From positions 1 to 64,000 of the forward strand of contig WTPW01000443.1 in the NCBI GenBank assembly GCA_009809945.1: a stretch of DNA of 64,000 bases. The letters are read 5' to 3'. Each line of letters opens with the position of its first letter. The first letter of the stretch is position 1. Positions 1 through 64,000 of the stretch are shown piece after piece. Under the pieces are notes generated by a model. That model saw only the letters and a program-made list of their open reading frames with translations. It did not search any database and was not told the DNA's origin. This DNA is from Gigaspora margarita (lineage: Eukaryota > Glomeromycota > Glomeromycetes > Diversisporales > Gigasporaceae). The position numbers and the translations under genes were made by a program.

Positions 1-447
1 AAAGATATTTTAAGTATATCTCAGTCAATTTTAGGGCTACAAGCCTTAAATACAGCTTGTTATGATGAGAAGAGTTTGCTCTTTAACTTTTTCTTATTTT
101 GCAAAATAGATTAAAAAGGCTGTTTTAGATGTATTTTGAGAAAATACAAAATGAGTTTGAAGATTTTAGCAATAAAATTTTAATATTATATGTATTTTTA
201 AAAAAGGAACAAGTTTATTTAGGAGTAAAAACCAAGTTATCTTAATAAATTTTAATATTATAAGATTTTTTAAGTTGGAAAAATTTGTGTACAAGTGATT
301 AACAGGAAGAGTTCCTTTGCACTCATTTTCAAGGTTATATAAAAGGATAAATTGTATAGTAAATAAGTCTGTTTATATATAGTCAATTATGCTATAAGTT
401 AGGTTGTTTGACCAGGTATGATGTGTATTGTTAAAGTGTGCACCTTT
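1..447. other. AT-rich intergenic DNA, no gene seen
   Basis: No open frame with recognisable protein similarity and no clear terminal repeats. The stretch lies outside the first inverted-repeat element. Confidence 0.5.
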
Positions 448-967
448 ATGGAGGCATCCAGAAATAACATTATACTTGAGGAGGGAGGGCATTCTCCAAA
501 ATATAAGTTTTTTTCAATAAGTAGGAGGGTCAAAAAAATACAATATAATTTGTTTATTTGTTAAATTTTGATCCAAAAGTCCAAATTGGATTATTTTGAT
601 ACCATTCGAATTGTCTCAAGAAGAGGATTCGAATGGTGCCAAAATCATTTGGTTTGGATCATTGGATCAAGATTTATTAACAAAATACTATTGGTTATTA
701 TCTTTTCTTATAAAATTACTATATAATCAATAGTTTTTGTAAATAACTCTTAATTCAGTAATCTAAATGAAATGATTTTGGTACCATTGGATTCATTTTA
801 TAGAGATGAATCGAATAGTACCAAAATCATCTAGATTGGATCACTATATCACAATATATGTAAAATTATTTATATAAATATATGGATTTTAAAAAATTTT
901 TTATATAGTCTAAAGGGGTCAAGGGCTACTATGTAGGGGTACATAACATTATTTATGGATGCCCTTA
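448..967. mobile_element. Foldback MITE with two internal palindromes
   Basis: The left end (GGCATCCAGAAATAACATTA near 453) is the imperfect reverse complement of the right end (TAATGTT...GGATGCCC near 945-965), so this is a terminal-inverted-repeat element without coding capacity. Inside are two related palindromes, 568-671 and 760-845. Each is built around the core ATTTTGRTACCATTCGAAT and its inverse, and each is flanked by GATCCAA-type sequence. The duplicated palindrome suggests internal amplification or repeated binding sites. Exact ends and target duplication are not resolved. Confidence 0.6.
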
Positions 968-1823
968 TCAAACATGTTTATATGATAAAAAGTTGATAAG
1001 TTTGTATATAGATGAAGAAGAGCTTATTGCATTGTTCTGGATATTAAAATTTCAAAAATAATAGAATAAAAATTAAATTGTCAAGCTTGTAAAATCTAGT
1101 TAATAATAGTATTTTGAGTATTATTTTTTTAATAGTATCAGTTGAAGATAAGTAAACAGAAATAATTTGTAATTTGATATTGCTTTTAAAAAAAAGATCT
1201 AGTGCAACTGCACCTCCTGGATGAGTATAGCAACTATAAACATGAAATTTGAAGTAGTTACAGATTATAATAGCAGCACCTTCTATTGAACTATTAACAT
1301 TGGCCCAATAATATGTATACAGATTGTTGTTACAAAATGAGAGTTTGGTTTTGTATAAAATTCTGGTTACTATGATACAAACAATAGAGATGTTGTAATT
1401 GATACAGTAATCCTGCTATATTTGTCTTTTAGAAGCCAAGTTAAAACCTCTAATATTGTGAGTAGCAATATTAATATGTAGATTATAAGTAGATTGTGAG
1501 TTTGAAGGTATTAAAAGATTGTTATTTGCAGTTGGTAAACTATTATAAGGTAATAGAGTAGAAGAAGATATAGAATAAAAGAAGTTATCTATAGAAGTTG
1601 GTATTTGAAAATTGTTATTATTGCTAAAGTATAAGTTAGAATTAGTAGATGATTTGAGTTCAAGTTTGTAAAAAACATGTAAATTATTAAAGGGTGAAAA
1701 AAAATGGTCTGGTATAATGTCCTTATATAGTAGATATAAAATAGTAACTAATTCATGAGTAAGGTTTTATAGAAATCCTTTATATTGGTTAAAGTAGTAT
1801 ATTGGATAGTTTTCTTGTATGTG
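968..1823. other. AT-rich DNA without a supportable gene
   Basis: Nothing recognisable on either strand; only short frames broken by stops. Confidence 0.4.
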
Positions 1824-2010
1824 TTGTGTGTCAGATTGAAACTTGTGTCAGATTGAATCTGACACATATCAGATAACTATCATTTGACTAGCATTAAATG
1901 ATCAGCAACAACTGGCCTAAACTAACTTCTAACTTTACTGTAATTTTACCCTAACCCTAATCTAATTTAGGCTGGGTTTCATCTGACACAAGAATCAATC
2001 TAACGCACAA
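1824..2010. mobile_element. 187-bp TIR MITE
   Basis: Starts TTGTGTGTCAGATTGAAACT and ends with the imperfect reverse complement (AATCAATCTAACGCACAA), both including the repeated motif TGTGTCAGAT. The middle holds CCCTAACCCTAA-like sequence, common in small elements here and not a telomere. It is non-coding. Confidence 0.65.
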
Positions 2011-2913
2011 TATATGTACTTTAAAAATGGACCTATAGTTTGTGGTGCAGAAAGAGTTTGCAGTCTGTGATAATAAAGAGATTTGTTATAGCATGCTAGT
2101 AGGTCATATGTTTTAGAAGTTTCTGAGTATAGATTTGTAGAAGTATTTTCTAGCAAAGAATTTGTATATAATTTAGTACTAGTATTCTTATTATTATCTG
2201 GTAGCAATTTATCATCAAGATAAGTTGGCACTAAATTGTTATTAAGACTAGAAATTAATATCTCAGAGAAAAATAATGATATGAATTCTGAGATATTTGG
2301 TGCAATGTCTTTTATAGCAGTCACTGTATACTTGACTTGCACAGCTTTATAAGATTTAGAAGTTCTCTAGTTAAGTGTTAGAGAACTATTATAATCTAAA
2401 AATTTTGGATAAATATTTTTACCACCTGCCTACTTATATCATTCTTTTCTCTAGCTACTAAGAATATATCTTTTAGAGAAGTGGTAGCTGCATTTATATT
2501 GTTTGCAGAAGACAAAGTTATTGAAAAAGAGGTTTTTTAAAGAAGAGATAATTTTCAATAAGTGATAGAATTGAAAGTTAATATTGAATTTTTTTTAATA
2601 GAAATTGTTTGGCCTCTGGGGATGCTTGTTCTTTATAAAATTTGTCTATTTGAGAAAAAGATAGTTGTTTGTCTTTGATAAAATCAAAGTAAACAATTAC
2701 TCATGCCAAAAAGTCTGTATAAATAAGTTCATTAGTAATTTTATTAATAGCTATACTTTTGATGAAGTTGTCAATATTGTGATTTTGTGCAGCAATTTGT
2801 TGATATGATATTAAATATTTTAAAAAAAGGTATTATAGCATCCTAGTTTTGTCTCTATCAAATTGCCTGCACAGTGATATATATTATATTATATATATAT
2901 AATTATATGGGTC
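2011..2913. other. AT-rich DNA, unidentified short minus-strand frame
   Basis: A 115-codon minus-strand frame (2342-1995) runs through most of the left part and ends inside the neighbouring MITE. Its Asn/Ser/Leu-rich translation matches no family I know, and it is not annotated as a gene. The rest shows nothing recognisable. Confidence 0.35.
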
Positions 2914-3213
2914 TGTATTATTTTGCCAACAATCACTTCATCGACATAACATTTCACTGCCAAATATTTACTGACAAGTTCATTTTACTGACAGTTTGCT
3001 TCACTGAAGGTTATTTTACTGACTTAAAAAGCACACTAACTTTAATCCTAATTCTACACTGACCCTACCCTGACCCTAATAACAATGACCAGAATTACTT
3101 TGTCAGTAAAATAAGCTTCGATAAAATAAACTATCAGTAAAATGAACTTGTCAGTGAAGATTTGTCAGTGAAAAGTTATGTCAGTAAAGTGATTGTTGGT
3201 GAAATAATTGCCA
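2914..3213. mobile_element. Foldback MITE with ~105-bp arms
   Basis: The left arm (TTTTGCCAACAATCACTT...) and right arm (...AAGTGATTGTTGGTGAAAT) are reverse complements over about 105 bp. The arms contain the motif TTTACTGAC / GTCAGTAAA repeated at least six times per element, which suggests clustered transposase-binding sites. No coding sequence. Confidence 0.75.
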
Positions 3214-3299
3214 CCTGTGTAATATAAGATTTATAAGATTTCTCTAATTTTTCTTATCTCTAAAGATATTACATAATATCTGTTAATATTCTAATGAAA

Positions 3300-3420
3300 T
3301 ATGTTAAGATTTTTTAAGTTTTTTTTATAGAGTTTGTTTTTGTTTTTTTTTGTTTTTTTGTTCTGTTTTTTTTTTTGTTTTTTTTTGTTTAAGAGAACAT
3401 GTAGTTCTGTTTTTTTTTAT
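3300..3420 (+). repeat. T-rich low-complexity tract
   Basis: Runs of T broken by G or C (TTTTTTTTGTT pattern). Short flanking copies of AGTTCTGTTTTTTTT occur at about 3404 and 3688, on both sides of the next MITE. Confidence 0.7.
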
Positions 3421-3448
3421 TTAAAGAATTATTAAGGGAATTAGTAAA

Positions 3449-3656
3449 CAGTGCACCCTGTACTGTAGTGCACTCTATAGGAACAAATATAACTGATAAT
3501 TAGAGTTAGGGTTAGAGTTGGAGTTAGAATTAACATCAAAGCTATAGAATTATAGTAAAATCATGAGAGGGAGCAATTTTGTTAAAAATTAACAGGGATT
3601 ACCCTAGTAAAATTTTGAGAAACATAAAAAGGTTGCACTGCAGTACAGGTGCACTA
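3449..3656. mobile_element. 208-bp TIR MITE (AGTGCACC ends)
   Basis: Left end AGTGCACCCTGTACTGTAGT; the right end is the reverse complement with few differences (GCACTGCAGTACAGGTGCACT). Non-coding interior with GGGTTAGRGTT-like repeats. Confidence 0.75.
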
Positions 3657-3851
3657 TATTCTAAAATCCTTAAAGAATATATAGTTCTGTTTTTTTTTTA
3701 GAGAGAATGTTGTATTTCAAAAAAAGATTAAAAAACCTAAAATTTTTATCTGATATTTGAAATATAGCTTATATATACCAATATAAAAGTGCTAACAAAA
3801 AAAAAGTTACTATCATGCCCAAATATAAGCTTATATAGATTATTCAATTAT

Positions 3852-4196
3852 TATAAAACACACTTATAGTGTTTTATCACCATAGGTAAATTATATTTGC
3901 AAATCCATGTAACAAAATAAAAAAATAAATTTTATAAAACAAAAATTAATTTTAATTACTTTAGGGTTAGGGTAAGGCCTGAGATTTTATCTGGGCATTA
4001 GTATTTATAAAATTTAGCAAGAAATTTTTTTATTAGAGCGGCAAAGGTGGTTTCATAAGCAAAATTTTAAGATATGAATGTTTTTTAAAAAAAATAATCA
4101 AAAAAATGAAACTTTATGTTATACCTGATCTTAAATTTGATTGGCTATTCTAATAGTTTTGTATAACATAGTGTAAAACACCATAGGTGCATTTTA
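3852..4196 (+). mobile_element. Dispersed MITE family A, copy 1
   Basis: Ends TAAAACACACTTATAGTGTTTTA and TAAAACACCATAGGTGCATTTTA are inverted copies. A second, nearly full-length copy in the same orientation lies at 55502-55850, sharing interior segments such as AATTACTTTAGGGTTAG, AAAGGTGGTTTTATAAGC (differing only slightly here) and TGGCTATTCTAAT. Two copies 51 kb apart confirm a mobile unit. Confidence 0.85.
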
Positions 4197-5138
4197 GTAA
4201 ATCACTAGATTATTTTGGGATCTTGAAGTAACTGAAAATAATATAAAATTATGATATTTTGGTTATAATCAATATTTTAAATTAGGAGACCAATATCATA
4301 ATTGGAGGTTATCTAAAGCCAGTTAGTTTTTAAATTGATTATTAAAAAATTTGTAAATTAAAAATCAAATGCATATATAAATTACTACTTAGCTCTAGAT
4401 GGTCCCCATAATTGGAAAATTAGTTATAATATATATAATGTGAGATTTATAATCAGAAAATATCATAATAATCATATCAGAATTCCAAAATTGTAAAATA
4501 GTGAATAATAGTTTATCAATCTTTGCTCAGAGCTAAATGAATTATAAAAATATAAAAACTTATATATATGATCATGATAATTTATAGATACATTGTAGTT
4601 TGCTCTACTCTAGATTTTGAATTTTTGATTTATATTTGCACATTATGTGAACTTATATATCTTTACTATTCTTAACTAGGATATGAATAATGTTAATAAC
4701 ATGCAAAAGTGAACTAAATATTAAATATTATTAGAATAGCAAGTTTAGCAAAGGAATTTTTTATAGTAATTCAATACAAAATTAACCTGACCTTGACAAC
4801 ATAATATTTCTCACTAGAATAGTGAATTTTTCAACAAGAACTTTTATGGTAACTCATGATAAAATTATATAATTTCAATGCAAACTAATTTACTACATAC
4901 AATTACCAGAGTGGCAAATAAATTTTTGTAAAAGAATTTTTTACAGCAACTCATGATAGTAATTATAATGCAAACTAACTCAGCTTTAGCTACAAACCAT
5001 TTCCACTGGAATGGCAAGTAAGTTTTACTTTAGATCATGATAAAAGTCATTATAATTCAATGCAAGCTAACTTGATCTTAAATAAATATCATGCTGACTA
5101 GAATGACAAATTTTTTAACAGAAAGAATATTTTATAGC

Positions 5139-5580
5139 TCTGTAAGAAAACGTGGCACGTGTATAGTCCAAAATGACATGGGAAAAAACAACTATTACAT
5201 GCTTCTGCAAAAAATTTAACATGCAAAACATGGTCCACAAACCATTCCTTCATTGCAATTTCTATAGAAAAACATGCCAAAAATCTGTGCCAAAATCTGT
5301 GGATTTTGGATTAGTAAACTGCTACAAAATCTGGTACATTTACTGTTCAAAATTTACAGATGAACATGCCAAAAATGGCACAGTGAAAAGAAACCATCCT
5401 GTACCTCACATGTCAAATACGGTGTACTATCCCATGCCTTTCTGTTATTTTAGTGAATGTGCCAAAATATGTATATTTTGGCTTAGTAAACTGCTGCAAA
5501 ATCTGGTCCATTTGCGGTTCAAAATTCATGCATATAACTGTAATAGCACAGATATTACACATGCCACTTTTCTTACAGGG
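5139..5580. mobile_element. 442-bp TIR element with 4-bp target duplication
   Basis: Begins TCTGTAAGAAAACGTGGCAC and ends with the complement of CCCTGTAAGAAAAGTGGCAT. It is flanked by TAGC on both sides (5135-5138 and 5581-5584). Inside, a block around 5280-5355 is imperfectly repeated at 5455-5530 (GCCAAAATCTG...AGTAAACTGCTACAAAATCT). A 136-codon plus-strand frame spans it, but the frame follows this DNA repeat and resembles no known protein. Confidence 0.75.
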
Positions 5581-5635
5581 TAGCAACTCTTTATAGAAAT
5601 TACAATAATTCTAATACAAAATTAACTTACTACTA

Positions 5636-6828
5636 GTATTTAAAATTTAAATCGAAAGCTATGTTCTCAAAAGAGCATAATTTAAATTTTAATTGTTCTC
5701 AAAAACTTTTTAGTGTTCATGATATATTAAATATATTGAACTTTAATTTTTAAAGAATGTTCATATTTATATTAGCTTCAAACAATATTGTAATATATTA
5801 TTTATTAATTTATATTAAAATTAATTCAAATTAATAAAATCAATAATATAATAATTAATTCTATGATCAAGTTTGCACCATTCTTGGATGCTAATTGAAA
5901 TTAAGCTTTTCTTACATTACATATACTCACTTGTGGTTTAACATATTGTGAATTAAAGTTACTGGTATATCTAACTTTAAATAATAAAATAAGTAGATTA
6001 TAAATAATAAAATAAGTAGATTATAAATAAATAACTTATGTTCTGATAGTTAATATAGTAAATATAATAATTTTTATAAAGAATTCTATTGTTAATAAAA
6101 TAATAACTTATTTGAAAATAAATTCTATACATACAATTCACACACTAAGTTCATGCTTATCTAATAATTTTTTAAACTTTGTATATGATTCTTTGTATTT
6201 TTTCAATATAATACAATTTATTTTCTAATAATTTTGTTAAAACTTCAAGTGCTTTTTATATTTGCTTATAGTAAAACAAACCTTTCTATAATATGTTACT
6301 AATGCAATTATTGGTTAATGCAATAAATTAGAATCCAATTACATTGTTATTTAACTATTTAAACTTTGTACTAACAAATACTTTGTGTCTTTTTTACTTG
6401 CTTAATATTAGCATATTATTTGACCCAAATCATCTATATATAAGTCTATACAATAATAATACTCTCAATATAAAAACATACTGCATGGCTAATGAATGTT
6501 TTATTTTAAAATCTTTAAAGGCTATTTCCTTAAATATTTATTTGTTACCTATATTGTACAGCTTTAAACATATGTGCTATACATAGTATATACATATGTA
6601 CAAATTTGTTATGATCTAATTACATTATTATATTGATAAACATTTTATATAATTTATTGTTCTCATTAGCAAATCTAGAACATAAAAATTTTATAAATGT
6701 TCTCAAAGAGAACATTTCAAGAGGATAAAATGTTCTCAAATAAGAGAACCTTTTTTTAAATATTAATGTTCTTAAAAAAACTCTAATGTTCATCGAGAAC
6801 TATGAGAACATTGAATTTTAAACACTGC
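5636..6828. mobile_element. Probable AT-rich insertion with GTTCTC repeats
   Basis: It separates two parts of the ~95-bp tandem array. Both ends carry clustered TGTTCTC / GAGAACA motifs, and the edges AGTATTTAAAATT and AATTTTAAACACT are weak inverted copies. No coding sequence is recognised, and the borders are approximate. Confidence 0.4.
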
Positions 6829-7119
6829 TCACTATATTTTTGACTATTGGAACAGCAAAAGTGAGTTTTGTTACAAAATCTTTTGTAGCAACTCATAAGA
6901 GGAATTCCAATATAGACTCAACTTCAACTACAAACTATTGTTACTAGAATAGCAAGTAAGTAGCTTATAATTGAAGTAGGGGTCACAATAATTCTGATGA
7001 AAATAACTTAACATATACTTCAAGCAAATTCTGTAATAGAATTTTAAAGTAATAGATGATTTCAAAAAAATTCCCATGACAAAGGCATGGGCAAAGGGCT
7101 AGTTTAATATAAAATATCA

Positions 7120-7576
7120 GGGATAATGCTGAAATCCACGTGATCTTTGTATCATCATGTTTCCTAAAATTTTTGAAAATCGCAATAAATACTACATAAT
7201 CAAAACAATTAAATGGGAATGGTTAGAGTAGGGTTAATTCAATACTGCATAAATCGCATCTTGATATATAAATATAAAAGATCTTCTAACTGTATCAAAA
7301 TGGTGACCCTAGCCCTAACCATAAACACAATGTTTTTTTATTAGTGGTTTTATAAACACTTTTTGCCTCGTGATTAGGGTTAGGGTTAGGGTTGCCTTTT
7401 TGATAAGTTAGAAGGTCTTTTGTATAGATATCAAGAATGCATATAGGCATACTGACTGGTTATAGCATTCGATGTAGTGTAGTTCGATTGTTTATACAAT
7501 TTTCAGAAATTTTAGGAAATCTGATAATATGAAGATCATGTGAATTTCAGCATCATCAGATTTCAGCATCATCCCC
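7120..7576. mobile_element. Foldback MITE (GGGATAATGCTGAAATC ends)
   Basis: The left arm starting GGGATAATGCTGAAATCCAC pairs with a right arm ending GATTTCAGCATCATCCCC over about 60 bp. An inner pair follows (AAAAGATCTTCTAAC against GTTAGAAGGTCTTTT). The loop carries CCCTAACC and AGGGTTAGGGTTAGGG, so the hairpin places telomere-like repeats face to face. Confidence 0.75.
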
Positions 7577-7579
7577 AAC

Positions 7580-7795
7580 ATAAATTAAAAAAATAATTTA
7601 AAATAAAAAAATATTTTAAATAAAAAAAATAATTTAAAAATAAAATAAAATAATAAAAATAAATAAATAATTTAAAAAAATAAAATTAATACAAATTAAA
7701 AAAAAATAAATAAAATAATTTAAAAAATAAAATAAATTTTTTTTTTTAAAAAAAAAAAGAAAAAAAAAATAATAATAATAAATAAGCTATAATTT
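7580..7795 (+). repeat. A/T low-complexity tract
   Basis: Composed almost only of AAATAAAATAATTTAAAAA-type repeats. Confidence 0.85.
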
Positions 7796-8237
7796 TAATT
7801 CCTAATTGGCTGTCCTCTCATATATGTTTGTTTCATTTGCAATGAAACGATTCAAGAAAAACTGCTGAAAAAAGAGCCTCCGAAGTGTTTTTTTTTTTAT
7901 TTGATTGTGAAGATCTAGTATTAATGAGTAAGAAGAAATATTTAAATAAACACTTAACTTTTACGGAAATAACAATTACAACCAAATTATTTGAATCGAT
8001 ATTTTTTACATTAATTTTTAAGCCATCCAATCAGTAATTTATTCCATTCAATGAGGGACAAAATTTGCATTCGACGAATAGGAACTTGGAGGAATTAGTA
8101 AACCCAAAAACATACACACTTTAAAATGAAGCAGATCCGATCACTAGATCACGAGAATTTTGGCTATAAAATTGTACGTTGAATGCATTATATAATTAAT
8201 TTTTTATTTATTTATTGATTTTTGCTCCTCTCTTTTA

Positions 8238-8484
8238 TAAGGCCACGCAAAGTTAATTTTTTCGTTTTACATAACCCGCCGACCCAATTTTTCCAAAAAA
8301 AATTTTTTTTTTTTAAATTCCTATTGCGCCAATTATTCCATTTTTGCCATTTAATTTTTTTCTCTGGTGTCACCCGATGATGACCTTATTTTTCCGTAAT
8401 TATCCGATAGGTCCGATAAAAAAAAGACCAAATTTTCTGATTCCATGTTATGCAAATCGAAGAATTAACTTTGCGTGACCTTAG
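8238..8484. mobile_element. MITE with GGCCACGCAAAGTTAAT ends, copy 1
   Basis: TAAGGCCACGCAAAGTTAAT at the left is inverted at the right as ATTAACTTTGCGTGACCTTA. The element is non-coding. I recognise this terminal motif as typical of mycorrhizal-fungal intergenic DNA, but that is memory only. Confidence 0.75.
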
Positions 8485-8502
8485 ACGTGAACATGAATTA
8501 GT

Positions 8503-8606
8503 TTAGGCCACGTAAAGTTAATTTAAAAAAAAAAAATCCGACCCGACGACCGGAATTTTGTAACACCAGTTTATGCAAAACGAAAAATTAACTTTGCGTG
8601 GCCTAA
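8503..8606. mobile_element. Short MITE of the same family, copy 2
   Basis: TTAGGCCACGTAAAGTTAAT is inverted at the right end as ATTAACTTTGCGTGGCCTAA. It is only about 104 bp and sits 18 bp from copy 1. It probably derives from a longer relative by internal deletion. Confidence 0.8.
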
Positions 8607-10405
8607 GAGGAATGTAATGCTACCTATTGAATCAAATTTATTTGACCTAATTAGCAACTCAGATAGAATCTCTAGACTAAATTTAACTTGAAGTCAATTA
8701 GTTATAATAGATTTACTAGTTTGTTCATTTATATGTTCGTTTCATTTGCCCCCCCCCCCTTCTGAGAGTCATGGAAAGTGATGTTAACCGAAAAATAAAC
8801 TTCAAACGGCCTTATGCTAAGGTATGGGCCAGTTTTGACGCTTATTTTAGGGTTAAGAAGGGTATACTTATAGTTGAAACATGCTAGGAAATACTTAAAT
8901 AGAACATGAAAGGTGATTTATTGGACCAAATTTTAAATATATTTTAAATTTCTACGTTACATTTGATTTTGATTTAAGTAGTTAACTTAGTGTTTGGAAT
9001 ATCGCGTGTTCAGAAAATCGATCTTACGCACTAAGATACAAATTATCGAATACTCAACGAACAAATTATTAGCTGGCACGTTCACACGAAGTGTAAGGAT
9101 GGCAAATGATTTAAAACATGATCAAAAAAAAAAACTTCAAAAAATATAAAAGATCATTGAAAGCTCAGGATCAGGATTTTGGTTGAATTGAATATTTGAG
9201 ATTAGATAAATCAGATGTGGATAGTAAATTATGTATTGTATTCTTTCTGACAATCAAATAATTCATTCGCAAAAACCTAGTCAATGGCTTTAATGCCGAC
9301 AAATATAAAACTAATACAGAATGAAATGTTGTATTTGCTTTGATAAAAATTAAAGTGATAAAATATTTTTATTTATTTATTTATTATTTATTTATGTAAT
9401 ATTTAATAAATTCTAGCGCTGTAATTGGTTTTTTTTTTAAAAAAAAATTCTCACTGACAATTAAAATTAGCAATATTTTCAGTTTCGAAAAATTTTAGCA
9501 TCAGAAGCAATGGTTTAAATAAAACTTTAAGCAAACCTATAAAATACAGTTTAATCCGTTTTTTACCGCCCTAAGAGAAGTGAGAGTGCTAATTTACCTG
9601 GTTGAGCCAAATTACTGTTATTGTTATTCGACAATTTTTGTCCTGTATCGTATTATAATTTGAGTAAATAATTTGCAACACAATTTATAAAAATGTATAT
9701 ATTATTTTGTAAAGTTAATTCATCGCAATCAAAAGGATTGATATTAGAAATATGAAAGAAACGTTTACGGCTTATACCATAACAGATAACCAGTTATAGC
9801 ATAAAATTGTATATGACCAAATATTCAAAGTTCACATCAAATCGTAGTTTGATTAAATTGTTGACACAATTTGTTACTATCCAGTGGAGCGAAAGGAGTT
9901 TAGACTTTTAATTTTAAACGTACTGTTAAATAACTTTTTTTTACGGGAATGTTAGTGAGGTTAAAACTTCACAGCTATTAAAGTAAATAGAGCCATTGTA
10001 TTGTTTGAGGTCTTTATTTTGATCCACCGTAACAAACAATTGAACATCATAAGCCAATGTAGTATTAATCTTGTTTAAATATTATGAGAAATATTATTTC
10101 AATCACTAGAAAGTATGGTAATTGAGAATGACATAAACTATTTGAGGATTTTATTACGTTAACGATATATAATTACGTCGTAAAATAAGTAAATTTATTT
10201 AGATTTTAAAATTTTATGAAACTTTGTGGCGGAGTCACGCATAAAGCGCTAGAAAATATTTTTAAATACAAAGCATATAAAACACATTGCCACAAATATT
10301 TACTAACAGATTAAAATTTATTTTGAACCTTCAAATTTTCAAAAAACGATTAAAAATCTTTGCAATTTTTGCTTAAATTTTTATTGGAAAGATTTTAATT
10401 AAAAA
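8607..10405. other. Intergenic DNA upstream of the channel gene
   Basis: No coding frame and no TIR pair seen. A C10-11 homopolymer lies near 8750, and an (ATTT)n-like stretch near 9370-9400. The promoter of the following gene must lie here, but no TATA box can be singled out in such AT-rich sequence. Confidence 0.5.
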
Positions 10406-13400
10406 ATGATGTCTAATTCAGATAATTCTCATGTTAATATTCAAATGGAAGGAACACGTGATAAAAATAAGAAAATTTTGGAAATTATCTGCTCGCCTAA
10501 TTTGAAATATGTCTCTGCATTACATCAAGATAACAATATTAGTCTTTGGTCCATCGATAGTCAAAAGGAACTTTTAACGAATATAAAAACGATTTATATT
10601 GACAGAATTAGCACAAAAAAAAAAGGTGAAAGAATATTTGCGATTTCAGATGATAAATATGTTTCAATTAGTCTTGAAAGAGTCATTCCTTATAATTTCA
10701 GTAAGTTGTGTATAAATTTAAAATTATTGTTATATCAATAAATTCAATACACTTATCGTATTTGTGTACATGTTTCAAGAAATTTTCGATTTTGAAACAG
10801 AAAAAGAGATAAAATTAACATTTCCAGATTGGCAAAACGAAATTGACTACTTATCCTTTATTGATGGCGGAAATATCGTAATGGTCAATACCAAGTATTA
10901 CAGGGCATATGTTTTTTCAAGCAAAGATAATAATACCTTGGATTGCAAATCAATGATTGAATTGAAATATTTTAAGAAAATTTATATTACCCCTAAGGGA
11001 AAATTGATCTTATTCAATGATACAATTTATGAGATCATGATGTGGGATATTGAAAAATTATCGGTTGAAACTCGTATTTTAATAGATTGGAATTGTACAC
11101 TTGAATCCGTTGAAACTAGTGATGATGAAAAATTATTCGTAGTATGTACAAAAAATGAGGAAACTATGGAAACAAGCTTATACGTTTTTTCCACCGAAAC
11201 TGGAATAAACCTGGCGTCCAGTAAGTTTAAAATTAATTGAATAATTGACCATATAACTGTTAAGTTCTTTTATATCAATATATTATTTTCATCATTATTA
11301 TTAGTGCATACGAAATTGGTAATAGATAGGTTTCACTTGATCGCTTCTCAAAAAGGAGAGAGATTACTATTTATCAACATTTCAAAAAAGCGATATAGTT
11401 TATTGGATCCCTATTATCTCAAAAATCCAATAGGTGCGAGTAAGCTTTTTGAAAATATTAAAGATAAACAAATTCAAGAACCATACATCATTAAATCAGA
11501 TAAATTATTTTATACAATTGATGGGAAAGTGTTAATTGAAAAGTTGGTGGATAATGATTGGGTCGATTGCTTGCGAAAAAAATTGAAAGACACAAATAGC
11601 ATTACAGCTCCGTCTGAAATGACAATTGATATTATAACCAAAATTATAAATGAGAAAAGTTATAACCCTTCTTACAATAATAATAATGAGCATGAAGGGA
11701 AATTTTTAAAATGGAGTTTAGAATTAAAAGATGGTTCAGTTAAGCTTATAGCAAATAAGTTAAAAACTTCGATTAAAAAGGAACTGGATATTCTTCCATC
11801 ATTTTATCCTGATGCAAATAATTTTATAGTTCATTGTGAAGTTCTTGAAAATGACGATTTCGTTACAATTACACGTATTGGTGTAATTATCTGGACTTCT
11901 AAGCTTTCTGGCATTAAAATGCATTATTACTGGAATGATTGTAATTATCGCTTAGAAGATTTTATTTTTGAAAAGACAGCGTTTAGAAATCTTTTTAAAG
12001 ATAGGAAACCAGGACGAATTCTTCCTGCTTCAAGTTATGAAACAATCTATAGAAACTTAGATGTTGAATTTGGTAAAGAAAAAACTCATCTTTTCAAAGA
12101 TTTTTTGAAAGTTAATTTTGCTGAGGAATTTTACTTAACTTGCTATGGAAAAGATATTATGGAAACACTTATTAAACTAAAGGATGATAAATGGATCCGA
12201 TCTTTAGGTCACAGCTGTATTGATAATTGTATACAAAATAATAATCACCTGATGTCTAAAATTTCTTTATTAAGTATTATTTTTGAAAATTTTAAAAAAC
12301 TATCAGAAGAACATCCTGCATTTATAGCAAGTACTTTATCTAAGATAGGATTTGTAGTTCCTTTTACTAACGTAAATCCAAAATCTACTTCTTCACACCT
12401 TTCCAGTTATGGAAAATATTGTCATTTATCTAAAACATCATATCTTGATATATTAACTTCTATTCTCTGGGATTGTTGGATTCGTTTTCAAAAAAATTTT
12501 GAAATTCGGTTTCAAACGTTTCAAAATAATCATCCTGATTTGCGAGAATTATTTGTAAAGCCAGTTATCGATTTTTATGATGTAGGTCATAGTACAACGA
12601 TACTCGCAATTCCTCTGCCAAATTTTGTTTCTTACCCAAAACATTATAAGTTTTGGAACGAATTATTGTTACCCAGTGCCAATCCTTTTACACATTCAAA
12701 TAGGCTTGAAGTGATAAATGAAGAATTTTATAGATATTTAAATGGAGAAGCATTACTTAAATTTAAATGGAATACCTATGGAAGAAACTATTATTTTGCC
12801 GTTTGGGCAATTTATACCGTTTTTCTTTTTTGTTTTATAATTGCTGCAACATGTTACGAAAGTATTTCTCAGACTAGTCTATTTATTCTTTTAAATATGT
12901 CAGTTGTTCTTGGGATTTGGCATTTACTTTTGGAATTGCGCCAATTTATTTTCTCACCGTTAACTTATGTGTATAGTTTATGGAATTATTTTGGTAATAT
13001 GAACTTTAATATGTAGTATTTAATGTATAGTATTAAATTTATTATTCTATTACTAATATCCTATAAATTTTTTCAAAGATTTAGGTGCATATATATTACC
13101 AATAATAACGTCAATTATATGGCTCCAAAATAATTTCATGCCAAAAGAATTGGCTACCTTTTCAACCTTATTTTTAGAAATAAAATTTCTTTTATATTTT
13201 CGCGCGATTGAATTTTCTGGTGATTTTTTCTCTATGATACTTGGAGTAGCTAAAAGGGGATTTTCATTTTTGTTAATATTAGGATTTATTGTAGTTGCCT
13301 TTGCACATTCATTACACCTTTTACTGCGCCCTGCTACTAATGTATCTTTAGATTACCCAAGTTATTCCAATGATCCAAATGATCCGTGGAATTTAGCCAC

Positions 13401-14198
13401 AAAATATAACGCTATAGATCCTAACGGCACAATTGAAGATAACTCTTCACTTATTGAACCTCCTACTGCGACTACAAATATGTTTATGTTAATGGGCTCA
13501 GCAATTGCTGCTGTTTATATTATGCTAACAGGTAAATTAAATTTTTTTTTTTTATAAATTTAATACAACCACCGATAAAATAAATAGCAACTTTTTTTAT
13601 ACATTTTAATAGGAAACACGGATCCAATTTCTTACTGGGATTTAGATAATAATCTCACCTTACTCATTCTAGCATTGGTATTTTCTTTTGTGGCATCTAC
13701 TTACTTAATGAATTTATTTATCGGACTGCTAACTAATGCAATAACTGAAACTAAAACAAGAGAGGCATCTTTAATTCTAAGAGCTGAGGTATGATATTTA
13801 TGAATTATATTAAATTGATATGTAAATTTTAAGACTTTATTATAATAATTATTCAGGTCTTAGAAGAAATTGAGTTATTATATCTGCTACCTTATCAAAG
13901 AAAAAAAGAAAATTGGTTTCCATTTGTTGTGTAAGTTATCATTGCATGCAAAACAAAATATTATTCATGTTATTCATATATTTATCTTTAAAGTTTTTAT
14001 GAATGCCATACCGTTAAACTTCGTGAACATGTAATGGATATACAAAAAGATAAATGGGCAGGTTATAAAAAACCTTTTATTTCAAAGGCACTTAATGAAG
14101 TTCTTCTACTACCTGATGAGCAGCCCTCTCTTAAAAAACTTGAGGATGATCTTAAAGAACTGAAAGAGTCAATTAAACATATGAAAAGAAATAAGTAG
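10406..14198 (+). CDS. WD40-like / TRP-like ion channel protein, 7 exons, 1110 aa
   Basis: I read seven exons: 10406-10700, 10780-11220, 11305-12993, 13079-13531, 13613-13788, 13857-13930 and 13994-14198. All introns are GT-AG and 63-85 nt long, and the frame closes exactly at TAG. Residues ~20-330 form beta-propeller-like strands (ISLWSID at ~44, IMMWDIE, SLYVFSTETG). Residues ~740-1000 form a six-helix ion-transport domain: helices near 741-762, 769-790, 803-829, 835-854 and 860-890, a pore-loop region at about 938-962 (NMFMLMGSAIAAVYIMLTGN), and S6 near 971-1000 ending MNLFIGLLTNAI. A charged, coiled-coil-like tail (KKLEDDLKELKESIKHMKR) closes the protein. The closest idea is a TRP-family cation channel in a cell membrane. 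The first of two adjacent ATGs has A at -3. No frame break is seen. Ion selectivity and role are unknown. Confidence 0.88.
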
Positions 14199-15229
14199 AT
14201 ATATATTAATAGTTAGACGAAATTTTGCTATAGCAATTAAATTTATATTTTAAATGTAAAATGGTTAGTTATTTTTAAACATGAACAAAATAAGAATAAA
14301 ATTTTAAAATATGTACAGTACATTGGTATCATTTTTCATAAATCTGAGTGAGTCATTAAAGATCTGGTAACTCTTAAACAAATCAAGGGTGTTCTCAAGC
14401 ACCTTAATCAATAGGCAAAAAAGTGTTGGGAAATAAAATTTATTTAGTGGAAAATATTTTAAATTAGTCAAGCAAGTTAATAATAAAGATGAATATGTGT
14501 AGTTTGATACATAAATATGACATTTTTATTAATAAAATGATTGAAATGAACTTGTTATTTAAATCAACAAACTTTTAACAACAAACAACCTTTTTTTTAT
14601 TCCTGATTTGAAAAATTTTACAATCAATTGAGTTTTCAAAGAGATTGCACAAGCATCATCGCATGCAGCAACAAATTATTATTTTACTTCTCATATTGAA
14701 TGTTTTATGACTTAATAAAAAAAATAGGGAAGTTCAAAAATTAATAGCTGATACTTATCGTCACTTGCTTTTAGCAATGTGGCAACAATTTCAACTATTC
14801 TTGTCGATAATCTTTTCTTTCATTACAACAACCCAACACCAACAAGAACCTAAACTAATATTATATTATAACTAGAGTCAGTAAACAGAACAACAATAAC
14901 TGCTAAAGTTGATGATTCACAGAATATTTTCAAAGATCTGTAGCAATTGCTTTTGTTAAATAGTTACTTTGTTTTTTTTATTTTTTATTCTTTTTTATTT
15001 TTATTTTTTATTTTATTTTTGATGATGATATTTAACAATTAATAAAAAAACTGCTCAAATATTGACTATGGTATTTATTTTGATTAATTCTAATAATGAG
15101 TACTAATTAATCTCACCAAGAATGATGCTTGAGAAAATTTCAATTACATCATAAATTGCATATTCAAATTTTAAGAATAATTTTTATATAAATATAAATA
15201 TTATAAAAGTAAATTAATGAAATAAGCAT
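14199..15229. other. 3' flank of the channel gene, no gene seen
   Basis: AT-rich with a T-rich stretch at 14970-15020. No coding frame or repeat structure is recognised. Confidence 0.45.
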
Positions 15230-15660
15230 GGGTGTGGCAACTTAGGGAAGTTGTTAAGTTGTTACCCCCAAGCAGCAGGTCTAGGTTCAAATCCCACTAG
15301 CGATATTTTGAAAAATGGACCTGTGGTACAGTAACTGTTGTCTTGTAGATCAGTCAGGTATATTACCTGTAATCCATGGTCACCATCTAGAATAGGAGCT
15401 TTTATGTATTTGTGTATCATTACACAGACAAATACAAGGGACTAGAGAAATAGAAACCTGTTTGGCAAGTCCTAAGTAAGGAAGCAGCAAAGATCTTTAA
15501 CAGTGCTATCAAAACTGAGAATTGGAAACTGGAGCCAGAATATTGGATGAAAAAAGACCCTTTGGAATGGGGTTCACCAATCTGGCTGCTGGAGTCACAC
15601 CAGAGGAAAAGGACCTATGTTATAGAAGTAGATACCAAGAGAAGAAAGAACCATAGTGAC
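15230..15660 (+). mobile_element. tRNA-derived SINE (type 1)
   Basis: The head at 15231-15303 has a pol III A-box-like TGGCAACTTAGGG and a near-perfect B box GGTTCAAATCC, spaced as in a tRNA. A non-coding body of about 350 bp follows. Flanking duplications are not resolved, so the 3' limit is approximate. Confidence 0.6.
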
Positions 15661-15888
15661 ACCTAACTCAAACTTGATTAAAAAGTCTGAATATAAAAGT
15701 TTAAATCTGGTTTGAAAATCAAACCAGACTTAGACTTGACTAAAGTCTGGTTTGAGTCTGGCTTGTAGAAGCACTAATTGGATATAAACCAAGGTTTAGC
15801 ATCCAAAATTGCTGCAGAGTACAGCCTACAAGAAGTACATATATACAGAAATATAGTGATAAAAATTTTTTAAAATTTTATTTTAAAT

Positions 15889-16016
15889 AAAAACCTCTAT
15901 ATAGTCACTTTTCATATTTTTAAACTATATAGAGATAATCTTTATATTAGTCATACCTCTTTATAATTACAGCTTTTTGTATCCTGAAGGTGTGATTATA
16001 GAGAGAGATAACTGTA
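15889..16016. mobile_element. pogo-like MITE fragment
   Basis: ACCTCTATATAGTCAC at the left and GTGATTATAGAGAGAGATAA at the right are imperfect inverted copies of the CTCTATA-type ends common in Tigger/pogo MITEs. The left terminus is incomplete. Confidence 0.4.
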
Positions 16017-16094
16017 CCTATTAATATTAAAGAAAGCACTATTTATCAGCTAATTTTTTACAGAGATAAAGGGTTAGAGCAATTATTAGGTCCT

Positions 16095-16146
16095 ACATAT
16101 AATATAATATATATAATATATATAATATATATATATATATAATATT
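16095..16146 (+). repeat. (AT)n microsatellite
   Basis: Alternating TATAATATA tract. Confidence 0.85.
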
Positions 16147-16157
16147 ATATAAAAAAA

Positions 16158-16782
16158 CTTATTTGTAATAGCCTGCTACATGCTTAGTTGTAATAGAATA
16201 GGGTTAAAGTTAGAATTAGTACAGTACACGACACTTAAAGGCTAAAATCATGTGACTTTGTCCCATTTTGAAAATTTTTGTATTAAATTTTGATATTTTG
16301 TTGATTTTCTACATTTTAATTGGCTAAAATTTGATTTTTTTATTTTAATTTGCTAAAATCTAATTGGCTAAAAATTTTTTAAATTTTTAATTTTTAAAAT
16401 TGACCAATCATAGGAGACAAAGTCACATGATTTGTCCCATTTTTGGCAATTTTTTACATATCATATAAAAATTAAGCATCTTTAAAATGTTATAACTTAA
16501 AAACAAATAATAATTTTTTAAAAAACAAAGCCGTTAAGTTGTAGTAAATTAACTAAACTACAAATTAGCAGCTTTCTTTTTTTGAATATCTTTTCTGTAT
16601 CAAGAGCTATTAGCTTTTAAAATTATTTTAGTCTTTAAGTGTCGCGCACTGTATCAAAATTAATACAGAATTGTAAGAGAATTATTTTTTGTTATAAGTG
16701 CAATAGGGGTTATCTTAGTAAAATTTTGAGTTTTAAATAAAGGCTGTTACAAATAAGCATGTAACAGGCTGTTACAAATAGA
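16158..16782. mobile_element. TIR element (CTTATTTGTAATAGCCTG ends), host of a nested MITE
   Basis: The left ~40 bp (CTTATTTGTAATAGCCTGCT...) is inverted at the right end (...ACATGCTTATTTGTAACAG in complement). Nearly all of its interior is the mariner-type MITE at 16222-16651, so its own body is under 200 bp. Confidence 0.65.
16222..16651 (+). mobile_element. Tc1/mariner-type MITE family B, copy 1
   Basis: Flanked by TA on both sides (16220-16221 and 16652-16653). The ends CAGTACACGACACTTAAAG and CTTTAAGTGTCGCGCACTG are inverted. A second full copy lies at 35096-35500. It inserted into the TIR element around it, so it is the younger of the two. Confidence 0.85.
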
Positions 16783-17274
16783 CTTATTAATATTATATAC
16801 AGTATATATAATTTATAAGATTTTTGGTCAATTACCAATAGTCATTATATAGTAAAGTCTAAATTCTACTATATAAATCAGTTATTGGCACTTAAGTAAA
16901 CTTATTTGGAAGACTAAACTACACCTATTCTGAAAGTTTTATTAAAAAAGTATACTTTTTATTATTTAACTTTTAATTTTATGTTCAATAAATATATTTT
17001 GTTAGTTTAATTTTAATCTTTTTGTTGAGTGTAAAAATTAAAATCAAATTAATAAAAAGTTCTTCAATTTTGTTGTAATTTCAAGATATACATATTTTGA
17101 TCTTTTGAATAAGTTTACTTAAGCAACTTTAATTGATTGCTTAGTAAAATTTGAACTTTACTATGTAGCAACTTTTTATTAATTGTAGGGTAGCTTATTT
17201 TCAAATCAAAGAAGTTTTTGTGTTTCTTGACCAAAAGAGAGAGTAGCTTATTTTTGGAGGTATAGTAATATCAT

Positions 17275-17432
17275 CTAAATCATAATTTTAATAAATAATT
17301 TTTTTAAAAAAATATATATATTTTTTCAATTTGTAATTTGTATTGTGATAGTAATATTGTATTAAATCATAATTTTAATAAATAATTTTTTTAAAAAAAT
17401 ATATATATATTTTTTAATTTGTAATGTAAAAA
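17275..17432 (+). repeat. Direct duplication of an AT-rich ~60-bp segment
   Basis: AAATCATAATTTTAATAAAT plus the following T/A-rich run occurs near 17277 and again near 17367, about 90 bp apart. Confidence 0.65.
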
Positions 17433-17757
17433 ATTTATTAATTTATTTAAAAAAATACAATAGTTACTTAAAATAACAATCATTTAAATTAATTTAGGAC
17501 TTAACCTTTGAAACCAAGTAGAACATACCAAATCTAAGTTTGAAAAGATGAAATAGCTTAAAATATATAAAATTTTAGAACTCTTATAAAGTTAACACCA
17601 TAAATATTAAACACCAAAATGAATTACAAAATATTATAAACCAAAAAAAAATTTAATAAACATACTAATTATCTTGAACATATTAAGCTTGCTATATTTC
17701 TGTGCTAAAAAAAAAAAGTGAGAGGAAAACCCAATTAGAAAATTTGCAATCTATATA

Positions 17758-17942
17758 CAGTTAAATTTTTCCAATCTGGTATGCATAATAGACAAATTTT
17801 GTATTAGTATTGAGAAGTTATCAGATTTGAAATCATTATAAATTATTAGATTCATATAGCAGAAACAGACTTGGTAGATTGATTCTTTATTAGATTTGAC
17901 AGGTTATTGATTTTAACAGGATTAGTTTTGGAGGTTCAACTG
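17758..17942. mobile_element. TA-flanked pogo/mariner-like MITE
   Basis: TA precedes CAGTTAAATTTTTCCAATCT; the right end GGATTAGTTTTGGAGGTTCAACTG, followed by TA, is an imperfect inverted copy. 185 bp, non-coding. Confidence 0.55.
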
Positions 17943-18304
17943 TAATATAAAATAGTTTTTCTTAATTTTCTCTATATTTTTATAAGTTATCCTTCTTTCA
18001 AAGATGCATTTCAAAGAAAGTTCTTACTTATGTACATTTAACAAGCTATTTTTTATATCAAGATCTTTAAAACTCCAAAAGAATTATATGAGAAAAAACA
18101 AAATAATTGCCTATCTTTGAAGAGGTTGCACATTACCTAGTGGGGTTAGTTTTTATTTTTTTTTTATGCCATTTGATTTGTTAAAGCCCTAGCAACTTAT
18201 TTGTCTTAAGGAATATTATATATTATAACTAAGACTTTAGAAGAATATTTTAAAAATGTAATTTTGTTAATTTGTGTAATGTATGAAATTATATCATTGG
18301 CAAA

Positions 18305-18412
18305 TTTTATATATAGATCTATATTAATTACTAATCAAGTAGATATATATTGATTATAAACACTTCTGCTAATTTTTATCAATAATTATAATCAATATAT
18401 ATTGTTGACCTA
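18305..18412 (+). mobile_element. Left part of a foldback repeat split by the LTR element
   Basis: Matches 55355-55460 (ATTACTAATCAAGTRGATAT, ATTGATTATAAWCACTYCTGCT). The continuation of the same repeat resumes at 28412 after the LTR retrotransposon, so that element inserted here. Confidence 0.6.
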
Positions 18413-19066
18413 TAGAAATTGCTATAAAACACAAAACCGATCATAGCTTTTGATCCACCGATCAGAATCGAATGAAACCACCACCATTCGAATCGCTCAC
18501 TGAGACAATTTCAACGAGCTAATGATCATCTCTGTACGACCACTGGATGACAAGATCGGAACCAATAAGTGATCAATCATGTGATCTGCAATCTGATTGG
18601 CTAGGCGATTGCTGCAGGCAAAAATGCCATATATGCCATATCTGCCAGATGTCATATTTGTAGCATATATTCTATATATTTTATTTATTCAACATATATT
18701 ATTTATTATATATATTTTATTTTACTATTTATACTAGATATAGCATATATTACACATGTAATAGATATAGCCCGTTACATTTGTAAAAATCAAAATGTAT
18801 AAAAGCAGCCGATGTGGACCCCAAGTTCAACATTGAGTCTTCATACTCTTTCACTAATAAATACATTTATTTATTATTTAAATTAAAAAATTACTAGTAT
18901 CCTCATATACTTTTAATTGTAGCCTCTTTTGTAATTGCAAATTGCCAAAAATCTTCTTTGTTAAGTTTTATCAAAAAACGCCTTCCAACATAGATATATC
19001 ACAGTAACAAGTGAGGTTACACAAAGTGTTCACTGTCTAAGGTCGATCTAGTTACCTACTATCTTT
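18413..19066 (+). repeat. 5' LTR
   Basis: Shares its length with the 3' LTR apart from the insertion there. It holds a TATA box (TATAAAAG, 18798-18805) and a polyadenylation signal AATAAA (18856-18861) in the order expected of a plus-strand element. Its last ~20 bp differ from the 3' LTR end, so the right border is approximate. Confidence 0.8.
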
Positions 19067-19688
19067 TGTGACTGTGAGATACTTTCTCCACCCTTGCATT
19101 GAATTTTGAAAACCTGAAAATTGGATTTTTGACTTCGCGGAATGTTTGCTATTAAGAAAAGTCAATTGATTTTGCTTCATTTGAGCTGAAATTTTAACTG
19201 TATACTCTTTGGAAGAGTCCGCATTCTTTCTACTAAGCTTATCTTAGGATGAAAACGCTACTCCGAACAAGAAAACCTCGTGAGGCATTTTCTCTCTCTA
19301 AAGATTTGAAAAGAAAAAAATGCCATTAAGTAAAGTTGATCAATTTAGATTCATTTGATCTGAAATTTTGAGGACATACCCTTTGAGAGATTCGCATCTT
19401 TTCTACTAAGCTTATCATAAGATGAAAATCCCACTGAAATTCGTAAATCGAAGTGACAGCATTTTTCCTCTTTAAAGATCTGCAAAGAAAAGTTTCTCTA
19501 CGATCACATTATACAGAATGAAATCAATCATTGTGAGACAACCTGTGGATAAAATATTGTGATTTATGCACTGCTAGGATTAGAAGAACCTCAGGAACTT
19601 TCTTCTATTAAGTGACAATGCATATTGACTTAAAGAAATTTTGTGATATTAATAGATATTAAAAATGTCTTACTAGAAATCACCAAAA

Positions 19689-20518
19689 GTGACGAAAAAT
19701 CAATGGAAGTATGAAGAAACATACTATATAAATCAAACCACAAATCGAAAACAAACTCAAAAATACAACAAGAAAAAAGAGACCCTTGATGAAAACCTAA
19801 AAGTAAAAGAACTAGAAAATGAATGTGCAAGATTATATGCAACACCTACTAATGAACAAGCTTTGAAAGTCCAAGAAATTGTTGATAAAATCTTTGAAAA
19901 TCAAACTTTTGATAACAGACAAATTTCTAAAATGTTAAAAATTTTTAAGAAAATATTGATTGAAATCAAACAGATTGTAAGCCAAAATATACAAAAGAAA
20001 ATATTGCATACTTACCCTCCTATATTCAGTTAACTACAGCCCCAGAAAAAAAAAATATTGTGAACTTGCCTTCCTATATTCAGTTAACTACAGTCCCAAA
20101 AAAGAAAATCTCTTCTTCAATAACACCAACTACAGAAGCTTGCATACCAGAATCAGACTATAAAGCTGTAGATGAAATTCTTGATGCTTGCTATATTACA
20201 GAAGATCCAAAAGAAAATGATAAAATTGACCTTGAGATATAATTGATGATTATTTAAACATTTTAGATACTTGAATATCAGAATCAAAAACTGTTAAAGT
20301 CGATACTAAAGAAGATAATCTTGAAACACCTGAACAACATTTAGAAAATACGGATGATAGTTTGGATAAACAAATCAAACCCAAAGAATTTTGTGATCAA
20401 AATAGAGAAACTCTTGATGAAGCTATTGAAAATTGGAATAGAAAAGTTAATGAGTTTAAGAAAACAATTAAAGATGATCAAGAGAAAACCAAGAATCCAT
20501 ACCCAATTTAGAGTTTGG
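19689..20518 (+). pseudogene. Gag-like/unidentified coding segment of the LTR element
   Basis: Lys/Glu/Asn-rich, coiled-coil-like translation with no zinc knuckle or protease motif seen. A hAT-like element lies immediately downstream, and further coding-like sequence of the same character occurs at 23858-24208. Treated as a fossil of the retroelement; the family is not identified. Confidence 0.5.
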
Positions 20519-20975
20519 ATCTGGTTTATAAAATCTGGATATATCTGGATATAAAAAGGATATCAGATATTATTTTTTGTAAAGAGTATATAAATCCAGT
20601 TTTTAATTTTAAACCATTACAAATCTGATTTTTATCTGGATATAGTAATAATAATAATAAGTGCGTTAATTAAATCGAGAATTTAAAAGCATGTATAAAA
20701 TTTTAGTAATAAGTAACGATAACATTATTTTCATTATAGATATTGATAAATCACACTACTAGTGTATGAAATTTGTATAACCATTTTATTTAATTTGTAT
20801 CTAAACCAAATACAAATAGAGTGAGAATATCATAAATGTACCGTATTAACTGAAGCTATATTTCAATTCTGGGCGTATTAAATATTGCACACATATTTCT
20901 TATAATTGGAATAGTCCGGTCTGATATATCAGAGTTTAATTTTATTTGATGGATACAGATTATATTAGTTGTTGA

Positions 20976-21660
20976 ACCTGAAACAGAATATGCTCCCAGA
21001 AATAGCAAAGAATATTGTGCCAGGAGATTACCGTAAGCAGTTGAGTTTGTGCAGCTTAGCGCTGTCCAGTGGTTTCTTGCCTGTGTAATGCAGGCTGGAA
21101 GTTAATATGAACATGTGATGTGAATTGATATTCACTAGTTATAGTTATGAAAATGGCAGGTTCATTTAGCTGTGATTTATGTGTTATTGAAATTGAAACT
21201 GAAACGGGATATGCTCCCAGAAATAGCAATAATATTGCGCCAGGAGATAACTGTAAGCAGTTGTTATGTGCTTAGCACTAGCTAGTGGTTTCCCGCCTGC
21301 ATTGCATAATGCAGGCCAGCCATCAGTATGAACATGTAATATATATATATATATTACCTTAATATATAAGGTGTGTTTAATCATGTGATATTGATATTTG
21401 CTTATATAGCAGTTGAGTTTAACTTATATGGGGTCTCCAAAATTCTGAGTAGGGATACATCAGAGTGCATCAGAATCATGGTCAGCAGGATCAGAATCAA
21501 TCAATTTTGTCCAAAGATCATAAAAAAAATTTTACTAGATCTGATGCATCTGATCCAAAATTTTGGGACATCCCTGTAAAATCATTGAGTTTGTTGCATT
21601 TGTATAGCTTAACACTGACCACCTGCATAATGTCAACTGGCCATCAGTATAAACACATTA
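20976..21660 (+). repeat. ~218-bp tandem repeat inside the hAT-like element
   Basis: GCTCCCAGAAATAGCAA recurs at about 20992 and 21210, each followed by CAGGAGAT and TAAGCAGTTG and ending in GAACATGTRAT. A third, more diverged unit (CATCAGTATAAACACATTAT) is split by the MITE at 21429-21576. Confidence 0.75.
21429..21576. mobile_element. 148-bp TA-flanked MITE, family C copy 1
   Basis: TA-flanked, with ends TGGGGTCTCCAAAATTCTG and CAAAATTTTGGGACATCCCTG inverted. It is related to the element at 50203-50437 (shared CCAAAATTCTG, ATCATGGTC, AAAATTTTACTA). It split a unit of the 218-bp repeat. Confidence 0.7.
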
Positions 21661-21776
21661 TATTGATATTATGAGAATGGCCAGTTTCTTTTGGGAGGGA
21701 GGGTTGGGTCGAAATTGTAGTCTGTCGTAGTTGAGTGAGCAATTGTTGGTGTAAGGCCAGTTTGCATTTTCTATGG

Positions 21777-23364
21777 TAGAGATTGGACCCGGGTAGGCAT
21801 CACCCAGGTTACCCACGGGTGGGTCAGGTATCCAGGTTGCAATTACACCAACCTGGGTAAAGTTAACGGGTCAACCCGCGGGTTAAACCTGTGAATCTAC
21901 CCGTGGGTTAAACCTGTAAATAAAACCTATAGTGTCATAATGATTTAATTAGATCGTCATAATTAATGTCATCATCATTGTAATCTATAACGATAAATGG
22001 TAACCGCTATCAACGTAATACGTACTGTTAATATAATGGTTTAAAGTATGGTGTTCTAAAATCCTTATGAAAGGAATTCATGAAATAAAAATAGTGTAAT
22101 TGGGGAATCATATGCCCAATTAATATGTAACGATCCTTTAGTGACCCTACACAACAAAATAGTTTTGGTAAAAATCACAATGAACTTAGTTTTGTGCTTC
22201 ATCGTTGGGCAACCATGGTTCAAACAGAAGGAAATATACCCGATCCAAACTTAATCCCACACCCGGTGTGCAGCACATAAAAAATTATTTCATAATGATG
22301 GGTCACTTAATTACCAACATTAATATATAATCCCTCAGTTTAGATCGGGTACGTTTCCCACTATTCATAGTTCACAGGATCGCAGGTAATAAATGATCAT
22401 AACAAAACACTAAACACATAGAACAGACCAACAAGTGTAGATAGGACTAGTGAAGTCAAGTGCTCCAGTGACGGTTGTTAGTAGTAGTACAATATAAGTT
22501 GAGAATCGATTCTAGAATACGAAATGGCCAACAATGAGAATTATTTATACAAAATTATTTATTATATGTAATTTATTATTTCAACTTCTGGTTCTGAAGG
22601 CCCAGGAGCTGAATATTAAACTTTATAACCGAATACAAATAATTAGCAGTCTAGCATGTAATAGTTATATCTGCTGCTTAGCAAAATTCTGTTTATAGTT
22701 AACTAAGAATATAGCTAATATATCTTCTGGCATCTACGTAACATAACTTTCATATACTTATTTTAGAATGAAACCATTACTTTACTCCCTGTATTTGATG
22801 TTTAAGATTAAATAGAATAATACAGTAATTAAATAGATAAGTGTCTAGTAGAATAAGTACGTGAAAAAATTACTTTGATAGGTTGACAAGGGACAAAATA
22901 ATCATATTACCTAGCAGTTCAAGATAATTGTGCTCAACAAATGACTAGTGCTATTTGGTAAGTGTTATTATAGCGTATCTAAATTTCTCAAACGAATGTG
23001 TTTTAACATCAAAAATTTTCATCAGACTACCTAAAAGATAATATTCGGGCATATATCATTTCTATACCATGATTGCGTTATATTTCTAAGTTTTGTTTAT
23101 TGAGTATTAAAATCCTTTATCAATAACTTTCAAAAAGTCTGAATTTACACATTATACATGATTGTACTGGTCCTGCAGCCCAGCGCATTAAATACTGCAG
23201 ATATGTGGTAAAGTCTAATCATATGATCTTAATTATTTTATTAACTACCCGGGTTGACCTGGGTAAAATTTCTACCTGGGTTAACCTGTCGATCACTCAG
23301 ATAACCTGTGGGTTTACCCAGCAGGTAACCTGGGTTGGGTTTTTTTGGACGGGTCCAACCTCTA
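21777..23364. mobile_element. 1.6-kb hAT-like element nested in the 3.3-kb one
   Basis: TAGAGATTGGACCCGGG at the left and CGGGTCCAACCTCTA at the right are inverted. Near-identical 8-bp flanks TTCTATGG / TCCTATGG occur at 21769-21776 and 23365-23372. Both ends are rich in CCCGGGT / ACCTGGGTTACC repeats. No transposase is recognised. A related element begins at 63544. Confidence 0.75.
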
Positions 23365-23857
23365 TCCTATGGATTTATCTTTGTTCTCATTGTCACCTTT
23401 ATCAAGTTAGTGATTACTGTTTATGGAATTTATTCAAATCATACACACCTCCTTTGATTATCTGGACTGGACTTGTTCTGGTTGATGGTTCTACGATGCG
23501 CATTAACATGCTTAGCACCTTTTCGATCTGTTGACTTTACATCAACTCGAATAAATTTAACATCATTATTGTTGCTGATTTCCCGTGATATAGCATGTGA
23601 TAAAGTTAGTATTGTAACATAAAACAATGCATTTAAAGAAATTAAAAAAAATGCTACTTAGCATAATATTAAATTGTACAAATATGATAGTATAAAACTT
23701 TTTCTTCGTTAATTAGCAATTAAAAACTGGATAAAAAACAGATTTACAAACTGGATATCTTAATAAATATCCATTTACAAATCTGAATTAGAAAATATTA
23801 AACAGATGTATATCCGGATATCCGGTTAAATATCCAGATCCAAACTCTAACCCAATT

Positions 23858-24208
23858 AAATCTATAGAACCTCAATCTGCTGATATAGATTATGTTCTTA
23901 ATAGTTATTACCAAAATAAAATTAGTATTAAGGAAAAAGAATATGAAGCACTTATATATTACCAAAAGTCTGATGAAGTAGATAAACTAAATGATGATGA
24001 AATATCTAGATGGTATTCTATGCAATATCCTGCTAGTAACTTCTCTAGAAAACTATTAGAATATTTTCAAGAAATATCTAATGTCTATATACTATATACA
24101 CTATTCAATCTGCCCCAATGGATAAAAACCCAAACATTTGATCCTGGAGGATTCTATGAGCAAAATAGAAAAATATTCTCATCCACAAGTCCGATTTTGA
24201 TGAAATAA
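23858..24208 (+). pseudogene. Second coding-like segment of the LTR element
   Basis: Charged, Tyr-rich translation (EISRWYSMQYPASN, KLLEYFQEIS) with no recognised enzyme motif. It follows the hAT-like insertion and belongs to the fossil retroelement. Confidence 0.45.
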
Positions 24209-26591
24209 TTATCATTCAGCACATCTCAGTATAATAAACTAGAATCTTAAAGAATTAATACATAGTTGCTTAGTACAAAAAAACATTTTTTTATATATTT
24301 TGATGAAAACTTTAACATATATACATAATCTTTAAAAATGATTTCTTAATTATATTATTTCTAATTTAGTACATTTTACCCAAACCCAACCCAAATCTAA
24401 CCCTAAACACTTACTTCTATCTACTCACTTCCTAACCCTATTCTAAATTACAAATATTTCTAACACCATACCAAGAATTCGAATCTACTGCATTCCAAAT
24501 TTATAAAAATTGAAATCCAGCAAGATCGCAAATCTACCAAAAATTCCAAAATCCAATTCCACTATATCTAATTCCAAAACCTCAATCCTATTTGAAGTTT
24601 CGAGATCATGGCTTTACTATATTCTTGCTGAACCAAATTCAGCTATTGAAAAATAAAGAGAAGAGTATTAAACAAAAAGACAAGTCCCGAACAAAAATGA
24701 TAGAATTCTATCATCATTATCACAAATGGAACAATGAACTAGAACAAGAATCTGTTCTGCTTAGCCACCCTACAACTTTTTTTTCCAAGGTTTATCATTC
24801 CAAGTTCAACTCAATGATAGCCTCTTCCAAAGTTTTGCCCAAATTTAATCCACTAACACCATTAACAAGAACACAAAAGAAAGTCAAGTCCCAAAGTCAA
24901 AATATAAAGACCCATGATTAGTACTATACACAAATAGAAACAAGAAAACAAAAGTAGATTTTATACTTATCTTGAACCCAGCTAAGTATAATTCTTCTCA
25001 AGAAGCTGATTTGCTTCAAGTTGCTAATCCAGAAGCAAAGGGATAAGTATTAGTACTAAAAAAAACAACAACAACATACTAGTACTTATCTCATTAAGAG
25101 CCCAATTCAGAAACCAATAGGGTACAAAATTCGAACATTGGAAGATCTAAAGAAAGTTCCCTGAATATGCTTTTCCAATTTCTAATTCAAAAAGAAAAAA
25201 ATTTTTATTAAACGATAAAATGGGCCACACAACAACACTATACTCAGAACACAAGAAAAGAATATTTACTTAACTTCTAAACCTGGAATACCACTCGCTC
25301 CACCCAAGAACACTGCTTCATTTCAAGTTGATGTTCTGTAAGTTGAAAATTCTTAGCCTAACTGAAAGAAATTTTTTTTTATCAAATACTTAAAAAAAAA
25401 AATTTAATTAAACAAAAAAAAAAACAGTTTACAAATCTTACATATAGTTGTCTTTTCTATTACCCAATGAACTTCTCATTGATTCAAATATTACAAGACT
25501 CGAAGAAGTTCCTCAATATATCCTCTAATACAAGGTTAGATCCAAGATCTGATGATTATCAAGAATCTGCTGATTTGTCAGAAAAAAATAATGACCTATA
25601 TTGAAATAGGCCATATTTACAAGACCACGCAAGTAAAAAGAAATCATACCTATGCCGAAGACAAAGACTATTAAAACAAACAAAAGATCTGAATATTATA
25701 ACCAATTGTGATAGTATTTATTCAAAAAAAAATATATTTACCTCGAAGATTATGAAGCATATATTACCAATATAAGTTTATCAAACTGTGATGAAAACAA
25801 AAAAAAATTGTATTCATAGAATTTTACCTTAAATTGCACTAAAGCTCTTTCAACAACAACTATACATGATATTATTCATTCAGAATAATCATAGATGAAA
25901 TAGCAACTAATTCAAAAAAGTGAAACCTAGCCTATGTCGAAATATACAAACAAGACCAAGACCCACGAAGCAAAAATATGACTACTTCATATCGATAAAG
26001 ACTCAAACAATGAAAGTACCTTATGAACGGCAAGATCTACTCCTATTCGAATGCCGAAAGCGATGAAACCTAGAATAAAGAACAAACTGCTTGAATAAAA
26101 AATTTTGAAACATAATAAAGACCACCAAAATAATGAATACAAAAAAGATAGTACTTCTCTTGACAATGTAGAATAACACTGATGATAAAATCGCAAGAAT
26201 ATTCGAACAGCAAAAACAACACCAAAGAATGATGACGCTGAAACGAAAGTCTTTAACCAACTAAGACTTTACACTAACTATGACAAAGAAGTCTACGAAC
26301 TCTAAAAATTAATAATGACCCTGAGTTCTGTATAAAGAAAAAAAAGTTAACATAAGTATTAACTAGAAAAATTTTTGATTTTTAATATTACACATAATTT
26401 TCTAGTATAACGTAGTTACTAGTACAATGATGATCAATCAAACATGAACTATAACTCGTGACTGAAACTAGAGATCAGAACTGCAAAAAATTTATACTAA
26501 CGGTTACTTGTGTCATTTACTTCGAAGCTACACGAAGCATTAAACGAACAATTCGCACATTTTATGGAATTCGAAAATAAGTCCAGAAGAA
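24209..26591 (+). other. 3' interior of the LTR element, no recognised domain
   Basis: AT-rich with C/A-rich patches (CCCAAACCCAACCCAAATCT near 24371) and short broken frames. No polymerase, integrase or envelope-like motif is seen. It ends in a short purine-rich run next to the 3' LTR. Confidence 0.4.
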
Positions 26592-26980
26592 TGTTAACCT
26601 ATAGAAATTGCTATAAACCACAAAACTGATCATAACTCTTGATCCACCAATCAGAATCGAATGAAACTACCATTATTCGAATTAGCTCACTGAGACGATT
26701 CCAACGAGCTAAAGAACATCTCTGTATGACTACTGGATGACAAGATCAGAACCAATAAGTGATCAATTATGTGATTTGCAATCTGATTGGCTAGGCGATC
26801 GCTGTGGGCAAAAATGCCATATATGCCATATCTGCCAAATGTCATATTTGTAGTATATATTCTATAAATTTTATTTTTCAACATATATTATTTATTATAT
26901 ATATTTTATTTTTACTATTTATACTATATATTTTATTAGTAGTAGATATAGCATATACTACACATGTAATAGATATAGCC

Positions 26981-28085
26981 AGGACCCCGAACAATATATA
27001 TAGAGGTTATATTAAAATTTTGGTTAAAAAAGGTACTTTTTTACAAAAATGTTATATTTGAAAAGCAGATAATTGGTCAAAAGGTTATATTTGAAAGTGA
27101 ATAAAAGCCTTTAATGTTATATTATTCAAAGTAGATAAAATTGATAAGTTTCATAAAGGTTATATTTAAAATTTGGATAACAAAATAAATAAAAAAAAAA
27201 AAAAATTTTTTTTGAAAAAATTTTTTTAAAAAAATTTTTTTTTTGAAAAAAAATTTTATAAAAGTTTTTTTAAAAATAAAATAAAATTATATTTGTTATT
27301 TGGATAATATTAATTAAATATTAAAGCTTATATGTAAAATATAGTTAATTTGCTTGTCCTCCAGGTTGATAGCATAGCGGTTATGCTCCGAGGATGCAAA
27401 TGAGAAGGTTGCCAGTTCAATTTCCAGCGGCGGCGAAATCGTAATTCTATGTTTGCGGGTCCTACCATATCAGGAAAAATGGTATAGATCAGAGGGGTTT
27501 GAATAGGCAACACCTGTAGCGGGTTGCAGGTATTGTAGCTAGTGTGGAACCCTCAGGCGGACCACTCAAATTAGGCACCAAAAGTGCACGTGTGGCTAGT
27601 TGTACCCTCGTTTATGTGATGTCAATTGGCGGTCCTCAGTGGAGGGCGCTGCAAGTAGTCAGGATCAAAACTTCTGGGGTCATCCTTGTACTAGAACTAT
27701 GATTTGAATAACCAAAGTCACATGACGTACTGAGAGACCGAAGTCTGAAAGGATACTTCAAGAACACGTGTGACGTTTTCAGACTGCGATGCCGTACCAA
27801 CAAGCTGAGGATGGATTCTTGCCGGAAAGGCTTGCTAGGAGGGAAAAAGGTTCAGTGAGACAACCCTACTTGGGCACTCAATGTAGTAGCTGGGTTGATG
27901 CCTACCCAAAGACTTTAAATGATTATTTGTATACTTGTATTCAAATTTAAGAATTTAATAAAGGTAGTGCAAGGTTGTTAATATAAAAAAAAATAAAGTT
28001 AATTTGTTTAATAAAAAGTGGATAAAAAATTTAAAAAGTTTATATTAAAGCTAATATAACCTCTATATGTATTGTTCGGGGTCCT
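26981..28085. mobile_element. hAT-like MITE (AGGACCCC family) with nested SINE
   Basis: AGGACCCCGAACAATATATA... is inverted at the right end over about 33 bp with one or two differences. The exact 8-bp duplication ATATAGCC flanks it (26973-26980 and 28086-28093). Without the SINE it is about 450 bp and non-coding. Relatives lie at 34106-34283 and 63241-63535. Confidence 0.9.
27353..27996 (+). mobile_element. tRNA-derived SINE, 644 bp (type 2)
   Basis: The tRNA-like head has an A-box-like ATAGCATAGCGGTTATGC and a B-box-like AGTTCAATTTC. A GC-richer body without a frame and an A-rich tail follow. The exact 10-bp duplication AGTTAATTTG flanks it (27343-27352 and 27997-28006). Its GC content stands out sharply from the surrounding DNA. 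Head similarity to the SINE at 36223 (GATAGCAT..GGTT..GCTCC, AAGGTTGCCAGTTCAAT) suggests one superfamily. Confidence 0.85.
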
Positions 28086-28411
28086 ATATAGCCTATTACA
28101 TTTGTAAAAAATCAAAATGTATAAAAGCAGCCAATGTGAACTCCAAGTTCAGCATCAAGTCTTCATACTTTTTTACTAATAAATACATTTATTTATTATT
28201 TAAATTAAACAATTAATAGTATCCTCATATACTTTTAATTGTAGCCTTTTTCGTAATTGCAAATTGCCAAAAATTTTCTTTGTTAAGTTTTATCAAAAAA
28301 CGCCTTTCAACTTAGATATATCACAATAACAAGTAAGGTTATACAAAGTGTTCACTGTCTAAGGTCGCTCTAGTTATCTACTATCTTTAAAGAAGTGGAT
28401 ATAGGATAACA

Positions 28412-28510
28412 ATATCTATGGTAGTTAATAATCAATATATAACCAATATATTGATAGTAATTATAATCAATACATATCTATAATAGTTAATAATTAACAT
28501 ATAATTAATA
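28412..28510 (+). mobile_element. Right part of the foldback repeat split by the LTR element
   Basis: ATATCTATGGTAGTTAATAA... matches 55460-55495 and continues the repeat begun at 18305. Confidence 0.55.
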
Positions 28511-29009
28511 TAAAAAACAATACAACTCTTTCCAATGATCCCTCATACCAAAAATTTTAAAAAAACCAACCTATAAAAAACTGTATAGTTAGTATATCTA
28601 AATACAACAAAACTTTACCAAGCTGCTGTTAGGTACAAAGTCCATTCACTGGATGTTCTGCGCATGAAATAGAGATAAAACAGACTAGCAGACTTTTAAG
28701 TGAGGCATCTTGGCAGGCTTTGGTACTATTGAGCAAAGATGTAGTAGAGAAACTCTGGAGCTTTGTCAAGCTCTATGGATATGAAAGTAGAAGTAGAGAC
28801 TTGGTTAGGTATACTATTCTATGTGGTATAATTCTTACAAACTCTTTTAAATTTTGGTACTCTTTATGGCGTCCCTTTGGACTTTTCAAAATTTCAAAAA
28901 AGTGGACATTTCAGATTACCCCCTCCAAAAGATTAGCAGTATTTACTCCTTTTTAATTGGGATTGTGCCTACTAAGTTATGAGTGAAATCGGGTCCCTAG
29001 AGATAAAAG
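28511..29009. other. Unidentified non-repetitive stretch with a short frame
   Basis: A 78-codon plus-strand frame (28720-28956) reads MVLLSKDVVEKLWSFVKLY and onward. It has no recognised domain and could be a remnant of a larger gene or element. Confidence 0.3.
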
Positions 29010-29892
29010 CAGTGTTGTCACTAGACCGGTCCAGTGAGGATCACTGGAACTAGAAAGCTAACTAGAACTAACTGGACATAATTGGAATTAATAGTAATTC
29101 TAGTGATAAGTTGTTGCTGGATCCTTCTAGTTAACATTTTTTTACCACTGGATAGAAGATTCAGTGAGATCCAGTGAGGTCTAGTGAGGTCCAGTAATAT
29201 TCAGTATAGAGATGCTATAATAAAATTTTCATATATAAAATTTTATTTACATTATTTATATTCAAATTAACTATACAAATGAATTTATCAAAATAGACTA
29301 ACAAAACAGAAGGCGAAATACTTTAATAAGATCATATTATTGAACAATAACAAATCATCTTTATTATTGTTATATAATAATCATATGCATTTCTTGTCTA
29401 TCCTCTTCCTCTTAAATAAATAAGCATATTAAGACTTGTAATATTATTTTACAAGAATCTTAGGCATATCAGGCGTTGCAATGCATTTATAGTACTCTTT
29501 CGAATCAAATACATATAGTACCTATAAGCACAAAATAACACTCATTTGCATATTATTTCAAATATATCTATGTGCACCCAATATCTTTTGTTCAGCAATA
29601 AATTAAATGATACATTAGAATGCATATAAATTCGGTCAACAATGGGCGCTAATTCAAAACTGTAAACTTTTGAAAGATCAAATAGCATCCATTGCATTAT
29701 TTTGCGCTTATATAATAATAATCTTTAAACAAAATAAAAATACAAAAGTTTGCACTAAAGTAAAAGTATTAACTATGCACTTGCCTGTAATTTCCAACGA
29801 GTGAATTTGTAATTCAACTTGTTCTACATCCAAATACTAGCCATATTTCAATAATAATAAGGATCAGAAAAGAAGAAGTGAAGATAACAATA

Positions 29893-30048
29893 AAATAATC
29901 AAAATTCAAAAAAAAAACTTTCAACAATAGCATCTAATTATAATTATTGTTCGAATTTCTTTTGAATTTCATACATAATGAAATTTAAAAAGAAAACAAT
30001 GATTATTAACCAAATGCTATTGTTGAATTTCTTTTTTTTGAAAATTGA
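29893..30048. mobile_element. Hairpin MITE inside the hAT 5' region
   Basis: AAATTCAACAATAGCAT and its inverse, with flanking A- and T-runs, form ~50-bp arms. Non-coding. Confidence 0.55.
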
Positions 30049-30496
30049 ATAAAAGTACATTGCAGGGCTTAGTGACAGAATGGGCCATGTGCATTCATGC
30101 ATGCGCATTCGTGTGAAAAAAAAACAATTTTTATTATTATGTACTGTATATTATTCTGAAAATGCGAAAATAATACATTTTTTCCTATGATTTCATAACT
30201 AAATTTGTGATTTTTCATTGTATGATACTATAGCTTGCAACAACTCAAAAAGTTTCTTGATGAAGCCCTTTTTTACTTTTACCAAGTTGAATGGTCCCTA
30301 TCCTTGTACATATTAAAAAGGCTAAAGCCATTGTCAAGTAAAACCCTATTGTATTTGATCTTGATTATGACCTAGTATAAAGTATATATAAAGGTATAAA
30401 GGAACCTTTAGCAAATTTAAATTCTGTTCTTTTTTTAATAACCAATTTATTGGCTTATTTCATAAATACTTACCCAAATAAAGTTCTCAATACAAA

Positions 30497-33239
30497 ATGG
30501 CACGAAAACATGCTGGTGGCCCTGAAAAACATAGATTTACAAATAATATTATTATACTAGGCACAAAAGCTACAAACAAGCACAATACATATAGTGTATA
30601 CAAAGCTTGTGATAATGTATTGGGTCGGGATGAAGCTCTTGAAAAAGCAACAGTCACTAATAAAAAAATACAGTTAGAAACCATTTGAAAAAATGTGAAT
30701 ACTTCCGTATTAAATTGGGATCTCAAGAGGTGGTAAACGCATATTGCAATAAGACAGACAATGAAATAGAACACGATGAAGAAGAACATCCTTTCCAAGT
30801 TATAAAAAAGCGCTGAAACACTAACATATCTGGTAACATTAGAATTTTAAACTTGAAGATATTATATCATTAATATTTGTTTCTTATCTTTTACTTTTTT
30901 ATTTTTTAATTTTTTTTTTAAAAATAAGACGATACTACAAGCGACGTAACCAGTAGTGCTAGTGCACCATCATCAACCACAGCTATTCATAAAGGCCGAA
31001 CAAAAAAATCTACAAATTCAAAAATGGCTAACTTTGCCGTTCGAAATATTACTGCGAAAGAAAAACCAAAATTTGAACGGCTACTACTCAGAATGACGAT
31101 CTCAAATGGATGGTCTTTCTGATGGACTATGGATCCAGCCACCTTGGAGTTTTTTGAATTTTTAAATCTTAATCTTGTCCTTCCACATTGACATACTTTA
31201 TCAAATCGTATTCTCAATGTAGAAGCAACTAACCTGAACCTGTTACGTGAACAAAAGTTAAAAGCAGATAGAATTGGAGCAACACTTGCATTTGACGGAT
31301 AGAAGAATGTCTTGAATCAACATATATTTGGTTCACTATTTATCTTATCCAATGGAGAGACTTTGGTTTGGCAAGCTATTGACATAAGTTCTGAGAAAGA
31401 AAGAATGATCGAAATTATCCCTAAGATTGAATCTATGATTAATGAAGCATCAAACCTAGGCACTAAATTATCTGCCATTGTTTCTGATAGTGCCCCTGCA
31501 TATTCTGGTGCTCAGTAAATCATATCTCTAGCATATATAAGTGACGGCAAAGAAAATAGAACTTCAATCATATAAATTTTATATGATTTAAGTCCTATTT
31601 TCTATTGACGCCATTCATATCCTATATTGTTAAGTAATAAATTAATATTTAGTTAGCTAAACATAATACTTGAATTAGGCGTCGGTTACGATTAAAATAT
31701 CCCCAAATCATTTTCTCCCCTGCTTTGCCCATCAATGTAATCTTGCCATAGGAGAAATCTTCAAAGAGTCTTACGAATTCAAACTTGTTTCCAAACAAGC
31801 TATAGCAATAGTTGCATATTTTAATCATGCAGCTCATTCATATTTCATTGGAAAACTTCGGGATATACAAAAGCAAATATACAAGAAATATATTACCTTA
31901 ATTTGCCCAGCAGATACTCATTGTAACTCTTATTCCCAATGTTTTAAGAGCTTAATAAAATCTCGTCAAGCTCTTAGAGTAAGTGTTAAATTCTTGAAAA
32001 TACCTCTAGAAAAGATTACTTTATTAATTCGATTAAAATTCTTTTTATTAAAAGAATTTAGCTACTACACATGAATTACCCTTCGATAATCCCAGTTCTG
32101 AAAATGAATTAGGTCAATCTTCTAGCCATTTGAATGGGCTTTACCTTCTATGCAATATAACCTCAATTCTGCCTAATAATGATTTTTGGCAAAAAATAAG
32201 GCATTTACCTATATTGCTTCTTCCTTATTGTGAAGCCTTAAACAAACTTCAGTCTGATACCACACGTCTTCACGAAGTACTGCAAGCTTTTGGCGAATTC
32301 TAAAAATGTGGGAAGAATATAGTGATAAAAATTTGGCAAATAGAATGATTATACGGCTAGAACAAAGATAGAAACAATGGGAACAACCATTGTTATTATT
32401 GGCCTTTCTCTTAAATCCACGTACCCATGATACTTGGTTTAAAACCAGTACTGAAAATTTAAATTTCACATACCTCGCACGATTTATTAGCTATTATTAT
32501 AAGGCATGGTTCGAACGTCAGCCTGTTTGCATTTTACTTGAGTTTGAAGAATACAGAAAACAAAATTACCCTTTTGACCATGCAACACATGAGCAATTCG
32601 AAGATGTGTTGGAATTTTGGGAATTTGCATCCTCTTCAACCAGAGAATTAGGTCCTTTGGCTATACGTCTTTTTGGAATTTGTGTCAACGCAGCATCTGT
32701 AGAGTGATTATGGAGCTCATTGGGATTTCTTCATACTACCTGTTGAAATCGTCTCCTGGTAGATGTTATATTTTTAAGTTTTTATTATTAATTTTATTTT
32801 TTTTTAAAAAAAAAGATTTAATTTTTAAATTACAGAATCAAAAAGTATTGGCTATGAGCCAAATTCGTGCTTCCATTAACTTTTCACATAGAAAGAAACA
32901 AACCAAACCTTGCAGCAACCCAATTAGAAAACTGAATTATTTAGACCAACCAGCTGGACCAACTGAGCAAGATGAATTAGAAGAAGACAACGAATCAAGT
33001 GATCTGGATATAGAGACGACTGAAAATTGGAAAAATTGATTAAATGACTGGGAACAAATGTTAGCGGATGAAAGAACTGCTATAATGGAAGCAGAACATG
33101 AGAATGATGAGTGTAATCTGAGTGGTGATTTGTTAAGTAACTGTGAACATCTGGCAATAGACAGTAAAGCGAAATGGAATCTGAGTAACCTATTTAGTCT
33201 GCTGTTTCAAAAACCAACCTACATGAATATTGAAGGTTA
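30497..33239 (+). pseudogene. hAT transposase (BED, DUF659, hATC), decayed
   Basis: Domain order is clear though no long frame survives. There is a BED-type zinc finger at ~30560-30700 (HLKKCEYF; the second expected Cys of the first pair appears as Val). A DUF659 block at 31040-31518 includes NQHIFGSLFILSNGETLVWQ and SAIVSDSAPAYSGA. A core stretch at 31690-31978 includes FLPCFAHQ and KSLIKSRQALR. The C-terminal hATC dimerisation region lies at 32600-32760 (FASSSTRELGPLAIRLFG), and an acidic tail at 32835-33039. In-frame stops (for example three between 31120 and 31305) and frame changes near 32300 and 32705 show it is dead. Two introns are visible: 31979-32061 (GTAAGT...TTTAG) and about 32758-32834. 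A small hairpin at 31541-31618 interrupts it. Wild-type members catalyse cut-and-paste transposition. Confidence 0.85.
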
Positions 33240-34105
33240 GTTTTATGAATATATTACTTGCACTTTAGTTTTAAATTTAATTAATAAAAAATGTTTAATT
33301 TTATTATCTAGGTGCACAGAATTTTATGTCCGAAACAACTGACATATCTTTCTAAATAAATGTGTATTAAATATTAGATAGAAGTATATATTAAATTTAT
33401 TGAAATAACATTTGAATATTATATATTCTATAAATAAAGTTTATTAAACTTCTGAAAATTTAAGATTCTTACTGCCTGAGTAGTTAAGAAATAAGATTTT
33501 TAAGTGCGATTTAGTTTGACACGTGTCATTGAGATAGTACGTAGTATACTATGTCACTCAAAACAATATGTATAAAATTTATTATTTATATCTGATATTG
33601 TACAGCCCTAACGGTTTGATAGCTTTGAATAAATTTTCGCAATGACTAGTATTACATCTCTATGAACAATGCTATAGAATTATTTCATTTATTTGAACAT
33701 GAAAAAACTGTAATGCTATGTGTTTTCTTTCTTAAAAAACTAGCAAAAAGAAAGGAGTAAATTTAGTTATATTTTTAAAGATATGGCTCTATAACTTTGT
33801 TTGTAGGGACGTAATACTTGTCTTTGCAAAGTTTTATCCAATACAATTGAACGATTAGGGCTGTACATCTGTTTAAAATTTGTATTTAACTATTATAAAG
33901 TTATTACCTATCGATCGTTAAATTTTACCTCATGTCATTCTTATTTTCTGATTGGTCGATGCTACGTAGATTGTTATTGGCTAATATTATATCTGTTCCA
34001 GCCAAAAATTCTTCCAGTGAAAAGTTTCACTGGAACCACTAGAACGCTAGAAGAATTTGGAAGTCCAGTGCAGGTTCCAGCTTCTAGTTGACAACACTGA
34101 TAAAA

Positions 34106-34283
34106 GGACCCCAAAATATACATAGATAGGTCAGGTATGAGTTTGCTTATTTTTGAGGTTTTTTATGCAAATCTTTTCTATTTATAGTAATTTTTTTGCT
34201 TATTTTTGAAGTTTTTTCACAGATCTTTCCTTTTTTAGTAACTCTATAATTAACCTGACCTATCTATGTATATTTTGGGGTCC
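34106..34283. mobile_element. 178-bp hAT-like MITE (AGGACCCC family)
   Basis: GGACCCCAAAATATACATAG is inverted at the right end over ~33 bp. Flanks TGATAAAA / TGATAAAT form an 8-bp duplication with one difference (34098-34105 and 34284-34291). Its left duplication includes the last bases of the 5.1-kb hAT, so it inserted exactly at that element's edge, later. Confidence 0.85.
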
Positions 34284-35002
34284 TGATAAATGATGAATGA
34301 CACATGGGACATTTTGAAGCAAAACCAAAATGAAATTTCTTTCTAGAATATTCTTTTAGGCATAGTTTTTCTTTTTTCTTATTTGTACATATAATACTTA
34401 GGCAAGGCGATTCCTTGTACAGTATTATATAATTTTTATTGTCAGCATAGGCATAAATTGTGCTTCATAGCTATTTACTTTTTGCCCTCCCCTTTTATAT
34501 TTTTTTGTTTATATTTTGGTCTTTCGTTTAGGTACTGTAGTTATCCCCCTTTTTTTACTTCCTTTTATTTTTATTATTTGTTTTTTTCTTTCTTGCAGAT
34601 TTTTGCTGCTCGAGAAGTTAGGGGGAGAGGGTTAAAAAGTAGGCAGTTATGATAGATGGCAAACTTCTAATTAGTGATTTGGATACTCTAAATCTGCCTG
34701 AAATAAGGGGCTATGATGTGAAAAAAGTTTGATATAGCAGGTCACATTTAAGGATCATAATGACATCTGGGTGGGTCACACTTTAATTCTTGAGTCAACC
34801 TAGAGTAGGCCATATATGATGTACTAAGGCTACAAAATATGTTTAAATAAAGTTGCAGCATGACTGCTGAATTTTAAAAAAAAAAATTAATATAAAAACA
34901 ATTAATATTTTGATAATAAAAAATATATAATTTATTAAGAACATTTAATTTTAAAAAATTTTTAATTTATTAAAAAAATTTATAATTACTATATATTATT
35001 AT
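34284..35002. other. Unidentified T-rich to AT-rich stretch
   Basis: T/C-rich 34350-34600 without a convincing frame. 34885-35002 (ACAATYAATATTTTGATAAT) is repeated at 55865-55995. An A-rich tract near 34871 could be an old retroposon tail. Confidence 0.35.
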
Positions 35003-35095
35003 AATAATATAACAAGAACAAACAAAAAAGAGCTATATAGTTTTTTGCGATAGTTCTTGTTCTTGAATCTCTATTTCTAGTGCTATAGTGCATGA

Positions 35096-35500
35096 CCTTA
35101 AAGACTAAAATCACATGACTTTGTTCCATTTTGAAAATTTTTATATTAAATTTTAATGTTTTGTTAATTTTCTATATTTTGATTGGCTAAAATATGATTT
35201 TTATATTTTAATTTGCTAAAATCTGATTGGCTAAAAATTTTTTAAATTTTTAATTTTAAAATTGACCAATCATAAGATACAAAGTCACATGATTTGTCCC
35301 ATTTTGGCAATTTTTATAAAAATTAAGCATCTTTAAACTGTTATAACTTTAAAAACAAATAATACTTTTTAAAAAACAAAACCGTTAAGTTGTAGTAAAT
35401 TAACTAAACTACAAATTAGTAGCTTTCTTTTTTTGAATACTTTTTTGTATCAAGAGCTATTAGCTTTAAAATTATTTTAGTCTTTAAGTGTTGCGCACTG
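35096..35500 (+). mobile_element. Tc1/mariner-type MITE family B, copy 2
   Basis: Flanked by TA (35094-35095 and 35501-35502) and nearly collinear with 16222-16651, including GTAGTAAATTAACTAAACTA and CAAAGTCACATGATTTGTCC. It inserted into the first satellite unit. Confidence 0.85.
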
Positions 35501-36222
35501 TAACTTTTTTTTTTAACAGTTCTAGTTCTCAAATCTCCATTCCTAGTGCTATTTTAATACTACAACAAAATATAGTACAAGAAAAAAAGTTAGTAAACAA
35601 ATAATATCATAAAACAAAAAAAACAAAGCCAATATTTTTTTAATAGTTCTGGTTCTCAAATTTTCATTTCTAGTACCATTTCAATACCTCAACAAAACTT
35701 GGTACTAAAGAAAAAATTAGTAAACAAATAATACCAAAAGACAAAAAGAACAAACAAAAAAGAGTTATATATATTTTTTGTGACAATTCTGATTCTCAAA
35801 TCTATATTTTGGTGGCATTTTAATACCTTGATGAAATATAGTACAAAATAAAAAGGTTAGTAAATGAATAATACTAAAAGACAAAAAGAACAAACAAAAT
35901 AGAGCTGTATATTTTTTTTGCAACAGTTCTAGTTCTCAAATCTCTATTCCTAGTGCTATTTCAATATTCCAACAAAACATAGTACAGAAAAAAAAAGTTA
36001 GTAAATGAATAATATCAAAAGACAAAAAAAACAAAGCTATATATTTTTTTAATAGTCCTGGTTCTTGAATCTCTATTCCTGCTACTATTTCAATATCTTG
36101 ACAAAACTTGTTACTGAAATAAAAGATTAGTAAAAAAATAATACCAGAAGACAAAAAGAATAAACACAAAAGAGTTATATATTTTTTTTGTAACAATCAT
36201 AGTTCTTGAATTTCCATTTTGG

Positions 36223-36858
36223 ATCCTGCGAGTCGATAGCATTGTGGTTGCGCTCCTAGGACATTAACTGCTTTCATACAGAAGGTTGCCAGTTCAATTC
36301 TCACGAATGGTAAAATCTAACTACACATGATCATATGAAGGATGGCTTGAATTAGGATACTAGAACCATGTTTGGATGGCTCAGCCACATCTCATGCTCA
36401 GCTGTAATAGAGGCTATCCGATCACTTCAGATAGATGTTGTGTAGCTTGCTCTAATGGGGTTTGTGTGTCTCTGTCCATTTTCTGCTGGCCTCAGGGATG
36501 AAAAACGTCTAGAAAATTTGAAACAAGGGCTCAAGTCTGGTCAAACTCAGTTGTCATTGGTGCATCATTGTGCGAATTACTTGGATAACTCTGGATAAAA
36601 ATTCCCCAGTTGTAAATATAGGATGGCTTAGTACCAGTTAGCCATGGTAGAAATCAAAAATAGAAATTAGTATGCATATGGCTTAGCACCAGTTAGCCAC
36701 AGTAGAAATTAGAATAGATGCATATATGTAGATCATTACAAAAATGTACAAATGTAGGGACCTTGTTTGCGGGGTCCTATGACCAAAAATTGACCTTAAT
36801 AAAAGAGGCACCAGCTGCACCCCTAGTACATAGTGACTAGGGTTAAAATAAAAAAAAA
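36223..36858 (+). mobile_element. tRNA-derived SINE, 636 bp (type 3)
   Basis: Head with GTCGATAGCATTGTGGTTGC (A-box-like) and AAGGTTGCCAGTTCAATTCT (B-box-like). An A-rich tail ends at 36858. The exact 11-bp duplication TTCCATTTTGG flanks it (36212-36222 and 36859-36869), within a satellite unit. The body also contains two ~60-bp copies of GCTTAGYACCAGTTAGCCA (36627 and 36680). Confidence 0.88.
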
Positions 36859-37480
36859 TTCCATTTTGGTAACATTTCAATACCTCAACAAAACATACTA
36901 TAGGAAAAAGGTTAGTAAATGAATAATACCAAAAGACAAAAGAATAAACAAAATAGAGCTATACATTTTTTTTTTGCAACAGTTCCAGTTCTTGAATCTT
37001 CATTCCTAGTACTATTTCAATACCTCAACAAAATATAATACTGAAAAAAAAGTTAGCAAACAAATAATATCAAAAGATAAAAAAAAACAAAGCTATATAT
37101 TTTTTTTGTAATAGTTCTAGTTTTCAAATTTCTATTTTTAGCACAATTTCAACACCTCAACAAAACTTGGTACTGAATAAAAGTTAGTAAATAAATAATA
37201 CCAAAAGACAAAAAGAACAAACAAAAAAGATCTATACATTTTTTTTGTATTAATCCCAGTTCTCAAATCTCCATTTTGGTATTATTTCAATATCTCAATA
37301 AAATATAGTACAGAAAAAAAGTTAGTAAACAAATAATATCCAAGACAAAGAAAACAAACAAAATAAGATTATCTACAATTTGTAATGTAGATCATGATAC
37401 ATAAAGTTAAATAGTAGATAAATAAAGTTAAATAGTAGTTAATAAAGGGTTATTGATTTATAATTAATCATTATTAGTCA

Positions 37481-38870
37481 AGAGGCATGTCCATTTATAG
37501 GGGTTTCAAATGTAATTCATATGGTAAATCAAATGTTGATCATCCAATTTTTATATTAAAATTCCCTATCATAAAAGGTTTCATCTATGACAACCTCATG
37601 TTTGTGAAACAAAAACAGCTTTACTTTTTAATTCAAATTATACCTGAAGCGTTTCTTTATAGAATTATGAAAACTCTACTCTTAATTTTTTCTAAATCGC
37701 TAAAAATCTTCGCACAAAGTTTGAACATCCTAACCTCTGTAATATTTATAAATCTAATCAAGTTCATGACAACTATTCCCTCAAGGACCTGGATTAGCTC
37801 TTACTAACTCACACAACTTGCATTTTCAACAAATACCAAGTTTGTAGAAATGTTTAACTATTCTAGCAATAGCGTTAACTCACTCCCTTTCAAAGATTTT
37901 ATCTCATGCAATGTCGATGAACTGCAAGTTGCCCAGTTGGTTATAACATGGATTTTGTGATGCAATGTATGGGACAGTCTGTTTTTATTGTTAATTGTTT
38001 AAGCAAACAACTGTTTCACTAATCATGTTGATATAAACAGAACATGATTGAAGACATGAGGAAGAATAACATTAAAGACTTAATTGAAGATATGATTCTA
38101 TTTACTATAGTGTTTTGTATTGGCCGGGATTTACTGTTTTTAGCTAAGTATTTTTTAATTTATTTTTTTTTTTACTTTACATGGTATTTATTATAGTATT
38201 TTAACCTACTTGAACTAGGAATAATGATGGTAATTGACTGCAGCTTGACTTTTAGTAAGCTTACTTACTTGTCCAATTCAATGTAAGTCTATAAATTTAG
38301 ACTATAACTCTTTTTACACAACTGGCAAAAAAAAAGAGAGAGGGGTTTATTTTTCTCTTTATTTAGTACAATCTATGCAAAAGTCAAAGAACATTGTTTC
38401 TTTACCAATTATTTTTTTCCAAAAAACTTAAATTTTCATTATTTTCTCTACATAGGGGCTTTTTTTGTTAATTAAAGCTCTAATTGGTAGTGTTTTAGTA
38501 AACCAACTATAATATACTTCTATGCCATTAAATCAAAAATCACACAGAGGTCTTTTTCAATTTTTTAACGGCTATTCTACCTTGTTTAATGCATTAAGAA
38601 GCCAAACTTGATCCTGATATTATATAGAGGACGATGGCGATACAGTAATTATCAGATTATGGCTAGATGGTACAGTAAATGTTTTAACATTTTTGTTGGT
38701 CGTATCAATAAAAGATTCCTAGAAAAAAAGATCAATGATTTGGTTAAGTTATAGATATCTAGAATAATAAGATTCAGTAACAGATATATCAGATATGTAA
38801 TAAGATCAAAAGACAAATATATTACAATAAGACTAAATATCTACATGCATACTTGTTACACTTGTAAGTC
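37481..38870. other. Unidentified region with a weak plus-strand frame
   Basis: A 106-codon frame at 37487-37807 reads hydrophobic, Ile/Phe-rich protein without a known motif. The remainder shows no repeat pairs or gene that I can support. Confidence 0.3.
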
Positions 38871-38879
38871 AAAAATTTC

Positions 38880-39370
38880 AATTCCTATAATTTCTATTCT
38901 TTGGCACAATCTATTTTTGCTCAAATGAAGCCTTTATTCATTTCTAGTTATTTTTTGATGAAAATTCATTTTTAAAATATTGTGTAAAATTTGAATTTCT
39001 ATTTTTTGGCAGGACCTATTTTATTTAAATGAAGCCTTTATTCATTTATAATTATTCTTCAATGACTAAAAGCAAAAGATTCAGGTTTACTATAAGCAAA
39101 GAATTGAGTAGGGTGGCAGAGTTTAAATCAATAATATTATTTTCCTTCTGGTCTTGGGTTTTTTTATGAAATCGAACCAGGCCAATTGTTTTTGTAATTG
39201 CTTATTCTCATTTTGTAAATTGTGGAAGGAGTCTAATGTAGTGAAAATTAGGTTTTAAAAAATTGTAAAAAATTTATAAAATGTCAATTCCCATTCTGTT
39301 GCAAGATCCATTTTCATTCAAATGAAAGCATTTATTTATTTCCAATTATTTTGCATTTATTGTCAAAAAA
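38880..39370 (+). repeat. Degenerate ~110-bp direct repeats (three units)
   Basis: AATTTCTATTYTTTGGCA...CAAATGAAGCCTTTATTCAT recurs near 38893, 38992 and, more diverged, 39287. Confidence 0.6.
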
Positions 39371-39855
39371 GAAAAATATATGAATAAATATAAACATATA
39401 AAATTTTTTTACTTTAATTGCGTTTATCATAATTTTTCATAACATTAATAATATCTTGGTCACATCGAATCCTAACCCAAGATTCATTTTCAACCAATCA
39501 ACAAATTCATAATCACATTTAACTTTTTTAAAAGTGGCACCTGTTCAAAGATCTAATTTATATTCAGTTTCTTTTTTGCATTGTTTATTGGTTGATATGA
39601 ACAGTTTTTCCATAAATTTTGTACAAACTAAGAACACCAAACATGCTGGACAAGCATTATTTGAACAAACATTTAAAGTCATTGACAATATTGTTATGAA
39701 TGATACAAAAATAGCTTTTATTAATTATTTTAACTAGGTATAAGTATAAGGGTATCAAACTTATATACCCAAGTAAGTAAGAGTAAAAACATAGAAGTAT
39801 TTATACAGTATATCCCATATGAGTACCCAGTAGTGATACAAATTGATAAAAATTT
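39371..39855. other. Unidentified; short frame 39534-39737
   Basis: A 67-codon plus-strand frame (MAPVQRSNLYSVSFLHCLLV and onward) with no recognised domain. Nothing else is seen. Confidence 0.25.
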
Positions 39856-39859
39856 TTTA

Positions 39860-40015
39860 ATCGATTAGTTGATAGATCATTTTATTCAACTAATCAATTA
39901 ATCGAATTTATTCAACTAATTAATTAGTTGGCCAATCAATTAATCGAATAGTTTACTAATCGATTGACCAGCTAATTAATTGGCCAACTAATTGATTAGT
40001 TAAATAAATAATAAA
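39860..40015 (+). repeat. Short palindromic repeats of ATTAATTGATTAG
   Basis: Many head-to-head copies of CAACTAATTRATTAGTTGG and AATCGATTAGT. Confidence 0.75.
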
Positions 40016-40030
40016 TGAAAATTGTTAAAA

Positions 40031-40170
40031 TAGAACCCCAGACATCTCTGATATATATATATTTTTTTTTTAGCAAATTGCAGAAAATTTGGTCTGAGGT
40101 CCAAATTTAAGTTTTAGCAAATTGAAATTAATTTTAATAAAGGTTATATAAGGCATTTTGGCAAATTACA
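40031..40170 (+). mobile_element. Truncated AGGACCCC-family end
   Basis: AGAACCCCAGACATCTCTGA matches the left end of the MITE at 63241 (AGGACCCCAGACATCTCT), but no right end is found nearby. Confidence 0.45.
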
Positions 40171-40219
40171 GCAATTTTATGCATGTTACATTTTATTTTT
40201 AGCAAATTACCTACATTTT

Positions 40220-41195
40220 GCAAGAATCATACCCAAAATAAGCTATCTCATTTTTTGTACTACTATAATTTTTAAAAATTTAAGATGCTTAATTTTGAAT
40301 TTTATTGATCAAAAAAACCAAAATTAAGCATATTCTCTTAAATTTTCAAGAAATATAAAAGTAAATATGCTGAAATAATGTATTTTTATGTGCTGAACAA
40401 GTTTTCTTAGAGCACTTTTTTAGAATCAATTAGTAAAATTTTGTGAATCATAGAATTTTTTAGTATTTTTATTAATAAAATTATATAAAATATTATATTT
40501 CACAAAATTTTACTAATTGATTCTAATATTGTGCTCTAAAAAAACTTGTTTAGCATATAAACATACATTATTTTGGCATATTTACTTTTATATTTCTTGA
40601 ANATTTAAGANAANATGCTTAATTTTAGATTTTTTGATCAAAAAATCCAAAATTAAGCATCTTCTCTTAAATTTTCAAGAAATATAAAAGTAAATATACT
40701 GAAATAATGTATTTTTATATGCTGAACAAGTTTTCTTAGAGCATAATATTAGAATCAATTAGTAAAATTTTGTGAATCATAGAATTCTTTAGTATTTTAA
40801 TTAATAAAATTATATAAAATATTATAATTCACAAAATTTTACTAATTGATTCTAATATTGTGCTCTAAGGAAACTTGTTCAGCACATAAAAATACATTTT
40901 TTGGTATATTTACTTTTATATTTTTTGAAAATTTAAGAGAAGATGCTTAATTTTAGATTTTTTGATCAAAAATTCCAAAATTAAGCATCTTTTCTTAAAT
41001 TTTCAAGAAATATAAAATTAAATATGCCAGAATAATGTATTTTTATATGCTGAACAAGTTTTCTTAGAGCACAATATTAGAATCAATTAGTAAAATTTTG
41101 TGAATTATAATATTTTATATAATTTTATTAATAAAAATACAAAGAATTCTATTATTCACAAAATTTTACTAATTGATTCTAACAAAGTGCTATAA
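40220..41195. repeat. Tandem array of ~330-bp palindromes
   Basis: Three units start at about 40306, 40638 and 40965 (GATCAAAAAATCCAAAATTA). Each is a near-perfect hairpin with ~165-bp arms that include TTTTCTTAGAGCAC, AGAATCAATTAGTAAAATTT and the inverses. Ambiguous bases near 40600 point to assembly difficulty. The last arm overlaps the proposed 3' exon of the micro-exon gene. Confidence 0.85.
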
Positions 41196-42845
41196 GAAAA
41201 TATTAATAAAAATTAATTAATACTCAATTGAAATTTATCGCAAATTTTATCTTAAATTTTGATATCATAATTTAACTTACTCCCTAATAGGTGATGTTAA
41301 TTATAGAAAGCATTCTTTAGAAATGCTTCAATAGAAAAATGAATAAGTTGTGATCGAACGGACTACTTACAATCTAGTTTTTGATGTAAATTGTTTGAAA
41401 TTTTGATTTAAAAACGTTTTAAATTTGATTAAAATGTTCATTATTTCTTATAAAATTATATTTACTCGCTACTAAATTTAGATGTTAATTTTTAATAGTT
41501 TGATCCATAGCATTCAAATGTATGCAGTAGCAATCATAATTAAATTTACACTCACTCACTACATAATTATACGACCAAACGAAGAATTATTATTATTAAT
41601 TTTGAAAATTAATTTACCAATGATATATACAACCGAACTTACTTGCTTATAGATGGATTAATTTACGAATGTAGATGTTTACATAAGCAATTATATTTTA
41701 TAGTCAATATTTGATTAACAAACTTATTCAAACTCAATACTCACAAGCTGGATGTGGATGAACTTAGTACTTATTTATAATGAAAATCATTAATACGCCT
41801 ATTTGATCCTTTACTTACATTCTGAGAGTTTGGTGCAATTGGTATATTTTAAGTATTGGCATATTTAAATATTAGCATATTTAAATATTGGCATTAATTT
41901 CTAAAAATGAATAAAAATTATCGATTTTCATACTCACTCACTGATTTAAATAATTATATAACCGGTTGAGTCGATAATTATAATAAAATTTATAAATATA
42001 TGCAATTTTTATTTCTTACTCACGCGCTGATTAATTGATTTTGCCAAATTATTTAGCACAGATTCTTAGATATTAGTTTAAAAAGCAAATAAATATAGCC
42101 TAATTTTATACTCACATTCTNATTTAAATTGATATGGTCATACAATTATGCAAGTATATTTAGTGCTAATTTATATTACGAAATATTTTGGGAAATGAAT
42201 ATTGTATGTGCAATTAATTTTATACTCACCGTCTGAGAATTGATGCAATTTTAAAGTATGGTTAAGAATATATTATTACGAACGAAAGTATGCAGTCAAT
42301 CTTAGAACTTACTCGCTTAAGTTGTTAAAATTTATGTAATAGTTAATTCATTAATTCATTGCGAAATTTTAATTTGGTAATATACTCACAAGCTGGTAAT
42401 TATTGCAATTCGTGTAACCGTCAAAACATCTATCACAGCAGATTATTGAATTCTGAATATTACCAATCGTACTATATACTCACGTAGGATTACTGTACCT
42501 AAATTATGTATTAATTAAATAATTTAACAGCTAATTCACGGTGAAGAATTAATATATAATAAGCTTTATATTTACNCCCTAATAGTTGATGTAATCATTT
42601 ATTTAGTACTATTTTATTGATATGCACAATTAAACAATATGCTCACATTCTTTTTTTTTTTTATTAATTCTATAAGTATTATCAATTTATTTTAATTTTC
42701 AAATTAAGCAAATGAGTATATAGATTCAAACTTACATCTAGAAATTTAGGAAATTGGTTTAATATTTTAGTATATTAGGAGAGTTCATTGAGAAATTCAA
42801 TTACATTTATTGAGAAATTCGGAGTCGATAGAAGTAAATCGATAA
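41156..42845 (-). CDS. Candidate micro-exon gene: 18 introns separated mostly by 3-nt exons
   Basis: Minus strand, 5' to 3'. A 41-nt exon (42845-42805) comes first, then exons at 42737-42736, 42649-42647, 42578-42576, 42492-42484 (or 42498-42484), 42392-42390, 42315-42313, 42232-42230, 42118-42116, 42026-42024, 41940-41938, 41821-41819, 41747-41745, 41645-41643, 41558-41556, 41471-41466, 41373-41371 and 41283-41281. A terminal exon from 41189 has its stop at 41158-41156. Every intron (67-116 nt) starts GTRAGT, GTAAAT, GTAATT or GTGAGC and ends YAG or AAG. The joined frame is open over 43 codons, including IDLLLSTPNFSIN, then I-M-x, NPTFERIAEIFNDSEL and DTLLESISKIL. Apart from the first and last exons, nearly every codon is split across exons. 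Exonic bases are about 41% GC, well above the AT-rich introns. The first exon and translation start are uncertain; an internal ATG has A at -3 and G at +4. Family unknown. Confidence 0.5.
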
Positions 42846-43417
42846 CTTGAANCGCAGGTTATTCCTGAACATTTAAANAAGTTGGATAAAAGGTATGTAC
42901 TACGTACCAGTACTACAGTTAAGAAATTCCAAATTNGGGATCNGTTAAAACCAGGTTCTATCATGAGATTGTAACCAATCTAAATCATGAAATTTTGTTT
43001 AAACATACGAAACGAAAAAAAAGAAACATATAAGAAGCCTATGTCTAAACCTATTTTGCCGCATTAAAAAAAAAAGTCTGGCANATGGTTTTGCTTCTAA
43101 GACTGTTCTAATCCTACCAAACGATCTCTAATCTAACCCTAATCTTAATGTACAGTACTTAAAATTCGTGATAACGATTCCATAAAAAAAGTAATGTAAA
43201 AATGTATAAAAATCTTTATTAATTGTGTAACCATATCCGAAATCATGCAGAAAACTGGTAATGATAATCGAATGCACATTAGAAATAAATATTTCTTAAA
43301 TTATCANCCTCAATAAAGTGTAGAATTCTAATATCTTTACATAGAAATGATGCGCAGGAAAAATGTACTTAAAATAGTAATTATTTATGTGCATCTAAAT
43401 AAGCCATTGCTGAGGCA
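42846..43417. repeat. Mobile-element debris shared with 50500-53745
   Basis: GAAATAAATATTTCTTAAAT, CTCAATAAAGTGTAGAA and GAAAAATGTACTTAA (43280-43390) recur at 53635-53735. AAAAGGTATGTACTACGT (42890) recurs inverted near 53165, and CTAAACCTA...GCATTAA near 50710. It appears to be an element end abutting the micro-exon gene. Confidence 0.5.
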
Positions 43418-45806
43418 AATTTAGCAGCATGATGGAAAGTCGTTTTGATTGGCTGATGTGGTACAACTGTAACGTCGATCGTTACACAATTATTTATATT
43501 AGTTTTAGAGTACTCCCTATATGAAAACGTAATCGCTCATATGACAGGTCGTCGTATATGTCACCCATGAGCGAATAACTTTCAGAATATATTGGTCTTT
43601 GGCCTTACTAGCGGCTGCCAAATTTAATCAGATATAATCAGATTCCCGGGTGACTTTTACTAATGGCGCATTTTTGCTATTAGCTTAATAGTATGTAGCT
43701 AAGTAGGCTCGGGAAGTACTGTACTTTTTTTTTTTGAGTTTTTTAAAAGGCGTTACCTCAACAGCTAATCTGTTCTGTAATCAAGGTGAATACAAGAGAG
43801 ATCTAACCGATCTATAAAAGGTGGTTCTTGTAAGACATACGAACTATTATGAAAAAAGCATTTAATGGTATTTTAAAGATTTACTTTTTGTAAATTTTTT
43901 TTATCTTTTTTTTAAAGCGTTAACGGCTAATATAAGGTTGAAATTTCTAATTAAAATAATATAGTAGCTATACGAATGAAATAAATTTAATTTAAAGGAA
44001 GATAGGAATTCTGGCAATATTAGTTGCACTTCGCAAGAATACTTCGTTGGATTCCGGTGTTAATGATCTTGAATCAGAGTGAGGAAAAGTATTCAGCAAG
44101 AATACTGTAAAGACTTCTTGAATCCCGGTGATAATTCTTAGTTCAGAATCGTTGTAGTTGGCATAAGAACTATCAATAAGCAATTGAATGGTAATTGAAA
44201 TTGCTAAGAGTTAGTTTTATAATTTTTTTTTTTGTGTTCAATAACTAATACATATAGTTTTGAATTTTTAATTAAGTAATATAGAGTTATAAGAAAGAAT
44301 CGAATATATTTAATTTGTAAAATAGTAATTTTAATAAAAAAATAGTTCTATTAAGTTTGAAAAAAGCGGGTTTAATAGTAATTAACCTTTTCTAAGGATG
44401 ATAATTTATTGAATGATGATTTTATTATACAGTTATAGATACGAAGTTTTGATTTATTTTTTATCAAATAAATTTTATTTATTATGTAAATGTAAATTTT
44501 GATTATTCGCTGCTTAGTATATAGTAATTATAAGATATTACGATTAATATCATGAAATATGTCAATGTGCTGCTGCACAGCACATTTCAGCAACCATTTG
44601 TTCTGGCAGAACAAATTTTGATATTTATCGTATCTGGAAAATGTATACCAGATTGGTGCGCCACGGTGGCTTGATAGGAATTATTTCTTCAAAGATAATA
44701 CTAAGAATTATTGCTGGGATTCAAGAAGTCATTACAGTATTCTTGCTGAATACTTTTCCTCACTCTGATTCAAGATCATTATTACCGGGATCCAATGAAG
44801 TATTCTTGCGAAGTGCAACTGATATTGCCAGGATTCCTATCTTTCCTTAAATTAAAATTATTTCATTCGTATAGCTACTATATTATTTTAATTAGAAATT
44901 TCAACCTTATATTAGCCGTTAACACTTTAAAAAAAAAAGATAAAAAAATTTACAAAAAGTAAATTATTAAAATACCATTAAACGCTTTTTCTATACTTAA
45001 TAGTTCTTATGTCTTACAAGAACTACCTTTTATAGATCATTTAGATCTCTCTTGATTACAGAACAGATTAGCTGTTGAGGTAATGCCTTTTAAAAAAACA
45101 AAAAAAAAGTACACCTGAGTCTATTTAGCTATATACTATTAGGCTAATAGCAAAAATGCGGCATTAGTAAAAGTCACCTGGGAATCTGATTATATCTGAT
45201 TAAATTTGGCAGCCACTAGTAAGGCCAAAGACCAATATATTCTGAAAGTTATTCGCTCATAGGTGACATATACAACGACTTGTCATATGGGTCATGGACT
45301 AGGAAAACCCATCTTTGAAGGGGGGTTTCCATTTTGAGAAAATGGTGATTATAGTTTGTGTTACCTAGATTTTACCCCTGAATTTTTTGTTTATTTTTAG
45401 ATATCAAATACTGAATAAACAATGTCATGTGATTATGAAACACTGATTGACCAATCTAATTTAATTGAGTCGTAAATCTTTGGTTATAATTCTATTTTTA
45501 GAACATGATCGTTAAAAAATTGGTTTACATTCAAGTTAAAATATCTCAATAAATTATTATATTAATGTAGGGTAAAAAGTGAAATACATATAGATACAGA
45601 CCGGAACTTTAATTTGAATCAAAAATATCGAAATTGATAAAAAAGTGTCAAAGACGGGTTTTCCTAGTCTATGACCCATATGAGCGATTACGTTTTCATA
45701 TAGGGGGTACTCTAAAACTAATATAAATAATTGTGTAATGGTCGACGTTACAGTTGTACTACATCAGCCAATCAAAACGACTTTCCATCATGCTAAATTT
45801 AGCTCA
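43418..45806. mobile_element. Giant foldback element, ~750-bp arms
   Basis: The left arm (43418-44170) and right arm (44700-45806, minus the insertion at 45300) are reverse complements, for example GCATGATGGAAAGTCGTTTT against AAAACGACTTTCCATCATGC. The ~500-bp centre is unpaired. Frames at 44183-43992 (minus) and 44641-44850 (plus) encode the same ~60-residue string only because they lie on opposite arms. No transposase. Confidence 0.8.
45300..45676. mobile_element. 377-bp TIR MITE in the right arm of the foldback
   Basis: GGTCATGGACTAGGAAAACCC is inverted at the right end. The 6-bp duplication CATATG flanks it, and the intact left arm of the foldback shows the site without insertion. Confidence 0.85.
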
Positions 45807-45810
45807 CGCT

Positions 45811-46042
45811 TTACTTATTTGTGCTGGTAATACAAACTCCTAAAAAGGCAACTACCAATCAGAGAAGTCGAATTTTGATTATTTTGGATCAGCCCGCCAT
45901 GATTCTGAACATGTGCAGAAGAAGAAATAGCTATACCTCCTAAAGCTAACCTCCTAACCCTAACTTTGCGTTTTTACATACTATGTTTATTTATAAAATT
46001 AAATTTTCTTTTTTGGGTTGTATTACCGGCACAAATAAGTAA
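45811..46042. mobile_element. 232-bp TIR MITE
   Basis: TTACTTATTTGTGCTGGTAA and its inverse TTACCGGCACAAATAAGTAA bound it. The interior has CCTAACCCTAAC and no frame. Confidence 0.8.
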
Positions 46043-47026
46043 ATTCCGTCCTGAGTGCCCCGAGTTGTAGATCATTACACAATTGATTCGGAAGTTTTTT
46101 ATACATTTTACAGTACGGAAGCTTGGGTAGATTATCTCACTTGGAAATTATTAGAAGTTCTCACTTTGCCCTACAATATATTCGCTTAATCCAACTTAAT
46201 CCAACAACTTTAATATTACACTTCACTGATCGAAGTTATAAGTAAAATCGATCACTATGTTGACAAAATCTTTGCGTTGAACAAAAAAACGTAGAAAAAG
46301 TCTTAATAAAGTTAATATAGGGGGACGAAATTAGTTTGTATATTTTTTTTATTTTACGTTTTGCATAAATATCCTTTAAAAATTGAAAGTATATGAATAA
46401 TATTAATTAACTATGCAATTATTAATAATATTATTGTAGGTGCTTTTATAATACAATAAGATGTTTATAGATAAGATGTATTAAAGTCGCAGAGGTTTCT
46501 CATTAGAATGATAGTTGTGTAAAATAGTATAGTATAAGATATTAGAAATTTGAGTAGATGTAGAATTAGATGTAGGATTAGACGTAGAATTAGACGTAGA
46601 ATTAGACGTAGAATTAAACAATTAAACATATATAGATTATGAAGATTTTGTAAATAAATACTTTGAAAGAGCAATAATTCTGATTTAAATTAATAAATAC
46701 ATGCTTGATTATCTAATAGTACATTTAACGCCATTTTTTTGAGCTTTAATTATAAATTTTAATAAATTTTAGTTAAATTTCATTTTTTTCATTTTATAAA
46801 AAATTTATGATTTGATTGGCTAATCAACATGTGATCTTTTCACATGATAAAAATTTATAATTTTAATTGGCTAAACTAGGGTCGCTTAACAGAAAAACAT
46901 CAATTTTGATTTGGCAAAAATATCTATCGATATAGTCAAAAATATCGATTTATATCGATTTGCCCATGATTGACCAATAAGAATTTAAGATTTGGTGTAG
47001 CATTAAATAACGTGATCAGTATCTAA
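46043..47026. other. AT-rich DNA with a 12-bp minisatellite
   Basis: 46556-46616 holds about five copies of GTAGAATTAGAC. 46915-46965 has repeated ATATCGAT motifs, echoed inverted near 49640-49710 beyond the hAT element. No gene. Confidence 0.6.
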
Positions 47027-47257
47027 GTTCATATTAGGGTGTCTAGGATTATGCGATGTGAAATTATGCGCATAATTAACCATTTTTTCGCATCGCATAT
47101 GCTCTGCATAATTGAACAAAAAAAAGCATTTAGATCATATGGCTAAAATATGATTGGTAGATCTAAATTGATCTAGCTAGCTGATTTTATATACGATTTT
47201 GATTAATTTAATAAAAGTGATAAAATTTGATACGAATAGCAAAAATTTTCTCAATAC

Positions 47258-47289
<32 letters not shown>

Positions 47290-47295
<6 letters not shown>

Positions 47296-49236
47296 GTGAA
47301 AGTAATATGGTTACAGCCACAGGATGGCTTTTTAGAAACCCTAAATATAAAGAGGATTTTTATACAGACAGAGGAAAACTTTTTTGTCGGTTTTGTCAAG
47401 ACACAGTTTCATATGAAAAAAAACCAGTAATAGATAACCATTTGGCGTCTTCTACCCACAAATTAAAAAATAAAAGCACTTGAAAAATCTCAAGACAATA
47501 CATCTACTCAACGTACACTTACTACCTGTAATAAGCTTTATGACAGTCAAGAACAATTTGTACTTGACTTTGTTAAATTGTTAGCCAAAGCTGATATACT
47601 ATTTGAAAAGATATAACATTTTCAACCTTTTTTACAGGAATATTGTAAATANGGTATGTTTATTAATTTTTATTTAATAATTTATTTCGATATAATTAAT
47701 TAATTTATATTTTTAATAGGTAGTGCAGTTCCTGGAGCTAACCAAATTTGTGAAAAGTATTTTCTGATTTTGTTCGAGCAAGAAGAAGAAAAACTTAAAA
47801 ATTTGGTAGTTGGAAAAAAAATCAGTATTACGATCAATTAAACAACAGACGCTTGCAGTAGGTGGCAGTAAACATTCTATTTAGTTATTTTGATCAAACT
47901 AGTTTGATTAGAACTCATTATTTACAAGCTGTAAATAAAACTACNATTTCACAACTCGTAATTTCAACTTTATCCTACTATAAAATTTCTTTTGATAATG
48001 TTGTTTTATTTATCACAGACAATGCTTTGTATATGTTAGCTGTTTTTAATATTCTTTTGCCCTTAATGCCCAAATTAAATATAACACTTGCTTCATGCAC
48101 ATACTTAATCTAGTAGGAGATACTTGGATTGGTTACAAAAACTTTAAGCTTCTCGATTCTACTTTAAGTTTGATTAAAACAACCTTTATATATTCACTAG
48201 CTAGAAAGTGATGATGGATTTCCTTTCTTTCTTTAAATGGTGATTTGGATCCTACACTTCCACTACTGCCTGTAAAAACCAGATAGAACTCCTGGTTTAA
48301 TTTTGCTTTTTGGATTTGTACCCATTTTACATTGTTAGTTGATTTTTATTTTAAGGAATCTGAAGAAAGTAAGGACAGTATGGCAATTTCCAAATTGGTT
48401 AAAGTTTTGAGAATCAGGATAATTTGTTTTATTTGCAGTTTATTCTTTTTTTTATTATCTTTAATGCACAATTGTAAGTAATACTGTAAAATCTTTGCTA
48501 AAAAAACCCTTTGGGACTATGCCCTTTAGTGCATAGTCCTGAAGGGTTTTTTTAGTAAAGATTTTGTTGATTCATGATAATTTATTCACTATATTATTAT
48601 TATTATTATCATTATTATAGATTAGTCAAGAATCTTGAATTTGTCAAAATCTGGAATAAACCTGTTACGCCATTTCTTGCTGATTGATTAGAGCTAGTAC
48701 ATGCTCATTTAAGTATGGGTTGCCAAGCACCCCAAAATCAAATTAAATAGTTGATCTTTGTCAAATTAATCAGTATGATTTGTCATCATACGATGTAATT
48801 TTTAAAGAAGTATTTCAATTAGCATACGACAAATTCAAAAAACATGTTGATAATCATTCTGCACTTCCAATTTTCAAAGCAACTTGTTGCTTTGACCCAT
48901 GCTATATGCAGGCACAAATTGACTGCCACGATATTACATTATATATAGCAATTAAAGAATTAGAAAATCCTTCAAATAAGCTTATTAATGAATGGGCAAT
49001 TTATTCAGGATTGTTAGAAGCATTTGGTAAAAATTTTGATTTGGATAATTATTGGCATGAGAAGATGGCTTTGTTACTAAATAATAGTAAAATAGCATTA
49101 GTATATATTTGGTTACCAGTTTCAGAAGTTGATGTGGAATGTAGCTTTTCAGCTTAAAACGAATTTTAGCGGATAATAGACATGCTTTGTCAGAAAGTTC
49201 AATCCAAATATTAAATTTTGTAAATTTTAATGAATA
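47290..49236 (+). pseudogene. hAT transposase, CGGBP1-like lineage, decayed
   Basis: An N-terminal zinc finger at 47380-47470 shows CRFCQDT...HLASSTHKLKN (Cys-x2-Cys plus His-x5-His). A catalytic-core-like block at 47862-48230 includes FDNVVLFITDNA and LNLVGDTWIGY. The C-terminal dimerisation block at 48780-49236 includes IALVYIWLPVSEVDVECSFS (usually VERSFS in the family) and ILNFVNFNE. It is interrupted by stops and frame changes (for example a stop right after ECSFSA at ~49155) and by a hairpin at 48486-48569. An intron at about 47652-47719 ends in AATAG. It is unlike the transposase at 30497, so two hAT lineages have been active here. Confidence 0.8.
48486..48569. mobile_element. 84-bp hairpin element within the transposase
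   Basis: AATCTTTGCTAAAAAAACCC and GGGTTTTTTTAGTAAAGATT pair, followed inward by GACTATGC / GCATAGTC. The arms are ~37 bp with an 8-bp loop. Confidence 0.8.
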
Positions 49237-49484
49237 AATAAATAATATTTAGAGATTTAAAAATCACATCGACTTATAATTATTTAAAATTTATTTATTG
49301 CATAGTTTATTTAAAATTAAAATGTATAATTCAGATAATTTTTCTAATAAAGATTAAATTGCATAATCGCCTATTTTCTTCGCATAATTTTAAATTTAAT
49401 TCGCATCTGTCACATAATTGACCCCATTTCGCCTGCATAATTTACCTAAACACATCGCATAATCCTGGACATCCTAGTTCATGT

Positions 49485-49821
49485 TTTTCAGGAAGTTAAT
49501 AGAAATTTTTGTTTGTTGATCTACATTTCCAAAACCTGCTGACAATTTAGGTTGGCCAAATTCATGTTGCTCAGCCCAAATTATACTTTAATTTTGCCCG
49601 AAGTGGTAGTTACACTGCATAAAAAATTGTAAAAATATCGATTTCCCTATGATTTGGTCTAAAAATATTGATTTATATTGATCTATATAAATCAATATTT
49701 TTCTATGTCCCTGGCTTAAAGCCAGGTTCATCACGAGATCTTCCATTTTGCATGACCAATCAAAATCGTGCAAATTTTTGTTTACATGGATCATCCCGAT
49801 AAAGCATAAAAAGTACATATA
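49485..49821. other. AT-rich DNA, no gene seen
   Basis: ATATCGATTT / AAATATTGATTTATA-type repeats near 49640-49710. No supportable frame. Confidence 0.45.
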
Positions 49822-50188
49822 CAGTGGAATTCACCTAAAGCCATCAACTTTTAATTATAAAAAATTTTTAAATTGCTAAAACAAAAGATATTTAAAAATT
49901 TTTTTGATAATTTAATAGCTTATTGTTTAAATTATTAAACTACCAATAAACTTTTTTAAATAACTTTTATTTTTAAACTATTATATTAATTTAATTTTAT
50001 ATATGTTTCGTGTTTATATATAAAAAAACATAACAAAATTTGAATTTATTAACAAAAATTTAAATGTTATTAATTAATTTTAAAATTATATTAAGTTTTT
50101 CTGCATTTTTATTGGATATTAGGTTACACTGCAGCTAAAAAATTGGCGCCTATATATAAAATATGTTGGTTTTAGGTGAATTCCACTG
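49822..50188. mobile_element. 367-bp TIR MITE (CAGTGGAATTCACC ends)
   Basis: CAGTGGAATTCACCTAAAG is inverted at the right end as TTTTAGGTGAATTCCACTG. Interior AT-rich, non-coding. The CAGTGG-type end fits a Tc1/mariner/pogo affinity. Confidence 0.8.
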
Positions 50189-50202
50189 TTGAATGAATTT
50201 TA

Positions 50203-50437
50203 CAGGAAGGTCACCAAAATTCTGGGTCGGATGCGTCGGATATAGGTTGGCATTTAGCCCTAGTTGTTAGCAGGCTCTAAAGCAAAATTATCAGCTGGGC
50301 ATTTTTTAATTAATGAATGATATAATTTATTAGTAAAATTTTTTATGATCTTGGGGGTAAAATTGATCAATTCCGATCAAGCCGACCATGATTCCGATAC
50401 ACTCTGACGTATCCGACCCAGAATTTTTGCCTCCTGT
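50203..50437. mobile_element. 235-bp TA-flanked MITE, family C copy 2
   Basis: TA-flanked; CAGGAAGGTCACCAAAATTC and GAATTTTTGCCTCCTG ends are inverted. GGGTCGGATRCGTC occurs at both arms. Related to 21429-21576. Confidence 0.8.
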
Positions 50438-50798
50438 ATAAGTTCATATAGAATCTTCTAACTTTAGCTCCTATGGGCTCTAAACTGACTCTAACCTTAA
50501 CGTTAATTTAAATTCATGATGGACCCGGCTTTAAGCATCCCCCAAATAAGGAAATGATGATTCCAATCGCGCATATAAGTTTAGCAAGTCGTTTAAAGCA
50601 GGTGCAATCACGTGATATTTTACTAATCAGCTTGTTATTTGATCAACCCGAATCAGCCCGACGAAGAAAAAAAGAAGTGAAAAAACGAAAAAATAAAAGA
50701 AACAGGTGTCTAAACCTACCTCGGGGCATTAACAAAAAATGTCAGGAAGGTAATTTTACTAATACTTGCCCTTACCCTAACGTCTAACTACCCTTACC
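50438..50798. other. Left half of an older element split by a hAT-like insertion
   Basis: CTTTAAGCATCCCCCAAATA near 50531 is loosely inverted near 52491 (CTTATTTGGGACGTTC). The pair brackets the hAT-like element, so the insertion split an older foldback unit. Confidence 0.45.
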
Positions 50799-52434
50799 TA
50801 GAGATGGGTTTCATGCGTGCGCATGATTCCTCAATCATGCGCATGAATGCGCATTAATGCGCATGTTTCCGAATCATGCGCATTTTATCCCATCAAAATT
50901 TTATATAGAAAAATTAAATATAAAATAAGTGTAATTAACATTCTAATCTATCTATATACTTCAATTCTGGGTCTGATCGCTTTAACATTTTTGTTTGTCA
51001 TATCTGAAAAATGTGCCCTAAATGTCCAAAAATACATAAGATGATTATGACGATTATTTTGGCTGAGTAATTATTATAACATTTGAGAAATATTATACTA
51101 TTTTTAACATCTTATTAAACACCCTTAAACAACACAAAATTGTAAAATGTGAATTTGCCAAATTTACTTGTTGTTTGATTGCCTAATCTTACAAACTATT
51201 TTGGGCTAAAAAATGTTCACAAATTTGAAAACGTTTTGTATAAATGATCTCAAGTTCAAGAATAAGTGCAATAAAAGTGCAAGAACAAGTGCAAGAACAT
51301 GACAAATTCTCCACGATAAAAAAAATATTTGCATATATAAAAAAAATTACATTCAACCAAAATATTTAGATGATTGATTTCTAGAATTTCTGGTCATAAT
51401 TTTTTGCCGCCCAGATTATCTGATAATCAACTAATTTTCTCAGCGATTCGTAGTTTTATGTCGATCTACCAACCAATAAAATCATGGTTATATTCAAAAG
51501 GCGATCAGTATGCTAAAATTAATATAGTAATATAATCAGGTTATTGTGCTTTTACGCTTTCGATTGGTTATATAACCCGTGATAAAATGTTAAGACTAAT
51601 ATATCGATGAGCAAGTTATTATCAAGAATGTCATCACAATTCAAATTCATTAACAATTGATATGAGATAATATAATTGTGAAGAAATGTGTCGGTGAATA
51701 CTAATACAAATTCTCTACTTGCAAAAAATGACATTGTAAGGGAATCAATCAAAACAAAATAAAATTATCCCGCAGTCACAAATATCCTGTCTGTACTAAA
51801 ATATCTACTAATTTCATATGTGATTGTAAAATAAACGATAATTGGCGTTGCTTAATAATGAGAATAAAAAAAAATCCAATTGCACTTCCATTTTTGATTT
51901 GCTATATCTGAAGGCCGTAATCAGACCGTGAGAAAATTTAAATTAAGATGACGATACTATTAAATCTGTAATTATTGCTATATATAATTATTTGCATGTT
52001 AATTCAGTAATTCATATTAGATTCGTGATAGTAATTAATCTATTACTATGAATTTATAATCAATTGTATTTATCTATTTTTACAATAATTTTATATATCT
52101 TTGGGATTTAAAAATTGGCTTCCGCTCATTATGCACACTTTGTATCTTTGAAATTAGATTAACTGAGATATGGATAATTTAATATATTCAATATATTCTC
52201 AAATTATATAAGATAAGCAACGATGAAGTTTACAATTAGCTAACTTGTAAAAATTTATGTATGTAGGCAAAATCGGATTCAGAATCAATATGTAGTACCT
52301 TTATTTAGATGTATTATCAATAATGAAGATAAAAATTAGGAAAAAATTTTTTATCATGCGGTATCATGCGCATTTTATATATCATGCGCATTCATGCGCA
52401 TTTTATTATAAAATGTGCATTTTTCCCATCACTA
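50799..52434. mobile_element. 1.6-kb hAT-like non-autonomous element
   Basis: TAGAGATGGGTTTCATGCG at the left is inverted at the right end as ...TTTTTCCCATCACTA. A 7-bp CCTTACC flanks both sides. The ends carry dense ATGCGCAT palindromes (about ten GCGCAT copies). No transposase is recognised. Confidence 0.75.
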
Positions 52435-53454
52435 CCTTACCCTACCTTTAATTAAAAGTAAAATCATATGACTGCACCCTGTTTTAAACGACCCCCTTAT
52501 TTGGGACGTTCCTGACAGTAGAAATTAGCTTAGCATGATGAGTTAGCAATCGTTACTCTATATGTAATCGACTTTTAAAGTATCAATTTACTATTCTATA
52601 TTTATAGCGTACCTTATAATTACTATATAAGTGTCTAATAATTAAAATCGTTAACGGTTACATAATTTACATAGTCATGTTTAGAACGTAACAAAGCTGC
52701 TGGAATAAATTACGCGTATATGTTTAAGACCGCGATGGATTCAAAAAGTTTTGTAGTAGAATAAGTTAGACAATACCCCCAGGCTTTTCACAACGTAAAA
52801 TATTAATCCTTATCGCTTGAATACTTGCCAATGGACATTTTAATTATATTCAAATATAATCAAATTTACCCTTCAGAAATTGGACAATTGCCATGAGGGT
52901 AGCAACGATATCAGCAGGAAAGCTTTAAAACCGCAAAAATATGAAAAATGGCGGTTTAAGCTGTCTTAGCACATTAACAAAAAATGCTGGGAAAGCAATT
53001 TTACCTATATAAACAAACATCCTAACACATTAACAAAAAATGCTGGGAAGGAATTTTACCTAAATATACTAGTATCTTAACATTAAACTAAAAATAAAAC
53101 TTCAAAATCATGTGGGTACAAGGTTTGAGCGATCACATAATTTGTGATTTTTTTTTAATTGTAGCACGTAGTACATACCTTTTCCCGACTTGTTTAAATG
53201 AGGGCCACGAAAACACTTGATTTTTCTGGTATTTTTTTTTATTAATATAGTATTAGAATTATGGGATAGAGAGAAATCATTATGCATAATAAAATCGCAT
53301 TTCTGTCATTTTTCAATTTTTACTTAGTGAAGCAGTTTCACTATTTTTGTCGACCGACCCGGGTTACATATCAGATAATTTCGTAAGGTGCCAGGCTTTA
53401 AATGACTCCCAAATTAGAAATGATTTCATCTGAAAATTATAAAAATTTTAAAAC
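52435..53454. other. Mobile-element debris
   Basis: Contains two direct copies of CATTAACAAAAAATGCTGGGAA (52972 and 53028) and an inverted relative of 42875-42900 near 53165. No gene. Confidence 0.5.
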
Positions 53455-53594
53455 AGGGTGAAAACCTGAGTTGTGAAATAGTGAAATCTGCTTTATAAAT
53501 CAGGTTAGAGTGAAATCTGAGTTTTATTATGTCTTTCACCCTCACGTGATAATCATAGCAGGTTTCATTATCTTATAACTCAGGTTTCACCCTT
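53455..53594. mobile_element. ~140-bp foldback MITE
   Basis: GGGTGAAAACCTGAGTTGTG at the left and CATAACT-type CTCAGGTTTCACCC at the right are inverted over about 40 bp. Confidence 0.75.
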
Positions 53595-53754
53595 ATCAAC
53601 TTATAGATGCTGTAATGATAATAGAGTGACACATTGGAAATAAATATTTTTAAATTATCAACCTTAATAAAGTGTAGAAAATTTAAAATTCTCAATGTCT
53701 TTACTTTGCAAGAAAAAATGTACTTAATAGTATTTATTCATGTGCAATCATTAC

Positions 53755-54567
53755 CAGTGATGGATCATTTGCAAATTTTTCAAATGACCTCAAATGACCC
53801 TGAAATGACCGATCATTAACAGTCATCTCAATTTTGGGTCATTTAGAAATGACTCGTGACCAAATAACCATGGTCATTTAGAAATGACCGAGGTCATTTG
53901 AGGGTCATTTAGTTATTGGGCCATCGTGCATATAGAGCTTGTATCCCATATCTAATATTTTTTAAAAAATTTTAATTGCATAACAGTAATGCATACGTAT
54001 AGTTTCGAAGTAAGCTGGGTTGGGCTAGGTGTTTGTAGATTTGGGCCCAAAGTTTATATGCCAGGTCCATCCTAGAAATGGTAAATAACTCGATAGTTTG
54101 AACGATATTTAAATGACTCCAAGCTATTAATTTAATGACTCCAAGCTATTAAATCATGACAGGATCATTTTGGCTATTAAGTTCATTTAGGTCATTGGCA
54201 TATAAAATAATTTTATTGGTCGAATTGCTTGTATAAAAAGTTATCAAACTTTATTACTTTCCTTATCGATAATTTTAGCTATATAGTAAAGTCCCAAATT
54301 TTACTAAGTCAATTAATATTTATATTTTAAGTAAGGTGTTCGAAATATGCAATTTATTTATTTCAAATTTTACTTAAGACATAAATATTTAATTGACTTA
54401 TAGATACAATTATTGATTATTTTTTAATTTTGTTAGGCGGTCAATTCTGATTGGCTAAAGAGCATTAGAATATAAATTAACTTATATTCTAGGTCATTTG
54501 AGCCTCGAAATGACCTAATGACTGGCCATTTGTCATTTGGGTCATTTCAGGTCATTTACCATCATTG
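53755..54567. mobile_element. 813-bp hAT-like element packed with AAATGACC motifs
   Basis: Ends CAGTGATGGATCATTTG and AAATGA..ATCATTG are inverted. Flanks ATCATTAC / ATTGTTAC are an imperfect 8-bp duplication (6 of 8). About a dozen copies of AAATGACC or its complement cluster within ~180 bp of each end. No transposase. Confidence 0.7.
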
Positions 54568-54790
54568 ATTGTTACTTTGAATTTCTGTTGTTAATCGTGT
54601 GATATTAGTCATGCTTGCGTGTAAACAAAATCTTACATTTGATTGGGCATTAAAAATCATTAATTTCATATGCTAATGCGTTGTGCTAGTGTCACTGTGG
54701 AGAACAGTATGCGGTGTGTACTTGTATGAAAATAAAAATGAAATGATCGAATGATCAGTGTCTTGTGCGCGTGATGCACATGACCACATG
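54568..54790. other. Intergenic, relatively GC-rich spacer
   Basis: Contains GTGCGCGTGATGCACATG and no supportable frame. Confidence 0.4.
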
Positions 54791-55115
54791 GGCGTTGTCA
54801 ATAGAAACAGCCATTTTTACAAATTGTTTGAAATCGAGTTTTTATTAGATTTATATAAATTTTGACGTGGTTGACATTTTTCAATTAAAAATGAAAGTCG
54901 ATTTGCATAATAAAAAATCAAGATAATGTTAAAGAAAAATTACGTGAGGCTGCATAGAGCCAATACATCACGATAATACCTGATAGTCACATGTTATATT
55001 TAACCAATCAAAATCATGAATTTGATTAATCCCGGATCAGTCCGAATATCAAAACAAATGATTAAACTCAATTATCTCAAAATAAAATATAAGGGCTGTT
55101 TCTATTGACTGCACC
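54791..55115. mobile_element. 325-bp TIR MITE
   Basis: GGCGTTGTCAATAGAAACAG is inverted at the right end as GGCTGTTTCTATTGACTGCACC. CCACATG flanks both sides (54784-54790 and 55116-55122). Confidence 0.85.
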
Positions 55116-55354
55116 CCACATGTTGATTGATGAAAGATCAATTATGCACAGTTGGTATCACACAATAGTATACCAAAGTAAGGTAACCAATATGCAATTT
55201 TGTGGCCTTGAAGAAATGTGCGTAAAAGGTACAAGGAGCTATAAAGGATCAAGGAATAAGCTTATTGGCAGCTCCCTTTCCCTTGGTAATAAATAAAATC
55301 AATTGAATAAGTAAAATACTTGCACTTAGTCTTGTAATTGAAATCGGTTGTCAT

Positions 55355-55495
55355 TAGCAAAATTTATATATAGATATACATCAATTACTAATCAAGTGGA
55401 TATATATTGATTATAATCACTCCTGCTGGGTTTTATCAATAGTGATCATAATCGATACATATCTATGATAGTTAATAATCAATATATAACCAACA
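55355..55495 (+). mobile_element. Uninterrupted copy of the foldback split at 18412/28412
   Basis: Contiguous version of the repeat that elsewhere is split by the LTR retrotransposon. It ends six bases before MITE family A copy 2. Confidence 0.65.
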
Positions 55496-55501
55496 ATTAT
55501 T

Positions 55502-55850
55502 TTAAAATGCACCTATGGTGTTTTATACCATAGGCAAGTTAGATTTGCAAATCTGTGTAACAAAAACAAAAAAATAAATTTTTATAAAACATTAAATAAA
55601 TTTTAATTACTTTAGGGTTAGTGTGAGGCCTGGGATTTTATTGGGCATTAGTATATACAAAATTTAGCAAGTAATTTTTTTTATTAAAGCCCCAAAGGTG
55701 GTTTTATAAGCAAAATTTTGAGATATGAATGTTTTTTTAAAAATAAACAAAAAAATTGAAATTTTATGTTACAACTGATCTTAAATCTTGATTGGCTATT
55801 CTAATTGTTTTGTATAACATTGTGTAAAACATCATAGGCACATTTTAGTA
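55502..55850 (+). mobile_element. Dispersed MITE family A, copy 2
   Basis: Left end TTAAAATGCACCTATGGTGT, right end ACATCATAGGCACATTTTAG. Collinear with 3852-4196. Confidence 0.85.
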
Positions 55851-56109
55851 CAGTTGTATAACCAAAATAAAAACAATCAATATTTTGATAATAAAAAATA
55901 TATAATTTATTAAAAAAAATTGATTTTAAACAATTTTAATTTATTAAAAAACTTTATATATTTTATACATTACATAATTACTATAATCCTATAATTACTA
56001 TGGAAAATTATAGGCATCTCCCACGAGAGATATATCTCCTCAGGAGATATATCTCCCACTCAGTGTACCGATGCTGGATTAGGGATCAGTTCATTTCTCG
56101 CTGGTGAAC

Positions 56110-57320
56110 ACATGATAGATAAGTACCATTTTCTTTTTTGTATTTTTTGTTTATTGTTGATCAACTTTTTTTTTCTTTTTTTTTTGCTTTTACTAATTTT
56201 TTTTTTCTTTTTTAGCTCTTTCATTGATATCATCGTTGGTGTCGTCGCAGGTGTCGTCTCAATTTGTCACTGCTGGTTTCATCATTGGTACTGTCGTGGG
56301 ATTTTCTTCAAGTTTCTTCAGCAAGTAGTCTCTTGTGGAATGGTCCTTTGGCGTTCTTTTGGAGTTTACGTTTCTTCGACGTTGAGGATAGTGAGCATTT
56401 CTCTGGTGGGTAGTTTTTTATGTTTTTCTGTTGGATGATTTTGTACGTTTCTCCATTGGGTGAGTTTTGTATGTTTCTTCAGTAGGTGGTCTTGCACATT
56501 TCTCCATTCGGGTGGTCTTGTACATTTCTCTTTTGGGAGTTCTCCGGTGGGTGGTCTTACATGTTTTGTCGAAGTTGTCTTGTGTAGTTTCTTTTGTGTG
56601 GCTTCATATATTTTCTGGCATTGTCTTCGCATTCTTGTGTGTGAAGTAGCCCTTCGTAGTAAGCTTTTTTTTTATTTTTTTATTTTTTTTATTTTTTTTT
56701 ATTTTTTATTTTTTTTATTTTTAGGTGGTCTTGTACGTTTTTCCATTTGGGTAGTCTTGTATATTTCTCTTTTGGGAGTTCTCAGGTGGATGGTCTTGCA
56801 CATTTTGTCAGAGTTGTCTTGTGTGGTTTCTTTCATGTGGCTTCGTATATTTCCTGGCGTAGTTTTCACATTTTTGTATGCGAAGTAGCCCTTTTGTAGT
56901 AAGTTTTCTTCCTTTTTTTTTATACATATTAACCAGTTTTTTGTTTTATATTGTGCTACCATATATTACCTACTATTTCGAAAGTGTAGTTATTTTGTAG
57001 TGCATCATTTCTCATTGTGGGTGCACTGTGTATTATCATTTCTTGGTATTTGTCATTGCTTCAGGTGCGCTATGTTATTGTTGTTTCAAGGTGTTTTGAT
57101 GTTGCCGTGTAGAATCGTTTCTTTGTGTTTTGTCGTTGCTTTGGGTGTTTTCATTTCTTTGTTGCTTTGGGTGTGCTGTATATCATTGCTTTGCTGTTGC
57201 TTCAGGTGCCCAGGCATAGTTATTACTTTGTTGCTTCAGGTATCATCATTTCTTGGTTGCCGTATATCGACATTGTTTGGTGTTTTGCTGTTATTTCGGG
57301 TGCACCGTATATAGTCATTT
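56110..57320 (+). repeat. G/T-rich minisatellite block
   Basis: The plus strand is almost devoid of A in long stretches. 56490-56660 is duplicated at 56720-56900, built from ~30-bp units such as GGTGGTCTTGTACATTTCTC and GGCTTCATATATTTTCTGGC. 57000-57310 has a second set around TTGCTGTTGCTTCAGGTG. Long frames on both strands (for example RPPEWRNVQDH in minus) are products of the repeat. It is followed by AATAAAC and an A-run near 57366, so a retroposed transcript is possible. Confidence 0.7.
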
Positions 57321-57389
57321 CAATTCTGTACTTTATAGTGTGTGAATTTTTTTTATATTAAATGTAATAAACATAAAAAAAAATTATGT

Positions 57390-58316
57390 AATGTTCAAGT
57401 ATGCAGGTACAGCCTGTTTCTTTTTTTTTAATTAATGAATAAAGTTAAAAAAAGTAACTTACACTCTAAAAAATTATCTGGGCAAACGAGTTTTGTCCGA
57501 AGTTGATCAGTGAAATAACGGTCTGGGTAGTACAAATATCCTGTACTTCAGATCGCGTGTCACGTGATATTCGCAATGTTTGATTGGTTGAGAGATGCCT
57601 AAAAGCTCCCAATTACGTCATCTGATTTGTCACACAATATTAAATGTAAATTTGGTTTATATAAAAGTTTTTAACTAATTTTAATCAGGTAATATCACCT
57701 TATTATAATGTTTTGTTATAAAATAAATAAGTTTGCTATTAATAGTTAAGGATAGAGTCAATATTATATTAGAATATAAGATGTATTATATGCAAAAATT
57801 AGATATAGAAACTTTTACTTAGAAACATAAAGCTAGTTTTTATAATAAAATTTTTGCTAGTTAAAGATTCTTTGCATTTTTCTTCTTTAGTTTCATTACA
57901 CAAGATCCTACAATCTGATTGGTTCTACATATAATGAGATGAAATCACCCTGGGCAAGTTTATATAAAATATTAAAAAATTATATATAAAATTATACAAT
58001 CTATACATATAAGCACCAATTTTTAGTACTTATATAATCAATTCTGATTGGCTAATTTTGTGTAATTGATTTTGATTGGTTAAAAATCTATATATATTTT
58101 CTTTTTCTATATTAAATGCCAATTTTTTGAACTTATATAAACTTTAATTTCTTAAAACTTTTTCAAAACAAAGAATAAAAAAAATCCTAGATATAGTTTA
58201 TCTAAAAATCTATCAATTTGTCAGAGAGTTTTTGATTTTCTTGTTTTAAAAAAGTTATAACACTTTAAAATTTTAATTAATAAATGTTGAATGTGTTTTA
58301 CTGTCTGGTACTATAT
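57390..58316. other. AT-rich spacer, no gene seen
   Basis: A slightly GC-richer patch at 57480-57640 (GATCGCGTGTCACGTGATAT) has no frame. No repeat pair is recognised. Confidence 0.4.
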
Positions 58317-59207
58317 AAACTTTAAAGCAATGATGTTTTTCAACCTATATATTAATTTAAAATTAAATTTTGTAATTATATAGAGCAAAAGAAGTGAAAT
58401 AAAAAAACCTTTCCTACCTAGACACAGTTCTGCTATTTTTGCAAAATCGAAAATATAACTTTCCAAAAACAAATATTTTCTAATTTTAAAATAATAAGTA
58501 TGTGTAAAAACATACTTTGAACAACTTACTTAGAAGACAGAAGTAGGTTACCTTGTAAAAAAAATGGGTTACCTATGTGCTAAATTTAAAGTTTTAACTT
58601 TTCAATATAAACTGTTTTTTTTATTAGATAACACTTTGGGCTCTTAAGCAAAGTTATTTGGCCTATAATTTTACTTGTATCAAGGTTAACCCACGTTTTT
58701 TTAGGCCTTTAACTAAGTGAAAAATGGGTTAAAGATAGAAAAAAAAAATTTCTAAAAAATTTTTTTAAAATTTTTTTTTTAACTTTAACACTATTTTTTA
58801 CTTAGTATAAGGTCTGAGAAAATGTGGTTTGACTTCAATATAAGTAGAATTACATGCTAAACAACTTTGCTTTAAAGCCAATGTAGAATACCTAATAAAA
58901 AAACATCTTATATTGATAAGTTAAAAATTTTAACTTTAGCACATAGTTAACCCATTTTTATTACAAGGTAGCCTCTTCTGTCTTCTAAGTAAAGTTGTTT
59001 AGAGCATGGTTTTATATATACTTATTATCTTAAAATTGGAAACTATTTGTTTTTTGGCAAAGTTATATTTTTGATTTGTGCAAAAACAGCAGAACTATAA
59101 CTTGCCAAAAAAAGTTTTTTTATTCCTTTTCTTTTGCTTTATATAATCATGAAATTTGATTTTAAATTTATATTTAGGCTGAGAAACATCATTGTTTCAA
59201 AGTTTTA
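58317..59207. mobile_element. ~890-bp foldback element, ~400-bp arms
   Basis: ACTTTAAAGCAATGATGTTT at the left pairs with AACATCATTGTTTCAAAGTT at the right. Pairing continues inward (ATATAACTTTCCAAAAACAA, TTCTAAGTAAAGTTGTT and others) to the centre near 58760. Non-coding. Confidence 0.8.
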
Positions 59208-59278
59208 TATATAATTTTTTTAAAATTTTATATATAAAAAATTTATATGTGACATATCAGATAACTGATATTATCTAT

Positions 59279-60960
59279 AATAATATAACAAGAACAAACA
59301 AGAACGAAATATATATTTTTTTGTATATAGTTCCAGTTCTTGAATCTCTATTCCTGGTGCCATTTCAATATCTTGATAAAACATAGTACAAAAAAAAGGA
59401 TAGTAAATAAATAATACTAAAAGACAAAAAAAAAAACAAGAAAGAGCTATATATTTTTTTGTATATAGTTCTAGTTCTCAAGTTTCTATTTTCAGTGCCA
59501 TTTCAATACCTTGACAAAACAAGGTACAGAAAAAATAAGGTTAGTAAATGGATAATACCAAAAGACAAAAAGAACAAACAAAAACGAGGTATAAGTTTTT
59601 TTGTGTATAGTTCTAGTTTTCAAATCTTTATCAAAGTGCTATTTTAATATCTTGACAAAACATAGTACAGGAAAAAAGTTAGTAAACAAATAATACTAAA
59701 AGACAAAAAGAACAAACAAGAAATAGCTATATTTTTTTTTGTATATAGTCCTAGTTCTTGAAACTCTTTTCCTAGTACCATTTCAATATCTTGATAAAAC
59801 ATGGTAAAAAAAAAAGATTAGTAAACAAATAATACTAAAAAACAAAAATAGCTATACATTTTTTTTGTATATGGTTCCAGTTTTTGAATCTCTATTCTTA
59901 GCACAATTCAATACCTCGATGAAACATAGTACAGAAAAAAAAGGTTAGTAAACAAATAATACCAAAAGACAAAAAGAACAAACAAAAAAGCACTATATGT
60001 TTTTTTGTGTATAGTTTTCAAATTTCTATTCCTAGTGCTATTTCAATACCTTGACAAAATATAGTACAGAAAAAAAAAGATTAGTAAATGAATAATACTG
60101 AGAAATAACAAGAAATAGCTATACATTGTTTTGTATATAGTTCCAGTTCTTGAATCTCTATTCCCAGTGCCATTTCAATACCTCAACAAAATATAGTACA
60201 GAAAAATAAAAGTTAGTAAATAAATAATACTGAAAAACAAAAAGAACAGACAAAAAATAACTATACATTTTTTATATATATAGTCCTGGTCTTTGAAACT
60301 CTATTTCTGGCTCCAAGAACTCTATTGCACCTTTTTTGATGAAGCACAAATCTTAAAAAAGAAGTCAAACATTATTGTATATGTCCAAAAATAAGTTACT
60401 ACCTAAAATAAGCTACCCCTGATTTTTTTCAAAAATTTTAAAAAACCTATTAGCGTTGCTACATATAAAAGTCTAAATATTACTAAGTAAACTTCAAAAG
60501 TGCTATTAAGTAAACTGGTTCAGAACATCAAAATATTCTTAAAATAAAAATTTAGTAGCATTTAGACAACTTTTTATTAGTACATTTTACAATTTTTCAA
60601 AAAATTCAAAAAGCTAAAAATAAACTACTCAATAATTTTTTGTGTGTTTTTTTGCCCAAAAAAGTTACTTATTTTCAGATACATTTAGTAGTAAAAATGA
60701 AAGAAAAAATATCAAGAATAGAAAATAAGAAACTAGTACTTATCTTTTGTACCAGTTCTGGCTTCAAGATCTTCTTCCAATGCACCTTTTTGATAAAGCA
60801 TATATTTATTTTTTGTATGTACCAAAAAACTTGTAATTTGTATAAAAGAAGATTATCTATAATCTGTAATATAGATTGTAATGCATAAAGTTAAATATTA
60901 GATTGTAACATGTAAAATAATCTTTAATGTAGCTCAAAAAATAAAGGTTAATAATTCATA
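59279..60960 (+). repeat. ~140-bp satellite array, locus 2
   Basis: Eight units at about 140-bp spacing (starts near 59290, 59441, 59576, 59711, 59840, 59980, 60108 and 60248). They share ATAGTTCTAGTTCTTGAAAC, CCATTTCAATACCTTGACAA and TTAGTAAACAAATAATACTA. Left border TAATAATATAACAAGAACAA and right-side sequence ATTATCTATAATCTGTAAT / AAGTTAAATATTAG (60850-60900) match locus 1. Confidence 0.85.
60309..60805 (+). repeat. Direct repeat bracketing an AT-rich insert
   Basis: CTGGCTCCAAGA...TGCACCTTTTTTGATGAAGCA (60307-60345) recurs as CTGGCTTCAAGA...TGCACCTTTTTGATAAAGCA (60757-60800). The interval between them has AAAATAAGTTACT / AGTTACTTATTTT weak inverted ends. Confidence 0.5.
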
Positions 60961-61493
60961 TAACTTATAAATTATTATATTGTCAAAGATCTGGATTTTT
61001 TTTCTATAACTGTCATATAACAATTAATTATTATATATCAATCCAAATAATTATATTATAATCAATTTATGCATATATAACAATTTATACAGAAAATAAT
61101 ATATATTGATTATAGATATATAGAGTGAATTAGTAGAAAAGGATCAAATCATTTTAGTAAAATTTTTAATTTTTAAATTAAAATATCTTAACAACTGTTT
61201 AATCAAGTTTGCTAAATTTTTTTTATTTTAATCTTAAAATTATATAGAATTAAAATAACAAAAAATTTTTAAATTTATTAAAATAGTTGTTAAAATATTT
61301 ACGCTTAACTTCAAAAAAACTTTTATTTAGAAAAAATTTGACCCTTTTCTACTGACTCATCCACTACTCATCCTTATATATCAATTTTTAACTAGTTAAT
61401 CAATATATAATATTATTTTTTAATCAATATAAAATAATTAACTATTATATATTGATCAATATTTGTTTAAAAAATTTTCTAATAGTTTTCAAA
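60961..61493. other. Extremely AT-rich spacer
   Basis: ATTATATATTGAT-type low complexity on both strands. No gene. Confidence 0.55.
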
Positions 61494-61501
61494 GTTATTA
61501 G

Positions 61502-61768
61502 CAGTGTTGTATGTTTTGGCTATCCACAGCCTTTTTTGGCATGTCCATATCCAAAATTGTTCAGATGTCGAAGATTGTTCAAACCTTGTCCAGGCTTTAA
61601 TAATTAATAAATCTATCTAAAAAATATATAACTATATATTTTTTTAGGTGCTAAACACATTTTAGATAAAATTAAAATAGGTTATCTTAATAAAATTTTA
61701 AGTAATTTTACTTTATTTAATGGTCTAAAATTGTCCAAATCATTGTCCAAAGTCCTGTGACAACACTA
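61502..61768. mobile_element. 267-bp hAT MITE (CAGTGTTGT ends)
   Basis: Starts CAGTGTTGTATG and ends GACAACACTA. The exact 8-bp duplication GTTATTAG flanks it (61494-61501 and 61769-61776). Its terminus matches the 5.1-kb hAT at 29010, a plausible former transposase source. Confidence 0.85.
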
Positions 61769-61894
61769 GTTATTAGTACTCATTATTTGAGCTAGGTTAT
61801 TTTTTACCAAAAATCATAAATTAATTCACAACACTAGTATTTCATATTGCTATTGTATGTATATAAGCATACCAGATTTGATATTCATATTACT

Positions 61895-62175
61895 TTGAGA
61901 TACTTATTAGTCAAGACCAACTGGATTCTATATTTACATTACCTTTCTTTCCTTATTATTCCTCTTTCCCATAGTAAAAAAATTTAGATAAATATATATA
62001 GAGCTATAGGTTGTTTCAGAAAAATTTATATGGTTACAGAACAATTCAGAAAAAAGTTTTTTTAAAAATTTTTTTTAAAATTTTACTAGGTGACCCACAA
62101 TTTCCCCTTCTTCTGAAGAGAAAAAGAAGGTAATAAACTACAGAATCCAGTTGGTCTCACCTTAGTACATATGTA
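61895..62175. mobile_element. ~280-bp foldback MITE
   Basis: AGACCAACTGGATTCTATAT and its inverse TACAGAATCCAGTTGGTCTC lie near 61914 and 62138, with CCTTTCTTTCC / AGAAAAAGAAGG pairing inward. Confidence 0.65.
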
Positions 62176-62706
62176 ATAGAATGGAATCAGATAAGAATAC
62201 ATGTGCTATTATCTATCTTATTAACAGACTACCTCAAGATTCAAATTGTATTTGTTGCAATTTATTTAATAGTATCAGATTCATGCAATTTCAATCAACT
62301 TACCAATAATTATTTCATAAAAAACTCAATTCAGAAAAAATTAATTTCAAGCAAAGTTGATTAATTCACTAACAAATCTATTTTTAAAAAAATTATTTTA
62401 CCAATAGCTAATTTTTAGGCAAATTAATTCAAGTTATTGTCATTAGCATTTAGCTTTAAAGTTGATTTTATAAAAAAAATTGTTGGTAAAATATATTGAT
62501 TAACTAATTTTTATTCTGTCAGTTTAGTTTATATTTGATTTATAGAATTCAAAAGCTGTATCTAACATGCTAGATAGCCTAAATGTAAATAGAAGCTAGG
62601 CATAAAAATAACACTATATAATATAATAACATTAAGTACAATTCTAATTGTTAATAAAATAGTATAAACACATCTGATATCACAAAATAATAGGCAAAGA
62701 GAAATA

Positions 62707-62905
62707 CAGGCAGACCTCCCTATATGCAACTTCTCTAAATGCATGCTCTATAAAAAAACTCCTTAAATGAATTCTTTTCTTGGGCCCAACTAATATAACA
62801 TATATAGATTTTTACATTCCTAAATACAATACCTCTCTAAATGCATATTTAACTTAATTTTTATATATGGTCTTATTGCATGTATTAAAAGAGATCTAAC
62901 TATAT
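62707..62905. mobile_element. pogo/Tigger-like MITE
   Basis: TACAGGCAGACCTCCCTATA at the left, with the internally repeated CTCTAAATGCAT, and GAGATCTAACTATA at the right form imperfect TA-flanked inverted ends. Confidence 0.5.
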
Positions 62906-63232
62906 AGAAAATTGAATCAATATAATTTAGTTCACAAGAATAATGAGGTTTTAACCCTCTGAAAATTAATTTATTATAATAGAGTGATTCAAACTTACTT
63001 ATTTCAAAAACAAGTAGGAGTTTAAAATATTCTATTTTTGTTTTGAAATTTTGAAATCAGAAAATGAAATAGGTGTTATTCAGAAATGAATTAAATATTC
63101 TTATTATATAAATAAGCTTACAAATTAAATAAATAAAGTTTACAAAGCATTAATTTCAAAATAATTACATTATTAATTTAATTTAAATTAGAAACCCTAA
63201 GCATTAGGTTTGAATTACCCTAATACAAGTGT
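62906..63232. other. AT-rich spacer
   Basis: No frame or repeat pair recognised. Confidence 0.4.
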
Positions 63233-63240
63233 ATATAAGG

Positions 63241-63535
63241 AGGACCCCAGACATCTCTTATATAGGTCATAACTGGATTTTGGCCAATTTTGGCCCAATT
63301 TGCTAAAAATAACAAAATACATTTGTTTAAATAACTTTGATCTATTGATCAGAATTGAATGAACTTTTTTTTGTTATAAGCGCCTCACTGAGGGCTTATT
63401 TTAAAAACTTTTTTTATTTAAATTGGGCCACTGGATACCAAAATAATTGCCAAAACCTGTTTTTTTGCTTCTCAAATTTCAGGGTTTTTGCTGAAAAAAT
63501 TGAGTATGACCTCTGTACTAGATGACCGGGGTCCT
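63241..63535. mobile_element. 295-bp hAT-like MITE (AGGACCCC family)
   Basis: AGGACCCCAGACATCTC and GATGACCGGGGTCCT are inverted. The exact 8-bp duplication ATATAAGG occurs at 63233-63240 and 63536-63543. The interior has GATCAGAATTGAATGAA, GCCTCACTGAG and CCACTGGATACCAA, also found in the LTRs at 18413 and 26592. Confidence 0.88.
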
Positions 63536-63543
63536 ATATAAGG

Positions 63544-64000
63544 TAGAGATTTGACCCATTATAAATTTCTTTTCCAGGTTACCCACCTGTCTAAAAAAGC
63601 CTTACCCAGGTTACCCGGTTATCTATATCTAAATTTCTAAATATTTCGAAACAAGCAGCAAATTAAATGTTTTACAATATCATATCGGAATTGATCTTCC
63701 TAAATTGTATCTTCAAAGTTATCTGCAAAATGATCCCAAAATTTTGCAGCAAACAAATATACATACATATAATTTAAGTGTAAATAGATACAATAGCACT
63801 GTTATTGTATATATTTACCCCTTAAATTATCTTTATATGTACGTATATTTGTTTGCCGCAAAATTTTGGGTTGGATAACTTGGAAGATACAATTTAGGAT
63901 CAATTCAGATCCAATTTCGCAAATCCGCTGATATGTTATCATAATATGGTGTGTTAAATTTACATTTTTCAGGGGTTTGATCTGTAAATTACAGATTTTT
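63544..64000. mobile_element. hAT-like element related to 21777-23364, cut by window end
   Basis: Starts TAGAGATTTGACCC followed by AGGTTACCCACCTG and TTACCCAGGTTACCCGG, as in the 1.6-kb element. It begins exactly where the target duplication of the preceding MITE ends. Confidence 0.7.
63676..63925. repeat. ~110-bp-arm hairpin
   Basis: AATTGTATCTTCAAAGTTAT...CCCAAAATTTTGCAGCAAAC pairs with GTTTGCCGCAAAATTTTGGG...AAGATACAATTTAGGATCAA. Confidence 0.8.

What the first reader, a model, noticed from the sequence alone, without database searches (positions are those of the whole stretch)
41190..42804. Eighteen consecutive introns separated by exons of mostly exactly 3 nt
Seen directly: on the minus strand the motif YAG or AAG, then 3 nt, then GTRAGT(A) recurs at 41281, 41371, 41556, 41643, 41745, 41819, 41938, 42024, 42116, 42230, 42313, 42390, 42576 and 42647. 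Variants with 6 nt (41466) and 9 or 15 nt (42484) keep a multiple of three, and one of 2 nt lies at 42736. Intervals of 67-116 nt match the introns of the channel gene in this window. Between splice sites the units share almost no sequence, so selection on splice signals explains the pattern better than a decaying satellite. Micro-exon genes (schistosome MEGs, aphid bicycle genes) are known, but I know of no run of triplet exons this long.
Basis: partly seen in the sequence, partly recalled or inferred. Interest (0 to 1): 0.96.

Follow-up and report, generated by a model that had tools for sequence, protein, structure and literature searches.

The report
Splice-site ladder with three-nucleotide exons
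A 1.5-kb stretch of an AT-rich eukaryotic (probably fungal) genome carries about 17 short introns in a row separated by exons of mostly exactly three nucleotides, so that a small protein would be assembled roughly one amino acid per splicing event; I found no earlier report of so long a run of such tiny exons.

Summary
On the minus strand, 41281-42737, 17 strong 5' splice sites each follow a close AG. In 15 the AG lies exactly 3 nt upstream, counting the second AG of a TAGTAG at 41466; the others give 2 and 9 nt. AG-N3-GTRAGT occurs 12 times in 1.6 kb. Shuffles give 0.02 (maximum 1), and the rest of the window holds 6, never two within 1.6 kb.

It is not a satellite: triplets and intervals differ and the intervals show no detectable shared origin. 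Three further tests favour true splice sites. Donors pair with U1 better than those of the neighbouring channel gene (7.2 versus 5.3 of 8). The last 15 nt of the intervals are G-poor and C-rich (9 G, 48 C; interval bodies 87 and 88). AGs are scarce before the acceptor.

Joined triplets give an open phase-2 frame, MXNPTFERIAEIFNDSELDTLLESISKIL*, with ATG assembled across an intron and a terminal exon carrying the stop. Evidence that it is translated is modest (P about 0.05 and 0.02).

Best reading: a micro-exon gene spliced stepwise by intron definition. Single 3-nt and 1-nt exons and micro-exon gene families are known; I found no run like this. No transcript or relative was available.

The parts
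41156..42804 (-). whole ladder: 18 candidate introns (67-116 nt), 17 micro-exons and the coding part of the terminal exon
   Evidence: splice-site strings located and measured; enrichment
42805..42862 (-). possible upstream exon or 5' untranslated sequence (donor ATAAAT|GTAATT at 42804); its frame is open for PAXQVIDLLLSTPNFSIN, preceded by an in-frame TAA; tentative
   Evidence: no independent support
42736..42737 (-). 2-nt step TAG|AT|GTAAGT; may instead be the 3' end of a non-coding first exon (in-frame TAG just upstream)
42647..42649 (-). micro-exon AAT; its last two bases plus the G of the next exon make ATG (context ATAATGG); acceptor preceded by a run of A, so weak
42576..42578 (-). micro-exon GGN (ambiguous base in the assembly)
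42484..42492 (-). 9-nt micro-exon TAATCCTAC; tandem acceptor AG|GTACAG| gives a 15-nt alternative (to 42498) in the same frame
42390..42392 (-). micro-exon CTT
42313..42315 (-). micro-exon CGA
42230..42232 (-). micro-exon ACG
42116..42118 (-). micro-exon AAT
42024..42026 (-). micro-exon CGC
41938..41940 (-). micro-exon TGA (not a stop in the phase-2 frame)
41819..41821 (-). micro-exon AAT
41745..41747 (-). micro-exon CTT
41643..41645 (-). micro-exon CAA
41556..41558 (-). micro-exon TGA
41466..41471 (-). micro-exon TAGCGA, or CGA (41466-41468) if the second AG of TAGTAG is used
41371..41373 (-). micro-exon ATT
41281..41283 (-). micro-exon GGA
41156..41189 (-). terminal exon after TTTTCTTATAG: completes the codon GAC and reads TLLESISKIL then TGA; an AATAAA lies about 25 nt downstream
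   Evidence: overlaps the edge of the palindromic repeat array
40282..41200 (.). 329-bp tandem array of palindromic units that contain copies of the terminal-exon sequence

Best explanation
This is the 3' half of a small micro-exon gene on the minus strand. About 17 short spliceosomal introns (67-116 nt) are cut out one by one by intron definition. Each step joins mostly 3 nt and leaves a new, very strong 5' splice site at the end of the growing exon, so the message is built like a ratchet. A 3-nt exon cannot hold U1 and the 3'-splice-site factors at once, so neighbouring introns must be removed in sequence; the donors make up for the missing exonic U1 contacts by near-perfect pairing at +1 to +8. 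The triplets are kept and read in phase 2, one codon across each junction, giving a peptide of about 29 residues or the C-terminal end of a somewhat longer protein. Shown: the sequence pattern, its significance and its splice-site-like composition. Inferred: that the sites are used, the order of splicing, and that the product is translated.
For: 12 exact AG-N3-GTRAGT against 0.02 expected; 15 of 17 donors with an AG exactly 3 nt upstream. Interval lengths of 67-116 nt against 63-85 nt for the introns of the channel gene, which also uses AAG acceptors. U1 match over +1..+8 is 7.2 of 8 against 5.3 in the channel gene; +7 A in 12 and +8 T in 11 of 17. The exon side does not match U1: -1 G in 1 of 17. 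Last 15 nt of the intervals: 9 G and 48 C against 87 and 88 in the bodies (P about 2e-4 for G depletion, 1.5e-7 for C over G); AG in the last 30 nt 5 against 24 expected from the window. The intervals are not detectably related, so the shared part is only the splice sites. One frame runs open through all micro-exons into a terminal exon with a stop, has the best coding score (4.4 bits, P 0.05) and gives an amphipathic helix pattern (P 0.02). Published work supports consecutive removal of introns around micro-exons (PMC8831610) and intron definition for a 1-nt exon (PMC4674806); intron definition is shown in filamentous ascomycetes (PMC5639578).
Against: No RNA evidence and no relative. Coding evidence is weak: a second frame is also open across the micro-exons, and 64% of random triplet sets have at least one open frame. 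Part of the AG scarcity belongs to the whole intervals (tail against body, P 0.13). The terminal exon is part of a repeat array. No Pfam or PDB relative of the joined peptide. The ends of the ladder (42804, 42736, 42647) are weak. I found no clear branch-point motif.
Confidence: 0.72

Rival explanations
1. The splice sites are real and used, but the transcript is non-coding or the triplets carry no protein information; the ladder serves expression, retention or delay through many splicing rounds.
For: The coding signal is weak: LLR 4.4 bits at P 0.05, two of three frames open, no homologue.
Against: Lengths that are multiples of three (15 of 3 nt, one of 9), tandem acceptors that keep the frame, an open frame running into an exon with stop and an amphipathic pattern are not expected of a non-coding RNA.
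Confidence: 0.13
2. A single long intron (about 1.5 kb) with internal dual-specificity sites used as recursive splicing stations, or a set of optional micro-exons that are mostly skipped, so the ladder is a regulated or intermediate state rather than mRNA content.
For: Strong donors close to acceptors resemble recursive splice sites, and frame-keeping triplets would allow free skipping.
Against: Classical recursive sites are AG|GT without an exon; here no triplet begins with GT, so no donor is regenerated at the junction and each triplet stays unless skipped. No long introns are seen in the channel gene.
Confidence: 0.08
3. A decayed tandem repeat (satellite) whose unit happened to hold AGNNNGTRAGT.
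For: Weak local similarity between a few steps, such as ACATCAMCTATTAGGGNGTAA at 42576 and 41281 (column-shuffle P 0.04 for the best pair, an anti-conservative test); AATTGCA and TGCATA recur in the sense strand; a true satellite adjoins it.
Against: Intervals vary from 67 to 116 nt, alignments of intervals do not exceed shuffles or shifted registers convincingly, 10 different triplets occur in 15 steps, and Tandem Repeats Finder reports no array spanning the ladder. Arrays with the same motif found in viral contigs all repeat the same triplet at near-fixed spacing.
Confidence: 0.04
4. A pseudogene or dead remnant of a micro-exon gene, broken at the 5' end and truncated by the repeat array.
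For: Weak first steps, no clear first exon, the terminal exon inside a repeat edge, and ambiguous bases clustered upstream (6 of the 13 N at 42852-43307).
Against: Splice sites of the interior are nearly perfect, which is not expected after long neutral decay; the frame is intact in the interior.
Confidence: 0.15

Closest known systems
Aphid bicycle and megacycle effector genes (PMC9168663)
   Same: Many consecutive micro-exons, almost all internal exons in phase 2 as in the best frame here, short fast-evolving product without homologues.
   Different: Bicycle genes average about 17 exons and encode secreted proteins with CYC motifs; here nearly all exons are exactly 3 nt, the product is about 29 residues or a short tail, no signal peptide or CYC motif is seen, and the host is probably a fungus.
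Schistosome micro-exon genes (MEG; PMC10526429)
   Same: 10-20 small exons, mostly multiples of three, that allow frame-keeping skipping.
   Different: MEG exons are mostly 15 bp (minimum 6 bp in the text, 3 in the abstract) with introns of 0.1-5 kb; here 3 nt and 67-116 nt.
Single 1-nt and 3-nt exons (Arabidopsis APC11, PMC4674806; Fusarium CYP621A, PMC12940212; Drosophila homothorax, PMC7392893; two predicted 3-nt exons in Dactylellina lipS, PMC5639578)
   Same: Exons too small for exon definition, explained by intron definition with sequential splicing.
   Different: One or two per gene, not about 15 in a row.
Fungal stwintrons and recursive splicing (PMC5639578)
   Same: Consecutive excision of short introns with ordered steps.
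   Different: Stwintrons nest one intron inside a splice site of another; here introns are side by side with 3 nt between them and no donor is reconstituted at a junction.

Membership tests
Micro-exon gene (general kind) | Run of many internal exons far below 51 nt with canonical splice sites | tested here: met
   17 candidate exons of 2-9 nt with AG and GTRAGT-like sites; by sequence only
Micro-exon gene (general kind) | Spliced transcript containing the micro-exons | not testable with these tools
   no RNA data on hand
Micro-exon gene (general kind) | Open reading frame through the joined exons | tested here: inconclusive
   open in phase 2 with a stop in the terminal exon, but chance gives an open frame often; coding score P 0.05
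Aphid bicycle genes | Internal exons in phase 2 | tested here: met
   the best frame breaks codons after the second base
Aphid bicycle genes | Signal peptide and paired CYC motifs | tested here: not met
   no C and no hydrophobic leader in the joined peptide; the 5' part is unknown
Aphid bicycle genes | Hemipteran host | tested here: inconclusive
   host not named; channel gene with Ion_trans and GC of 27.5% fit an arbuscular mycorrhizal fungus from my own knowledge
Schistosome MEG | Exons of 6-81 bp, mostly 15, with introns of 0.1-5 kb | tested here: not met
   exons 3 nt, introns 67-116 nt
Recursive splice sites or stwintrons | Donor regenerated at the junction after the first excision | tested here: not met
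   no triplet begins with GT and no upstream G|T junction forms GTRAGT
Tandem repeat (satellite) | Units of related sequence and near-constant length | tested here: not met
   intervals 67-116 nt, alignment scores near shuffled level, no TRF array spanning the ladder

The most novel reading that the evidence does not exclude
A gene in which almost every codon is its own splicing event: about 15 consecutive exons of exactly 3 nt, removed in strict order by a ratchet of intron-defined steps with U1-optimised donors, with even the start codon assembled across an intron, and with frame-neutral triplets that could be skipped one residue at a time to make many peptide variants.
Probability: 0.35. 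Interest if true: 0.93.

Novelty: new variant of a known kind. Interest (0 to 1): 0.82.

Why it matters
If transcripts confirm it, the ladder would be the extreme of the micro-exon gene kind, and a natural test bed for how a spliceosome handles exons too short to hold both splice-site complexes, about 15 times in a row. It would allow direct tests of ordered splicing, of whether single-residue exons are skipped to diversify a peptide, and of how such structures arise. It would also be missed by standard gene finders and RNA aligners, so similar genes may be hidden elsewhere.

Tried and rejected
Satellite origin: pairwise interval alignments, in-register against shifted comparison and column shuffles gave at most weak similarity. 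Branch-point motif: CTRAY is not enriched; TTAAY is slightly enriched on both strands alike, so it is not evidence. Higher GC of triplets as coding evidence: 38% against 31% for AG-N3-GT triplets elsewhere, P 0.16. Known RNA families and tRNAs: none. Pattern scans of viral contigs for a triple step gave only tandem repeats or isolated matches. No whole genome is held for the window, so no genome-wide search for further ladders was possible. Pfam scan of two of the three minus-strand frames, 37.5-48 kb, found nothing. AlphaFold was not used because a spliced peptide is not a contiguous window protein.

Full report
1. Observation. I read 40800-43300 on the minus strand and located each step by unique strings. 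Seventeen donors lie between 42735 and 41280. The nearest AG is exactly 3 nt upstream in 15 of them, 2 nt in one (42736) and 9 nt in one (42484). In the rest of the window 23 of 217 donor-like sites have an AG at exactly 3 nt, so 15 of 17 is far beyond chance. The full motif AG-N3-GTRAGT occurs 12 times here and 6 times in the other 62 kb on both strands; shuffling the ladder gives 0.02 on average and never more than 1 in 2,000 trials. No other 1.6-kb stretch of the window holds two.

2. Are these splice sites? Four lines of evidence beyond the motif. (a) Length: candidate introns are 67-116 nt. As a yardstick I reassembled the channel gene on the plus strand (10406-14200): six introns of 63-85 nt give a 1110-residue open frame with a Pfam Ion_trans match (E 3e-7). 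Its acceptors include AAG, as in two steps of the ladder. (b) Donors: over +1 to +8 the ladder matches the U1 complement GTRAGTAT at 7.2 of 8 positions against 5.3 in the channel gene, with +7 A in 12 and +8 T in 11 of 17; the exon side does not match (-1 G in 1 of 17). Stronger intronic pairing is what one expects when the exon cannot contribute. (c) Acceptor side: the last 15 nt before the AG contain 9 G and 48 C, while interval bodies contain 87 G and 88 C. (d) AG is rare in the last 30 nt (5 against about 24 expected from the window), though the interval bodies are also AG-poor, so this line is partly a property of the whole intervals. I could not identify a convincing branch-point motif.

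3. Not a satellite. Intervals vary in length, local alignment scores between them are near those of shuffled sequence, and in-register identity barely exceeds shifted registers. A few steps share short flanks, above all 42576 and 41281 (ACATCAMCTATTAGGGNGTAA), and AATTGCA and TGCATA recur on the sense strand. This leaves room for an old origin by duplication of exon-intron units, which would also explain why every step adds three bases, but it does not show it. As an outside control, the same three-step motif searched in viral contigs returned only tandem arrays with one repeated triplet or isolated chance matches.

4. Coding reading. Joined, the micro-exons give AT AAT GGN TAATCCTAC CTT CGA ACG AAT CGC TGA AAT CTT CAA TGA TAGCGA ATT GGA and then a terminal exon after TTTTCTTATAG. 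In phase 2 this reads (I)MXNPTFERIAEIFNDSELDTLLESISKIL and stops at TGA. The ATG would be assembled from AAT|G, with A at -3 and G at +4. The in-frame TAG just before the 2-nt step makes it possible that 42736 is simply the end of a non-coding first exon; alternatively an exon ending at 42805 adds PAXQVIDLLLSTPNFSIN. Using the channel gene's codon use, the phase-2 frame scores 4.4 bits, reached by 5% of random sets of AG-N3-GT triplets; but 64% of such sets have at least one open frame, and here a second frame is open too. The peptide with its terminal exon is amphipathic (P 0.02). I therefore call translation likely, not shown. No homologue was found.

5. Surroundings. The terminal exon lies in the edge of a 329-bp tandem array of palindromic units (40282-41200) that carry copies of the same sequence, so either the gene's 3' end was amplified or the repeat supplied its last exon. 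Upstream, 43.4-45.8 kb is a foldback element with nested inverted arms. Six of the window's 13 ambiguous bases lie at 42852-43307 and two in the ladder, which hints at polymorphic or multi-copy sequence. The GC content (27.5%), short introns, hAT-like transposase and the WD40-like plus TRPV-like channel protein fit an arbuscular mycorrhizal fungus; that is my own knowledge, not a test.

6. Mechanism. Exon definition is impossible for 3 nt. In the favoured model each short intron is recognised across itself; U1 cannot sit on a donor 3 nt from an acceptor in use, so neighbouring introns leave one after another, and each joining presents the next strong donor. Published work on plant micro-exons finds the two flanking introns removed consecutively (PMC8831610), and the 1-nt exon of APC11 was explained by intron definition with sequential removal (PMC4674806). 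The order of steps here is inference.

7. Known relatives of the idea. Aphid bicycle genes have about 17 exons, almost all internal ones in phase 2 (PMC9168663), and schistosome MEGs have mostly 15-bp exons (PMC10526429). Single 1-nt exons are reported in Arabidopsis and Fusarium (PMC4674806; PMC12940212), and two 3-nt exons are predicted in a Dactylellina lipase gene (PMC5639578). None of the papers found describes a run of about 15 exons of 3 nt. The library holds only open-licence papers, so absence there is not proof.

8. Verdict. It is a new variant of the micro-exon gene kind, with high interest pending RNA.

Noticed in passing
40282-41200: 329-bp tandem array whose units are palindromic and contain inverted copies of the ladder's terminal exon; could fold into long hairpins.
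   Followed up: partly
43426-45794: Foldback element: nested inverted arms of 118, 176 and 258 nt at 92-97% complementarity, with a short inner sequence.
   Followed up: partly
10406-14200 (+): Complete six-intron gene for a 1110-residue protein, WD40-like at the N terminus and Ion_trans (TRPV-like) at the C terminus.
   Followed up: yes
35508-36195, 36856-37369 and 59290-60305: Three arrays of what looks like the same 138-140-bp tandem repeat (shared CAATACCTCAACAAAACATAGTAC), far apart in the window.
   Followed up: no
48780-49157 (+), perhaps also 30482-33237 (+): hAT-type transposase remnant: weak hAT dimerisation match at 48780-49157; the 30-33 kb open frames look similar but were not scanned in full.
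   Followed up: no
42852-43307: Six of the window's 13 N bases fall in 456 bp upstream of the ladder, hinting at polymorphism or collapsed copies.
   Followed up: no
41848-41885: Small palindromic tandem of ATTGGCATATTTAAAT inside one ladder intron, the longest (116 nt).
   Followed up: no
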